55,384 bases of DNA, taken from NCBI GenBank assembly GCA_026421185.1, contig JAPKCH010000008.1, positions 1 through 55,384 on the forward strand. Reading direction: 5' to 3'. This stretch comes from Dehalococcoidia bacterium (GTDB lineage Bacteria > Chloroflexota > Dehalococcoidia > Lucifugimonadales > Lucifugimonadaceae). Below, in pieces: positions 1 to 55,384 of the stretch (position 1 is its first letter; each line of letters begins with the position of its first letter). The notes beneath the pieces were generated by a model, which did not search any database, was not told the origin of the DNA, and was given only the letters and a program-made list of their open reading frames with translations. The position numbers and the translations under genes were made by a program.

Positions 1-262
1 CTTTCATTCGCAGAAACACAACGTCCGCCAAGCCGTATGCCTTGGCGGCGTTCAACGTTTCAACTTCCCGGGTAGCGACGAGATCGGCCGGTTTCACCGA
101 GCGATCACTGGTGCCCTTATCGCCGTTGGTGCAAACGACCAACACGACTTTCTTGCCTTCAGCGCACCATTTTGCAATCGTTCCACCCGAAGCCGATTCT
201 GAATCATCGGGATGCGGCGTTATTACGAGTATTGAGTCTTGTTCGTTAGTTTTTTCTGCCAA
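1..262 (-). CDS. LmbE/PIG-L family deacetylase, N-terminal part (runs off the left edge)
   Basis: Reading the minus strand from a TTG at 262 gives about 87 residues open to the window edge. Residues 12-22 contain the family signature PHPDDSE (His17, Asp19, Asp20), which binds the catalytic zinc in PIG-L/LmbE N-acetyl-sugar deacetylases. A Rossmann-like stretch with a TNGDKG segment follows, also typical of the family. An AAGGA ribosome binding site lies just upstream of the TTG, and no ATG is available in frame. Substrates of such enzymes range from GlcNAc-phosphatidylinositol to mycothiol and bacillithiol precursors, and the fragment does not decide between them. The C-terminal half is missing because the window ends. 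It has the same orientation as the S9 peptidase upstream of it, with a 66-base gap. Confidence 0.85.
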   Translation of the reverse strand, partial: MAEKTNEQDSILVITPHPDDSESASGGTIAKWCAEGKKVVLVVCTNGDKGTSDRSVKPADLVATREVETLNAAKAYGLADVVFLRMK

Positions 263-328
263 TATTTTTCCTTGTGAACCACATCGAAAATAGATCGATG
301 GACAGTCAAATCACGTATTTAAATCAAT

Positions 329-2281
329 CTAGAGTGCCGATTCGTTCTCGATTTCCACGCCCGGCAAATCTCCCGCCGGAGTGAACTTCATCACTCGACC
401 GTAGAAATACAGCTCGCCTTCCAGCGACGCCTTGATGTTTTTCGATTGTCGGAATCCGTGCTGCTCACCCTCGAACATCATCAGCGAGAACGGCAAACCT
501 TTTTCACGAAGCGCCTTCGCCATGATTTCAGCCTGAGAAGGTGGAACAATCTTGTCTTCGAGTCCCTGCAAAATAATCATCGGACACGATAGTTGATCTG
601 TGAAATTGATCGCAGATCGGTCGTGATACAACTGCTTCGCCTCAGGATACGGACCAATCAGAGTGTCCATATATCGTGACTCATACTTGTGAGTGTCACC
701 AATAAACACCATCAAATCAGCGATGCCGTAGTAGGTCGCACCAACTGCGAAACGATCTTCAAATGTAAGTGCGTTGATCGTCGTGTAGCCACCAGCCGAG
801 CCGCCCTTGATGGCGAGTCGTTTCGTATCGGCAAGACCTTTGGAAACAAGATAGTCAGCAGCTGCAATACAGTCGTCGGTGTCGTACACACCCCAGTTGC
901 CCTTCAGAGCATCTCGGAACGCCTTGCCGTGGCCCGTTGAACCTCGGTAGTTGACGTCAACAACGGCAAATCCACGGCTAGTCCAAAACTGGATTGGAAG
1001 GCTTAATGCCGAGCTTGCCGCGCTCGTAGGACCGCCGTGACTTATCACCAACAGAGGTGGTGTTTCCAACCCATCGGATTCGAAGTCAGGGTTCGTTGGC
1101 GAATAGTAGAAGGCATGGGCTTCACCGTTATCAGTCGACGGGAAAGTGATCGCCTCTGGAACAGACAAATATGAATAATCGAGTTCGATACTGCTCGACG
1201 ATTTCAGAGTCGTTGTAGAACCCTTGCTCAACGTTGCTCGAACTATTTCGGCTGCCGAAGTTGGCGACGCACCGATGTAAACAACATCGTCACCAATCAC
1301 GTTCACTTCGGCGATCGAAGTGTGAGCGACCGCTGTCTCAGCTACCTCTCGCCCACTGAGCATGACCATCCGAAGAAGACCTTTGCCGTTCTTGGTTCCC
1401 TTCAGCAGAATTGCTCCATCTTCTAGGAACGAATACGTGCAGAACCCGAACGCCCAAGCAGGACCTCCGTGGTCTTTTTCTTCGGTGATGAGTGGAGTGA
1501 CTTTGCCGTTCGCCCATTTCGTTAAGTTCCACCATCCTGATTCATCGGTGATGAATACGAGAGATCCGTCTGGCGACCAATCTGGCTGAACAATACTGGT
1601 GTCGGCACCGCCGGTTACTTTCTGAGCTTTACCTACCGAGCCATTGGCGGCGTCGAAATCAGCAACCCAAAGTTCGCAGCCGTCCCACGGCATGTTGGGG
1701 TGATCCCAAGACAGCCAGCAGATCTTGTCGCCGGCAGCATTCTGGCGGGGCGATGAGTAGAAATCGTGACCGCTTGCGAGCACCTGAACGTCGCCCGACC
1801 CATTGGTAGGCACTGCAACTATTGAGTTGTCGGCTTCACGATCTTCGTGATGTGTTTCGCTTACTGCCAGAATCCATTTGGAATCGTTAGTCAGCTTCAA
1901 GTCAGCGAATCGAAGACCTCGTTCGATTGCAGGAACGTTCGTAATCGACACAGGCTCGCAGGTAGAAGAAGCTTTATAAATTCTCTGGTCGTCCCAGTTT
2001 GTGAAGTACACAGCGCCATCACGAACTGCGTACGCACTTCCACCGTACTCGTGAACTGCGTTGCGAGCATTGAACGGTGCGGGGTTGATATCGGTCGTTG
2101 ATCCGTCGGCAGAACGCTTCACTATCACGTATCGCCCGGCTTCCTCGGGTCGACCCTCATGCCAGTAGACATCATCGCCATCTACTCGCACTTCACCTAA
2201 TCGAAGACCGCCCTGAGTGATCAGATCGGCCGAAATAGGAGATTCCCACGAACCGTACGGAGATTTCTGCTTAGTTGGCAT
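329..2281 (-). CDS. S9 family serine peptidase (acylaminoacyl/dipeptidyl peptidase type)
   Basis: 650 residues. The first ~380 residues form a seven-bladed beta-propeller-like region with WD40/PD40-type repeats (for example DWSPDGSLVFITDESG). The C-terminal alpha/beta hydrolase domain carries the prolyl-oligopeptidase signature GGSAGGY with nucleophile Ser495, the acid Asp576 in LEDKIVPP and His608 in EQHGF. The HGGP oxyanion motif lies before the nucleophile. Length and domain order fit S9C acylaminoacyl-peptidase-like enzymes, which remove N-terminal residues from oligopeptides. No signal peptide or membrane segment is seen, so the enzyme should be cytoplasmic. The gene stands alone between a lipoprotein gene and a deacetylase gene on the same strand. 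Together with the M1 and M16 peptidases in this window it suggests active peptide use. Confidence 0.93.
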   Translation of the reverse strand: MPTKQKSPYGSWESPISADLITQGGLRLGEVRVDGDDVYWHEGRPEEAGRYVIVKRSADGSTTDINPAPFNARNAVHEYGGSAYAVRDGAVYFTNWDDQRIYKASSTCEPVSITNVPAIERGLRFADLKLTNDSKWILAVSETHHEDREADNSIVAVPTNGSGDVQVLASGHDFYSSPRQNAAGDKICWLSWDHPNMPWDGCELWVADFDAANGSVGKAQKVTGGADTSIVQPDWSPDGSLVFITDESGWWNLTKWANGKVTPLITEEKDHGGPAWAFGFCTYSFLEDGAILLKGTKNGKGLLRMVMLSGREVAETAVAHTSIAEVNVIGDDVVYIGASPTSAAEIVRATLSKGSTTTLKSSSSIELDYSYLSVPEAITFPSTDNGEAHAFYYSPTNPDFESDGLETPPLLVISHGGPTSAASSALSLPIQFWTSRGFAVVDVNYRGSTGHGKAFRDALKGNWGVYDTDDCIAAADYLVSKGLADTKRLAIKGGSAGGYTTINALTFEDRFAVGATYYGIADLMVFIGDTHKYESRYMDTLIGPYPEAKQLYHDRSAINFTDQLSCPMIILQGLEDKIVPPSQAEIMAKALREKGLPFSLMMFEGEQHGFRQSKNIKASLEGELYFYGRVMKFTPAGDLPGVEIENESAL

Positions 2282-2512
2282 GTAGTGATTCTTTCTGCTG
2301 ATCGAACAGTTCAGCGAATTACCGAAAATCGAATGCGCAGAAGGCTCGCAGAAGAACGGTCACAAGGCAACAGGCTCACCCAACCAAATATCGATGAACA
2401 CGAAACACCCTACATATTCGATACACCGGGCGTAGCGGATCTATAAGTAGGGCGTCTGTGGCAGTTTCCTGTCGAGATATCAGTTCTTGAGAACTATCGG
2501 CAAGCTAAACAA

Positions 2513-3325
2513 TTAGCCACCGAAGAACGTTCCCTGTCGCTCGCCATTGACTATCACGTCGTACTCAATTCCAGCTTCGAAATCTGAGCCAATGTTAATC
2601 GACTGATCTTCGTAGATGATCGCCAGCGTGCAAGGCACGAGAGCCGTCGGAACCTGAGTCAGTACTTCAATGTCGACCTCACGTCCTTCGACGCTCCAGT
2701 CGATCGAATTGAAGGTCTCACAGCTTCCGCTGAGAGCAATCGTGACAGCAACCATGTGCTGTGCAGGAATTGATCGAGTAGAAGCAATGCTTACGTTTTC
2801 GATAGTCGCAGTCATTGGAGTCGCACCAGTTGTGAATTTCTCAGACGGCTGATCGTTCACGTAAACGCTGTACGTTACTCCACGTTCAAAGTTGGCGCCA
2901 AGGCTAACGTTCTCATGGTGAATTCCGTAAATCATCGTGCACGCAATCATCTGTAATGGTGCAGGAACCATGTTGTACACGCTGATATAAATATCAGTGC
3001 CTTCGAACGCTACATCTGCACGATCGAATATTACACATCCGCTTGGAAGTCCTGAAATCACCTGAACAACGAACTGTTCTGGGGAGGATTCGAGAACTAG
3101 GATTTCCACGCTCTCTACAGGAGCAAGAGCTTCAACTACTACGAATCCGGGATCAGTTGGTGGAGGGTCACTCTCAGTATGGTCTTGGCTAGGCTGTGCG
3201 CCAACTCCGCCGCTTCCATCATTCGAAACAAGCTTGGTCTCATCCTTGCCACACGCAATAACGAATGCTGCGAGGACTGCAATTACAACCAGTACGAGCC
3301 ACTTATTTTTGGTTTTGCTAAACAT
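2513..3325 (-). CDS. Lipoprotein with two internal repeat units
   Basis: 270 residues. The N-terminus has two Lys-rich turns, a hydrophobic stretch (residues 9-23) and a lipobox ending in Cys25 (VIAC), so this is a predicted type II signal-peptide lipoprotein anchored on the outer face of the membrane. Residues 28-60 are a polar linker rich in Gly, Ser, Pro and Asp. Two homologous units follow, about residues 70-164 and 175-268. Each contains a VSI/VEI start, an SG-C segment, an acidic beta-strand pattern, a VP-x-C motif and an ending like F-x-x-G-x-x-Y-x-V-x-V-N. Each unit has two cysteines (Cys96/Cys128 and Cys201/Cys231), which could form one disulfide per unit. The function is unknown; the fold is probably an immunoglobulin-like beta-sandwich. 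Confidence 0.8.
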   Translation of the reverse strand: MFSKTKNKWLVLVVIAVLAAFVIACGKDETKLVSNDGSGGVGAQPSQDHTESDPPPTDPGFVVVEALAPVESVEILVLESSPEQFVVQVISGLPSGCVIFDRADVAFEGTDIYISVYNMVPAPLQMIACTMIYGIHHENVSLGANFERGVTYSVYVNDQPSEKFTTGATPMTATIENVSIASTRSIPAQHMVAVTIALSGSCETFNSIDWSVEGREVDIEVLTQVPTALVPCTLAIIYEDQSINIGSDFEAGIEYDVIVNGERQGTFFGG

Positions 3326-3515
3326 TTTTCTGTTTCCGCTGATTGGCCCGAATTGAATCTGCGGACCTTTGATTTACTTAGGCACCTGGTTAGGTCGTCC
3401 ATCATATTAAAGACGTCACAGCGTTAGGATTTGTTCCATCAATTTTCGGCGATTTCTATTTCCTGCTTTCACGCGCGTTACCTCAGACATCTTCTAGTTC
3501 AAATCCTAACGAAAA

Positions 3516-3545
3516 TTGACTCAACACCCCTTTAAGGTCTAATCT
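3516..3545 (+). promoter_or_regulatory. Sigma-70-type promoter of the trpS T-box leader
   Basis: TTGACT (3516-3521) and TAATCT (3540-3545) are separated by 18 bases and lie about 35 bases upstream of T-box stem I, as expected for the transcription start of this leader. The rest of 3326-3515, between the divergent lipoprotein gene and this promoter, holds nothing else I can recognise. Confidence 0.65.
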
Positions 3546-3575
3546 TGGAGATAGTTCGAATTTCATATTTGCGTT

Positions 3576-3876
3576 GATCGGGACTAGTAAGTTTCGTTAC
3601 GGATCAAAGAGAGTCGGGGTCAGCTGGAAGCCCGATATCACGACCGGAACCGAATGGACCCGTGAGCTTCGAAGCAAAAGTATTGTTGCAATACGAGTAG
3701 CCACCGACGGAGTGGGCACCGTTATCAGAGCCCAGGGCCTACGATCTTAGATAGCCTTGATCGTGTGTCCGACAGAGATACTGCTTAGCTAAACTTGATG
3801 CAGTAATAAGGGTGGCACCGCGGGATACATACCTCGCCCCTTGAAAATTATTTCATTTGGGAGTGAGGTTTTTTTA
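3576..3876 (+). promoter_or_regulatory. T-box riboswitch, tRNA-Trp specific, upstream of trpS
   Basis: All parts of a T-box leader can be seen. Stem I closes with GGG (3580-3582) against CCC (3659-3661). Its internal loop has the S-turn pair AGTA (3586-3589) and GAA (3652-3654). The specifier codon TGG follows at 3655-3657 with the usual purine after it (A3658), so the leader reads Trp. The T-box sequence AAGGGTGGCACCGCGG lies at 3808-3823, and its bulge TGGC would pair with a tRNA acceptor end GCCA, as expected for tRNA-Trp with discriminator G. An intrinsic terminator follows at 3831-3875. In this class uncharged tRNA stabilises the antiterminator, so trpS should be switched on when charged tRNA-Trp is scarce. 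The trpS start lies 70 bases downstream. Confidence 0.95.
3831..3875 (+). terminator. Intrinsic terminator of the T-box leader
   Basis: ACCTCGCCCC (3831-3840) pairs with GGGAGTGAGGT (3859-3869), with one G-U pair and one mismatch, followed by seven T. It overlaps the 3' side of the T-box region, as expected for a mutually exclusive terminator/antiterminator pair. Confidence 0.85.
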
Positions 3877-3945
3877 TGCCTGATTTTTGGGCGAACGGAA
3901 CCTCGATCACTAGACAAGTAACTAAATCGAGAGCCGAACAAGATC

Positions 3946-4965
3946 ATGGCAGTGCCTACTAAAAAGCGAATTCTTACTGGTATCCGACCCACCGGAGCAC
4001 TCCATCTGGGTCACTACGTTGGCGCGCTTCACAACTGGATTGAACTGCAGGATCAGTATGATTGTTACTTCCTGATCGCCGACTATCAAGCACTTGGCGA
4101 CCACTTACACGACATCGATCTCATCAGAGATTCGGTGCTGCAGGTCACGCTCGACTGGTTGTCAGTCGGACTCGATCCAGACAATTCCTCGTTCGTTGTG
4201 CAGAGCTACGTGCCTGAGTTCGCTGAACTCACGATGTTGCTCAGCTTCATCACGCCGCTCGGCATGCTCGAACGCAATCCGACGTTAAAGAGTGAGATTG
4301 ACGATCTCGCGGTCGAACGACGCACCGTTGGTTTCTACAACTACCCAATGAGTCAGGTCGCCGACATTCTGTTGCCGCAGGCTCACTTGGTACCAGTTGG
4401 AGACGATCAGCTTCCTCATATCGAAATGACACGCGAAGTAGCTCGCAAGTTCAACCGAATGTTCAAGCCGGTATTCCCAGAAGCCGAATCACTCGTCGGT
4501 AAAGTCCCTCGACTCTCAGGAACCGATGGACAAGGCAAGATGAGTAAGTCTAAGGGCAACGTAATAATGCTGTCTGACGATGCGAAGACGGTCACGAAGA
4601 AAGTTCGTGGAATGTTCACCGACCCGAACCGAATTCGAGCCGACACTCCCGGAAAGGTCGAGGGTAATCCAGTATTCCAATACCACGATGCCTTTAACCC
4701 GAACACGGAACAGGTCGACGAGTTCAAATCTCGCTACCGCGAGGGAACGATTGGTGACGTTGAAGTAAAGATGGCTCTAGCAGAAGCGCTCAACGAATTC
4801 TTAGATCCTATTCGTGAGAAGCGTGCGTACTACGAAGCGAACATTAACCTCGTTGAAGACGCGATCATGAACGGTGTTGGGCGTATGCGAAAAGTCGCTG
4901 CTGAAACGATGGAGCAGGTGCGAGACGCCATGCGAATTTCGAGCTACACAAAAAATTGGAAGTAG
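3946..4965 (+). CDS. trpS: Tryptophanyl-tRNA synthetase
   Basis: 339 residues, the normal length for a bacterial class Ic synthetase charging tRNA-Trp. The HIGH signature is HLGH at residues 20-23 inside [18 protein letters not shown], and the KMSKS loop is intact at residues 198-202. The Rossmann core motifs LIADYQAL and PVGDDQ, used for tryptophan and ATP binding, are present. The ATG at 3946 is the first start after the T-box terminator; no strong ribosome binding site is visible in front of it. The gene leads a tryptophan block and is governed by its own T-box, with trpE starting 149 bases after its stop behind a second leader. Confidence 0.97.
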
Positions 4966-5013
4966 CGAGCTACGTTTTCTTAGAACCATCCAGTTCACTT
5001 CACAACTAATTCC

Positions 5014-5070
5014 ATGACCAATCGAATCAAAAACTTAATAGCCACCGGCACTTCCTATTGGCGAAGTTGA
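5014..5070 (+). CDS. Candidate 18-residue trp leader peptide
   Basis: An ATG at 5014 opens an 18-codon frame reading MTNRIKNLIATGTSYWRS and ending at a TGA (5068-5070). It holds a Tyr-Trp pair (Trp codon 5059-5061) just before the stop, and the stop lies inside the 5' arm of a perfect hairpin. It is located 45 bases upstream of the trpE start. This arrangement resembles attenuator leader peptides. However, only one Trp codon is present, no clear ribosome binding site precedes it, and the hairpin has no U-tract, so the peptide is a candidate rather than a demonstrated leader. Confidence 0.45.
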   Translation: MTNRIKNLIATGTSYWRS

Positions 5071-5092
5071 ATCTAGAACAAAATTCAACTTC
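5063..5092 (+). promoter_or_regulatory. Perfect 10-bp hairpin overlapping the leader ORF stop, upstream of trpE
   Basis: GAAGTTGAAT (5063-5072) is the exact reverse complement of ATTCAACTTC (5083-5092), with a 10-base loop. No T-run follows, so it is not a classic terminator. It sits 9 bases before the trpE ribosome binding site, and a ribosome at the leader stop codon would melt it. This is compatible with control of transcription or translation by leader translation. Confidence 0.6.
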
Positions 5093-5114
5093 AATCACTC
5101 AGGAAATTTACGTC

Positions 5115-6668
5115 ATGCCCAATTACACACCAGCTCTTCCAGAATTTAAAACCCTCGCCGATGGACACAATCTTATTCCGGTTTATCGCGAGATAAGCGC
5201 AGATCTTGAAACACCTGTTTCTGCCTACTTAAAGACAGCTACTGGCAGGCATTCGTTCCTCTTCGAGTCGGTCGAAGGCGGAGAGAACCTCGCTCGTTAC
5301 AGCATTCTCGGCACAGAGCCTTCAGAGGTTCTAACAACAGGTGCTGGAACTGAATTGGGCGAAGTAGACCCACTCGAATTACTTCGAGATCGTATGTCGA
5401 AAGTTAGCTACGCAACAGTAGAAGGACTTCCGAAGTTCCATGGTGGAGCTGTTGGCTACCTCGCTTACGACACGATTCGATACTTTGAACCATCGGTACC
5501 GCAGATCTCTGATGAAAAATCAGGACTCGACGTTCCCGAATCTGTGTTCATCCTCACCGATACGATCATGATTTTCGATCACGTTCGTCACACCATTTTC
5601 GTAGTTGCTCACGCAGCAATAAACAACGGCGACACCGAAGCGGCATACGAAAGAGCCACAGCAAAAATCGAAGAGGTGATCGCACGACTCGACAAGCCGG
5701 TTCCCGCAAGTGGCGCACGTCGTAATTTCCTCCCGCCTTCAGGCTTCACATCACGTGACCCTAATCTCGATTACAGCTCGGTTGGCCACCCCGACCAGTC
5801 ACCAATCGAAGGCGGCGAACTCACCGGACAGCCGTACATTCCGAACATGACACGTGAGTACTACGGCGAAGCAATCGCCAAGTGCAAACAAGCTATCCAA
5901 GATGGCGAAGTCATTCAGGTCGTGTTATCGCAGCGATTGTCACGACGAACACCCGTCAAACCGTTCGATATGTATCGATCACTTCGAGCTATCAACCCTT
6001 CGCCATACATGTTCTTCTTGGAACTCGACGGATTCCAAATAGTCGGTGCTTCTCCTGAGCTACTAACGCAGGTGATCGACGGCAAAATGGCCGTTCACCC
6101 AATCGCCGGTACTCGACCACGAGGAATAAACCCGGAACATGATGACGAACTCGAAAACGAACTCATCAACGATGAAAAAGAAGTCGCCGAGCACGTAATG
6201 CTTCTCGACCTTGGACGCAACGACGTCGGCAGAGTTTCCGATCCGGGCAGTGTCGTAGTTGAGCAAAGTTTCGAGATCGAAAAGTACTCGCACGTGATGC
6301 ACATCGTGTCGCACGTGACTGGTGATCTCTCCAAGAAATACGACATGTTCGATGCCATGAAAGCTGCGTTTCCGGCTGGAACTGTTTCAGGTGCTGCAAA
6401 AGTACGTGCGATGCAGTTGATTGCCGAACTTGAGCCTGAAAAACGTGGCCCTTATTCAGGAGCCGTTGGCTACTTCAGTTTCACTGGAAACATGGACACC
6501 GCAATTTCACTCCGAACGATGATTATGAAAGACGGCATTGCGTATTTGCAAGCCGGCGGCGGAATTGTTTCCGATAGCGATACACAAACGGAGTACGAAG
6601 AGACGCTTCACAAGATGGGGGCCTTGATGCGAGCTATCGATCACGCCGAGGAGTCGTCGGGTGTCTAG
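5115..6668 (+). CDS. trpE: Anthranilate synthase component I
   Basis: 517 residues from the ATG at 5115, which has AGGAAA eight bases upstream. An in-frame TTG at 5058 would add 19 residues that overlap the leader hairpin and is less likely. The enzyme makes anthranilate from chorismate with ammonia delivered by TrpG. The chorismate-binding domain shows PIAGT (residues 329-333), DLGRNDVGRV and FPAGTVSGAAK. PIAGT rather than PIKGT is the form usual in anthranilate synthase, as opposed to aminodeoxychorismate synthase. The N-terminal domain keeps a FES segment followed by RYS, matching the LLES-type region that binds feedback tryptophan. The gene overlaps the next one by 8 bases. Confidence 0.93.
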   Translation: MPNYTPALPEFKTLADGHNLIPVYREISADLETPVSAYLKTATGRHSFLFESVEGGENLARYSILGTEPSEVLTTGAGTELGEVDPLELLRDRMSKVSYATVEGLPKFHGGAVGYLAYDTIRYFEPSVPQISDEKSGLDVPESVFILTDTIMIFDHVRHTIFVVAHAAINNGDTEAAYERATAKIEEVIARLDKPVPASGARRNFLPPSGFTSRDPNLDYSSVGHPDQSPIEGGELTGQPYIPNMTREYYGEAIAKCKQAIQDGEVIQVVLSQRLSRRTPVKPFDMYRSLRAINPSPYMFFLELDGFQIVGASPELLTQVIDGKMAVHPIAGTRPRGINPEHDDELENELINDEKEVAEHVMLLDLGRNDVGRVSDPGSVVVEQSFEIEKYSHVMHIVSHVTGDLSKKYDMFDAMKAAFPAGTVSGAAKVRAMQLIAELEPEKRGPYSGAVGYFSFTGNMDTAISLRTMIMKDGIAYLQAGGGIVSDSDTQTEYEETLHKMGALMRAIDHAEESSGV

Positions 6669-8208
6669 CCTGATATTCAAAGGCACAAAACGCGAATTCG
6701 AGTACGCATCCGTTGAATACGATGTCGTACCGATTCACGCCGTCATCGAAGGGGTCAAAGTTCGCCCTATCGAAGCTATAAGATCACTTCGAAATCAAGG
6801 TGAACCAGCGTTTATATTCGAATCGGAATCACCCGAAGCTGGAGCTTCGAGATACGCGTACGTGTGCCCATCAGTTGAGAGCGTAGTACGCACTGGTGAG
6901 ACCGAAACGGCTGGAAACATCAACCCAATTTCAGCGTTACGATCTCAACTTGAGTCACGATCGGTTGCACCCGTTGCTGAGCTACCATCACTAATCACAG
7001 GTGCTTTCGGATTCATGGCATACGAGGCAATCAAACATTTCGAGCCAACGGTTGGCGAATTACCCTCCGATCCAACCGGATCGCCTGTAGCTGCATTCGT
7101 AACCCCGCACGAACTACTTGTATTCGATCGCGCCCTCGATCAACTCCACATCATCGTATTTACACGCAACTCTAACGATTTTGAATCGGCCTCAAGCCGA
7201 ATTTTTCAAATCTGTGAGATTCTAGAATCCACTTCGATCGAACAGCAGGCGATCATCTCCACTGAGCTCGAAGAACTAGTTGATGAAGTCGCGATTTCCA
7301 TAACCGCAAATAACAAAACATTCGCAGACATGGCCCGCAAAGCTCTCAAAGCGATCATCGAAGGTGAGCTGATTCAAGTCGTGCTTGGACAACGGGTTGA
7401 AACTAAAACGACCGCTAACCCAATCGACATATACGAACAGCTATCAGCGATCAATTCGTCGCCGTACATGTACATGCTCGACCTCGGTGACATGCAGTTA
7501 ATCGGGGCATCACCGGAATTACTACTTCGATCCACCAATGGCAAGGCTTCCGTGCATCCCATTGCAGGCACTCGACCACGAGGCGTAACAGCGGAAGAAG
7601 ATCTTCAATACGAAGCCGATCTACTTTCTAACGAAAAAGAATCGGCTGAACACGTGATGCTGGTAGACCTCGCTCGAAACGATCTGGGTCGGGTCAGCAA
7701 ACCGGGCACAGTTCAAGTGAAATCATTGAAGCACGTCGAACGCTACTCGCACGTTATGCACTTAGTATCAAGAGTCGAAGGACGGCTCGCCACCGGTAAA
7801 GATGGCATCGATGCATTCGAATCTGGATTTCCAATCGGAACCCTTTCTGGCGCACCAAAAATACGTTCTATCCAACTGATCGCCGAACTCGAGCCTGAGG
7901 GTCGAGGACCCTACTGCGGTGGCATCGGCTGGTTTGGACAGAACGGCGATATCGACACCGGCACGATCATTCGGTCAATAGTTCTTCGTGATGGCACAGC
8001 ACACGTTCAAGGCGGGGCAGGAATCGTATTCGACTCCGATCCAGAAGCCGAAAATCTCGAATCTATCCAGAAAGCAAAAGCACCGCTACTAGCGATCGCT
8101 CGAGCTGAAGCAATTTCCGAATCAATTCAAAACCAGCATTTGCGAAGCAACGAAAAATCTTCATCCGGCTTACTTCAACCTGCGACAATGCAGCTAATCA
8201 GCGACTAA
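6661..8208 (+). CDS. Second anthranilate synthase component I-like protein (TrpE paralog)
   Basis: 515 residues from a GTG at 6661, overlapping the trpE stop by 8 bases, so translation is probably coupled. The C-terminal half is a complete chorismate-binding domain with PIAGT (residues 300-304), [10 protein letters not shown] and [11 protein letters not shown]. The N-terminal domain keeps a FES segment near residue 58. A tail of about 30 residues extends beyond the usual end. The PIAGT motif favours anthranilate synthase activity. Because a single glutamine amidotransferase gene follows 4 bases later, this copy could instead be a PabB that shares it. It is clearly homologous to trpE but diverged, so the duplication is not recent. 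Confidence 0.85.
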
Positions 8209-8212
8209 TCCA

Positions 8213-8797
8213 ATGCTTCTACTAATCGATAACTACGATAGCTTTACATACAACCTATACCAGTATCTTTCTGAACTCGGTGCAGAGGTCGAAGTGGTTC
8301 GGAACGACAAAGCGACCATCGAGCAGCTTGCTGCTATGAACCCGGAACAGGTAGTCGTTTCACCGGGACCATCCACACCCGACAACGCCGGAATTTCGGT
8401 CGACGTAATCAAGTACTTCGCCGGAAAAGTTCCGGTGCTGGGCGTTTGCTTAGGTCACCAGTGCATTGCTCAGGCGTTTGGCGGATTAGTGACGGGTGCT
8501 GGCGAAATACGACACGGAAAGACTTCTCTGATTCAGCACACTGGCAAGGGCGTTTTCGCAGGATTGCCTCAGCCGTTCGAGGCTGTGCGATATCACTCGC
8601 TAGCTGTCGAGCCCGACACCGTGCCTGAGGAATTTGAAGTTACCGCCAACACCGAAAATGGCATCATCATGGGTATCCGGCACAAGGAACTCGACATCGA
8701 GGGCGTGCAGTTTCATCCCGAATCGATCATGACTGAATCCGGAAAAGAACTACTTCAGAATTTCCTAGATAAGCCATCACCGAGCAGAAGCAATTAG
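8213..8797 (+). CDS. trpG: Glutamine amidotransferase component of anthranilate (or aminodeoxychorismate) synthase
   Basis: 194 residues, class I glutamine amidotransferase. The first residues [15 protein letters not shown] are the TrpG/PabA signature. The catalytic triad is Cys79 in GVCLGHQ with His168 and Glu170 in VQFHPES. The [11 protein letters not shown] loop is present. The protein hydrolyses glutamine and channels ammonia to TrpE. It begins 4 bases after the second trpE-like gene and is the only such subunit in the window, so it probably serves both large subunits and may be amphibolic (TrpG and PabA). Confidence 0.93.
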
Positions 8798-8876
8798 CTG
8801 GCGACATTAAGTCGCATTCTCAATAATGAACACTTGGGTAATTCAGTAACCAGCAAACAAAACTTAAATCAAAAAC

Positions 8877-9923
8877 ATGAATATTAAACAGGCAATACAT
8901 ATAGTCGTCGAAGGTACTGATCTTGAACAAGATCAGGCAGCCGACGCCATGCGCGAAATAATGACCGGCGATGCGACCCCGGCTCAGTTCGGTGCGTTCC
9001 TAACAGGCTTACGAATGAAGGGTGAAACCCCTTACGAAATCGCCGGTATGGCGAGCGTTATGAGATCGGTTTCACTCCACGTCGAAACCGATCTTGAAAT
9101 GATCGACACCTGCGGCACCGGCGGAAGCGGACTCGACTGGTTCAACATCTCCACCGCATCTGCGTTCGTAGTTGCAGGAGCTGGTGTACCGGTAGCCAAA
9201 CACGGAAACCGTGCAATGTCGGGATCAACTGGTAGCGCAGACGTTTTGGAAACCCTAGGAGTAAACATTGCTCTCGGACCTGGAGGTGTAAAGAACTGCT
9301 TCAATAAAGTCGGAGTTGGATTCATGTTCGCCCAGGCGTTTCATCCAGCAATGAAGTTCGCTGGTCCTCTACGACCACAATTAGGCATTCGAACTATATT
9401 CAACTTCTTGGGACCATTAACCAATCCAGCAGGCGTGAATCGGCAGGTGATTGGTGTTTCCGACGCTGCATTTGCCGAGCGAATCGCCAAAGCATTGGAA
9501 ATTCTTGGAACTCAATACGCATTTGTCGTAAACGCCGAATCAGGCGCTGATGAAATCGATATCGAAGGGCACACACTGCTGTATCAGGTAAACAAAGATG
9601 GCTTGAAGCGTCGACGCACTCGTCCTGCCGATTTCGGATTACAAGAAGGAAAACGAGAACATCTCGTAGTTGAATCGTCCGAAGAATCTGCACAAATTAT
9701 CAAAGATATTTTCGCAGGAGCCGGAAGCGGACACAATCCTCCCGTTGCTCCAGAAACCTCACGCCGAAACGTGGTCGTACTCAACTCTGCCGCTGCTTTG
9801 ATGGCTGCAGGCAAAGCTGTCGCGTTCCAAGAAGCTGCAGAAATGGCACAGGACTCTATCGACTCCGGCGCTGCTCAAGAAAAACTAACTTCGTTAGTCA
9901 AAGTAAGCCAGGAACAGTCTTGA
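8877..9923 (+). CDS. trpD: Anthranilate phosphoribosyltransferase
   Basis: 348 residues, standard family length. It transfers phosphoribose from PRPP to anthranilate. The PRPP-binding glycine-rich motif is CGTGGSG at residues 79-85, where most family members have GTGGDG. The following FNIST, KHGNR and SGSTGSADVLE segments are conserved, as are the anthranilate-binding region (HPAMKFAGPLRPQLGIRT) and NFLGPLTNPA. The ATG at 8877 lies 79 bases after trpG. The stop TGA overlaps the TTG start of trpC as TTGA, indicating coupled translation. Confidence 0.95.
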   Translation: MNIKQAIHIVVEGTDLEQDQAADAMREIMTGDATPAQFGAFLTGLRMKGETPYEIAGMASVMRSVSLHVETDLEMIDTCGTGGSGLDWFNISTASAFVVAGAGVPVAKHGNRAMSGSTGSADVLETLGVNIALGPGGVKNCFNKVGVGFMFAQAFHPAMKFAGPLRPQLGIRTIFNFLGPLTNPAGVNRQVIGVSDAAFAERIAKALEILGTQYAFVVNAESGADEIDIEGHTLLYQVNKDGLKRRRTRPADFGLQEGKREHLVVESSEESAQIIKDIFAGAGSGHNPPVAPETSRRNVVVLNSAAALMAAGKAVAFQEAAEMAQDSIDSGAAQEKLTSLVKVSQEQS

Positions 9924-10735
9924 TCGAAATACCAGGAATACTCGGTGAAATCGTTGAAAAGCGACTAATCACCATCGAACAATCCAAGAAAACCCGACCC
10001 GTATCAGAGATGCGTTTGATCGCGGAAAACGCCAGCGTTCCTCTTTCGCTTCAGCGAACAGTCGCGTCACAGAGAGGCATCTCTCTCATCGCAGAAATGA
10101 AGCGATCGTCACCTTCCGCTGGCTCGCTCGACCCCGATCTTGATCCTGCCCACAGAGCCAGTCTCTACTGCAACGCGGGCGCAACCGCTATTTCTGTCCT
10201 AACAGAACACGATTACTTCACAGGTTCAATCGAAGACCTCGCAGCAGTATCGATCATTGCACGTGCTTCACGCGTTCCAGTACTTCGAAAAGATTTCATA
10301 GTCGACGAGTATCAGGTCCACGAAGCCCGGGCCGCAGGAGCCGACTGCATCCTACTGATCATCGCTTGCCTTGATCCTAAGCAGTACACCGACCTGTTCG
10401 ATCTCTCAACCTCGATGGGTATGGATGTGCTTGTCGAAGTGTTCGATGAACCTGAGCTCAACATCGCTATGACTGAGGTTGAACCGCGCATCGTCGGAAT
10501 CAACAACCGAAATTTGAAAACCCTCCAAACTTCGCTGTCGGTTTTCGAAACACTCGCTCAGAAAATTCCTAACGATCGAATCAAGGTTGCTGAAAGCGGA
10601 ATGCAAAATCCCAGCGATGTTGAACGCATGGGTTACGCCGGTGCGAAAGCGGTACTTGTTGGCGAATCGTTGATGAAGGCCGGAACCGACGTGAGTGAAC
10701 TCGCCGAAGCTATGGCTGCGGTCGAAGTCGGATAA
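9920..10735 (+). CDS. trpC: Indole-3-glycerol phosphate synthase
   Basis: 271 residues, a single-domain (beta/alpha)8 barrel, not fused to TrpF. It cyclises carboxyphenylamino-deoxyribulose phosphate to indole-3-glycerol phosphate. Family motifs are in order: LIAEMKRSSPSAG with the catalytic Glu and Lys, VLRKDFIVDEYQVHEARAAG, VGINNRNLKT, and VAESGM followed by KAVLVGESLM. The TTG start at 9920 overlaps the trpD stop. The stop precedes the trpF start by 4 bases. Confidence 0.96.
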   Translation: MIEIPGILGEIVEKRLITIEQSKKTRPVSEMRLIAENASVPLSLQRTVASQRGISLIAEMKRSSPSAGSLDPDLDPAHRASLYCNAGATAISVLTEHDYFTGSIEDLAAVSIIARASRVPVLRKDFIVDEYQVHEARAAGADCILLIIACLDPKQYTDLFDLSTSMGMDVLVEVFDEPELNIAMTEVEPRIVGINNRNLKTLQTSLSVFETLAQKIPNDRIKVAESGMQNPSDVERMGYAGAKAVLVGESLMKAGTDVSELAEAMAAVEVG

Positions 10736-10739
10736 CCAA

Positions 10740-11396
10740 ATGACTTCAGAGAACATCCGAATCAAAATATGTGGACTGCGTAGCGCCAGTGCGTCGATTG
10801 CAGCATCGGATGCCGGGGCTAATTACCTCGGATTCAACTTCATCGAAGGCGTGCGTCGCCAAATTCAACCTGAAGATGGCAAGCAGATCATTACTGATTA
10901 CAGGTCAGGCAAAAAAACGTTTAACCGCCCGGAACTCGTAGGTCTTTTCCTCAATCAGGACCCGACATTCGTGAACGAAACAGCGCGATACACCCGGCTT
11001 GATTCTCTTCAACTTTGCGGCGACGAAGATGCGGACTACATATCCAAAATCGAACTTCCTGTTTTTAAGATGGTGCGGGTGAAAGAAGGATCAACTCCAT
11101 CCACACTCAACGACTTAGTTGGCCCGTTACTAGAAGCCAGGCACGGCATAGTTCTCGACAGATACGACAAAAAAATACTTGGCGGATCCGGCATTTCCTT
11201 CGACTGGACAGCTGCTGAAGGTGTTGTCGATAGAGACAACGTATTCCTCGCTGGTGGTCTCAACCCCGAGAATGTTCAAAGTGCGATAAAGCAACTATCA
11301 CCGTGGGGAGTCGACGTCGCAAGCGGAGTCGAAACCGACGGCGTGAAAGACCCCTACCTAATTCGAGCGTTCATCGAAGCTGCTCGCAACGCCTGA
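10740..11396 (+). CDS. trpF: Phosphoribosylanthranilate isomerase
   Basis: 218 residues from the ATG at 10740, four bases after trpC. An upstream in-frame start inside trpC would add residues unrelated to the family. The N-terminal KICGLRS motif contains the active-site Cys, and the C-terminal LAGGLNPENV and GVDVASGVE motifs carry the second half of the active site and phosphate binding. The enzyme performs the Amadori rearrangement before TrpC. This is the last tryptophan gene here: trpB and trpA do not follow, and the next gene is an unrelated oxidoreductase 126 bases away. Confidence 0.94.
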   Translation: MTSENIRIKICGLRSASASIAASDAGANYLGFNFIEGVRRQIQPEDGKQIITDYRSGKKTFNRPELVGLFLNQDPTFVNETARYTRLDSLQLCGDEDADYISKIELPVFKMVRVKEGSTPSTLNDLVGPLLEARHGIVLDRYDKKILGGSGISFDWTAAEGVVDRDNVFLAGGLNPENVQSAIKQLSPWGVDVASGVETDGVKDPYLIRAFIEAARNA

Positions 11397-11522
11397 ACTA
11401 CCGGAACAGAGCCAATTCAACTAGCGACCTCGTACTCACACGGCGTAGACTGCGGCGGCACCCGGACAAGCGCTCGTTTCAGCATGACTGAGTAAATATC
11501 AATCTACGGAGTAACCGATCAA

Positions 11523-12539
11523 ATGACCGACAAACTACGAATGGCCCAGTACGGAACTAAGCATGGCCATGCGGAGGGCGTTCTTCAGATCATGCTCGAC
11601 CACTCTGAAGTCGAGGTTGTCGGAGTATTCGAACCCGACGAAGCGCGGCGTCAACAGATTGAAAACGACGCTAGCCAATCGTGGAGTAAAGTTGAGTTCG
11701 TCGATGACCCGTATGAATTTCTAGACGACCCAACTGTAGATTGTGTCGCTTCCGAAGGATCGAACAAAGAAAGCCTCGGCTTCACTGAAGAAATCGTTGG
11801 GGCTGGAAAGCATGTTTTCTACGACAAGCCCGCTGGAAACGACTACAACCGATTCGAGAACATCGTAGAAATCGCCCGTGCACAAGGCACCATGATTCAA
11901 ATGGGTTATATGTTTCGAAAGCACGACGGCTTCGAACGTATCGCCAACTGGGCTCGATCAGGCTTTTTGGGCCACATTTTCCAAGTTCGTGCTCATATGT
12001 CGACATTCCTCCAAGAGAAAAATCCTGAAGGCATGCAGACCGGCAAGGAAGGACTCGCCCACTTCAAGGGCGGCGTGATGTACGACCTCGGAGGGCACAT
12101 GCTCGATCAGGTTGTATGGCTTCTTGGACGACCAAACAAAGTCTCACACTTCTTCCAGAACTCAGCATCTGAAACGCAAGGCGTGATGGACAACACCCTC
12201 GGAGTATTCGAATACTCGAATGCTATGGCGACCGTGGATATTAGTGCGCTCGAAGCACGCCCAATGGCACGCCGATTCGAGGTGTACGGCACCAAAGGCA
12301 CTGCAATCATGGAGCCGTTCGAACCGGCCGACACCATCAAGCTCACACTTGAAGAAGATCAGGGAGAGTACAAAAAGGGCATCAATGTAATCAAGATCGA
12401 ACACCGAGAACGTTACGTCGATACATTCGCTGATCTAGTTCACAATATCAAAGGCGAATCTGAGCCACTCAGAACCCTCGACCACGAACTACTCGTTCAG
12501 GAAACCCTAATGCGAGTCACCGGCGGCCTGAGCGGATAG
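11523..12539 (+). CDS. Gfo/Idh/MocA family oxidoreductase
   Basis: 338 residues. The N-terminal Rossmann domain has the divergent dinucleotide motif YGTKHGHA in place of GxGxxG, a form found in a subgroup of this family. The family motif EKP is present as DKPAG in GKHVFYDKPAGND around residue 104. The C-terminal alpha/beta domain has the conserved GGVMYDLGGHMLDQVVWLLG segment, with the His that usually takes part in catalysis. Members oxidise sugars, inositols or related polyols using NAD(P). The substrate cannot be told. The ATG at 11523 follows a GGAG ribosome binding site. The gene sits after trpF, but the gap and unrelated role suggest a separate transcript. Confidence 0.9.
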   Translation: MTDKLRMAQYGTKHGHAEGVLQIMLDHSEVEVVGVFEPDEARRQQIENDASQSWSKVEFVDDPYEFLDDPTVDCVASEGSNKESLGFTEEIVGAGKHVFYDKPAGNDYNRFENIVEIARAQGTMIQMGYMFRKHDGFERIANWARSGFLGHIFQVRAHMSTFLQEKNPEGMQTGKEGLAHFKGGVMYDLGGHMLDQVVWLLGRPNKVSHFFQNSASETQGVMDNTLGVFEYSNAMATVDISALEARPMARRFEVYGTKGTAIMEPFEPADTIKLTLEEDQGEYKKGINVIKIEHRERYVDTFADLVHNIKGESEPLRTLDHELLVQETLMRVTGGLSG

Positions 12540-12646
12540 GCATCAAGAGAAAATCATGACTGTCCTCTCTCCCAGAGCCGGAGAAATGCGACGAGCGATC
12601 AAGTCGTACTATGACGCCCGAAGCTAAGCGAGAGCGCGACTAACGA

Positions 12647-13069
12647 TTACCCGTGGGCTCGAACATCGACGCCTTCGGGCCAGGCTACTTTGAAAATAGC
12701 GGCAGTCTTGAAGTTGGCCCCAGTAATGGTCGCTTCACGAAGCACGCATCGGTACATGTTCGAACCTGCCAAATCTACGTTCGAGATATCGGCACCGGTG
12801 CAGTTCGTTCGGTAGAGCGTCGATTTTTTCATCGAAGCACCGGAAAGATTTGCTCTTCTCAAGCTCGCTTCGGAAAATACTGCTTCATCAAGATTCGCAC
12901 CAGATAAATTCGCACGTTCTAATAGCGCACGAGTGAAATCCCTACCACGTAGATCCCGACCCGATAGATCGGCTCCCTTAAGATCTAGCTGCTCTGGCGA
13001 ATTTGCACTATGCCACGCGCTGAGATCCTCGGGTGATCCTTCGAGAAGTTCAAAATGTTCCTGATTCAT
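12647..13069 (-). CDS. Pentapeptide repeat protein
   Basis: About 140 residues. From roughly residue 26 onward the sequence follows the A(D/N)Lxx five-residue periodicity: GADLSGRDL, RANLSGANL, RANLSGASM, GADISNVDLAGSN, GANF. This folds as a right-handed quadrilateral beta-helix. The ATG at 13069 is chosen; an upstream TTG at 13090 would add seven residues. Such proteins include DNA-mimic topoisomerase protectors, but most are uncharacterised and nothing here points to a target. It is convergent with the oxidoreductase gene and divergent from glnII. Confidence 0.8.
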   Translation of the reverse strand: MNQEHFELLEGSPEDLSAWHSANSPEQLDLKGADLSGRDLRGRDFTRALLERANLSGANLDEAVFSEASLRRANLSGASMKKSTLYRTNCTGADISNVDLAGSNMYRCVLREATITGANFKTAAIFKVAWPEGVDVRAHG

Positions 13070-13151
13070 CCTACGATTATGTGGGCACAACGGCTGATAG
13101 TCGAATCCGATCGTGAGAATTTAATCGTTTTAACGTTCTCCTGACATATGT

Positions 13152-13184
13152 GTTACAAATTGAAACATCTTTGAAACACGTTTC
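13152..13184 (+). promoter_or_regulatory. Candidate operator upstream of glnII: direct repeats plus palindrome
   Basis: TTGAAAC occurs at 13160-13166 and 13171-13177, exactly 11 bases apart (one helical turn). The second copy is part of the palindrome GAAACACGTTTC (13173-13184). A GTTAC element (13152-13156) precedes them. GTTAC followed by GAAAC resembles the halves of actinobacterial GlnR boxes, which would fit nitrogen control of glutamine synthetase, but the spacing is not canonical. Confidence 0.45.
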
Positions 13185-13355
13185 AGCTAATTTAGTGTGC
13201 GTGGGTTAGTTGGTGGGTATAGTCAACTATCCGAGAGCGCAGTTCACAAGTAAAATTCACATTGCGCAAATATAAAATGATCGCCGGGTTACCCAAATCG
13301 AGCACATGCGGAGATCACGGTGCCAGTATTAAAAGAAGTACGAGGAAATTCAACG

Positions 13356-14381
13356 ATGGTCTATATAGCCGAATATATTTGGATCGATGGCACCGAGCCG
13401 ACCGCCAAGCTGCGATCGAAGGCACAGGTGCTCGCCGATGGTAAAGAGCCTGGAATTTGGGGATTCGACGGATCTTCAACCAATCAGGCAGCGGGTGACC
13501 AATCCGACGTAGTACTGAACCCGGTTCTCGTGGTCAACGACCCAATACGCGGTGGCGCAAACAAGCTTGTTATGTGTGAGACATTACTCACCGACATGAC
13601 TCCGCACCCGACCAACACCCGTGCAAAGTGCGCAGTTACGGCTGAACAGTTCGGCGACATGGATACTTGGTTTGGTCTTGAGCAGGAATACACCTTCTTC
13701 GAAGGCAATTCACCACTCGGCTGGCCTGATAATGGCTTCCCTGCACCTCAGGGCGGTTACTACTGTGGTGTTGGCTCTGACGAAATCTTCGGTCGTGAAG
13801 TTGTAAACGCCCACCTCGAAGCTTGTATCGAAGCTGGTCTTCACATTTCAGGCATCAACGCTGAAGTTATGCCAGGACAGTGGGAATTCCAGATCGGCCC
13901 AGTAACCGCGCCACTAATCGGTGACGAAATGTGGCTCGCTCGATGGTTGCTCTACCGAATCGCAGAAGACTATCTCGGTCCTAAGGGCATCCCAATTTCA
14001 GCAACGCTCGATCCTAAGCCTGTTGCAGGTGACTGGAACGGCGCAGGTTGCCACACAAACTTCTCGACAATCGCTATGCGTGAGTCGTTCGACGCTTGTA
14101 TTGCAGCTGCCGAAGCACTTGGACAGCCTGGCAAGCCAGAACTCCACATCGCAAATTACGGCCCTGGAGTAGAGCTTCGACTCACTGGAGCTCACGAGAC
14201 TCAGCGTTTCGACGAGTACTCATTCGGAGTATCCGACCGTGGTGCTTCAGTACGAATTCCTTGGCAAGTTGAAAAAGCCGGGATGGGTTACATCGAAGAC
14301 CGACGACCAAACGCCAACGTAGATCCATACGTTGTCGCTCAGCTAATCATCGAAACTGTCTGCACAGCTGCTTCTGAGTAG
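13356..14381 (+). CDS. glnII: Glutamine synthetase, type II (eukaryotic-like)
   Basis: 341 residues, much shorter than the ~450-470 residues of type I enzymes and matching GSII. It starts at the ATG 13356 with GAGGAAA upstream; an in-frame GTG at 13320 is less likely. GSII signatures are present: WGFDGSSTNQA near the N-terminus, the FGLEQEYTFF metal-binding segment, INAEVMPGQWEFQIGP, and GAGCHTNFST for ATP binding. The enzyme assimilates ammonium into glutamine with ATP in the cytoplasm. GSII is usual in eukaryotes, rhizobia and some actinobacteria and is patchy elsewhere, so horizontal acquisition at some point is plausible. It is a single-gene unit with its own terminator. Confidence 0.95.
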   Translation: MVYIAEYIWIDGTEPTAKLRSKAQVLADGKEPGIWGFDGSSTNQAAGDQSDVVLNPVLVVNDPIRGGANKLVMCETLLTDMTPHPTNTRAKCAVTAEQFGDMDTWFGLEQEYTFFEGNSPLGWPDNGFPAPQGGYYCGVGSDEIFGREVVNAHLEACIEAGLHISGINAEVMPGQWEFQIGPVTAPLIGDEMWLARWLLYRIAEDYLGPKGIPISATLDPKPVAGDWNGAGCHTNFSTIAMRESFDACIAAAEALGQPGKPELHIANYGPGVELRLTGAHETQRFDEYSFGVSDRGASVRIPWQVEKAGMGYIEDRRPNANVDPYVVAQLIIETVCTAASE

Positions 14382-14404
14382 TTCATGCGTACTAAATAGA
14401 CTAC

Positions 14405-14440
14405 TAAAAGGGGACGGCTTCGGCCATCCCCTTTTTTATT
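14405..14440 (+). terminator. Intrinsic terminator of glnII
   Basis: A GGGGACGGC arm pairs with GCCATCCCC across a TTCG tetraloop, with flanking A-run and T-run. It lies 24 bases after the glnII stop. Confidence 0.93.
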
Positions 14441-14502
14441 TTGCGTATTAGTCGAGAACAGCCCCAGCATGTAAGGGGATCAGATATCCTGCGCCCGTCT
14501 TC

Positions 14503-15828
14503 GTGGCTAACATTTGCCACACACCCTCACGCCCACGCCCGGTAATCGCAATAATCTCCAAAATCCGAAATATTCACTACGGCTGGATAGTCGTACTCGG
14601 CACAGCGCTCATGCTGTTCGGTGGCGCCGGTTCGCGTTTCTCGTTTGGAGTATTTCTAAAGCCAGTTACTGAAGAATTCGACTGGAGCCGAGGCTCTCTC
14701 GCTGGAGCACTCGCTATCGCCGGGCTAGCTACCGGAGCACTCCGCCCCGTCGCAGGTCTACTAGCCGACAAATACGACCCCAAAATAATCGCCTCTATTG
14801 GAGTGTTAATCGGCGGATCAGCACTCTTCGCAATGTCGCAGGTTCAAGAACTCTGGCAGGTCTACCTAACATTTATTGTCATGGGAGTCGGGTTCACCAT
14901 CGCATCGCCAGGCGCCATGGCGAAAATCATCGGAGCATGGTTCACCAAACGTCGTGGACTCGCAATGTCGATTGCCGGAACCGGCTCGGCTGCCGGCGAA
15001 ACCGCACTCGTACCAACTGCTGCAATAGCAGTCGCATACATCGGCTGGCGAGAGGGATACATGATCCTCGGAGCGATACTTGTCGTACTGATATTACCGC
15101 TCGTATTTTTCCTAATAAAGAGCAGACCCGGGCCAGGTCAACACGCCTATGGGTACGTTGAAAGTGAAGTAACAAGCAGAGGGAAAGACTTCAGCAAAGG
15201 ATCCGCCGATCCCAACGCCGGTATGTCACTAGGGCAGGCATGTCGAACAGGGCTATTCTGGCGACTCACTATAGGCTTCTTCATATGAGGCTACACAATG
15301 GGCTTCGTGAATGCCCACTTCGTTGCCTACACGACAGATTTAGGCGCTACGGCAGTTCAAGGCGCAGGTGCACTGGCGACCGTCGGAATAGCAGGGCTCG
15401 TCGGCGGGCTGAGCTTCGGGTATCTGTCCGATAGGTTCGGACGCCGACCTTTCTTAGCTCTCTCCTACGCAATGCGAGCACTCGGATACATCGTACTTAT
15501 GATGGCAACCAGCCTGCCGTTGGCGATTCTTGGAGTCGTGATCATCGGTAGCTCGTGGACCTCAGTGATTTCGCTCACAGGGACGATTACGTCCGATGAG
15601 TTCGGACTTCGAAGACTAGGCACGATATACGGCACCATGTTTATGGTCATGCCGTTCGGCGCATCGAGTGCAGTATGGTTGGGTGGAAATATCTACGACA
15701 CGAATGGCAATTACGATCTCGCCATGTGGCTCAGCCTCGGTATGGCCCTAATTGCCGCAACCGCTATAGCAATGCCAAGCACTGGCATATCAAACAGGCT
15801 CTGGCCAAAAACTTCGCAAGCTCAGTAG
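14503..15828 (+). pseudogene. MFS transporter interrupted by one in-frame TGA
   Basis: The frame opened by a GTG at 14503 runs 261 codons to a TGA at 15286-15288 and continues in the same frame to 15828. Joined, it is ~441 residues with 12 probable membrane segments. The first half has WIVVLGTALMLFGGAGSRFSFGVF, as in monocarboxylate/oxalate-formate type MFS proteins, and an ARW-type inner loop KIIGAWFTKRRG. The second half has GYLSDRFGRRP. The TGA falls in FFI-stop-GYTMGFVNAHFV, a site where relatives often have Cys. One base change from TGC or TGT explains it, so a nonsense mutation or sequencing error is the simplest reading. Both parts otherwise look intact, so the event is recent. Selenocysteine decoding is a remote alternative. 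Confidence 0.8.
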
Positions 15829-15994
15829 CTCGGGCTGTCTACGTAATTTTGTGATTGCGAGGAGTTGGACGACGTGGCAATCAGCGATATCGAGCAACGC
15901 CACGTTAAAATGCTGGCAGCAATCGAACACTCGTGACCATCCACCACAAATAGCCGCAAGAATCAATGGGGATTTTTAGCACCACCAACATGCC

Positions 15995-16498
15995 CTACAG
16001 CCAGCGACCTGTGCGATTTTCCCACTTGGTGTAGATCTCACCAAATTCACGTTCGAGATAAGCTTCTTCGCGCCTGATGACCAAAGCGGTAAGCGCTGCG
16101 ACTCCGAAGAAAACCGATATTAGTATCGCCATCGCATTTATCGAAATCGCCAAGCCAGCAGCGATCAGCAGGAAGCCAGAGTAAATCGGATTACGGGTTC
16201 GTTTGAACGGTCCCGTCGTAATCAACGTATTGGTCGGTTGACCAGGCTCGGGGTGCTCGCCATGAGCGACCATGGTTCTCTGTGCCCAGTAGATCATGAA
16301 GACGCCGACTGTCGCCAAAATCGCACCGATAACGACTCCGGTCATGCCGTCGATGACCCCGCCACGCCAGATGAAAACGTGAATCAGTGCTCCGATAAAA
16401 ACCGGAGTGCCGAAAATCACCGGAGGCAAAGCCGGTAGCTTAAGTTCTGACTTATTACGGTTGTCGCCCGGATCATGGTCGTTGTTGTCGTTCGCCAT
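15995..16498 (-). CDS. Isoprenylcysteine carboxyl methyltransferase-like membrane protein
   Basis: 167 residues with about four hydrophobic segments (near residues 28-48, 53-73, 100-130). The C-terminal region holds the family core: GPFKRTRNPIYSGFLL, followed by REEAYLEREFGEIYTKWENRTGRWL. The RNP-x-Y motif and the downstream E-x-x-L pattern mark the SAM-binding site shared by ICMT and phospholipid N-methyltransferases. Bacterial members methylate small lipophilic or isoprenoid substrates, and the actual substrate is unknown. The ATG at 16498 is followed by a charged Asn/Asp-rich head. It is a single gene on the minus strand, downstream of an FAD oxidoreductase. Confidence 0.85.
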   Translation of the reverse strand: MANDNNDHDPGDNRNKSELKLPALPPVIFGTPVFIGALIHVFIWRGGVIDGMTGVVIGAILATVGVFMIYWAQRTMVAHGEHPEPGQPTNTLITTGPFKRTRNPIYSGFLLIAAGLAISINAMAILISVFFGVAALTALVIRREEAYLEREFGEIYTKWENRTGRWL

Positions 16499-16533
16499 CG
16501 AAAACTTTCTGAGTTATGGGTGCTTTAGAGCAC

Positions 16534-17859
16534 CTACATTGCTGAAGCTGGATCAAGTATTACATTTGCCGCCGTCAAACTATCCTGCAGCTCAGTGATC
16601 GATACGCCACGACTATCGGAGCCTGTCGACGATGCCATCGCCGCTGCGACGCCCGCAGCCTGTCCCATGCCCATCGAGTTGGCGGTGACTCGACTCGATG
16701 CCAACGCTTCTGAAGTCGCAGAATGGCAACGTCCCGCCACCCAAAGGTTTTGTACTCCCTGTGGAAGCAGCGTTCGGTAAGAAATATCGTAAGGGGGCAC
16801 TACTGGCTGGTCATGATAACCGGCGGTGTCTTCTGGGTGACGATCAATTCGCCATGCACCAAGCACAACCACATCGTCCTGACGTTTGGCAGTTCGAATA
16901 TCGTCGCCGGTCAGAATGTAATCGCCAACGATGCGACGAGATTCGCGTGAACCGGCGGTTGGTCCACTCGTAAAGAAATAAGCGTCTTTAAATTCAGGCA
17001 ATTCTTCTTTCCAGAGTTCGAACATCATCCAGGCGTCACGCCGGCCTTGTATTTCAGCGTTAGTCCAGTCGTTCGGATTAGTGGCGTTGCCGGGCGTTCG
17101 AATCACGTTGAAATAAATATCTCGACCCGAAAAAGTCGCTGGCCACGGACCGCCATATAGACCGATCTTGCCTTCAGCACGAGCCTTCTCTAAAACAGCC
17201 GCACACTTACGGCGAAGCTCAAATGTTAGTTCTACAAACCCTATTCGAAAGTGGAGGCTCATCGGCTGTAGTGATTCAGCAACCTCGTAAGGAGCACCCG
17301 CCCATGCAGCCACGTCGGCATCCCCTGTGGCATCGATTACATTCTTGGGGCGAATCGCTACAAGACCGGATTTATTGCTAACTATCACGGTGTCGACTCG
17401 ATCGCCTCCCATGATTACGTCCGACACCTGCGTGTGAAATAGCGGGGTTACGCCCGACTCGATCAACACATCGTCAGAAGCTTTTTTGAACAGTTCGGGA
17501 TCTGTGCGAGGAATCACTCGATCAGGGTGCTTTTCGACTTCGGTGAAGTCGCCATTCACGTTGTAAATGAGATGCGGAGCTTGTCCCGGTTCAACAACTC
17601 CCATTCGTTCGAGCATTTCGAACACCAAGCCGCCCACGACGGGCTTGCCGGTTTCTTCGTAAACAAACCCATCGAATGCAGATCCAATGATGTTCGTGAA
17701 GAACCCGCCGGCGAATCCCATCCGATCAATCGCCATCACCGATGCGCCGTTGCGTGCAGCTCCAACGGCGGCTCCAATACCAGCCAGCCCCGTGCCACAA
17801 ACCAGAACATCCGGTTCTGCAACAACAGGCAGCGATTTTGTGTATCGGACTGTGGGCAT
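16534..17859 (-). CDS. FAD-dependent oxidoreductase (FAD_oxidored family)
   Basis: 441 residues. The dinucleotide-binding fold GTGLAGIGAAVGAARNGASVMAID begins near residue 22. It is followed by GGFFTNIIGSAFDG, typical of the fumarate-reductase-like FAD_oxidored (PF12831-type) proteins. Further conserved pieces are VIDATGDADVAAWAGAP and, near the C-terminus, LWVAGRCHSATSEALASSRVTANSMGMGQAAG, which closes the FAD site. No signal peptide is seen. These enzymes are annotated by family only, and many oxidise or reduce organic acids. It starts at an ATG 55 bases downstream of the aminopeptidase stop on the same strand. Its substrate cannot be inferred from the neighbours. Confidence 0.9.
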   Translation of the reverse strand: MPTVRYTKSLPVVAEPDVLVCGTGLAGIGAAVGAARNGASVMAIDRMGFAGGFFTNIIGSAFDGFVYEETGKPVVGGLVFEMLERMGVVEPGQAPHLIYNVNGDFTEVEKHPDRVIPRTDPELFKKASDDVLIESGVTPLFHTQVSDVIMGGDRVDTVIVSNKSGLVAIRPKNVIDATGDADVAAWAGAPYEVAESLQPMSLHFRIGFVELTFELRRKCAAVLEKARAEGKIGLYGGPWPATFSGRDIYFNVIRTPGNATNPNDWTNAEIQGRRDAWMMFELWKEELPEFKDAYFFTSGPTAGSRESRRIVGDYILTGDDIRTAKRQDDVVVLGAWRIDRHPEDTAGYHDQPVVPPYDISYRTLLPQGVQNLWVAGRCHSATSEALASSRVTANSMGMGQAAGVAAAMASSTGSDSRGVSITELQDSLTAANVILDPASAM

Positions 17860-17914
17860 GATTGATTACTCTCCCTCACTCCAACCTTTTCACCATGGAG
17901 CAAAAGAAAACGTT

Positions 17915-20485
17915 CTAGCTAGTCAAACTATCGCTGAACAAAGCGCCCTCACGCTCACGCAATGCAACGTTCACTCGAAGCTTCTCTAGGGTCTGCTGAA
18001 GCGTTAGTTGACCCTGTGGAACCTCGTGATCATCGAAGAACGCAATCACATCATCAGCCTGTTCAGGCTTGCCCAGCGAAGTAACACCCGAAAGCATTCG
18101 AACGATCGAATTAGCCGGGAAGTCTTTGTTGATCTGATCCCAGTTGTTCTTCACAAACTCCCACGCACGGTAGCCCTGTTCCTTATTTCTCATGCAAACA
18201 GCGATCAGGTACGGGGCGTCCTGAGTTCGAACGGTTCCGTCCAAACTCATCGCCAGGGTACGATCCATTTCAGCCTCGCCCGGGAACGCTGACAAAGCTG
18301 ACTGGTAGCGTCGTTCTTCCTGTGGCGTCGTTGGGTTTTGGTACTTATCTAGGAACACTTCGTACTGCGCAGGGTCGCCCTTGGATGCAACGACACCAGT
18401 TGCGGCGGCGGCGACGTTAGGCTCAACAGAACCAGCGTCAACCAAGTAAGAATCGTGCAGATCGCCAGCGTTCTTGATCGCAATATCGTCGTCACCAACG
18501 TTTGCCAGCAACCGAATGAACAATCCTCGAAGTTCTAGATCACGTGACGTGTCGCTGTCGCCCGGTTCCCAACCTAATCGATCAAGTGCAGGCTGAGCCA
18601 AATCACGAATCGCAGTCTTGTACTGCAACTTCGCTTCACCGTCGACGAGCTTGTCGAGACCAGCTAGGCAACCCGAAAGAACAGTCCAAACATCAAGGTC
18701 GGTTTCTGGTTGGAAGCTTCGTGCGAAGTCCAAGAAATCTGTAGCAGATGTACGACCTGCCATTACTGACGACCAGGTGTCATCAACAAGTCCATATCGC
18801 TCGATTGGAGTGAGATTTTCGAACATGGTGCAGGAAAGCGACTTCAACATCTCGGCTGAATAGCGAGCTCGAAAGAATCCGCTTCCGCCAGCGTTTGCTG
18901 TGGCCCACTCGGCTGGATAATCGAGTTTGATCTCGGCAGATTTTTCTTCGAGGAGGTATCGGACTTCCTCAACACTCGATGAAGTTCCAACTTTCAAAAC
19001 AACTGGAACTGACCATATCGTGGTGTCGGCAACTTCACCCTCGGTGTACAGGAATCTATCCTGTGAAAGCGAAATAGTCGATCCATCATCTGAAATCGAA
19101 GCGCTTACCAGCGGGTAGCCCTTCTGGAAAATCCACGAATCCATAATTCGACGTGCTGGCTGCTGAGTCACGTGCTCAATAGCGTCCCACAGGTCGTTGG
19201 TTTCGGTGTTTCGGTACTTGTGCTTGTTCAGGTAGTACGAAATTCCGTCCTTAAACTCTTCTTCGCCCAAGTACTGTTCAAGCATTCTAAGAACCGATCC
19301 GCCTTTTTCGTAGGTCAGTAGATCGAACATGGCTTCTGCATCATCTGGCGAATTCACTTCGATTTCGATAGGGCGAGTGTTCGCGAGTGAGTCAACGTCG
19401 AACGCCATTGAGCGTTCGAGACTAAACTGGTTCCATCGGCCCCAGTCCGCGTTGAAATTGTCGGAACACATCGTTGCCATGAACGTGGCAAACGCTTCGT
19501 TCAGCCAAATACCGTTCCACCACTCCATCGTCACGAGGTCACCAAACCACATGTGGGCGATTTCGTGAGCGATAACGTCGGCTACCCGAAGAAGTTCTGG
19601 CTCGGTAGATCGTGACTTATCGACGAGAAGCAGAACTTCTCGGTATGTAATACAGCCAAGATTTTCCATTGCTCCAAACGCAAAGTCAGGCACTGCGACC
19701 ATGTCTAGCTTCTGACCCGGGTACGGAATTCCGTAGTACTTCGAGAAGAATTTCAGAGCAAATGTTCCGGCTTCTAGAGAGTAGTCAGTGAGGTGACCCT
19801 TGCCGATCGGGTGAACGATTCGGAGTGGAACACCGTCGACATCTACAGGATCGGTAGCTTCGAAAGGACCAACGATGAATGCGACTAAGTAAGTCGACAT
19901 AACCATCGTGTCTTCGAACAAAATCGACTTGCGACCGTCGCCAAGATCGGTAGTAGAAATATCAGGACCGTTCGATACTGCGAACTGACCTGAAGGAACT
20001 ACTAGAGTCACACCGTACGAAGCCTTGAACGCTGGTTCATCGAAACAAGGGAATGCTCGACGGGCGTGTGTACTTTCAAATTGGGTAGTAGCGATTGAGT
20101 GCTCTACACCATCGTTGTCTGTGAACACTGATCGGTAGAATCCGTGAAGCTTATCGTTCAGAATTCCAGTAAATTCGGTAACGATTGTGTACGGTCCACT
20201 CGACAGTTCTGAGTCGAAACTCAGGGTCGCACGTTCCATCTTTTCGTCGTGTTCAACGCCGCTCGCAACGGTCTTGCCCCCAACGGCATCAAGCACGATA
20301 GCCGATGTAATGGCCAGATCAGCAGAGTTGATCTGAATGTTATCGGTAGCTTGACCAATCTCTACTTCGATCTCGACGCTACCAGAAAAAGTAGCTTCAT
20401 CGAGGTTCGGCTCAAGAGATATTCGGTAGTGCGAAGGTACGACGAACGAGGGTAGGCGATGCGGATTAGTCGAGGCGTCTGGCAA
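17915..20485 (-). CDS. pepN: M1 family zinc aminopeptidase
   Basis: 856 residues. The exopeptidase motif GAMEN is at 271-275, and the zinc site is HEIAH (307-311) with Glu330 in LNEAF. The N-terminal beta-domain (1-200), thermolysin-like catalytic domain, beta-sandwich and all-alpha C-terminal domain follow the eukaryotic/bacterial ERAP/PepN2 layout. No signal peptide is present, so it should be cytoplasmic and remove N-terminal residues from peptides. The gene symbol is by family only; it resembles the tricorn-interacting-factor F2/F3 type in length. It lies in a run of minus-strand metabolic genes. Confidence 0.94.
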   Translation of the reverse strand: MPDASTNPHRLPSFVVPSHYRISLEPNLDEATFSGSVEIEVEIGQATDNIQINSADLAITSAIVLDAVGGKTVASGVEHDEKMERATLSFDSELSSGPYTIVTEFTGILNDKLHGFYRSVFTDNDGVEHSIATTQFESTHARRAFPCFDEPAFKASYGVTLVVPSGQFAVSNGPDISTTDLGDGRKSILFEDTMVMSTYLVAFIVGPFEATDPVDVDGVPLRIVHPIGKGHLTDYSLEAGTFALKFFSKYYGIPYPGQKLDMVAVPDFAFGAMENLGCITYREVLLLVDKSRSTEPELLRVADVIAHEIAHMWFGDLVTMEWWNGIWLNEAFATFMATMCSDNFNADWGRWNQFSLERSMAFDVDSLANTRPIEIEVNSPDDAEAMFDLLTYEKGGSVLRMLEQYLGEEEFKDGISYYLNKHKYRNTETNDLWDAIEHVTQQPARRIMDSWIFQKGYPLVSASISDDGSTISLSQDRFLYTEGEVADTTIWSVPVVLKVGTSSSVEEVRYLLEEKSAEIKLDYPAEWATANAGGSGFFRARYSAEMLKSLSCTMFENLTPIERYGLVDDTWSSVMAGRTSATDFLDFARSFQPETDLDVWTVLSGCLAGLDKLVDGEAKLQYKTAIRDLAQPALDRLGWEPGDSDTSRDLELRGLFIRLLANVGDDDIAIKNAGDLHDSYLVDAGSVEPNVAAAATGVVASKGDPAQYEVFLDKYQNPTTPQEERRYQSALSAFPGEAEMDRTLAMSLDGTVRTQDAPYLIAVCMRNKEQGYRAWEFVKNNWDQINKDFPANSIVRMLSGVTSLGKPEQADDVIAFFDDHEVPQGQLTLQQTLEKLRVNVALREREGALFSDSLTS

Positions 20486-20566
20486 AATTCACTCCAGTTG
20501 ATAAAACGTATCTCCGGAGATTACCGCGCTATGAACTCGCGCGCTACTAGTAGCGAGTAGTCATAT

Positions 20567-21796
20567 TCACCCCATCTGGAGCAATGAATTAGCCATGTTA
20601 GCTCGCCACGCTTCTGCCGATTCGGGTGTCCATTCGTAAAACCCTTTGCCGGTCTTTACTCCAAGATCTCCAGACTCGATTTTGTCGATCAGAAGTTTTG
20701 GAAGATCACGGTCATTGTTGAGTTTTTGGAATTGCTCAACTAGAACTGAATGCGAGATTGCCGAATCGCTGTTTGCAAGCGATCCAAATACTCCAAATTG
20801 AGCAAACTTTGGACCGAACCCACTTCGAACGATTTCATCGATTTCAGATGAAGTGGCTTCACCGCTCTCAACTACCGACATTGCATCTCGCAAAAGCGCA
20901 ACCTGCAATCGATTGCTGACAAATCCTTGAATTTCAGCGCGAACAACGGCAGGTTTCTTGCCGATAGCCTCGTATTCGTTCTTCACTAACTCAACTACTT
21001 CCCTCGACGTATCAGGCCCGGTAATAATCTCTATACCTGGCAGAAAATGAGGCGGGTTGAAGTAGTGGATACCAATCACATTCGTTGATCGTTTCGTGGC
21101 TGATCCATAAGCGCTTGGCACGAATGTTGAACTGTTCGAAGCGAGAACTGCATGGCCGGGCGCATGAGCGTCTATCTCAGCAAATATCTTCTTCTTGAGT
21201 TCGATGTTCTCTGATGCAGCCTCGATTATTAGATCAGCATTTTTCACTGATTCGGCCAGGTCAGTAGACGTTGAAATACGAGACAGGGCTTGTTCAATTT
21301 GGTCTTCAGAAATGCGCCCGACAGACGCCAGAGAACTTAATCCCACACGAGCTCTCGATATAGCATCAGTCAGCAAGTCTTCTGAAATATCGTTCAGAAA
21401 TACCCGCTTGCCGTTAACAGCTAATTCGAGGGCAATTCCATGCCCCAAAAGTCCCGCGCCGATTACCGTAACGTTCTTAAATTTCGACTTTGACGAACCG
21501 TTATCCGCAGCTGCGTTCTGAGAGTCGCTTACTTCCGATGAAGAAATTTCATCGGCCGTAGCAGCTACAGAAATATCCCCAAACAACTCGCCAGCAATCA
21601 CCTGTACCAGATCCCAACCGATCTGTTCCCATATCTCGAACGGTCCACCAACAGCCCAGCGACGACCTATCGATTTAGTAATTACTCGATCGATATCAGC
21701 GGCTGAAACAATGCCTGCCTCAACCAATGCAAGCGATTCACGATAAATCGCCGCCTGCAACCGAAGCGAAATCAGATCGCTATTTTCAACGTTCAT
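20567..21796 (-). CDS. 3-hydroxyacyl-CoA dehydrogenase with an extra N-terminal C-domain
   Basis: 409 residues. The order of domains is unusual. Residues 10-76 resemble the C-terminal HCDH domain (RESLALVEAGIVSAADIDRVI, RRWAVGGPFEIWEQIG). A Ser/Ala-rich linker (77-107) follows, then the NAD-binding domain with VIGAGLLGHGIAL (111-123) and the GIHYFNPPHFLPGIEII active-site segment with catalytic His. The usual HCDH C-domain ends with GKGFYEW. The enzyme oxidises L-3-hydroxyacyl-CoA with NAD in beta-oxidation or related pathways. The N-terminal copy may replace the second C-domain needed for dimer-like packing. It is one gene in a minus-strand series, 40 bases after the enolase-family gene. Confidence 0.9.
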   Translation of the reverse strand: MNVENSDLISLRLQAAIYRESLALVEAGIVSAADIDRVITKSIGRRWAVGGPFEIWEQIGWDLVQVIAGELFGDISVAATADEISSSEVSDSQNAAADNGSSKSKFKNVTVIGAGLLGHGIALELAVNGKRVFLNDISEDLLTDAISRARVGLSSLASVGRISEDQIEQALSRISTSTDLAESVKNADLIIEAASENIELKKKIFAEIDAHAPGHAVLASNSSTFVPSAYGSATKRSTNVIGIHYFNPPHFLPGIEIITGPDTSREVVELVKNEYEAIGKKPAVVRAEIQGFVSNRLQVALLRDAMSVVESGEATSSEIDEIVRSGFGPKFAQFGVFGSLANSDSAISHSVLVEQFQKLNNDRDLPKLLIDKIESGDLGVKTGKGFYEWTPESAEAWRANMANSLLQMG

Positions 21797-21836
21797 TTGA
21801 AGTAATTACACCCTAAAAACAACGTGGCTAAGCGAC

Positions 21837-22991
21837 TCACACCGAGTAGCCGACTGATCCGTCTTCTCGCATTGGGATCACCTGTAAGTTGCGCGGCTCG
21901 TACGGCTGCGACTTGAAGCTTTCGACTTCCAGATCAATACCAATTCCTGGAACATCAGCCACAGGAATGTAGCCACCTTCACGCTGCCAAGACGAGTTGA
22001 ACATAGCGTTGAACGGTTGCTCGTCTTCCTTTGAATATTCCTGCGTAAGGAAGTTCGGAATCGAAGTATCGAGCCCACAAGCAGCAGCAGTAAGCACTGG
22101 GCCCAAGAAGTTGTGTGTCACAACAGCCGAGTGATACGACTCAGCAATAGCGGCGATCTTCTTCACCGAGGTAAATCCGCCAGCAAGCCCAAGATCAGGA
22201 CGCGCGTACTGGCTTCCACCAGCTTCGAACATTTCTCGGAATTCCCAGATCGAATGCATACGTTCACCGTTCGCTACGGGCAACGTCGTTCGCTGAGCAA
22301 CCTCGGCCTGCGACTTGATCGAGTCGATCTGTACAGGGTCTTCGTAGAACATAGGCTGGAATTCAACCAACTGCTCAGCAAGAGCAATGGCGACCATAGG
22401 AGTTAGCTTGCGGTGGATTTCGAGAATGATGTCGCAATCTAAACCTCCACCCTCACGCATTGCTGCAACGTTTTCACGCGTATCGTGAATCAAACGAGGG
22501 AGTGTCATCGACTGGAAACCATCTGGAAGCGGATCGGTCTTGATGGCAGTGAAACCTTCTGCAACCGCTTCACGCGAATTCAACATCAATCCCTGAGGGC
22601 TTGTTCCCTGATCCGCAGCGTCGGGACGACGGCCGCCCATCAGCAAGTGCAATCGGATCTTGTTGCGAACCTTACCACCCAGCAACTGCCATACCGGAGC
22701 TTCAAGCGCCTTGCCCTTTATGTCCCACAATGCAATATCGACAGCGCTGACTGCACCAGATAGAACCGATCCACGGAACGGCCCCATTCGGTACATGTAC
22801 TGCCAGTGGTGTTCGATATCTAGTGGATTTTTACCTACAAGATAGTCAGCAAATTTCTTAACCACAGCGTCGGTTGCTTCGAGATAGCCCCAGCAAGCCG
22901 ACTGCCCGACACCGATTAGACCGTTGTCGGTGAATATCCTGACTATCTGACTATTTCCAGCAAGTATCGATTCAACTCGATCGATTTTCAT
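21837..22991 (-). CDS. Mandelate racemase/muconate lactonizing enzyme family protein (enolase superfamily)
   Basis: 384 residues. The N-terminal capping domain runs to ~115 and has FRGSVLSGAVSAVDIALWDIKGKALEAPVWQLLGG. In the barrel, candidate metal ligands lie in ILEIHRK, YEDPV and NGERMHS, and a catalytic His in VVTHNFLGP followed by CGLDTSIPNF. That His and the C-terminal layout resemble acid-sugar dehydratases such as galactonate or mannonate-type enzymes, but the first ligand motif (EIHRK) departs from the common DxN. The family removes a proton alpha to a carboxylate; the substrate is uncertain. SAR202 genomes are known for many such paralogs. It begins at an ATG followed by DRVESILAGNS. 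Confidence 0.9.
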   Translation of the reverse strand: MKIDRVESILAGNSQIVRIFTDNGLIGVGQSACWGYLEATDAVVKKFADYLVGKNPLDIEHHWQYMYRMGPFRGSVLSGAVSAVDIALWDIKGKALEAPVWQLLGGKVRNKIRLHLLMGGRRPDAADQGTSPQGLMLNSREAVAEGFTAIKTDPLPDGFQSMTLPRLIHDTRENVAAMREGGGLDCDIILEIHRKLTPMVAIALAEQLVEFQPMFYEDPVQIDSIKSQAEVAQRTTLPVANGERMHSIWEFREMFEAGGSQYARPDLGLAGGFTSVKKIAAIAESYHSAVVTHNFLGPVLTAAACGLDTSIPNFLTQEYSKEDEQPFNAMFNSSWQREGGYIPVADVPGIGIDLEVESFKSQPYEPRNLQVIPMREDGSVGYSV

Positions 22992-23017
22992 ATTTTTTTC
23001 TTTTACTCTCGGACTCT

Positions 23018-23046
23018 GGGCTGCAATTAATATTCACGGGCTGCAA
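23018..23046 (-). promoter_or_regulatory. Direct repeat upstream of the enolase-superfamily gene
   Basis: GGGCTGCAA (plus-strand reading) occurs at 23018-23026 and 23038-23046, exactly 20 bases apart (about two helical turns), 27 bases upstream of the gene start. It could be an operator; no regulator gene is adjacent. Confidence 0.3.
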
Positions 23047-23072
23047 ATGTGTTTCGGTTAAAATGATACGTA

Positions 23073-23792
23073 CTATTTAGATTTCATCTCATCAATTAAT
23101 GCGATTGTTGAAGCCATATCGGTCGTTCGGGGATGACTTTTATAGTTCGTATGACCGTTGTAACGATCAATTAATATCGGGCGCATTCCTGCGTTTTCCG
23201 ATCCATATATATCTGATTCGAGTTGATCACCTACTAACGCGGCTTCGGCAGCTAAAACTCCAGCTTTCACCAACGCAGCATCGAATATCCGTCTGTCAGG
23301 CTTCTCAACTCCGGCCTCACCGGAAGTCACAGCGAAGTCGACGTGACCAGTAAGTCCCATATCGTGGAGTAACTTATCACTGCTCGAATTCATATTGGAA
23401 ACAACGCCAACGATCAGCCCCCAGCTTCGAAGTTGATCAAGGCCATCAATCACATCAGGAAACAGGACGATTTCGTATTTCTGTTTTCGAACTTCCGCCC
23501 AGATTTTACCAGCAAGAGCCAGATCGACTTGGTGACCAGCACCTTGAAGCACCAGCTGTTCAAATCGTGCGAAGAACGCCCAGTGTTCGTTGCCGTTCAT
23601 CGTCCGAACCGGCTTTGTGGCGTTCTGGCGAGTCATAAATTCGTCGGCCATGTGGTAGCCAGCGTCGATCCCATCTGTGGTCACCGATAGTCCGAATTTA
23701 CCTAGAGCCTGAGCTTGTATCTGTTCTCGAGGAGGATCAAAACCTGCGAGTGTGCCGTACATATCAAACAGCACGGCCTTTAGCTCGGGCAT
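23073..23792 (-). CDS. HAD superfamily hydrolase (subfamily IA)
   Basis: 239 residues. Motif I is LFDMYGTL with nucleophile Asp10; the second Asp of the usual DxDGT is Tyr, a variant common in this subfamily. Motif II is VVSNMNSS, motif III has the Lys of EKPDRRIF, and motif IV is LVGDQLESDIYGSENAGM. An alpha-helical cap lies between motifs I and II. Such enzymes are phosphatases, often for phosphosugars or phosphoglycolate, or less often haloacid dehalogenases. Substrate is not predictable here. It is the first gene of the minus-strand run leading to the enolase-family gene, separated from it by 81 bases. Confidence 0.88.
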   Translation of the reverse strand: MPELKAVLFDMYGTLAGFDPPREQIQAQALGKFGLSVTTDGIDAGYHMADEFMTRQNATKPVRTMNGNEHWAFFARFEQLVLQGAGHQVDLALAGKIWAEVRKQKYEIVLFPDVIDGLDQLRSWGLIVGVVSNMNSSSDKLLHDMGLTGHVDFAVTSGEAGVEKPDRRIFDAALVKAGVLAAEAALVGDQLESDIYGSENAGMRPILIDRYNGHTNYKSHPRTTDMASTIALIDEMKSK

Positions 23793-23831
23793 TCATTGCT
23801 CGTTTCATTTTCAGGAAAGTAACTCATATAT

Positions 23832-24528
23832 TTATTTGAACGAACCAATCAGCTGGACGGTCAACACTGCAGCGCCAACCCAATTTGCCCCATATGCTTT
23901 TAGGGTTGTAGCTGTAGCTTGAACCGTACTAGCAGCCGTGATGGCATCGTCAACCAACAACTCTCTCTTGCCGGAGACCAGATCTTCGTGCCCAGTATCT
24001 ACAGAAAATGCAGTTTCTCGAGCAGCAGCCGTGGGTTGTTCCGACTTTAGAACAATGTTTTGACTTCGAATCAATACATCGCTAAAAAAAACTCAAACTA
24101 CACATGATTCTAAAGCTTGCGACCTAATATTTCCTACCGGTTGGATCCACTAGAACGCAATCGAGATTTGAGCATCAGCAGTATCAGATCAGTTTCGCTT
24201 CGTTTCATCGACTCAATGTTGAACATATTAGCCAACACATTACCTAACGCCCGAACATCATCAAACCATAACGCCCTAACCGCCGAACCAAGAGGTGTTT
24301 CGTAAAGAAACGAACCGTCCAGGCGATCAAGTGATGAGCCGTCTATAACGCAGCGGGTACAAGTGTCGGGTTTCGACAACAGCTCAGCACACAGGCGGCA
24401 TACATCTTTTTGAACTGCGGTCGAATCCTTAGCACAGGAATCGCACCGTCTCTCCCGCAGAGCACAAACAATGGTGGAAACACGAGGTCGAATACACCGG
24501 ATGTAAATTCTCTGAAAGTAGTAACCAA
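23832..24528 (-). pseudogene. Decayed comF-like phosphoribosyltransferase gene
   Basis: Three pieces in different minus-strand frames line up with a ComF protein. The start (near 24515) reads GVFDLVFPPLFVLCGRDG, like the zinc-finger head of ComF but with the first Cys lost. After a frame change near 24440 come CRLCAELL and CTRCVIDG, the remaining Cys pairs, running to a stop at 24134. After more disruption the last piece (24074-23832) reads ELLVDDAITAASTVQATATTLKAYGA, the PRPP-binding motif of type I phosphoribosyltransferases. Intact ComF is ~220-240 residues and is needed for DNA uptake. The frameshifts and stops show that this copy cannot make the full protein. It is divergent from hpf; comF and hpf are neighbours in many bacteria. 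Confidence 0.75.
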
Positions 24529-24599
24529 TTAGGTTATCTACAGCAATACTTCATAACAATTCTCAGCAGAAAGGTTGAGCGGTCAATAGAATATCTAAG

Positions 24600-24619
24600 T
24601 ACCGGGCTCGGTCCCGGTA
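24600..24619 (+). promoter_or_regulatory. Small perfect hairpin in the hpf leader
   Basis: TACCGGG (24600-24606) pairs with CCCGGTA (24613-24619) across a 6-base loop, 35 bases upstream of the hpf start. No T-run follows. It may shape the 5' untranslated region. Confidence 0.4.
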
Positions 24620-24653
24620 ATAAAACAATACCCGGACTCGAATTGAGGCATAC

Positions 24654-25250
24654 GTGGAACTTACTATCACCGCCAACAACACGACTCTTACAGACTCGAT
24701 CAAGACGTATGCTGAAAAGCGACTCAGCATCCTTGATCGTAGATTTCGTGATCCGGTTCCTGTATATCTACAAATACGAAAAGAGCAGACTCAGAAGGAA
24801 GACGAACGGTTCATAGCTGAAGTAACTATCAGATTGAACCGAGGCGTTATACGTGGTGAGATGCGGGGCGATTCGCCCTACACAGCCGTCGACCACGTTT
24901 CCGACACGATCACTCGTCAAATAAGCCGATACAAGAATCGTTACTCCGATAAGACCCGCCGCTCAACCGAGGGTGGCCTTGGAATGGCTATTGCCGAGCA
25001 GCTCGCTCAGGAATCGGTTAGTGAAATCGACGACAGCGGCATTACGACTCTCGAACACGGGCAACTAGTTCGAACCAAGCGTCACAAGATGGTGCTAGAG
25101 ACTGTCGAAGACGCCGCTGCACAGATGGAACTTCTGGCTCATAACTTCTACGTTTTCCGAAACAAAGAAACCGACGAGATCAACGTTGTGTACCGCAGGC
25201 ACGATGAAGACTACGGCCTAATCGTTCCCGAAGAAGCCGACGAAATGTAA
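24654..25250 (+). CDS. hpf: Ribosome hibernation promoting factor, long form
   Basis: 198 residues. The N-terminal ~100 residues are the S30AE/RaiA domain (ITANNTTLTDSIKTYAEKRL, AVDHVSDTITRQISRYKNR). A linker follows, then the C-terminal dimerisation domain (residues ~135-195) with KRHKMVLETVEDAAAQMELLAHNFYVFRNKETDEINVVYRR. This two-domain form drives 100S ribosome dimer formation in stationary phase or starvation. The GTG at 24654 has a GAGG ribosome binding site seven bases upstream. Upstream lies the decayed comF on the other strand. Confidence 0.95.
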   Translation: MELTITANNTTLTDSIKTYAEKRLSILDRRFRDPVPVYLQIRKEQTQKEDERFIAEVTIRLNRGVIRGEMRGDSPYTAVDHVSDTITRQISRYKNRYSDKTRRSTEGGLGMAIAEQLAQESVSEIDDSGITTLEHGQLVRTKRHKMVLETVEDAAAQMELLAHNFYVFRNKETDEINVVYRRHDEDYGLIVPEEADEM

Positions 25251-25339
25251 GACGGTCGTTCGCTCAGGTTAAATACATACGAGAAAATAGCATACCTTCG
25301 TCCCATCAATAGAAAATTGGGAGGGAGGGATTTTTATTG

Positions 25340-28300
25340 TCAGCTTTTCGGGGTGTATTCGTAGATCACTATTGGCGTATCTATGCCGTCGGCGATCATT
25401 TCAGCCGTCGGGTAGACCGGAATCAATCCGTTGATATCCATCTTCCCGAATTTTTCTAATCCGTTTTCTGGATACTTCGCGAGTTCCATTTCACCGATGT
25501 ACACGTACTTGACGTTGTACTTGTCGAGAAGTGCGATGGCTGTCTGACGCAAAGTTGTATGGAAGAATCTATCGATTTCGATGCGTCGATTAGTAACCGT
25601 ATCTGCATATCCAACACGCTGCTGTCGTTGGTGCCAATCCCAACCGATCACAGCTGGCAATCCGGTGTAAATAGACACCCGGTTGCCCCATCGATATTGA
25701 TCGCTTATACCCTCGATTATGACTGGTGAACCTTCGATGTTTTCCTGCATCCATCTGATCGCGTCGAAGTCGTATTTAAGGGTCAATGGGCCTTCCTGAT
25801 CTACGTAAGTCACCGCTTCCATGTACGCCATACCATCTAGTCCCAGGCCACTAAACTCGAATCGCTCCGAGTTTCGATCACGGGTTCCTAGCACCGGATA
25901 AATCATCACTCCGACTACCAACAGTGCAAGTAGTCCCAGCCAAACCCCGCGAGGTCCGCGCAAGTTTCTCAAAGAAAGCTTTCCTGCGTCAGCTAAGAAC
26001 CAAAGGAAGTATGCGGAAGCCATCGCAAGTAATACCCACGCCTGCAGGTAGAACTTGAACACCGTGTTCATTCGGCCAATATCGTCTTTCACAGTGAACA
26101 TATCGACGCCTGCAGCCAGCGCCATTGCCATAACGACCATACCGACCGCTACCAGCGAGTAGCGTGCGCCCGGAATACCAGATCCGTACGCCACCACTCC
26201 TGCACCTAGTACAGAGACCCCAATGACCACAGCGAACGCAATCGTTGCGAATCCAGTAAGAGCCAAAGTGGCAACTGCCGCTGCGATTAGTACCAACACA
26301 ACATGCCAGGCCCAGCCGACAATCCCAGAACCTGGAAGCGGTGAGTTTGTAATTGCTGACATCGAATCAGTAAGACGCTCTCGCCACATGAACACTAGCC
26401 AGCTGATGATTGCGAACAAGAACACCGAATGAATAACTATGTAACGCCATAGATCTGTCGTGAATTTGCTCTTCACCACACCGTCGTTGAACAGTTCAAA
26501 GTTCGCGTGGAACGGCAGGTACACGATGTACCCAACAACCAGAACAAAGACGGTGCTAATCCCACCAATCATCAATCGTTCAATCACGTTACGTTTACTG
26601 TAAATCAGCTGCCCGCCAACAAGGAATACGCCAGCCAGCAGCAGTTGAGTAGGGAAGTCCCAAGCATTGATAGTTCGCAGCGAGCCAATGAGAACTCCTG
26701 CAACGATCAACCCTGCTAACGATTCGGCAATCGGCCGTTTTCTACCAATTCTCAAATAAGCGGCGATCGTCGCCCCAAAGGCTGTAATTGCGATAGGAAT
26801 TGCGATCAGGTGCGCATGTAGATCTGCGAACAAGAAAGTAAAGAATGGGAATTCAGTAATTTCGTTTCCGGGTGAACCGGGAGCCATCATTCTCGAACTA
26901 CGCCAGAAATCGAAGAACCCGAACTGTTCGCCGATAAAGAACGATCGAGACGCCCCTTGAAGAACCTGCATCAACCCATCAATATTCCCTGCAACGGCAA
27001 CCAGCACTACGGCCACTATGCCTGCATAGGCAGGTGATTTCTTCGACCATGCGGGAATTTGTCTTGCTCGAAGGGTTAGTTCGGCAAGACCACTAACGAT
27101 CGAATAAACGCCTCCGATGGTGAACATGAACAACAGCGGAACAGCGAGGTTGTACGCAACCGATGGTACGATTCCCGTGAACCGTATGAGCGTGGCGATC
27201 ATGAACTGACCGAAGTAGTAGTAATTCAGATATCCACCGGCGTACCACGGATCATATGGCGGCATCGTCGACGACTTCACCACCGCGTTCAGATAAGCGA
27301 AGTCCATCGGCTTCTCTCCACCCTTCCACGGGTGCCAGAGATCGGGATTCGCAGCTCGGATTAACAGGAACGCCACGTAACCAACTAGCAAAAGGATTTC
27401 CATTCGGAGAATTCTGCGTTTGTTGGCTCGTAGATGATCAATAAGATCGCTTCCGATCGCTCGTAAAGTTAAATATGAAATCGCCGCTAAAACTACAAGC
27501 GCAAGAAATACAGCAAGGAAACTGAACTGCAATACGTTAGCGCTCACAAGCAACCATGCGGTCGTTGCCACCAGTAGCAGTCCAAGTGGTTTTGTGAATA
27601 AATAGCCGCGGTCTGGCAGCGGCCTAAACACAACGAATACTATTGGCAGTGCAACTAGAGCGAATAGCTGTGCGGCGGCGTACCAAACGATCGGAGTTAT
27701 CCAATCAGGCATCCAGCGCAAAAACGTAATCGAACTCCACGTTCCACCCGATTGTTGGGCGACTCCATCTTCATCAGAAAGCAGAAGCCCTACTTCTGGT
27801 GGAGGAAAAATTCGAGTGCCGGGTCCTAACGATCCAATTTCAAATTCCAGCCGTTGAGCAGAATAGCTTTCAACGTTTCTGAAGATGAACGTTTGCGGGT
27901 GCTCGTATACGGAAAAACTTTCGTCAGCCCATCCGAATCCGACGTTAAATAATCCGTCAGATGGCTTCTCGAATCCTTCAGGCGCAGCAAAATCTAAACG
28001 AGCAAACGGATCTTCGTAGTAGTCGACTCCTAGACCGCCAATGTACCGACTACCGGCGTACGCCATCTCATAGCCAAGTTCGCCCGAGAACATCTTTTCG
28101 TAGAAGGTCGAGGTAACCGGATATCTCTCAGGCAATCGTGGAATTGTTGCGTACAGCCGATTGCTCAACAGCACGAAATAGTTCGAATCAGCAAGCAATT
28201 CGGTCAACTGATCAAACTTCTGAGGTTGTTCGTCGTTATATAGATCGGCACGTTCATGCATGCCCAAGCCAATAACACCCGGAATGCCCTCTTCCCAATG

Positions 28301-29776
28301 CTCTTGAACAACTTTATCGCCGGTCGTGGCGTTTTCTTTCAACCAACTCGACACGTCGTTAAGCGGGTGTTGACCCGAGTACACGTTCATAAATGAAAGT
28401 GAGTAGTGAACGGTAAACAAGAGCACTAGTGCAATTGGCAACGCTTGCAACCAGCGTCGATTTGGTTGCAACGATTTGATCACTTCGAACGACCACCACA
28501 ACACTCTCGCTCCGTACAAGATTAGGAACGGTGTGATCGGCATCATGTACCGCATGAACTTCACATCGAACCAGCCGGTAATCAGCAAGTACGGCAGCAC
28601 CCACGCAAGTATCACTAGGTCAGCTTTTCTCCTCGCAAGCACACCCGAGATAAACGCTCCAAGTAAACCTAGCCAGACTGTTATCCCAAGAACAGGTCCT
28701 AATCCCCAAGTGCCTAACTGCACCATTTGGTAGATGTATTTAGGAGTGTCCTCGTACTGGCGAGTAAACGGGAAATCGACTTCTCTCCGCACCATTTGAC
28801 TCTGAGTCGAAATGTTGTCTATGTACGTTTTGAAATCGAGGAACATGTACGGCTGCGTAACAATCAATACAGCGAGTACCACGAACCCAGTGATGACAAC
28901 ATTTCGGAACATAACCATCTGACGGGACGAAGACGAAGCCGACCGAATTCCGTCTAAGTCGTATCGGTCGCCGCTTCGAGACGTCGTATAAATCACGTGC
29001 GATAACACCAAAGCAAGTCCGAGCGGAAGTACTGAGAACTTCGTGGCTATGCCTAGCCCGAACATGACTCCCGCCAACACTGAATCACGTCTACGCCCGT
29101 GTTCAGCCACGCGAACCGAGTAGTAGATCGTGCCGACAATGAACGTTGTCATGAACGTATCTACAGCGAAGAAGTGGCTCAGTTGAATTTGCTGAACAGC
29201 GAACGCCGAAAGCAACGCCGCCAATAATCCAACCCGCGTGCTGAATACAGATCGAGCTATAAGGAATATGAAGAAGATCGTCACTATGTCGGATAAAGCA
29301 GACAGCGCACGACCCGCATATCGTAGATCGTGCAAACTCATCCATTTATATGGGGCGACTGCGTATTGAACCGCTTTCAAAGCGTAGTGCGGCAAGCTGC
29401 CCCAGTTGAAGGATCCCGGATTCAGCGTGCTGAGCTGCGGATCAGTTATATCGGCCCACTGATCACCTTGAGGAAACTCCAGGTTGTAAACCTGCGACAA
29501 AAATGCTCGCTCGTCGGGGTGGAATAATCCACCTTGATCCCAGTTGATCCCGTAAACACGCAGCGCAACCGCTATCAACAAAATCAAAGCTAACGCATAG
29601 CGCGTCGAATTATTCGGCAACGAAAAACGCTTTTCAACGGGGTTCGACCGATCTTCTTCCGACGGTAAATTGTTAGTTACGGAATCTAATTCCAATGTCG
29701 TATCACTTGTGATTGCATTCTCACGTGGAGAGGAGTTGATCGAATCATTGGAATCCACGTCCTGAGCTTCACGCAT
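25340..29776 (-). CDS. Giant membrane protein: GT-C glycosyltransferase fused to a DUF2298 domain
   Basis: 1478 residues with more than 20 hydrophobic segments. A polar head (1-58) precedes the first membrane helix. The N-terminal half (about 58-650) resembles PMT/ArnT GT-C transferases, with the acidic catalytic motif HPDERAF at 86-92 in the first outer loop. The C-terminal half (about 790-1478) is DUF2298-like, with WHPWKGGEKPMDFAYLN, PPYDPWYAGGYLNYYYFG, an HAHLIAIPI segment, NAWDFPTQLLL and a soluble tail with IRWMQENIEG. GT-C enzymes move sugars from lipid-phosphate carriers at the outer membrane face; DUF2298 is unassigned but GT-C-like. The fusion suggests joint action on an envelope polysaccharide or glycoprotein. 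It is transcribed away from the M16 peptidase and convergent with hpf. Confidence 0.88.
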   Translation of the reverse strand: MREAQDVDSNDSINSSPRENAITSDTTLELDSVTNNLPSEEDRSNPVEKRFSLPNNSTRYALALILLIAVALRVYGINWDQGGLFHPDERAFLSQVYNLEFPQGDQWADITDPQLSTLNPGSFNWGSLPHYALKAVQYAVAPYKWMSLHDLRYAGRALSALSDIVTIFFIFLIARSVFSTRVGLLAALLSAFAVQQIQLSHFFAVDTFMTTFIVGTIYYSVRVAEHGRRRDSVLAGVMFGLGIATKFSVLPLGLALVLSHVIYTTSRSGDRYDLDGIRSASSSSRQMVMFRNVVITGFVVLAVLIVTQPYMFLDFKTYIDNISTQSQMVRREVDFPFTRQYEDTPKYIYQMVQLGTWGLGPVLGITVWLGLLGAFISGVLARRKADLVILAWVLPYLLITGWFDVKFMRYMMPITPFLILYGARVLWWSFEVIKSLQPNRRWLQALPIALVLLFTVHYSLSFMNVYSGQHPLNDVSSWLKENATTGDKVVQEHWEEGIPGVIGLGMHERADLYNDEQPQKFDQLTELLADSNYFVLLSNRLYATIPRLPERYPVTSTFYEKMFSGELGYEMAYAGSRYIGGLGVDYYEDPFARLDFAAPEGFEKPSDGLFNVGFGWADESFSVYEHPQTFIFRNVESYSAQRLEFEIGSLGPGTRIFPPPEVGLLLSDEDGVAQQSGGTWSSITFLRWMPDWITPIVWYAAAQLFALVALPIVFVVFRPLPDRGYLFTKPLGLLLVATTAWLLVSANVLQFSFLAVFLALVVLAAISYLTLRAIGSDLIDHLRANKRRILRMEILLLVGYVAFLLIRAANPDLWHPWKGGEKPMDFAYLNAVVKSSTMPPYDPWYAGGYLNYYYFGQFMIATLIRFTGIVPSVAYNLAVPLLFMFTIGGVYSIVSGLAELTLRARQIPAWSKKSPAYAGIVAVVLVAVAGNIDGLMQVLQGASRSFFIGEQFGFFDFWRSSRMMAPGSPGNEITEFPFFTFLFADLHAHLIAIPIAITAFGATIAAYLRIGRKRPIAESLAGLIVAGVLIGSLRTINAWDFPTQLLLAGVFLVGGQLIYSKRNVIERLMIGGISTVFVLVVGYIVYLPFHANFELFNDGVVKSKFTTDLWRYIVIHSVFLFAIISWLVFMWRERLTDSMSAITNSPLPGSGIVGWAWHVVLVLIAAAVATLALTGFATIAFAVVIGVSVLGAGVVAYGSGIPGARYSLVAVGMVVMAMALAAGVDMFTVKDDIGRMNTVFKFYLQAWVLLAMASAYFLWFLADAGKLSLRNLRGPRGVWLGLLALLVVGVMIYPVLGTRDRNSERFEFSGLGLDGMAYMEAVTYVDQEGPLTLKYDFDAIRWMQENIEGSPVIIEGISDQYRWGNRVSIYTGLPAVIGWDWHQRQQRVGYADTVTNRRIEIDRFFHTTLRQTAIALLDKYNVKYVYIGEMELAKYPENGLEKFGKMDINGLIPVYPTAEMIADGIDTPIVIYEYTPKS

Positions 29777-29893
29777 AAAGAAGAATTCTATCGCTGTAGA
29801 GAAGGCAAGTGCAGCATAATTTGTAGTACTGAATCCGGCAGCAGAACGAATATCGACTTATATGCATCCAAGTAAACGTAATAAAAAGGACGT

Positions 29894-29922
29894 TTGACCA
29901 CCGACTTCCCCACATCTACGCT
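29894..29922 (+). promoter_or_regulatory. Candidate promoter of the M16 peptidase gene
   Basis: TTGACC (29894-29899) and TACGCT (29917-29922) are separated by 17 bases, 45 bases before the start codon, in the divergent intergenic region. The -10 element is weak. Confidence 0.35.
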
Positions 29923-29966
29923 TGAATCCAACGTTTTTATAAATCACAGAAAGTTAGCAATCCAAC

Positions 29967-31268
29967 TTGGAAACATCTGAAACTCAGCCGCTCGTATCTA
30001 GTTCTTTCGATCGAACGGTTCTGCCCAACGGGCTCAGGATTCTAACTAGCACCATTCGTCACACCAACGCCGTGAGCATCATGTTCCTGTTCGGAGCCGG
30101 CTCTCGGTATGAAACTCCTGAACTCGCAGGAGCTTCACACCTTTTCGAGCACATGCTCTTTAAAGGAACCCCTACTCGGCCTACTCCACGACAGATTTCA
30201 GAAGTCGTCGAAGGCGTCGGTGGAATGCTTAATGCATTTACCGATAGAGAAGTAACCGGTTACTACTGCCGAGTAGCACAGCCGAACTATCGAGAAAGTA
30301 TCGATCTGCTTTCCGACATGACCTTGAACTCGTTCTTCAAAGACGAAGACATCGCCAAAGAAAAACAAGTTGTATACGAAGAGATTCGCGCTTCGAACGA
30401 TTCGCCGGGTGCGAGAGTCTCGATGATGCTCGATGATCTGCTCTGGCCAGAACAGCCAATGGGTCGTGACATCGCAGGGTCCGTCGAATCCGTTGGAGCA
30501 ATCTCACGAGAGCAGATGCTCAAATATCTCGAAACTCAGTACGTCGGTTCGAACACCGTAATCGCAATCGCAGGAAACATAGAACACGTCGATGTCGTCG
30601 AGCAACTTACTGAATTACTCGGTGGATTACACGATGGCGAAATCCTCCCAATGTACCCGCACGAGCAAAAGCCACTCATCAAGCGTGTTGCGCTTGAGCA
30701 CCGACCAACCGAACAGGCTCACATTGCCTTTGGTCTTCCCGGTCTAGCCAACGACGATCCAGATCGCCACGCTCTTTCGATAATGTCGGTGATTCTTGGC
30801 GAAACGATGAGCAGTCGCCTGTTCGAAGAAATTCGTGAACAGCGAGGGCTCGCCTACGACATTCACAGCGGAGCGCACTTCTTTAGCGATTGCGGAGCGC
30901 TCATTGTCGAATCAGGAATCGACCCAGCAAGAGTCGACGAAGCCATACCGGTAATCCTCAGCGAACTCGCCAAGATGCGAGATGGCGTTACCGAGGCCGA
31001 ATGGGCGCAAGCTCTCGCACTCACTAAAGGCCGAATGATGCTTCGAATGGAAGAAGCGCGTGCGGTTTCTAGCTTCTTAGGAATTCAAGAACTCCTTCGC
31101 GGCAAAGTAGAAACCGTCGACGATGTACTAGCTAAAATCGCTTCGGTCACACGAGAAGACATCAAACGAGCAGCCAACCGCGTGATAAAAGACGAGAATC
31201 TCGTACTTTCGATAGTTGGTCCGTTTGACGACGCCAGCCACTTCGAGAACATGCTCAAGTTCGATTAA
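29967..31268 (+). CDS. M16 family zinc peptidase (processing-peptidase type)
   Basis: 433 residues. The inverted zinc motif HLFEH is at 58-62, with the third ligand probably Glu138 in VVYEEI. The first domain (VLPNGLRILTSTIRHTNAVSIMFLFGAGSRYE) and the second, inactive-type domain (after ~210) match bacterial homologs of mitochondrial processing peptidase beta, such as the PqqL/YmxG type. It has no signal peptide and probably degrades peptides or processes small proteins in the cytoplasm. The TTG at 29967 is the best start because homology begins about 17 residues later and no ATG is available. A strong hairpin follows five bases after the stop. Confidence 0.94.
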   Translation: METSETQPLVSSSFDRTVLPNGLRILTSTIRHTNAVSIMFLFGAGSRYETPELAGASHLFEHMLFKGTPTRPTPRQISEVVEGVGGMLNAFTDREVTGYYCRVAQPNYRESIDLLSDMTLNSFFKDEDIAKEKQVVYEEIRASNDSPGARVSMMLDDLLWPEQPMGRDIAGSVESVGAISREQMLKYLETQYVGSNTVIAIAGNIEHVDVVEQLTELLGGLHDGEILPMYPHEQKPLIKRVALEHRPTEQAHIAFGLPGLANDDPDRHALSIMSVILGETMSSRLFEEIREQRGLAYDIHSGAHFFSDCGALIVESGIDPARVDEAIPVILSELAKMRDGVTEAEWAQALALTKGRMMLRMEEARAVSSFLGIQELLRGKVETVDDVLAKIASVTREDIKRAANRVIKDENLVLSIVGPFDDASHFENMLKFD

Positions 31269-31273
31269 TACTG

Positions 31274-31326
31274 AATCACGACTGACACGCTTGCGGTTAC
31301 GGTACGTAAGCGTTTCAGTCGTGATT
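31274..31326 (+). promoter_or_regulatory. Long hairpin between the M16 peptidase and the XRE regulator
   Basis: The 22-base arm 31274-31295 pairs with 31305-31326 with one mismatch and one G-T pair, leaving a 9-base loop GTTACGGTA. It begins five bases after the peptidase stop, so it probably ends that transcript or protects its 3' end, yet no T-run follows. It may also be a dispersed palindromic repeat. Confidence 0.75.
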
Positions 31327-31334
31327 AGCTAATC
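31323..31334. promoter_or_regulatory. Perfect 12-bp palindrome, possible XRE operator
   Basis: GATTAGCTAATC is its own reverse complement and lies 51 bases upstream of the XRE-family gene, overlapping the end of the long hairpin. A dimeric helix-turn-helix protein binding its own promoter would use such a site. Confidence 0.4.
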
Positions 31335-31385
31335 GTAGATTATTAAAATTCCGCAAAAATCGGTTAAGCATGTAAAAAAAACGCT

Positions 31386-31901
31386 ATGGCTCGAAAAAAC
31401 AACCAGCGTAGCTTACTAGTCATGTTGACAAGACAAGCACCTCCAACCGATTTCAAGTGGCAGGCAGATAACATCCGTTCTCTGCGTTCCCACCTTGGAC
31501 TTTCACAGACTGCGCTGTCCCGAGAAATCGGAATCCGGCAGCAGACGATCAGTGAATGGGAGACTGGGATGTACGCACCACGTGGCGCATCCGTAACCAT
31601 TCTCACACTGTTAGCTGTTAGCTCGAGCTTCAAGTTCGGAACTGATTCCGACGACGACGAAAAGATTCTCGCGCTGATTACTGAACAAACGGCACCACGT
31701 CCTTCACAAGGCTTAGCACCACGCCGCCTTGCTGATTCAGGTCCTGTTTCCGCCCGGTCAGAACAGCCAGCACCAGGACAGCGCCTTACGTTTGAAGCAG
31801 CCAAGGCCGCTCAGTCCGACCGACGTACTGGCACCCACAACTCGACTTACTTTGACACTCGAGCGCCAGCAGCTGTCCGGCGTCTCGAAGTTCCTATGTG
31901 A
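31386..31901 (+). CDS. XRE-family helix-turn-helix regulator
   Basis: 171 residues. A Cro/C1-type HTH spans about 29-76: NIRSLRSHLGLSQTALSREIGI, then RQQTISEWETG as recognition helix. An N-terminal basic tail (1-20) precedes it. The rest (80-171) is Asp/Glu-rich, then Pro/Ala/Arg-rich with low complexity and likely disordered. No effector domain is recognisable. The gene is a single unit, and the hairpin/palindrome upstream suggests autoregulation. Its targets are unknown. Confidence 0.85.
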   Translation: MARKNNQRSLLVMLTRQAPPTDFKWQADNIRSLRSHLGLSQTALSREIGIRQQTISEWETGMYAPRGASVTILTLLAVSSSFKFGTDSDDDEKILALITEQTAPRPSQGLAPRRLADSGPVSARSEQPAPGQRLTFEAAKAAQSDRRTGTHNSTYFDTRAPAAVRRLEVPM

Positions 31902-31987
31902 TCAAAACTCGCCTAAAAGATTCGGTATAACACCATGTCGCTGTTTTACAGCGCACAGAGTGTGCGGTTCTTCAGTGAATTTCAGCT

Positions 31988-32017
31988 TTGACACGCGTAT
32001 TACTATGCGACTATGAT
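31988..32017 (+). promoter_or_regulatory. Strong sigma-70 promoter of the Lrp-like gene and acyl-CoA dehydrogenases
   Basis: A consensus TTGACA (31988-31993) and TATGAT (32012-32017) are separated by 18 bases, 27 bases before the start codon of the Lrp-like gene. This is one of the best promoter matches in the window. Confidence 0.75.
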
Positions 32018-32044
32018 TGCGCCACTGATCAACGGAGAGATCAT

Positions 32045-32281
32045 ATGGTGACACGTGCATACATCCTCATAGAAACAGCGACTGGTAAGACCAGTGAAGT
32101 TTCTGAAGCCCTGAAGCAAATGGCGATTATGAAGGCTGTAGATACAGTTACAGGCCCGTTCAACATCATCGCAACCGCAGAAGCCGACTATCTCCCAAGT
32201 ATTAGCGATCTGATCAGTGACGTAATGCACAGCGTTCCGGGCATCGTAAAAACCGTTACGTGCCTGTCGGTTAGAAGCTGA
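32045..32281 (+). CDS. Stand-alone Lrp/AsnC ligand-binding (RAM) domain protein
   Basis: 78 residues from the ATG at 32045, which has GGAGAG upstream. It consists only of the alpha-beta RAM domain: TRAYILIETATGKTSEVSEAL, VTGPFNIIATAEA and VPGIVKTVTCLSV. The helix-turn-helix of full-length Lrp regulators is missing. Such small proteins form decamers or pair with full-length Lrp proteins and sense amino acids. A promoter lies directly in front, and two acyl-CoA dehydrogenases follow 38 bases downstream, so it may modulate their expression or simply be co-transcribed. Confidence 0.88.
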   Translation: MVTRAYILIETATGKTSEVSEALKQMAIMKAVDTVTGPFNIIATAEADYLPSISDLISDVMHSVPGIVKTVTCLSVRS

Positions 32282-32319
32282 CGCACCGAGAGTCCTGACC
32301 AGCGTCAGGGATTCATATA

Positions 32320-33495
32320 TTGCGCTTCGAATTCACTCCTGAAGAAAAAAACTTCAAAAGCCAGCTAAGTTCGTTTCTCGATGACGTCCTACCCAACGAT
32401 TGGCATGGACCTGCCGACGAATCACGAGACGATCATTGGGTCCTGAATCAGGACATTAAAAAAGGCCTCGCCGAACGTGGTTGGCTCGTTATGAGTTGGC
32501 CGAAGAAATACGGTGGATCCGATTCATCTCCAATGATAAACACCATCTTTGCCGAGGAGATGGCATACCGAAGAGCTCCCGGTCACGACCGTTTCGGCAC
32601 TCGTATGTTTGGGCCTACTCTCATGCGTTTCGGCACCGAAGAACAACGCAAAAAACATCTTGGTTCTATCGCACGTGGCGAAATCCAGTGGTGCCAAGGC
32701 TACTCAGAACCAAACTCAGGCTCAGATCTCTCCTCACTACAAACTCGTGCGGTAGAAGATGGCGATGATTTCATCGTTACTGGTACCAAAATTTGGACAT
32801 CGCTCGCACACCGTGCCGACATGATGTTCATGCTCGTTCGTACCGACCCTGAAGCAGCCCCTCACAAGGGAATCAGCTTAATTGTCCTCAATATGAAATC
32901 GCGGGGAGTTGAAGTGCAACCAATCGTCAACATGGCTGGCGTACACAGCTTCAACCAAGTTATATTCGACCAAGTGCGAGTTCCAAAATCCAACCTAATC
33001 GGCGAACTCAACGGCGGTTGGCGAGCCGGTATGACCGTTCTCAACTTTGAACGATCTGGAATCGACTACGCAGCATGGGCACGTGCCGCACTCGAAGAGT
33101 TAGTCGACTATGTGAACAGTGACCATGCTGAAGTCAGTACCGCTAAATCCGATGCGACAGTTCGAATAAAACTCGCTGAACTACACATGGAGGTCGAGGC
33201 TGCGCGGCTCATGTGCTACGACGTTTCGTACAGGCAAGGCAAAGGCGAAATTCCATCAGCCGAAGCCTCAATGAGCAAAGTCGCAGCGTCCGAGGTTTAT
33301 CTGAAAGTTCTCGACTACGGAGTTGAGCTACTCGGCATGTACGGCGTGCTCGAATCTGGTTCAAATCAATCTGAACTACAAGGTCGATTCTTCAAGATGC
33401 GATTGTTCTACACATCTGGACCGATTCTGGCTGGCACCAACGAAATACAGAAGAACATCATCGCCCAACGTGGACTCGGGCTACCCAGAAAGTAA
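32320..33495 (+). CDS. Acyl-CoA dehydrogenase, larger subunit type
   Basis: 391 residues, FAD-dependent, in three domains: N-terminal helices (FTPEEKNFKSQLSSFLDDVLP), middle beta-domain with WCQGYSEPNSGSDLSSLQTRA and VTGTKIWTS, and C-terminal helices ending in AGTNEIQKNIIAQRGLGLPR. It removes hydrogens from the alpha-beta position of acyl-CoA. The TTG at 32320 is the only start near the family N-terminus. It is followed 53 bases later by a second, shorter dehydrogenase. This long-short pairing resembles the heteromeric FadE pairs of actinobacterial steroid side-chain degradation, but the substrate here is unknown. Confidence 0.93.
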   Translation: MRFEFTPEEKNFKSQLSSFLDDVLPNDWHGPADESRDDHWVLNQDIKKGLAERGWLVMSWPKKYGGSDSSPMINTIFAEEMAYRRAPGHDRFGTRMFGPTLMRFGTEEQRKKHLGSIARGEIQWCQGYSEPNSGSDLSSLQTRAVEDGDDFIVTGTKIWTSLAHRADMMFMLVRTDPEAAPHKGISLIVLNMKSRGVEVQPIVNMAGVHSFNQVIFDQVRVPKSNLIGELNGGWRAGMTVLNFERSGIDYAAWARAALEELVDYVNSDHAEVSTAKSDATVRIKLAELHMEVEAARLMCYDVSYRQGKGEIPSAEASMSKVAASEVYLKVLDYGVELLGMYGVLESGSNQSELQGRFFKMRLFYTSGPILAGTNEIQKNIIAQRGLGLPRK

Positions 33496-33548
33496 TCACG
33501 CTGAACAGTAACGCCAAATAATCTCGTCAAAGTACTCAGGAATCTCAG

Positions 33549-34667
33549 TTGGACTTCGGACTCACAGAAACTCAAGAACTCATCAAGGCATCGGCACGCG
33601 AATTCCTTGATGAAAAGTCAGACTCCGCAATTGTCAGAGCAGTTGCCGACGGCGATTCAGATGCCATAACCGCCCTATGGAATGAAATCGTAGAACTCGG
33701 CTGGTCTTCACTGATCATCTCAGAAGAACACGGTGGAGCGGGTCTGTCGTTCAGCGATTTCGCAGTACTCCTAGAAGAACTCGGAGCAAGCCTTGCACCA
33801 ACTCCGATAGTCGAATCATCGATAAGTTCATGGATTCTCGAACGATTCGCGCCAGACGCCCTCAAATCCGATCTGCTCCCACAGATCGCAAACGGCGACA
33901 TACTAATCACCCCGGCGATAGTTGAACGTGACGCTTCGTGGGATCCGGAATCAACAAAAGTAGCCGCTACACCCTCTGGTTCAAATCTTGTAATAACTGG
34001 CGAGAAACGATTCGTCGCTTTCGCCGAACAAGCAACTCACGCCCTCACGCTGGTTCGCACAGACGATGAAGAACTAACTTTGGTCGTAGTTCCAATATGG
34101 AAATCCGATGGAGTAGAGCAAACACCGCTTAGCCATGCATCGGGTGTACCCGTATCGTCATTATCATTCAACGAGCTCGAAGTTTCTGAATCCAACATCA
34201 TCGCCACTGGCAAAGAAGCTACTCAAGCTGCTGAGGAACTTGTCGCAGCCGGGGGTGTTGCCCGGGCAGCCCAACTCGCTGGACTCGGCAGAGCGGTTAT
34301 TGAAGCCACGGTTGAGTACACAGTCAATCGCGAGCAGTTCGGAGTGCCTGTCGGTTCGTTCCAAGCTGTTCAGCATCATCTTGCCAACATGGCGATCGCA
34401 GCAAAGCAGGTGACCCATCTCGTTCATTCCGCAGCGTGGAGTTTCTCACCCTATGGATATTCCGCTGATACCGCAGCTCAAGCGAAAATTGCGGCAAGCG
34501 ATAAGATCGCTGAACTATGCTGGACAGCCCATCAGTGTCATGGAGCCATTGGATTTACTTGGGAGCATGACCTGCACCTTTATACTCGCAGGGCACTTGC
34601 GTGGAAAACTGACTACGGTGACTCGGCGTTCCATAAATCAAAACTAGCGAACGCCATGGGCCTATAA
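33549..34667 (+). CDS. Acyl-CoA dehydrogenase, shorter subunit type
   Basis: 372 residues from a TTG. It begins DFGLTETQELIKASAREFL, the common start of the short partner in paired FadE enzymes. The middle domain is divergent (VVERD and GEKRFVAFAEQATHALTLVRT). The C-terminal domain has REQFGVPVGSFQAVQHHLANMAI and HGAIGFTWEHDLHLYTRRALAW, where the Glu after Trp is the probable catalytic base position. It lies between the larger dehydrogenase and a HIT protein and is probably co-transcribed with the former. It may act as an alpha2beta2 complex with it. Confidence 0.92.
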   Translation: MDFGLTETQELIKASAREFLDEKSDSAIVRAVADGDSDAITALWNEIVELGWSSLIISEEHGGAGLSFSDFAVLLEELGASLAPTPIVESSISSWILERFAPDALKSDLLPQIANGDILITPAIVERDASWDPESTKVAATPSGSNLVITGEKRFVAFAEQATHALTLVRTDDEELTLVVVPIWKSDGVEQTPLSHASGVPVSSLSFNELEVSESNIIATGKEATQAAEELVAAGGVARAAQLAGLGRAVIEATVEYTVNREQFGVPVGSFQAVQHHLANMAIAAKQVTHLVHSAAWSFSPYGYSADTAAQAKIAASDKIAELCWTAHQCHGAIGFTWEHDLHLYTRRALAWKTDYGDSAFHKSKLANAMGL

Positions 34668-34681
34668 GGAAAAATCAACTT

Positions 34682-35080
34682 ATGTGGTGGACCGCAGAAG
34701 AAGAGAAGAATCAGATACGACAACAGGATTGCCTGTTTTGCAATATCGTCCACGGTGACATGCCGTCGACTGAAATTTATTCGGACGAACAATGCATGGC
34801 ATTCAACGACATCAACCCTGTCGCCAATGTCCACGTACTAATCGTTCCGCGTGATCACGTAACGTACCTAACCGGTGCGACAGATCAGCACGAACAGTTA
34901 CTAGGACACATGATGAGAGTCGGAGCTAAAGTAGCTCGAATGACCGGAATATCTGAAGGTGGATATCGACTCGCTGTGAATCAGGGAGTCGACGCTGGGC
35001 AGATCGTAGATCATCTCCACTTGCACGTTCTCGGTGGCGGAAATCTCGACAAACTCGGAACCCCTCTTGGTCCATCGTAA
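34682..35080 (+). CDS. HIT family nucleotide-binding protein
   Basis: 132 residues. The histidine triad HLHLHVLGG (His111, His113, His115) is near the C-terminus, and an N-terminal CLFCNIVHGDMPS segment is typical of HinT-like proteins. These hydrolyse nucleoside phosphoramidates or AMP-linked compounds. The ATG at 34682 adds about 16 residues before the CLFC core; no clear ribosome binding site is seen. It begins 14 bases after the dehydrogenase. Confidence 0.93.
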   Translation: MWWTAEEEKNQIRQQDCLFCNIVHGDMPSTEIYSDEQCMAFNDINPVANVHVLIVPRDHVTYLTGATDQHEQLLGHMMRVGAKVARMTGISEGGYRLAVNQGVDAGQIVDHLHLHVLGGGNLDKLGTPLGPS

Positions 35081-35223
35081 TAAGCCAACGATCGCCCAAG
35101 TCGCCGGTAATAGCATGATGCCTGAAATTCAACAAGGCACTATTCTTACGGGCGCATGTTGATTATGAAATACATAAAACTACAAAACGTCTTGATTACA
35201 TTGAATAACACAAGACAAATTAA

Positions 35224-36492
35224 GTGCGAGTAAGACTGCTCTATGGAACCAGTTATTCAGCATTCAAACACCGTGAATATCGGCTGTTCTGGATAGCCGC
35301 GGCATTTTCCAACATAGGAATGTGGTCGCTCGTATACGGTCGATTATTCCTTATGCGATCTCTCACCGGATCCGAGCTAATGCTGGGGCTGGTAGCAACA
35401 GCCAATTTACTGCCAGTGCTCATCTTCTCGATGTGGGGCGGCGTGCTGGCAGATCAATTCAATCGTCTCAAGATAGTTCGATTCACAAGACTGATGTTCG
35501 CGGTTGTAACCATCGGTACCGGCGCATTAATCCAGACTGGAACGGTCGAACCGTGGCACATTCTTGCGATATCAGCAGTAACTGGAACCCTACTCGCATT
35601 TGATATTCCATCGCGTTCAGCCATGGTTGCAACCATAGTTCCGAAAGAGCATCTAGCCGGAGCCATAGCGCTCTACTCGATCGTATTCGGAGCAGCAGCT
35701 ATCGTTGGCCCGGTACTTATCGAACCACTCGTATCAAGCTGGGGATATGAAGGACTGTTCTACATCATCGGGACGTCGTACTTTCTAACGTTTGGAACGT
35801 TACTAATGATGAAAACTAAGGGTCACAAAGTCTCGTCAACAAGTCGAACAGCCATGACCGGGCTGATGCAAGGATTTGCTTACCTTAAAAAACAGAGATC
35901 GATTTCATCCGTCATTCTGCTCGGTGTCACCATGGGACTCTTCGGGTCGTCATTCGACACACTTCTACCCGTGTTCGCTGACGAGGTTTACGAATCAGGC
36001 TTGGATGCCGGCGGCAGGCTGCTTCTTGGAGCAGGTATCGGTGGGCTCACGGCAACCATATCGATTACGCTCATCGGAAAACGAGTCCGCCCAGCCCTCT
36101 ACTTGATCGCTTCTGGCATAGGTCTCGGTGCGGCTCAACTCACATTCGCGCAAATCGATGTAATCGAATTCGCAGTTTTCATTGCCGCCTTTATTGGCGG
36201 ATTCAAAATCGTGCTCGGAACTATGAACATGACCGTCGTTCAAACGCTTGTCGACGAAGAGTTCCGAGGTCGAGTAATGAGCATCAACCAACTAACGTGG
36301 GGCGCTTCGGCACTCGGCGGATTAATGACGGGTTATCTCGCACAGCGATTCGATGCTCCACTAGCCATGACACTAGGCGGAGCAATCGCCATCCTCGCCA
36401 CCGTGCTTGTTGGTCGACATCTGATTAGTAGCTTCGGAACAGGCTCAAAACCAAACATAAATTCTGACATTGAAGCCGATTCTATAGCCTGA
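35224..36492 (+). CDS. MFS transporter (MFS_3/EntS-like exporter)
   Basis: 422 residues with about 12 membrane segments. The N-terminus reads FKHREYRLFWIAAAFSNIGMWS, and the loop after helix 2 is GGVLADQFNRLKIV, a motif of MFS_3 exporters such as enterobactin exporter EntS. The second half has IGKRV and EEFRGRVMSINQLTWGASALGG, also characteristic. The substrate is unknown; no siderophore genes are nearby. It starts with GTG at 35224. The window's other MFS proteins belong to different subfamilies. Confidence 0.9.
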   Translation: MRVRLLYGTSYSAFKHREYRLFWIAAAFSNIGMWSLVYGRLFLMRSLTGSELMLGLVATANLLPVLIFSMWGGVLADQFNRLKIVRFTRLMFAVVTIGTGALIQTGTVEPWHILAISAVTGTLLAFDIPSRSAMVATIVPKEHLAGAIALYSIVFGAAAIVGPVLIEPLVSSWGYEGLFYIIGTSYFLTFGTLLMMKTKGHKVSSTSRTAMTGLMQGFAYLKKQRSISSVILLGVTMGLFGSSFDTLLPVFADEVYESGLDAGGRLLLGAGIGGLTATISITLIGKRVRPALYLIASGIGLGAAQLTFAQIDVIEFAVFIAAFIGGFKIVLGTMNMTVVQTLVDEEFRGRVMSINQLTWGASALGGLMTGYLAQRFDAPLAMTLGGAIAILATVLVGRHLISSFGTGSKPNINSDIEADSIA

Positions 36493-36743
36493 TCCAATTG
36501 AACCTAGACCAAAAGCATCAGCTTGAATGCTTTCTAGCTTAATTCTCCCGGCACTCCAATCCTCAAATATTAGTTGCGGCTTATCCCTACTATGGGCATA
36601 ATGAGCGCTCTCGTCTCGGGTATAAAGTTGTACTGTGCTCGGATGGACAGCCCGGATATGAAAATTAATACCGGGGTTTCTTGCTGATATTTCTGTGTTG
36701 CCAGCTTGAACAATCTGAATTAACACACGAAAGGAGTGGGCGC

Positions 36744-37613
36744 TTGCACCCGTTTGCATACGTTGCCCCAAGTACGGTAGCTGAAGCTGTAGCCGTACTA
36801 GATGAACATGGTGATCGAGCCCGACCGCTCGCAGGTGGAACCGACCTTTTGGTCAAAGCTCGCGCTAACGTCTGGGAGTTAGATGCCGTCGTAGACATCA
36901 AGAGTATTCCAGAACTTATGAAACTTTCTGTCGGTAACGACGGACTTAGTATTGGCGCTGGCGTGCCTTGCTACCAGGTATACGACAACAGCGAAATTGC
37001 TGCTGAGTACCCTGGAATTGTTGACGGTGTATCTATCATCGGCGGAATCCAAATTCAGTCTCGTGCCGGTCTTGGTGGAAATCTCTGCAATGCCGCACCG
37101 TCTGGCGATGGAATACCGTCGCTAATCGTTCACAGCGCAGTCGCAAAAATCGCAAGTGTCAACGGCACCCGCGAAGTTGCGATTGAAGACTTCACTACCG
37201 GCCCAAGCCGTACAGTTCTGAAACCTGGCGAGCTACTCGTCAGCATTGAAGTACCTAAGCCTGCTGCTAACTCTGGCGCCGCTTACACACGTTTCATTCC
37301 TCGAAATGAAATGGACATCGCTGTAGCTGGTGTCGGCGTCTTTGTTCAACTAGATTCTTCGGGCAAGAACTTTGAATCTGCCCGAATCGCACTCGCGTCT
37401 GTAGGCCCGACTCCAATTTTGGCGTCAGCTGCAGGCGACAGTCTTGCTGGTAAGCCGGTCAACGACGAAACAATCTCCGCTGCCTCGGCACTAGCTAGGG
37501 ATGCTGCGACACCTATTACCGACATGCGCGGTACGGTTGAACAGCGAAAACAACTTGTAGAAGTACTCACTGGCCGAATGATCAAACAGGCCGTTGAACG
37601 GGCAAGGGGCTAA
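36744..37613 (+). CDS. Molybdenum hydroxylase FAD-binding subunit (CoxM/XdhB type)
   Basis: 289 residues from the TTG at 36744, with AAAGGAG ten bases upstream; an upstream in-frame start would add 21 unrelated residues. FAD-binding motifs are AGGTDLL (30-36) and GLGGNLCNAAPSGD (109-122). The protein passes electrons from the 2Fe-2S subunit to an external acceptor. It leads an operon FAD subunit, 2Fe-2S subunit, Mo subunit, with spacing of only 6 bases to the next gene. It is soluble. The substrate is set by the Mo subunit. Confidence 0.93.
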   Translation: MHPFAYVAPSTVAEAVAVLDEHGDRARPLAGGTDLLVKARANVWELDAVVDIKSIPELMKLSVGNDGLSIGAGVPCYQVYDNSEIAAEYPGIVDGVSIIGGIQIQSRAGLGGNLCNAAPSGDGIPSLIVHSAVAKIASVNGTREVAIEDFTTGPSRTVLKPGELLVSIEVPKPAANSGAAYTRFIPRNEMDIAVAGVGVFVQLDSSGKNFESARIALASVGPTPILASAAGDSLAGKPVNDETISAASALARDAATPITDMRGTVEQRKQLVEVLTGRMIKQAVERARG

Positions 37614-37619
37614 AGAACC

Positions 37620-38096
37620 ATGACAACAAACTCCCCAAGTAAAGTTCACGTAACCACGACCATTAATGGTCAGCAGCACGAATTACTCGTGCCTGGTTAC
37701 ATGAGCCTGCTAGACACTCTTCGTGAACTCATTGGCCTTACAGGCACCAAAGAAGGCTGTCTCGACGGCAACTGTGGTGCATGTACTGTCAGCGTTGACG
37801 GTCGAATCGTAGACTCCTGCCTCGTTCTCGGCGCAGAAGTAAACGGCAAGGTCGTCGACACCATCGAAGGAATGGCAACTCCAGAGGGTCTTCACCCTCT
37901 TCAGCAGGCATTCCTTGAAGAGGCAGCATTGCAGTGTGGTATTTGCACACCGGGCTTCCTCGTCGCTGCAAAGGGTCTGTTGGACAACGAACCTTCACCA
38001 ACTGAAGGTCGAATCCGACACTGGCTCGCAGGAAACCTATGCCGCTGCACTGGCTACGACAAGATTGTCCGCGCCGTACAGAAGGTAAGTGACTAA
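37620..38096 (+). CDS. Molybdenum hydroxylase [2Fe-2S] subunit (CoxS type)
   Basis: 158 residues. The plant-ferredoxin-like cluster has Cys47, Cys52, Cys55 and Cys67 in GCLDGNCGACTVSVDG and SCLVLG. The helical domain holds the second cluster with Cys106 and Cys109 (QCGICTPGF) and Cys141 and Cys143 (NLCRCTGY). Both clusters are complete, so electron flow from the Mo centre to FAD should be intact. It begins with ATG at 37620, immediately after the FAD subunit. Confidence 0.96.
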   Translation: MTTNSPSKVHVTTTINGQQHELLVPGYMSLLDTLRELIGLTGTKEGCLDGNCGACTVSVDGRIVDSCLVLGAEVNGKVVDTIEGMATPEGLHPLQQAFLEEAALQCGICTPGFLVAAKGLLDNEPSPTEGRIRHWLAGNLCRCTGYDKIVRAVQKVSD

Positions 38097-38192
38097 GATG
38101 TCACACCGGATGGCTGCCAAAAGTTATTAACGAATAAGTTGGCAGCTATCTAAACAATCTGGCCCACTAGAACTTAGTCCCGGAGAGAAAAT

Positions 38193-40472
38193 ATGGTCGC
38201 AACATTTGAGCCCAAAACCGATTACAAAGTAGTCGGAACACGCCCAATTCGGCACGATGGATACGACAAAGTAACTGGACGCGCTATTTACGGCGGAGAC
38301 GTAAAACTACCCGGATTAATCTGGGGAGTAATGGTCCGAAGCCCGCACGCGCACGCCAATATAAAGTCGATCGATACCTCAGCTGCTGAGGCTGTAGACG
38401 GTGTATTTGCCGTTATTACAGGGGCAGATATGCCAGATGCCCCAAGCAAGCTCGTTGACCTTGGTGAAGGAGACATCAACTTCAAGTGGGCATCAAATAA
38501 ATTGATGGCCGACACCAAGGTTCTCTATCGTGGTCATCCTGTCGCAGCTATTGCAGCTACCGACAGGTACGTCGCTGAAGAAGCCGCTCGTAAAGTGGTT
38601 GTTGAGTACGAAGTACTCGAATCAGTCACTAACGTAGTTGATGCACTGAAGCCAGATGCGCCTGTCATTCTTCCTGACATGGTTGGTGACGACCTGGGTG
38701 AAGATGTAACGAACACCAACATGGCCGCTCACGTCCGACACGAGTTCGGCGACGTTGAAGGCGCATTCGCATCTGCAGCTCACACCGTTGAGCGCGAGTA
38801 CAACATGCAGATGGTTCATCAGGGATACATCGAACCTCAAAACGCTACGGCGATTTGGGACGAAGAAGACCGCATCAAGATCTGGACAAGCACGCAGGGT
38901 GCATTCCCGGCTCGAACCCAGATCGCTGGAATTCTTCAAGTTGATGTTTCTCGAGTGAAAGTTACTCCGACTGAAATCGGTGGCGGCTTCGGAGGCAAGA
39001 TTCCGGTCTACTTCGAGCCAATCGCAGCAATTCTTTCTAAGAAATCGCAACGCCCTGTGAAAATGATCATGGAGCGAACGGCGGTATTCGAAACTACCGG
39101 ACCTACTCCGGGTGCTCGAATGATCGTCAAGCTCGGTGCAGACGCCAACGGTAAATTGACTGCTGCAACATCTGACATCTGGTTTGAAGCCGGCGCTAAT
39201 CCTGGTGCATTCATCGGTCCAGCAGCAATGTGTGTATATGCTCCTTACGAAATCGCCAACACTCGTATCGATGGTTGGGACGTTCTCGTAAACAAGCCAA
39301 AGGTTGCTCCATACCGCGCTCCTGGTTCGCCTCAGGTTGCATTCGCTATGGAATCTGCAGTCAACGAACTTTGTGAAGAAGGCGGTTGGGATCCACTACA
39401 GTTCCGAATCGACAATGCTTCCAAAGAAGGAACACGTCGTGGTGACGGAGTTCTCTTCTCGAAAATTGGTATGGAAGAAGTTCTGCAAGCTACTAAGGAA
39501 TCTGCTCACTGGAACTCACCACTAGGTGACGCTCCAGCAGGCAAGGCTCGAGGCCGCGGTATTGCAAACGGCTACTGGTTCAACATTGGGCTAAAGTCAT
39601 CTGCAAACCTCGCTGTAAATAGCGATGGAACCGTTCAGCTGACCGAAGGTTCTACCGATATCGGTGGATCACGAACATCAATGGCTATGCACGTTGCCGA
39701 AGTACTCGGTATCGGTGCTCATGATGTTCGACCTACTGTTGGTGACACTGAATCCATTGGTTACACCGATGTAACTGGTGGCTCACGAACTACATATGCA
39801 ACTGGCTACGCTTGCTGGCTAGCCGCTAACAATCTTGTAGATGTACTTAAGGACCGCGTTGCGATCCTATGGGACATTGACAAGGACGACGTTGATTTCA
39901 ACGACGGTAAATTCATCTCGAAGGCAGAAGCGCAAAAGTCGATCGGATTCAAGGAGCTTGCTGGTAAGCTTGACGACCTCGGTGGCCCAGCAAACTCAAC
40001 TGGTTCTGTTGACCTCGAATCGGCTGGTGACGGCTTCGGACTGCACATCGCTGATATCGAAATTGATCTGGAAACAGGCAAGAGCGATATAATCCGATAC
40101 ACAGCCATTCAAGATGTTGGAACTGCAATTCACCCTGCATATGTCGAAGGACAGCTTCAAGGTGGATCGGTTCAGGGAATCGGTTGGGCACTGAACGAGG
40201 AGTACTACATGAAGGACGATGGCTCGATGGCCAACTCCAGCTTCCTCGACTACCGGATGCCAACTTCGCTTGACCTACCAATGATCGAAACAGTGTTGGT
40301 AGAAGTACCTAACCCACTTCACCCTTACGGTGTTCGTGGAGTTGGTGAAGTTCCAATTTGTCCTCCAGTCGCTGCGATTGCTAACTCAATCAACGATGCG
40401 TTGGGCAAACGGCTCTACAACACTCCTATGAATGCAGGCAGCATTCTTAAAGCCCTGAAACAGGATTCCTAA
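38193..40472 (+). CDS. Molybdenum hydroxylase Mo-binding subunit, first copy
   Basis: 759 residues, aldehyde/xanthine dehydrogenase large-subunit fold. Motifs in order include KVTGRAIYGGDV, QMVHQGYIEPQNATA, IGGGFGGK, PYRAPGSPQ, a GSTDIGGSRT cofactor-binding segment, and GVGEVPICPP with catalytic Glu719. The active-site loop is PYRAPG, not the AYXCSFR loop of true CO dehydrogenase, so CO oxidation is unlikely. The enzyme hydroxylates an N-heterocycle or aldehyde of unknown identity. GGAG (38180-38183) precedes the ATG by nine bases. A 96-base gap separates it from the 2Fe-2S gene. Confidence 0.94.
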   Translation: MVATFEPKTDYKVVGTRPIRHDGYDKVTGRAIYGGDVKLPGLIWGVMVRSPHAHANIKSIDTSAAEAVDGVFAVITGADMPDAPSKLVDLGEGDINFKWASNKLMADTKVLYRGHPVAAIAATDRYVAEEAARKVVVEYEVLESVTNVVDALKPDAPVILPDMVGDDLGEDVTNTNMAAHVRHEFGDVEGAFASAAHTVEREYNMQMVHQGYIEPQNATAIWDEEDRIKIWTSTQGAFPARTQIAGILQVDVSRVKVTPTEIGGGFGGKIPVYFEPIAAILSKKSQRPVKMIMERTAVFETTGPTPGARMIVKLGADANGKLTAATSDIWFEAGANPGAFIGPAAMCVYAPYEIANTRIDGWDVLVNKPKVAPYRAPGSPQVAFAMESAVNELCEEGGWDPLQFRIDNASKEGTRRGDGVLFSKIGMEEVLQATKESAHWNSPLGDAPAGKARGRGIANGYWFNIGLKSSANLAVNSDGTVQLTEGSTDIGGSRTSMAMHVAEVLGIGAHDVRPTVGDTESIGYTDVTGGSRTTYATGYACWLAANNLVDVLKDRVAILWDIDKDDVDFNDGKFISKAEAQKSIGFKELAGKLDDLGGPANSTGSVDLESAGDGFGLHIADIEIDLETGKSDIIRYTAIQDVGTAIHPAYVEGQLQGGSVQGIGWALNEEYYMKDDGSMANSSFLDYRMPTSLDLPMIETVLVEVPNPLHPYGVRGVGEVPICPPVAAIANSINDALGKRLYNTPMNAGSILKALKQDS

Positions 40473-40512
40473 AGAACTTTAACAGGGCTAAATAAAAAGT
40501 AACTAATCGAGT

Positions 40513-40541
40513 GGCCGGAAGTTGAATTCAACTTTCCGGCC
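40513..40541 (+). promoter_or_regulatory. Strong hairpin between the two Mo-subunit genes
   Basis: GGCCGGAAGTTGAA pairs with TTCAACTTTCCGGCC with one bulged base, centred on GAATTC. The sequence after it (GACTTGTTT) is only mildly T-rich, so it may stop part of the transcripts or set relative levels of the two Mo subunits. Its core resembles the hairpin in front of trpE. Confidence 0.65.
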
Positions 40542-40615
40542 GACTTGTTTCCAATAGATTTTGGAACTGGCTCACTAACCGGATCGATTCAATATAGATC
40601 CAACGAGGAAACCGA

Positions 40616-42886
40616 ATGGTCGCAACCTACGAGACGAAGACTGACTACAAGGTCATAGGCAACTCACCAATCAGGCACGATGGCCTGGACAAGGTGACTG
40701 GCCGAGCCATTTACGGTGGTGATGTAAAAGAACCAGGTCTTATATGGGGTGATGTAATCCGCAGCCCATATGCTCATGCTCGAATCAAGAGCATCGACAC
40801 TTCAGTTGCTGAAGCAATAGCCGGTGTGTTCGCGGTTCTAACTCACGCCGACTTCCCACAGGCTGACGATCTTACGATCGACACTGGTGAAGGCACTGTA
40901 AACCTACGACGTGGCCAGTCGAACGTGATGGCCGACCAGAAGGTTCATTACAAGGGACACGTAGTAGCTGCTGTTGCTGCTGTCGACCGAAACACTGCTC
41001 AGATCGCTGCTCAGGCAATCAAGGTCGAGTACGAAGTACTTCCTGCGATTACTGATGTCGACGCAGCTATGGCAGACGGCGCACCGCAAATCCTTGAAGG
41101 ACTCATAGGTGACCACCTCGGTGAAAATGTCGAGAACACCAACGTTGCGCGAGTATTCCGGCACGAATTCGGAAACGTTGAAGATGCATTTGCAAACTCC
41201 GACCTCGTAATCGAACGAACAGTTGAAATGTCTATGGTTCATCAGGGCTACATAGAGCCGCACAACGCAACCGCCATATGGGCGCAGGACGACAACCTAA
41301 CCGTTTGGTCCAGCACACAGGGTACTTTCGGAGTTCGATCACAGGTTGCTGGCTTGCTCCACATGCCAGAATCCAAGATTAAAGTTAACTACGTTGAAAT
41401 CGGTGGTGGTTTCGGCGGAAAGACAGTCGTTTACCTCGCACCAATTGCAGCGCTCCTCTCTCGCAAAGCGGGCGGACGTCCAGTTAAGCTAGTGATGGAC
41501 CGATCGTCAGTATTTGAAGCTACTGGTCCTGCCCCAGGTGGCAAGATCCGCATGAAAATTGGCGTAAACAAGGACGGTAAGATTCAAGCGGCCGACACCG
41601 ATCTCATGCTCGAAGCTGGTGGATTCCCAGGATCAGCAGTAGGCGCAGCAGCAATCTGCGTATTTGCTTGCTACAACCTTCCTGTTTCACGAATCACTGG
41701 TTACGACGTTCTCGTAAACAAGCCTAAGTCTGCTGCATACCGAGCCCCTGGCTCACCGCAAGCATCTTTCGCTATCGAGACTGTCATCGACGAAATCTGT
41801 GACGAACTAGGCTTCGACAAGATTCAGTTCCGACTCGACAACGCTGCTCACGAAGGCACCCGCCGTGGTGACGGAGTGCAGTTTATCCGAGTTGGTCTTG
41901 AAGAATGTCTCGTTGCAGCTAAAGAATCCGACCACTGGAACGCACCACTTGGTGAAGCTCCTGCTGGCAAGGCACGTGGACGCGGCATCGCTTCTGCTTA
42001 CTGGATGAACGGTGGAGGCAAGTCGACTTGTGACCTGATGTTGCAGGACGATGGAACCGTAATGTTGAACGAAGGTTCTGCCGATATTGGTGGAACACGA
42101 ACTTCTATCGCTATGCAGGCTGCCGAAGTTCTCGGCATCCCAGTAGAAGACTTCCACCCATCGATCCCTGACACCGACACAATTGGTTTCACGGGCGTTA
42201 CTGGTGGATCACGAACGACTTACACAACTGGCCTGGCTGCTTACAACGCTGCTCAGAAGCTAGTTGTTGAACTCAAGACTCGTGTTGCCGACCTCTGGGA
42301 GACCGAAGCCCGCAACGTTGAATTTGCCGATGGCACATTCACCGCTAACGGCGACTCAATCGGTATTAAGGAACTTGCAGGCAAGCTCGACCCAACTGGT
42401 GGCCCAGCTACCTCAACTTCATCTGTAAACCTTGCCGAAGCTGGTAACGCCTACGGTGTTCAGATCTGTGACCTCGAAATTGACCTTGCTACTGGCAAGA
42501 CCGACGTTATTCGATACACAGCAGTTCAAGACGTCGGAAAAGCTGTTCACCCTCAGTATGCTGAAGGCCAGATTCAGGGCGGAGTTGTTCAGGGTCTTGG
42601 CTGGGCGCTAAACGAGGAATACTTCATCACCGATGATGGAGCAATGGCCAACCGGTCGTTCCTCGACTACCGCATGCCAACATCGCTCGACATGCCTATG
42701 ATCGACACGATCATGGTCGAAGTTCCGAACCCACTGCACCCTTACGGTGTTCGTGGAATCGGAGAAGTTCCGATTTGCCCACCGCTTTCGGCCGCTACAC
42801 AGGCAGTGAAGGAAGCAGTCGGCAAGTCTTTCTACTCACTTCCAGTCAAACCTGGTCGAATCCTAGAAGCACTTAACGGCGACTAA
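40616..42886 (+). CDS. Molybdenum hydroxylase Mo-binding subunit, second copy
   Basis: 756 residues, close paralog of the preceding gene: most residues match through the first 60 positions (KTDYKVIGNSPIRHDG, KVTGRAIYGGDVK). Motifs are IGGGFGGK, AYRAPGSPQ, GSADIGGTRT and GIGEVPICPP with catalytic Glu717. It has no FAD or 2Fe-2S partner of its own, so it probably uses those encoded upstream. Differences lie in the central substrate-channel region, which suggests different substrate specificity. GAGGAAACC lies just before the ATG at 40616. Confidence 0.94.
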   Translation: MVATYETKTDYKVIGNSPIRHDGLDKVTGRAIYGGDVKEPGLIWGDVIRSPYAHARIKSIDTSVAEAIAGVFAVLTHADFPQADDLTIDTGEGTVNLRRGQSNVMADQKVHYKGHVVAAVAAVDRNTAQIAAQAIKVEYEVLPAITDVDAAMADGAPQILEGLIGDHLGENVENTNVARVFRHEFGNVEDAFANSDLVIERTVEMSMVHQGYIEPHNATAIWAQDDNLTVWSSTQGTFGVRSQVAGLLHMPESKIKVNYVEIGGGFGGKTVVYLAPIAALLSRKAGGRPVKLVMDRSSVFEATGPAPGGKIRMKIGVNKDGKIQAADTDLMLEAGGFPGSAVGAAAICVFACYNLPVSRITGYDVLVNKPKSAAYRAPGSPQASFAIETVIDEICDELGFDKIQFRLDNAAHEGTRRGDGVQFIRVGLEECLVAAKESDHWNAPLGEAPAGKARGRGIASAYWMNGGGKSTCDLMLQDDGTVMLNEGSADIGGTRTSIAMQAAEVLGIPVEDFHPSIPDTDTIGFTGVTGGSRTTYTTGLAAYNAAQKLVVELKTRVADLWETEARNVEFADGTFTANGDSIGIKELAGKLDPTGGPATSTSSVNLAEAGNAYGVQICDLEIDLATGKTDVIRYTAVQDVGKAVHPQYAEGQIQGGVVQGLGWALNEEYFITDDGAMANRSFLDYRMPTSLDMPMIDTIMVEVPNPLHPYGVRGIGEVPICPPLSAATQAVKEAVGKSFYSLPVKPGRILEALNGD

Positions 42887-42901
42887 TTAGTTCTACCGAA
42901 T

Positions 42902-42939
42902 CAGATTCAAACAGGTCGTATTTGACCTAAAACGATCTG
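42902..42939 (+). promoter_or_regulatory. Two-step hairpin ending at the MoaD-like gene's ribosome binding site
   Basis: CAGAT (42902-42906) pairs with ATCTG (42935-42939), and inside it AGGTC (42913-42917) pairs with GACCT (42924-42928). The structure ends at the AAGGGAGGT ribosome binding site, so it could affect translation of the next gene. Confidence 0.4.
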
Positions 42940-42953
42940 AAAGGGAGGTAAAA

Positions 42954-43217
42954 ATGGCAACGGTCTTCCTCCCTTACGCTCTGCGCAAGTACGCTGATGG
43001 CGCAGAGCGGGTAGAAATACACGCCAAGACTCTTGGCGAGCTTGTCGAAAATCTTGAAGCGGCCTACCCAGGCACAGGAGTTCATCTTATTAAAGATGGT
43101 CGACTCAAGCCGGGGCTGGCGGCAATTGTCGGGCACATGGCAACCCGGAGAGGATTACTACAGAAGTTAGAACCTGATACCGAGGTTCACTTCATCACGG
43201 CTATTTCCGGCGGATAA
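42954..43217 (+). CDS. MoaD/ThiS-like ubiquitin-fold sulfur carrier
   Basis: 87 residues ending in the Gly-Gly tail (ITAISGG) that is adenylated and thiocarboxylated in MoaD and ThiS. The beta-grasp pattern FLPYALRKYADGAERVEI, TLGELVENLEAAYPG and DTEVHFITAISGG is clear. A very strong ribosome binding site precedes the ATG. MoaD provides sulfur for molybdopterin; as this gene directly follows two Mo-enzyme subunits, a dedicated role in their cofactor is plausible. No MoaE is in the window. It could alternatively serve another thiolation pathway. Confidence 0.88.
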   Translation: MATVFLPYALRKYADGAERVEIHAKTLGELVENLEAAYPGTGVHLIKDGRLKPGLAAIVGHMATRRGLLQKLEPDTEVHFITAISGG

Positions 43218-43352
43218 TCTAAACTCATACGATTCAACTCTCGATTGTTAGGGTTCGTAAGAATTCATAGAAGTCTGTCGTGCATCCTATTTGTGTATAA
43301 AATCTCAATCTGCGATACGCAAACATCAAATACCTACTCCAGAGAACAATCC

Positions 43353-43967
43353 ATGAGTAACGATCTCACTAAGTTCGATTTCGAAGATGGTGCAGTACTA
43401 AATGCATCCTGCAAGCAGGTGATCGCCGATGGCGTCAGTTCAATCCTGAAGACCGTTGGTGACCGTGTTGATGTGAAGGGAACTGTCGACACTCCCAAGC
43501 GTGTCGCTAACATGTACGACGAAGTCCTTTCAGGCTATTCGATAGACCCGGTCGAACTACTAAACGGCGCTATGTTCGATGTAGAGTATGACGAGATGGT
43601 CGTTGTGAAAGACATCAATTTCTATTCACTTTGCGAACATCATCTACTCCCGTTCTATGGCAAAGCTCATGTCGGATACCTTCCGAACAATAAAGTCATC
43701 GGACTTTCTAAAATCCCTCGACTCGTAGAGATGTTTGCCAGACGCCTGCAGGTTCAGGAACGAATGACTCAGCAGATAGCTATCACTATGGATGATCTAA
43801 TTCAGCCAGCTGGAATTGGCGTGGTTGTCGAAGCACAACACTTATGCGCCGCCATGCGAGGCGTTCGAAAACCCAACACGACGATGACAACCAGCGCCGT
43901 TAGAGGACTCTTCAAAAAGAATTCCTCAACACGTGAAGAATTCTTCAGTCACGTTCGACAGTCGTAA
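43353..43967 (+). CDS. folE: GTP cyclohydrolase I
   Basis: 204 residues from the ATG at 43353; the frame is open further upstream, but that part is not family-like. Zinc ligands are Cys94, His97 and Cys165 (SLCEHHLLPF and QHLCAAMRG). Conserved segments are KVIGLSKIPRLVEMFARRLQVQERMTQQIA and the C-terminal VRKPN. It converts GTP to 7,8-dihydroneopterin triphosphate, the first step to folate and other pterins. It begins a three-gene cluster with a FolM-like reductase and a FolB/FolX homolog. The usual partners folP and folK are absent. Confidence 0.95.
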   Translation: MSNDLTKFDFEDGAVLNASCKQVIADGVSSILKTVGDRVDVKGTVDTPKRVANMYDEVLSGYSIDPVELLNGAMFDVEYDEMVVVKDINFYSLCEHHLLPFYGKAHVGYLPNNKVIGLSKIPRLVEMFARRLQVQERMTQQIAITMDDLIQPAGIGVVVEAQHLCAAMRGVRKPNTTMTTSAVRGLFKKNSSTREEFFSHVRQS

Positions 43968-43991
43968 TTCCGAGTAGAAGATAATTTTCAT

Positions 43992-44723
43992 ATGGATACA
44001 AACGGAAAAGTAGCCCTTGTAACCGGCGCCGGTAGAAGAGTTGGGCGTTCGCTAGCTCTTGCTCTCGGCGACGCGGGCTGCAGAGTAGCTGTGCATTACG
44101 GTAAATCAGAAAAAGACGCCCAAGAAACTGCTGCATTAATTCACTCTATGGGCAGCGAAGCTATCACCGTTCAAGCCGATCTCGAAGATCCTGCTCAGGT
44201 CGAGTCGCTCGCCGTTGCGGTAGAAGAACAACTTGGGTCTATCGATATTCTTGTGAACAACGCATCGATTTTCGAGAAGATCGAACTCAGAGACCTTTCC
44301 GTTGAAGATTGGGATCGCCACTTCGCCATAAACGTTAGGGCGCCGTTTCTACTCGCCAAGGCGATGCAGTCGCAACGCTCGTCCGACTCACCAGGCAAAA
44401 TCATCAGCCTCAATGATTGGCGCACAGCCCGTCCAACCAGGTTTGCTTACGGTGTGACCAAGACGGCCCTCTCAGGGCTTACACGATCACTGGCACTATG
44501 TATGGCGCCTAATGTTCAAGTAACCGAAGTATCGCTCGGAGCGATACTGCCTCCAGCCGACATTCCGCTCGACCGCCCACGTGGCGAAATACAAATAGAC
44601 CTCGGACCTGCCGACCGAATGGGAACGCTCAACGAAGTAGCCGACGTAATGATGATGTTAATAAAAAACGACTTCATCACTGGCGAAACCATCAACGTCG
44701 ACGGTGGACGACACATTAAATAA
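43992..44723 (+). CDS. folM: FolM-like pteridine (dihydromonapterin/dihydrofolate) reductase
   Basis: 243 residues, short-chain dehydrogenase fold. The cofactor motif is TGAGRRVGRS (11-20), whose Arg-Arg pair favours NADPH. The catalytic Tyr153 and Lys157 are in YGVTK, while the usual Ser is replaced by Asp142 (SLNDW), the same replacement seen in pteridine reductase PTR1 and E. coli FolM. The C-terminus GETINVDGGRH matches FolM. These features, plus folE before it and folB/folX after it, argue strongly for a pterin substrate. Start at ATG 43992, 24 bases after folE. Confidence 0.78.
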   Translation: MDTNGKVALVTGAGRRVGRSLALALGDAGCRVAVHYGKSEKDAQETAALIHSMGSEAITVQADLEDPAQVESLAVAVEEQLGSIDILVNNASIFEKIELRDLSVEDWDRHFAINVRAPFLLAKAMQSQRSSDSPGKIISLNDWRTARPTRFAYGVTKTALSGLTRSLALCMAPNVQVTEVSLGAILPPADIPLDRPRGEIQIDLGPADRMGTLNEVADVMMMLIKNDFITGETINVDGGRHIK

Positions 44724-45188
44724 GTGATGGGTGGCATTGTTACTTTTTCTAGCAATAACGCATCCACGAACCCTAGGTATTCACTCGATACAACAATGAC
44801 ATCTTCTTCCGACAACTCCCCGCAACTAGACACCGTGCGTATCGAGCGACTTCAGCTCGATTGCATCATCGGCATTAATCCGTGGGAACGACTGACCAAG
44901 CAACGCATAACGATCGACATAGAAATGAACACCGATTTGTCAGCTGCCGGTGAATCGGATGCGATCGAAGACACGATTAACTACAGAACTGTATCTAAAG
45001 CCGTAACGGCTGAAGTGGAAGCATCGAGCTACGGATTAGTAGAGGCCCTTGCGGCAAGGGTAGCTGAAATTTGTCTTGAAGATGAAAACACACAGTCGGT
45101 AGAAGTAACCGTGCGTAAACCGGGAGCAGTACGTAAAGCTTCCGCAGTTGGCGTCATCGTTAGACGAAGTCGCCCAAGCCAAAGCTAG
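44724..45188 (+). CDS. folB: Dihydroneopterin aldolase/epimerase (FolB/FolX family)
   Basis: 154 residues if read from the GTG/ATG just after the SDR stop; an ATG at 44796 gives 130 residues and starts close to the conserved core, so the first ~30 residues are uncertain. Active-site residues of FolB are present: Glu in INPWER, Tyr in INYRTVSK and Lys in RKPGAV. The INYRTVSK segment also strongly resembles FolX (dihydroneopterin triphosphate epimerase). The protein makes hydroxymethyl-dihydropterin (FolB) or monapterin triphosphate (FolX). It overlaps or abuts the FolM-like gene and ends this operon. Confidence 0.88.
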   Translation: MMGGIVTFSSNNASTNPRYSLDTTMTSSSDNSPQLDTVRIERLQLDCIIGINPWERLTKQRITIDIEMNTDLSAAGESDAIEDTINYRTVSKAVTAEVEASSYGLVEALAARVAEICLEDENTQSVEVTVRKPGAVRKASAVGVIVRRSRPSQS

Positions 45189-45517
45189 AGACCAGAGATC
45201 ACTCGGAATTCACTCTCAGCGTTACAAGCACGCGCTGTTAGTTCAGACAATTTTCATCGCCGACACACAATTCTTGGGCTTGGCAAAGAATTCAGGGTGC
45301 GGTATTCAAGTCTGATCTGTATGCATCGTGACAAGTCCGAACTGGTGAACAACTCAGATTCTGGTGAGAAAGCTCTTGATCCTAGAGCTCAATCCGAGTA
45401 GGAACTAAGCTTCCAAAATTCATAACACACAACTAATAGCAGTTTCAGAAGTACATAGCCACTAGCAGTTGAGACTTAACCGATTTATAACTAATTCGCA
45501 GCAGAACACCAGTAAAG
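45189..45517. other. Intergenic region, no recognisable gene
   Basis: A 329-base gap between convergent genes. A 26-codon frame (45321-45401) starts with ATG but has no ribosome binding site and no recognisable sequence. I see no clear terminator for either neighbour. Confidence 0.5.
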
Positions 45518-47179
45518 CTATTCCGTTAGCTTCGACGAAGATGCAGAACCAGATTTTACATCTGGCGGTCCACCACGTTTTCGCAGCGGTACTTCTCTAA
45601 TGAATACGGTCGCAATCACTGCGATAACCACGAAGATGAATGCTAAGAAGAAGACATCGCCAATAGCAGATGCCAGCGACTCTCTTATCGCTTCGAAAAC
45701 ATTATTTCCTAGCGCTACTCCCGATTCACCGTTTGCCGCGAACGCATCCTTCAAACTTTCCGATGCGCTTGAATTGATCAATGCGTTTGGATTACTTGTG
45801 ATCTGTTCGAAAAGCTGAGGCGGCACTACCTGGAACGCCTCCGGTGGCAAGTTCTCTTGCATGCCGTCTTTGAACTGGCGAACCATGAACGAACCGAATA
45901 ACGCCAGACCAATCGCTCCTCCAACCGAACGGAAGAACTGAGCTGACGAAGTCGCTATGCCGAGATATTGCTGAGGCACACCGTTTTGAATTGCTATTGT
46001 GTACAACGGGAACGATGTTCCAAGGCCGAATCCCATAACAACAGCGGAAGACAGAGCGTAAGCATGAGTCGTCGTACCGCTCACACGGCTAAGGAAGAAC
46101 ATTCCGATAGCCATTATCGAAACACCTACGATGCCTTGAAGGCGGTAATGCCCACCTGTCCGTGCCAGAATCTGGCCGCTTATCGCAGCACCAGCCACGA
46201 TACCCAACATCATCGGAGTTAGAAAGCTACCACTTGCCGTTGCTGATGCTCCGAGAACACCCTGGAACAGCAGTGGCACGAAGAATATTGCACCAAACAT
46301 CGCAAACCCGGTGAGCAAAGTGACGAGCAGTGCTACTCCAACGATTCGGTTCTTGAACACTGCCAAAGGAAGCAATGGTTCGGAGATGCGAGTCTCATAA
46401 ATACCGAATACCACCAGCATCACCCCACTGAACGCCAGAGATCCCACAACGATAGGATCTGACCATTCATATTGGTTGCCACCCCATGAGAGTCCTAGAA
46501 GCCCAGGCACGATCGCCAAAACGATCAATACAGCTCCACCAATATCTATCTTCCTCTTAGGTCCATTTTTTTTGGCGTTAGGAAAGAGCTTGATAAATAG
46601 TGCGATGACCGGAATTCCGAGCGGAATGTTCACAAGGAAAATCCACTGCCACGAAAGCTGGTCGGTAATAAACCCACCAAGTGTTGGCCCAAGTACCGAG
46701 GAAACACCAAACATCGCCGAAATAATGCCCATGTACTTCGCACGCTCGTTAGGTGGGAACAAGTCGGCGATTGTCACGAACGACAACGCCATAATCATTC
46801 CGCCGCCAAGCCCTTGAACACCTCTGAACACGATCAGGGCATTCATAGTTGGCGATGCCGCAGCCAGAGCCGATCCAACAAGGAATATGGCAATGGCGCC
46901 CACGAATAGCCACTTGCGACCATAAACGTCCGATACAGCCCCAGTAATCAGGACAACCGAGGTCGACGCCACTATGTAAGCGGTCGAAATCCACGTAAAA
47001 CGGTCAAATCCATCAAGATCAGCCATGATCTTCGGAATCGCAGTCGCAACAATCGTCTGGTCCAGCGAAGCCAGAAACATTGCGAACATCACGCCGATCA
47101 ACGTCAATTTTATCTGACGAGGCGTTAGACCATGGTCTATCCACTCAGCTTGGAATGGAGCGGCTTTCGCTTCGGCCAA
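45518..47179 (-). CDS. DHA2-family (EmrB/QacA) multidrug MFS transporter
   Basis: 553 residues with 14 predicted membrane segments. DHA2 motifs are present: LDQTIVATAIPKIMADL in helix 1 (motif D1), VYGRKW (motif A) and GPTLGGFITDQLSWQWIFLVNIPLG (motif C, antiporter). It exports drugs or toxic metabolites in exchange for protons. The TTG at 47179 is the best start. It lies 52 bases downstream of the orphan Mo-subunit gene on the same strand and may be co-transcribed, in which case it could export that enzyme's product; this is speculative. Confidence 0.93.
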   Translation of the reverse strand: MAEAKAAPFQAEWIDHGLTPRQIKLTLIGVMFAMFLASLDQTIVATAIPKIMADLDGFDRFTWISTAYIVASTSVVLITGAVSDVYGRKWLFVGAIAIFLVGSALAAASPTMNALIVFRGVQGLGGGMIMALSFVTIADLFPPNERAKYMGIISAMFGVSSVLGPTLGGFITDQLSWQWIFLVNIPLGIPVIALFIKLFPNAKKNGPKRKIDIGGAVLIVLAIVPGLLGLSWGGNQYEWSDPIVVGSLAFSGVMLVVFGIYETRISEPLLPLAVFKNRIVGVALLVTLLTGFAMFGAIFFVPLLFQGVLGASATASGSFLTPMMLGIVAGAAISGQILARTGGHYRLQGIVGVSIMAIGMFFLSRVSGTTTHAYALSSAVVMGFGLGTSFPLYTIAIQNGVPQQYLGIATSSAQFFRSVGGAIGLALFGSFMVRQFKDGMQENLPPEAFQVVPPQLFEQITSNPNALINSSASESLKDAFAANGESGVALGNNVFEAIRESLASAIGDVFFLAFIFVVIAVIATVFIREVPLRKRGGPPDVKSGSASSSKLTE

Positions 47180-47231
47180 TATGTACTACCTCATGTCAAA
47201 CAAGTGGTGAATTACGTAACCTAAAACAAAC

Positions 47232-49532
47232 TTACGAAGAAGCAGAATACTTCATCGCCTGGAATACACGTTCCGGACTCATCGGAAGTCGATCCATGCG
47301 GACACCAATAGCATCACTGATTGCGTTTCCAATAGCAGCCGGAGGAGGAACGATTGGCGGTTCGCCAACGCCTCTGATTCCGAACACACCATCGTCGGCA
47401 GGAGTTTCGAGGATCACAGTGTTGATCATCGGCAAATCCAGAGCTGTTGGCATTCGGTAGTCAAGGAACGAAGCGTTTCGCATCAGCCCCTGATCGTCGT
47501 AAACATACTCTTCCGACAATGCCCAGCCGATGCCCTGAACAGCTCCGCCCTGCATCTGGCTTTCAACCTGAGTCGGGTTGATGCACTTACCTACATCTTG
47601 AAACAACGTGAAATCAGTGAGCTGAACTTTGCCGGTATCAGGATCGACTTCAACATCGGCAACTGCCATTGCGTAGCCGTTGGCAGCTCGCATTCCGGGA
47701 TCATTTGAAGCTGTAGCAACAACGTTCGAACCGTTCTTCGTAACAGCAGCGCCGGCGTCCTTGAACGACACCTTTGAATCCTGATTATCACGAGCGTAGA
47801 AATGACCGTCTTTGTATTCAACGAATTCGGCATCAACGCCGAATCGAACAGCCATTTTCTCTTTCATCTGATCGATGACTAAGTTTCCAGCCTTATATAC
47901 AGCCTGACTCAACGTGCGAGTAATTCGTGATCCAGCGGCATTTCCTGTGTAAGGAATACCTTCAGTGTTAGCGGTATGAACATAAATTTCTTCAGGCTCG
48001 ATTTCGAGTGTTTCTGCGGCAACTTGCGCAGTACCAGTTCGAATACCGTGAAGATCTACTGCCCCAATGGTTACGTCGACTCCACCGTCGTGATTGACCA
48101 TGACTCGTGCGCTTGAAATCTCAATTCCACACGGCCACCAGCCGATTCCAACACCACGCCCCACAGGGAACCCGTTTGCACTCTTCTTTATAGGTCGGTT
48201 GTACTCGTCGGAAGCCTTCACAGCTTTGAGCATTTCAACGATTCCTATACGAGAGTATTCCTCGTCATCAACGTTCGTGTCACCTGTCTTCGCAGCGTTC
48301 TTAATACGAAAGTCGATCGGGTCCATTCCGATTTTTCTGGCAAGATCGTCGAGCGTAGATTCACCACAGAAAGTTGCAACAGTTGCGCCCGGAGCGCGGT
48401 ATGCCGCAACACGAGGTGCATTCGTCACTACGTCGTAAGCATCAACCTTCGAATTCTCAGGTTGGTAGCAAGCAAATATCGTCTGCATTCCTCGCAGAAC
48501 TGGTGAACCAGGGAAGCCACCAGCGCCGAATACGAGTCGTGCCTGAGCGGCTTTCAGGACACCATCCTTAGTAGCACCCATCTTCACCGTGACTACCGCA
48601 CCCGATGCAGGACCAGTCGCCTTTAGAACTTCTTCTCGGGTTAGAACGATCTTGACCGGTTTACCGGATTTCTTAGAAAGAATTGCAGCAACTGGAGTAA
48701 CTCGTGGTGTGTTCTTGGCTCCGAACGCACCACCGACTTCCAACGGAATGATTTTGATCTTGCTGACATCTACTTGAAGAAGGTTCGACATGTTTTGTCG
48801 CAATGGGAACGTTCCCTGCGAGTTCGCCCATACTTCGATGCGGCCGTCGGCGTGCCAGTGAACAGTTTCAGCCTCTGGCTCAAGGTAACCCTGATGAACG
48901 AGAGCAGTTCGGTAAGTTCGCTCGACTATAACATCGGATTCAGCGAATCCCTTTTCGACGTCACCTTTGCCGCCTTCCATGTGACCAGCAATGTTGCTTG
49001 GAACATCTGCCGATCCTGATAGCGAAGTTGCAATTAGCCCTTCGTGAAGCAATGGCGCATCCTGCGACATCGCTTCAATAGGGTCGGTTACAGCCGGCAG
49101 AACTTCGTACTCAACCTTGATTCGTCGAGCAGCCTCTTCAGCTATGTGAATATCGGTCGCAGCTACGGCTGCGAGTGGGTGACCTTCGAACAGTGCCTTG
49201 CGGCGTCCCATGATTAGATTTGCCAGGAACTGAATACCAATCTCAACCTCACCCGTGTCGACATCACCACTGACGTCCGATGGGAAGTCTGCTGCGGTAC
49301 ACACGGCTTCAACACCAGGCATCGCTTCGGCTTCTGATGTGTCGATCGACAAGACTCTAGCGTGTGCGTGAGGGCTTCGGACTATCTTTGCGAATAGTGA
49401 ACCCGGTGCAGTGAAGTCGGCTCCGAATATTGCCTGACCGGTGACTTTCGCGTCACCGTCGACTTTTCGGTAGCGTTTTCCAAATTGCTTAAATTCCAGA
49501 CCATCGGCGTTTGAGCGTGTTTCAGTAGTCAT
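47232..49532 (-). CDS. Molybdenum hydroxylase Mo-binding subunit, third, unpartnered copy
   Basis: 766 residues from the ATG at 49532. It has the same fold as the two Mo subunits upstream in the window, with KVTGQAIFGADF, VHQGYLEPEAETVHW, VGGAFGAKN, AYRAPGATV and GVGEPPIVPP with catalytic Glu724. It is clearly more diverged from the other two than they are from each other. No FAD or 2Fe-2S subunit gene is adjacent, so it must borrow one or have a partner elsewhere. An exporter follows it. The substrate is unknown. Confidence 0.92.
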   Translation of the reverse strand: MTTETRSNADGLEFKQFGKRYRKVDGDAKVTGQAIFGADFTAPGSLFAKIVRSPHAHARVLSIDTSEAEAMPGVEAVCTAADFPSDVSGDVDTGEVEIGIQFLANLIMGRRKALFEGHPLAAVAATDIHIAEEAARRIKVEYEVLPAVTDPIEAMSQDAPLLHEGLIATSLSGSADVPSNIAGHMEGGKGDVEKGFAESDVIVERTYRTALVHQGYLEPEAETVHWHADGRIEVWANSQGTFPLRQNMSNLLQVDVSKIKIIPLEVGGAFGAKNTPRVTPVAAILSKKSGKPVKIVLTREEVLKATGPASGAVVTVKMGATKDGVLKAAQARLVFGAGGFPGSPVLRGMQTIFACYQPENSKVDAYDVVTNAPRVAAYRAPGATVATFCGESTLDDLARKIGMDPIDFRIKNAAKTGDTNVDDEEYSRIGIVEMLKAVKASDEYNRPIKKSANGFPVGRGVGIGWWPCGIEISSARVMVNHDGGVDVTIGAVDLHGIRTGTAQVAAETLEIEPEEIYVHTANTEGIPYTGNAAGSRITRTLSQAVYKAGNLVIDQMKEKMAVRFGVDAEFVEYKDGHFYARDNQDSKVSFKDAGAAVTKNGSNVVATASNDPGMRAANGYAMAVADVEVDPDTGKVQLTDFTLFQDVGKCINPTQVESQMQGGAVQGIGWALSEEYVYDDQGLMRNASFLDYRMPTALDLPMINTVILETPADDGVFGIRGVGEPPIVPPPAAIGNAISDAIGVRMDRLPMSPERVFQAMKYSASS

Positions 49533-49677
49533 AAAAAGTCTCACTAAAGAGCAAGTATTTGTTCGATATTGGCGAGTTGTCTAAGGGATGCTTCCAAAAA
49601 TTTAGCCGAATTCGCCACTCTACCACGCGTATGCACTTCATTAAGGGTTATTTATGCCGGTTACCTAGCGACGCTAG

Positions 49678-49881
49678 TTACCACTTTTTAGGCTGAGTTG
49701 ATTCAGTTTGTAACCCATCGTGATCTGGAACGTCTTCTCTGACAATATGGAGCGTGTAGTAATAGTCAATTTCACCCATGAATTTGAACTGCTTGAGAAG
49801 GTCTTTAACCAAATCACAAAACGAATCGTGCGATCGCAAATACTTCTGGAACGTGCGAAAGTCGTCTGAAAGATCGATCAT
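49678..49881 (-). CDS. Small hypothetical protein
   Basis: 67 residues reading MIDLSDDFRTFQKYL at the start; acidic and aromatic-rich, no membrane segment. No family recognised and no ribosome binding site before the ATG at 49881. It could be a real small gene or a fragment; nothing in the neighbourhood helps. Confidence 0.35.
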   Translation of the reverse strand: MIDLSDDFRTFQKYLRSHDSFCDLVKDLLKQFKFMGEIDYYYTLHIVREDVPDHDGLQTESTQPKKW

Positions 49882-50141
49882 CGTGCTAGCGTTGTCAGTG
49901 ACCGCCTACAACTTACGCCGATTACGAATAACTCATTTATCGTCAGTTAGTGCATCAATCTCTGTTTCGGCCATCGAAGTGACGGCGCCAATTTGAAAAT
50001 CGTGAAGTACCTCTCAAATCGTGGCCCACTTATATTCGGCAACCTTCTGAAACCGGTTCAGCATTACACCGCTATATCTGATCGATGAAGATTTTCCTGT
50101 TTCGCCTGAGCCAACTAATCCTCTTTGATCAATAAGGCACA

Positions 50142-52346
50142 ATGCCAGCAATCACACCAACCATGACATTGAAAATTACGTCTTCCGCTCAAACCGCAAT
50201 TCAGAACGAATTCAGCCGGCAAATTAACGCCGGACTTCACTCAAGTGCATCGCTTGCAGTGTTCAAGAACGGCGTCCTTGTAATCGATATCGTTCAGGGA
50301 GCACCACATTCGTCGCCTCTGTTCAGGGTGTTCTCGATGGGTAAGCCTCTCGCAGCAGCCGTCCTTTGGCGGTATAAAGCACGAGGTAAATTTGACTGGG
50401 ACACACCGGTTGCCGAGTTCTGGCCTGAGTTTGGTACTCGCGGAAAATCATCTGTAACAATCGGACATGTTCTGTCGCACTCGGCTGGACTCGCTTCGTC
50501 CGGTACTATTCCCCATCACGATTACGGTGATTGGGGTCGAGTGATTTCGCACATCGAAGATATGCGCCCTGCGACGACGCCGGGGTCGACCGTTCACTAC
50601 CACTCACGAACGTTCGGATGGCTGGTAGCCGAGATTACGTCTCGTATATCTGCCCTCACGTTCGCAGAGGCGTTCGCACGCGAAGTAACCCTGCCGTTGG
50701 GGCTCAAGAACACATCGTTCACAGTTGATCAAGCCGATTTCGGCAGAGTAGTGCCAATCGACGCCAGCTCTGAGTGGCCCGATTCCAGCACCGTGAACGA
50801 CTTAAATTCGTTGCTACGAGCACAAATCATGATGCCGGCAGGTTCAATGATCACAACCGCTCACGATGTCGCAAAGTTCTACTCGGCGATTTCTGGAAAA
50901 GGAAAACTCTCGGGTGTTCCGTGGCTGCCCGAAGAAGTGGTGAATGAAGTCACATCACTTCAGGCAGAGGGTCCAGACGCCGTATCTGGCAACTACTCAA
51001 GATTGGGATTCGGAGTACGTCTTCCATCTTCGCCACCGAATCAATATGCAAGCATCAACGAAACTGACACTGTCGGTCACGGTGGCATGGCTACTTGCAC
51101 CGGATGGGCGAGCTTGGACGACGATCTTTCGGTTGCATTCATCACGAATCGATTGCAGATTGAAGCGCCAAACAAGATACGACTTCACGATATGGCCAAA
51201 GTTATACGTGAATCGACAAGTGCTACTGACTTCACACAAATCGCTCCAGTCGTAGCGATAAATTCGAAGGAGCCAGCAATCGTGAATGCTTCTAATCAGG
51301 AACGCGTATGGCCCGGCAAAGAATGGCAAACGGCTGAACCTGAACAACTAGGATTCGATAGGACCAAACTATCCGAGGCAGGTCGCTATCAAGCTGAAAT
51401 AGCCGTCGATCAGCCTTACAGAATCTTAATCATAAGGCACGGTAAAATCGCTGCCGAATGGAACTTCCGATCCGACCCCACCGGTCAGGCACACCAAGCC
51501 TCAGCGTCGAAATCTACTTTCTCGTCAATTCTTGGAATCGCCATCAGTGAAGGTGTAATCAAATCTGAAAACGACCGAGTTGCCGACTACTATCCCGAAA
51601 TGCTTAACGTCGCTCCCGGGGAAGGACCCAAAGAAGGCAGGTACGCGTTTCATGACAACGACGGCATTACGTTCAAACAGTTGATCGGTAACACCTCTGG
51701 ATACATGAAACCCGGAGAAGCTCCCGGCAAGGTGTTCAACTACCAAACGTTCGGAATGAACATTCTCACGCACGCGATTGCCTCAGCCTACAGCCTATAC
51801 AAATCGTCAAAACCCGAACAGGGCGCAGGATTCGGCACTCTCACAGAATGGAAAATCCGAAATCTAATCGACGGCAGTTGGGCATGGAAGTACAGCAACT
51901 TAGAAATGCACTCTGAAGCCAAGCTAGGCGTATTCGGCTATATGACCTCGTACCAGATGTCGTCGCGCGACATGGCTCGAATGGGTTGGCTGTGGCTGAA
52001 CAAAGGTAATTGGAACGGGTCACAGATCATTCCGTCTGAATGGATCGACAAAGCCACTAAAGTTTCTAGTGAAATTATCGAAAACGAATCCGAAGAACGG
52101 CATGTGTACGGTCTAGGATTCTGGTGCAATGATCAAGGTCAAGTTTGGCCCAATCTTCCAAAGGATTCGTTTGCAGCCAGTGGAGCTGGAAACCAACATA
52201 TATGGGTATGCCCTAGTCTCGATCTCGTAATTGTTCAGTCCCCCGGAATATACCCGTCTCGCGGTGCGTTCGATTCCGAAGAGCAATTAGAAGATCGGCG
52301 ATCGATGCAGGGTCTACTGGGTCGAATAGTCCACTCGATAAAATAG
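50142..52346 (+). CDS. Double-domain serine hydrolase: two fused beta-lactamase-type domains
   Basis: 734 residues. Domain one (about 15-360) has the SxxK motif SMGK at 65-68, a TIGHVLSHSAGL segment and YHS as the YxN counterpart. Domain two (about 400-734) has its own SxxK motif SASK (454-457), KQLIGNTSGYMKPGE and YQT, with an LWLNKGNWNGSQIIPSEWI segment as in class C-related esterases. Both halves belong to the beta-lactamase/EstB/6-aminohexanoate hydrolase superfamily, and each keeps the nucleophile Ser and general-base Lys. No signal peptide is seen, so antibiotic resistance is unlikely; ester or amide hydrolysis is expected. The start is the ATG 50142 or the one at 50163. Confidence 0.9.
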   Translation: MPAITPTMTLKITSSAQTAIQNEFSRQINAGLHSSASLAVFKNGVLVIDIVQGAPHSSPLFRVFSMGKPLAAAVLWRYKARGKFDWDTPVAEFWPEFGTRGKSSVTIGHVLSHSAGLASSGTIPHHDYGDWGRVISHIEDMRPATTPGSTVHYHSRTFGWLVAEITSRISALTFAEAFAREVTLPLGLKNTSFTVDQADFGRVVPIDASSEWPDSSTVNDLNSLLRAQIMMPAGSMITTAHDVAKFYSAISGKGKLSGVPWLPEEVVNEVTSLQAEGPDAVSGNYSRLGFGVRLPSSPPNQYASINETDTVGHGGMATCTGWASLDDDLSVAFITNRLQIEAPNKIRLHDMAKVIRESTSATDFTQIAPVVAINSKEPAIVNASNQERVWPGKEWQTAEPEQLGFDRTKLSEAGRYQAEIAVDQPYRILIIRHGKIAAEWNFRSDPTGQAHQASASKSTFSSILGIAISEGVIKSENDRVADYYPEMLNVAPGEGPKEGRYAFHDNDGITFKQLIGNTSGYMKPGEAPGKVFNYQTFGMNILTHAIASAYSLYKSSKPEQGAGFGTLTEWKIRNLIDGSWAWKYSNLEMHSEAKLGVFGYMTSYQMSSRDMARMGWLWLNKGNWNGSQIIPSEWIDKATKVSSEIIENESEERHVYGLGFWCNDQGQVWPNLPKDSFAASGAGNQHIWVCPSLDLVIVQSPGIYPSRGAFDSEEQLEDRRSMQGLLGRIVHSIK

Positions 52347-52463
52347 TCGAATGTGTAAACTGCGCATACAAGGCCTCTTTTCACATATACGTCTTAACCG
52401 GGGCGACTGCTAATCTGCGCCTATTCGACTGAATGAAAAAAAACCTGCGCTTGAGGGTTATAA

Positions 52464-53186
52464 ATGTCTGATCGTTTCTTCGCATTGAGCATTGCTGGTG
52501 GCCGTGGCGAGCGACTTCGTCCGCTAACCGACAAGCGGCCGAAACCTATGGTCGAAATAAACGGCAAGCCAATCATCAGCTACCAGGTCGACTGGATGTG
52601 CGCTCAGGGCGTCACAGACGTTGTGTTCTTGATCGGTTACAAGGGCAAGATGATTCAAGATTATTTCGGTAACGGATCGGAACACGGAATCACAGCCCAC
52701 TACTCCAGCGAAGAAACACCTCTCGGAAGAGGCGGAGCCATCAAGCAAGGGCTGTCGCATGTCCCGAAAGATGCGAAGACCATACTGGTGGCGAACGGCG
52801 ACATCATTACCAATCAGCCACTCGACCTCATGACTGAACTGCACGAACAATCTGGGGCCACTGGAACCATAATGTTGGTTCCTTACCCGAGTCAGTACGG
52901 CGTTGTTGAATCCAATGATCAAAACGTCGTCACGCAGTTCATAGAAAAGGGCAATTTGCCGTTCTGGATTAACGCCGGGATTTATCTTTTCGACCGGATA
53001 ATAGAGTCGCTACTACCTGATACTGGTGATCACGAAACAACAATGTTTCAAGACTTAGTTAAGCAGGGCAAGCTTTCGGCGTACCACTCAAACATGGCGT
53101 GGACGAGCATCGAAAGCCCAAAGGATCTGAGTGACATTACGGATCAAATCAACGAAGGTCGAATGGTGCTGGCAAGCAGCAAGTAA
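52464..53186 (+). CDS. Sugar-phosphate nucleotidyltransferase
   Basis: 240 residues. The nucleotide-binding signature is LSIAGGRGERLRPLTDKRPKPMVEINGKPI (7-36), and GRGGAIKQGL and VANGDII follow. C-terminal INAGIYLF places the sugar. It matches mannose-1-phosphate guanylyl- or glucose-1-phosphate thymidylyl/uridylyltransferase-like proteins lacking the C-terminal beta-helix. The base and sugar cannot be told. A GAGGG ribosome binding site precedes the ATG. It could supply activated sugar for envelope glycans such as those handled by the GT-C/DUF2298 protein. Confidence 0.93.
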   Translation: MSDRFFALSIAGGRGERLRPLTDKRPKPMVEINGKPIISYQVDWMCAQGVTDVVFLIGYKGKMIQDYFGNGSEHGITAHYSSEETPLGRGGAIKQGLSHVPKDAKTILVANGDIITNQPLDLMTELHEQSGATGTIMLVPYPSQYGVVESNDQNVVTQFIEKGNLPFWINAGIYLFDRIIESLLPDTGDHETTMFQDLVKQGKLSAYHSNMAWTSIESPKDLSDITDQINEGRMVLASSK

Positions 53187-53211
53187 GCGTTAGCGACACT
53201 TATGTGTCAGG

Positions 53212-53673
53212 CTAGTCGTTCTCTGCAAAAAGCCGCAGCAGGTCGTGCCGAGAAATCATTCCGACTGGCATGCCGTCTTCAAGCACCGTCAAGTGATGCG
53301 ATTCATCATTAACCATCAATTTCGCTACTTCAGAAATGTGCGTATCTGGCCCAATCGTCTCTGAATTTTTTCGCATTGCATCGCCAACCAAAGTGTTTCG
53401 GGTGTTGCGAATCACTTCTTCGATATTCTCAGGATTACCGAGTTCGCTTCCGAGTACTCGCAGCACCGTTTGTCGAAGGTAAGGCAGAACGGTTTCTTCA
53501 GGAAGATATTTCGATTCGGACAGCAGCCCAACGAACTGACCTGAGTCATCGACAACCACTAGTGAGCCTACGTTCTTTTCGAGCATAATTTTTGCAGCTT
53601 CCGACACAGGCTTTTCAGCCGTAATGGTCAAAACTGGTGATGACATTATTTCGCTAGCCAATTTAGTGAGCAT
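53212..53673 (-). CDS. CBS-domain pair protein
   Basis: 153 residues made of two CBS domains in tandem (about 8-60 and 90-150): MSSPVLTITAEKPVSEAAKIML with GSLVVVDDSGQFVGLLSE, and DTHISEVAKLMVNDESHHLTVLEDGMPVGMISRHDLLRL. Such stand-alone Bateman modules bind adenine nucleotides or SAM and regulate partner proteins. No enzyme is fused. It is convergent with the nucleotidyltransferase. Confidence 0.92.
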   Translation of the reverse strand: MLTKLASEIMSSPVLTITAEKPVSEAAKIMLEKNVGSLVVVDDSGQFVGLLSESKYLPEETVLPYLRQTVLRVLGSELGNPENIEEVIRNTRNTLVGDAMRKNSETIGPDTHISEVAKLMVNDESHHLTVLEDGMPVGMISRHDLLRLFAEND

Positions 53674-53782
53674 TAAGCCACTTACACTCCATCAATTTGA
53701 ACCGTATTCATATTCACCACTATAACGCCGGGCGCGTGAAGCAAGCGTCAGAAACAAACCAAAAAATCTTGCTTAGTAAAAC

Positions 53783-54442
53783 CTAAGCAGTCTGACGCGA
53801 CAGTGCTTGCCGGGCGAAGCGTGCGACATTTATGGCCGCCACTACGATGTTTTCCGAACTTGTATTGATCGTAATGTCGTACAGGCTATGATCATCAGGA
53901 TCGGCATCATGGATGTCACGGAAGTACTCGCGCTGAAGCTTCTCTCGTCGTTCGATATTGTACTCAGCGTCAGATACCGAATTTAGGCCTTCACGCTTCA
54001 TTACACGCTCAACACGATCTTCCCATGAAGCAAAGAGTCCGACCTTCAATACTGTACGTTCGCCAGCTTCAACACAGCCTGCTCGGTGCACAAGCACAGA
54101 TTTACCTCGTTCAAACAGGTTATCTACGCTTGAAACATCGCCAGCCTCTGCACGCTTCTCTGAAGGGCCATCGCTATCCCAAGTCAGAGGAAGTAACAGG
54201 GCTTCAGAAACATTGAAATATGGATCGCCAACGGCGTTACCAAGTACGAATCCTGAAACAGCACGTTCAACAATCGCCCAAAAACGATGGGTCATGGGAG
54301 CAGGAGCTGCTTCGTTGATGCCTGCTAATGAACGAGGTAGAGCAATCCGGTCGATATATTCGAAATCGAACATTCTCGCAACACGCTTGCCCAGTTCAGG
54401 ACCACCAGCGCCAATATGTCCATCAATAGTTATTACAGACAT
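53783..54442 (-). CDS. Cytidylate-kinase-like protein
   Basis: 219 residues from the ATG at 54442. The start is chosen because MSVITIDGHIGAGGPELGKRVA is the family N-terminus and because the ATG sits one base after the TetR stop (TGAGATG); the open frame extends upstream inside tetR. The P-loop is GHIGAGGPELGKR, without the GKS/T of classic P-loops, as is common in the cytidylate kinase-like family (PF13189 type). A lid-like Arg-rich segment (WEDRVERVMKREG) and RREKLQREYFRDIHDADPDDHSLYDI follow. The substrate is unknown. It forms an operon with the TetR regulator. Confidence 0.88.
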   Translation of the reverse strand: MSVITIDGHIGAGGPELGKRVARMFDFEYIDRIALPRSLAGINEAAPAPMTHRFWAIVERAVSGFVLGNAVGDPYFNVSEALLLPLTWDSDGPSEKRAEAGDVSSVDNLFERGKSVLVHRAGCVEAGERTVLKVGLFASWEDRVERVMKREGLNSVSDAEYNIERREKLQREYFRDIHDADPDDHSLYDITINTSSENIVVAAINVARFARQALSRQTA

Positions 54443-54443
54443 C

Positions 54444-55103
54444 TCAGCTGCTTCCGTTTTTACTCGAACTATTCTCAATAGTATGCAAATTTGCATCTTC
54501 ATCAGAGAACTCAAGGGAAGTTCTAAACAACTTCCACATCGAAACTGCGTTCTCACCAAGTGGGTGTGTCGAAGGATCGAATAACCACCTAGTCACTGCA
54601 GATTGGATCATACCGAAAAATATCATCGCTGCGGCATCTGGCAACACGGTTTTGGCGATTTCATCTCGTTCAATACCTTGAGAAATGATCCCGGCTACTA
54701 GGGACAAGTATTTTTCCACTAAACGTCGACCAGCAGAACGCACTCTTGGCTCTTCAAATTGAGCCGATTGAGCAATAACTACAAACGAAATACCTTGCCG
54801 CAACTCAACATACGAAACGTGAAGCTGCAACATATGCTCGAGACGCTCTAAAGCGTGTCGGTCTGAAAGAGTGGCACGAGATATCGCCTGAAACAACGAT
54901 TCTTCCACTTCTTTCAGCAGAAGTAGAATGACTTCTTCTTTAGAAACCACATGCCTATAAATCGCAGCTTCAGTCACGCCTACCTTCGAAGCAATACCTC
55001 GAATAGTTAGCGCGTCTACACCACCACTCGCGATTAAATCTCGTGCTGCTTCTACAATTTGACTTTGTCGAGTTTGGTGATCCAGCCGGATTCGTGTAGC
55101 CAT
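54444..55103 (-). CDS. TetR-family transcriptional regulator
   Basis: 219 residues. The helix-turn-helix spans about 10-57: RQSQIVEAARDLIASGGVDALTIRGIASKVGVTEAAIYRHV. The C-terminal all-helical ligand domain (60-200) is of the usual TetR size and has the AMIFFGMIQSAVTRW segment. The target is probably itself and the kinase-like gene that starts one base after its stop. The rest of the window, 55104-55384, holds nothing I can support. Confidence 0.95.
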   Translation of the reverse strand: MATRIRLDHQTRQSQIVEAARDLIASGGVDALTIRGIASKVGVTEAAIYRHVVSKEEVILLLLKEVEESLFQAISRATLSDRHALERLEHMLQLHVSYVELRQGISFVVIAQSAQFEEPRVRSAGRRLVEKYLSLVAGIISQGIERDEIAKTVLPDAAAMIFFGMIQSAVTRWLFDPSTHPLGENAVSMWKLFRTSLEFSDEDANLHTIENSSSKNGSS

Positions 55104-55384
55104 CTTGAAATTCCCTCAACCTGTGGTTGGAACACCTATGTTAGTGATCGTTCACATACTTGGCAAATATATTTAATACATGAAGCTTCTTACGAGTTAT
55201 TGCATAAGGACGATATATACACCGAGAAGATTCAGGTGATGAGTTAAAATCCGAACAAATAAAACCTTCAGGCCAAATTTCGTATCGACACCACCCGCCA
55301 TACGAAAATCGAATCACAAGCATAAAAAACTTCATGCGCTACGCCACTACCAGATGCTTCGATGGATCGACGACAAATTTGTTC

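Follow-up and report, generated by a model that had tools for sequence, protein, structure and literature searches.

Tryptophan-responsive attenuation of translation, brought about by a ribosome stalling at the UGG codon of a short leader ORF, is the best explanation for the region in front of trpE, and we consider it quite probable. The leader ORF and a hairpin lie in the 150-nt gap that separates trpS from trpE in the window, by which we mean the whole 55,384-nucleotide stretch of DNA analyzed here; the gene order in it is T-box, trpS, trpE, a second trpE-like gene, trpG, trpD, trpC, and trpF (Table 1). The UGG codon sits inside the arm predicted to pair with the trpE Shine-Dalgarno (SD) sequence, a placement that would let a stalled ribosome disrupt the sequestering stem.

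Table 1. Positions of the trpS-trpE features in the window.
Feature	Position	Strand	Basis
Promoter-like site TTGACT-N18-TAATCT, upstream of the T-box	3516..3545	+	only sigma70-like site found for the transcript
Trp T-box leader, specifier UGG, before trpS	3565..3844	+	RF00230, 111.8 bits, E 6e-24
trpS, tryptophanyl-tRNA synthetase	3946..4965	+	TIGR00233, 280 bits, over cut-off
Leader ORF MTNRIKNLIATGTSYWRS*, 18 codons	5014..5070	+	sequence; ATG-to-UGG spacing a multiple of 3 in 15/15 genomes
Anti-SD segment UUCCUAUUGG, including the putative regulatory Trp codon UGG 5059-5061	5052..5061	+	fold, alignment; UUCCUGG in relatives
Inner hairpin, 5' arm GAAGTTGAAT, holding the leader stop TGA 5068-5070	5063..5072	+	sequence, fold, pair counts
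Inner hairpin, 3' arm ATTCAACTTC	5083..5092	+	sequence, fold, pair counts
trpE SD region CAGGAAA	5100..5106	+	AGGAA 5101-5105 pairs with 5052-5056 in the predicted fold
trpE, anthranilate synthase component I, proposed target of translational control	5115..6668	+	TIGR00564, 539 bits vs cut-off 517.7

A leader ORF with a conserved Trp codon between trpS and trpE

The Trp T-box that the earlier note had placed upstream of trpS is confirmed by an RF00230 match well over the gathering threshold of 93 bits, with the specifier UGG read in GAAUGGACCC / GAAUGGACC and an intrinsic terminator behind it (U-run at about 3870-3876); the same element is found in relatives. The promoter-like site ahead of the T-box scores 8/12, below the cut-off of the promoter tool, and a TTGACT-N18-TAGTCT-like pair lies just upstream of the T-box in most members of the genus whose assembly covers the region. 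Within the gap itself, none of the 15 genomes has a sigma70-like site that scores above shuffles, so an internal promoter was rejected, and a search of 4940-5180 for a further T-box returned no plausible bacterial Rfam family even at E 10. As no promoter-like site other than the one ahead of the T-box was found for the transcript, the leader is probably part of the trpS mRNA that the T-box controls, with T-box and leader most likely acting in series on one continuous RNA.

The elements that the earlier note had read in the gap, namely an 18-codon ORF with a Trp codon near its TGA, an exact 10-bp hairpin (with a 10-nt loop) carrying that TGA in its 5' arm, and no U-tract behind the hairpin, are all present in the window. 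The ORF runs from the ATG at 5014 to the TGA, two codons separate its UGG from the stop, and the hairpin ends 8-9 nt before the SD AGGAA, close to the 9 bases originally given. An SD-like 4-mer precedes merely 9 of 32 genes (long ORFs) in the window, which makes the SD before trpE stand out and suggests that SD-independent initiation is common; the leader ORF itself has no SD. Downstream, a tandem TrpE-like gene (6661-8208, + strand) overlaps the end of trpE and scores 438 bits on trpE_most, under the 517.7 cut-off, and a second trpE-like match follows trpE in most genomes of the genus.

The genus set (g1, Ca. Lucifugimonas, to which Candidatus Lucifugimonas marina JH1073 of SAR202, Chloroflexota, belongs) comprised 19 genomes, the window included, and the trpS-trpE gap was readable in 18. 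An in-frame ATG leader ORF with one conserved UGG, falling at the 13th to 23rd codon, was present in 15 of these 18. The distance from ATG to UGG ranges from 36 to 66 nt and is a multiple of three in every one of the 15 despite many indels. In shuffled gaps, the UGG is preceded by an in-frame ORF that starts with ATG and has 12 codons or more in only about 7% of cases. In the 15 leaders the Trp is almost always followed by Arg-Ser, the exception being L062, where the stop comes directly after the Trp; behind W-R-S stand a stop, RN, CN, HN, FN, or RNYHQ, and the remaining peptide is not conserved. Of the two features whose conservation the earlier note proposed to check, the Trp codon has been kept but the position of the stop has not: it drifts from a TGA directly after W-R-S to a TAA or TAG two or more codons later.

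Relatives that lack the ORF or the stem, which the earlier note had named as evidence against it, do occur: L057, L059, and L063 are missing both, yet they make up one derived subclade in the trpS/trpE tree, and outside these three the frame is never broken. They carry a stronger SD (CGAGGU) before trpE, and the T-box was confirmed in two of them.

A predicted fold over the trpE Shine-Dalgarno sequence

The minimum-energy fold of positions 5047-5110 has a free energy of -14.5 kcal/mol (z -3.2), which none of 200 shuffles equaled. In this fold UUCCU (5052-5056) pairs with the SD AGGAA (5101-5105) and the Trp codon UGG pairs with UCA (5095-5097), forming an outer stem around the hairpin, and the internal part of the structure is a plain hairpin in the minimum-energy folds. 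As the outer helix includes the SD, the structure does not end before the trpE ribosome binding site; the complete predicted fold masks the trpE start, with the 10-bp hairpin as the inner part of a longer structure. The proposal that this hairpin is itself the output element has to be given up: the regulated element would be the outer stem, where the trpE SD is covered by the segment that holds the Trp codon, and this places control on translation initiation. In relatives the Trp-codon segment UUCCUGG pairs with the SD segment CCAGGAA, and the UGG finds its partner in a CCA or UCA adjoining the SD. The outer stem of the window is weaker than that of its relatives, with a TAT codon splitting UUCCU from UGG.

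Comparative evidence came from a MAFFT alignment of the 15 leader-bearing genomes. With the alignment as its sole input, RNAalifold predicts only the outer stem, that is, the anti-SD:SD helix UUCCUGG:CCAGGAA, which pairs in 94% of cells compared with 27-62% when it is slid by one to three columns. One of its pairs is seen as C-G, U-A, U-G, and A-U, with U-A in L054 and L056 (not sister genomes in the tree, whose support is weak at that point) and A-U in L058. Across the whole 19-pair structure there are 15 double-changed cells against 6.8 in shuffles and a covariation score of 0.182 against 0.116, values that none of 500 shuffles reached, so that the covariation suggested as a check by the earlier note is found as compensatory change over the entire structure. 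For the outer stem alone the covariation signal is modest, being equaled or exceeded in 26 of 500 shuffles, because most of the stem is invariant, and an invariant Trp codon beside an invariant SD would look conserved anyway.

A covariance model built from this structure gave one strong match per genome, always at trpE, in its 15 training genomes; no second strong match was found elsewhere in the genomes, and among 76 genomes of the family there was no other match below E 0.01. The same element at trpB was considered and rejected, as trpB has its own conserved promoter block, which illustrates how promoters of this genus are built, and has no T-box match and no leader. About 120-170 nt upstream of trpB (L107-L125) stands the strikingly conserved block CTGCTATCCTAGCTTGNGATC, which is kept in every fully read genome of the genus and is longer than a -10 box needs.

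Where the conserved structure ends bears on how the leader would act. A Trp codon near a leader stop in front of trpE is the classical arrangement of transcription attenuation in E. coli, where translation of the leader decides between an antiterminator and a terminator, and 6 of the 15 genomes do have weak stem-plus-U-run motifs just behind the stop codon of trpS. These motifs lie upstream of the leader, amount to -0.4 to -3.5 kcal/mol, and are missing from the other nine genomes; downstream of the leader the window has neither a terminator-like site nor a U-tract, and the conserved structure ends on the SD rather than on a U-run. A terminator in the gap was accordingly rejected, and we regard transcription attenuation as very unlikely.

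Slightly less credible still is translational coupling on its own, with ribosomes from trpS or from the leader reinitiating at trpE and no role for either the Trp codon or the hairpin. Reinitiation after leader genes a short distance away is a proposed way of raising translation, with peaks at 10-16 nt (PMC4833913). The leader does end near trpE, but across the genus its stop and the trpE ATG downstream are 32-57 nt apart, well beyond those peaks, and coupling leaves the single invariant UGG, the W-R-S ending, and the compensatory pairing with the SD unexplained.

Attenuation by stalling at the UGG, the reading we prefer, was modeled by masking the footprint of a ribosome at the Trp codon. Since the automatic choice of SD was crude (ACCAGG was picked in several loci), later tests used the whole -20..-4 or -18..+3 region. 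In the model, the footprint makes the trpE start more than 2 kcal/mol cheaper to open at 17 of 31 loci, and the predicted relief in the window is 2.7 kcal/mol; L047 (2.8 kcal/mol) and L060 (0.8 kcal/mol) are predicted to be weakly masked, and no relief is predicted for L062. A ribosome at the stop codon is predicted to open the SD in genus g1 about as well as one at the UGG, because the stop in this genus lies only a few codons past the UGG, so the switch would have to depend on dwell time.

Leaders and masking arms in other genera

In 11 genera of the family trpS adjoins trpE. A T-box precedes trpS in g1, g2, g3, g4, g8, g10, g11, and g12, and cmscan at E 0.01 found none at trpS in g6, g7, and g9, although the g7 locus L100 does carry the string GAATGGACC. 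Trp leaders are confined to the genera with the T-box: seven of these eight have one, g11 being the exception, and none of the other three does. Beyond g1, Trp-rich leader ORFs stand before trpE in six genera: they end in ...WVWRS* in g10, RWRSW* in g8, and RWRSLN* or RWRGLD* in g4, and they contain RWRSGIAWRW... or RLWRRHWRS* in g12, FLWRRRS in g2, and HWYWPWAR* or ...SWSWPG... in g3.

In several of these genera the SD is masked by a different arm from that in g1. In g12, CCUCUUGA, located 10-15 nt upstream of the first UGG, pairs with UCAAGAGG, and owing to this upstream position a marked relief is predicted for L065, L066, and L067 only from a stall at the first Trp codon. In g4 the masking arm, GCCUCAAC/GCCUCGAC, follows shortly after the UGG; its partner is GUUGAGGC/GUCGAGG, and the two have changed in a compensatory way (p about 0.005 in a comparison with shuffles). 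In L091 of g3 UCGAAUCCU directly before the UGG pairs with AGGAUUCGA at the trpE start. All three arms are within footprint reach of a ribosome stalled at the Trp codon. For g10, g8, and g2, a duplex test for direct complementarity to the SD near the UGG was not significant; in g10, RNAalifold pairs UGGGUCU with GGA and with CCCAU at the start codon, which we treat as a lead only.

An Arg, often Arg-Ser, is kept after the Trp across genera (L047-L093), with different masking arms and with the Arg codons CGA, CGG, CGC, and CGT. Pairing alone does not explain this, and some constraint on codons or residues beyond pairing is indicated. The E. coli TrpL peptide ends in WWRTS, which we do not use as evidence. 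The recurrence of W-R-S (or W-R) with differing RNA geometries and Arg codons would fit a TnaC-like sensor, in which the nascent ...W-R-S arrests the ribosome on free tryptophan; the rest of the peptide, however, is not conserved, the residues after W-R-S vary, and L062 stops right after the Trp. Moreover, arrest on free tryptophan would induce rather than repress a biosynthetic gene unless it were wired differently, and we hold such a sensor to be highly improbable. Just as improbable is that nothing is regulated and that a conserved SD and a chance-conserved short ORF persist in recently diverged genomes: the genomes are related, conservation of the UGG and the SD is not proof by itself, and one subclade does without the leader, but the frame kept across indels, the whole-structure covariation, and the W-leaders with other masking arms in other genera all argue against it.

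Outside the family, about 24 trpE upstream regions from other families of the order contained no W-R-S leader, apart from one similar case in L129. There, about 15-75 nt ahead of trpE, a short ORF (...RCLFWRTL...) holds CCUCUUCUGGCG, whose complement AGAAGAGG stands at the trpE SD; codon and anti-SD are arranged as they are within the family.

Proposed mechanism and known systems

We propose that the RNA of the gap would fold so that the stretch holding the Trp codon pairs with the trpE SD atop the inner hairpin, leaving little translation of trpE. Under a shortage of charged tRNA-Trp, a ribosome on the leader would wait at the UGG, and its footprint would cover the anti-SD arm together with the 5' arm of the inner hairpin, so that the SD is freed and trpE can be translated. 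With ample charged tRNA-Trp, the ribosome would pass the UGG, terminate a few codons on, and leave, and the mask would re-form. Before any of this, uncharged tRNA-Trp would have let the transcript past the T-box terminator and TrpS would have been made; trpE would then be translated only if decoding of the UGG were still slow after the T-box step.

The suggestion of the earlier note that a leader-peptide control distinct from the trpS T-box is present here is supported. Its further suggestion, that one locus senses both tRNA charging and leader translation, holds in part: the locus may read charging twice, probably on one transcript, but these are not two signals, since the T-box and the leader both read charged versus uncharged tRNA-Trp by two routes, namely T-box binding and codon stalling. 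We lean, if only slightly, toward a two-step tRNA-Trp gate on a single transcript, in which the T-box would decide whether the trpS-trpE mRNA is made and the anti-SD Trp codon whether trpE is translated, so that the cell makes more TrpS first and Trp only if charging is still short; across genera the masking arm would have been rebuilt at differing distances while the Trp(-Arg-Ser) leader stayed.

The rtpLP leader peptide of Bacillus subtilis has three Trp codons, and its terminating ribosome occludes the rtpA SD. Compared with rtpLP, the leader described here has one Trp codon and its SD is masked by an RNA stem; in the window its stop lies about 30 nt before the trpE SD, too far for a terminating ribosome to occlude it in that way. 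The B. subtilis at operon (rtpA/yczA), as outlined in PMC11255114, has a Trp T-box followed by rtpLP (Chen & Yanofsky 2003, 2004; cited in PMC11255114). On that outline the two systems are alike in that T-box control of transcription is followed by tRNA-Trp-dependent leader stalling that controls translation of the next gene; they differ in the target, which is the anti-TRAP protein there and a biosynthetic operon here, and in that here trpS stands between the T-box and the leader.

The LEU element upstream of leuA in Actinobacteria, in which the regulatory codons pair with the structural gene's SD (Seliverstov et al. 2005, PMC1262725), resembles our structure in that pairing and in having further helices inside. 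It differs in its run of Leu codons, internal pseudoknot, and leuA target, with no upstream T-box described (PMC1262725), whereas here we find Trp, trpE, a simple stem-loop in the minimum-energy fold, and a T-box in series. The cysteine-responsive uORF attenuators of mycobacteria (Canestrari et al. 2020, as described in PMC13236596) share amino-acid-responsive attenuation of translation and uORFs without an SD; in that description they have runs of Cys codons on leaderless transcripts, unlike the single Trp codon inside an operon seen here. The trp attenuators of E. coli and Actinobacteria likewise have a Trp-containing leader before trpE but use double or triple UGG and U-tract terminators (PMC1262725 for Corynebacterium and Streptomyces), and here there is no terminator. 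Within the same class, Dehalococcoidia, Dehalococcoides also places Trp biosynthesis under T-box control (PMC2494555), with the T-box on trpE itself; here it is on trpS, and a leader is added before trpE.

Each ingredient thus has a precedent, in the rtpA leader, the actinobacterial LEU element, and the mycobacterial Cys uORFs, while the combination of a T-box with an SD-masking Trp leader on trpE in Chloroflexota was not found in the literature searched. If the proposal is true, T-box and leader-peptide control would be stacked on a Trp biosynthetic operon outside the Firmicutes, in SAR202, a widespread and abundant ocean group with very few cultured members, and a single regulatory codon would plainly act as sensor and SD mask at once. 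Across the family the leader persists as its pairing partner moves; this natural series, together with the genera that have the T-box only or neither, should make the evolution of stacked tRNA-charging control testable by comparison.
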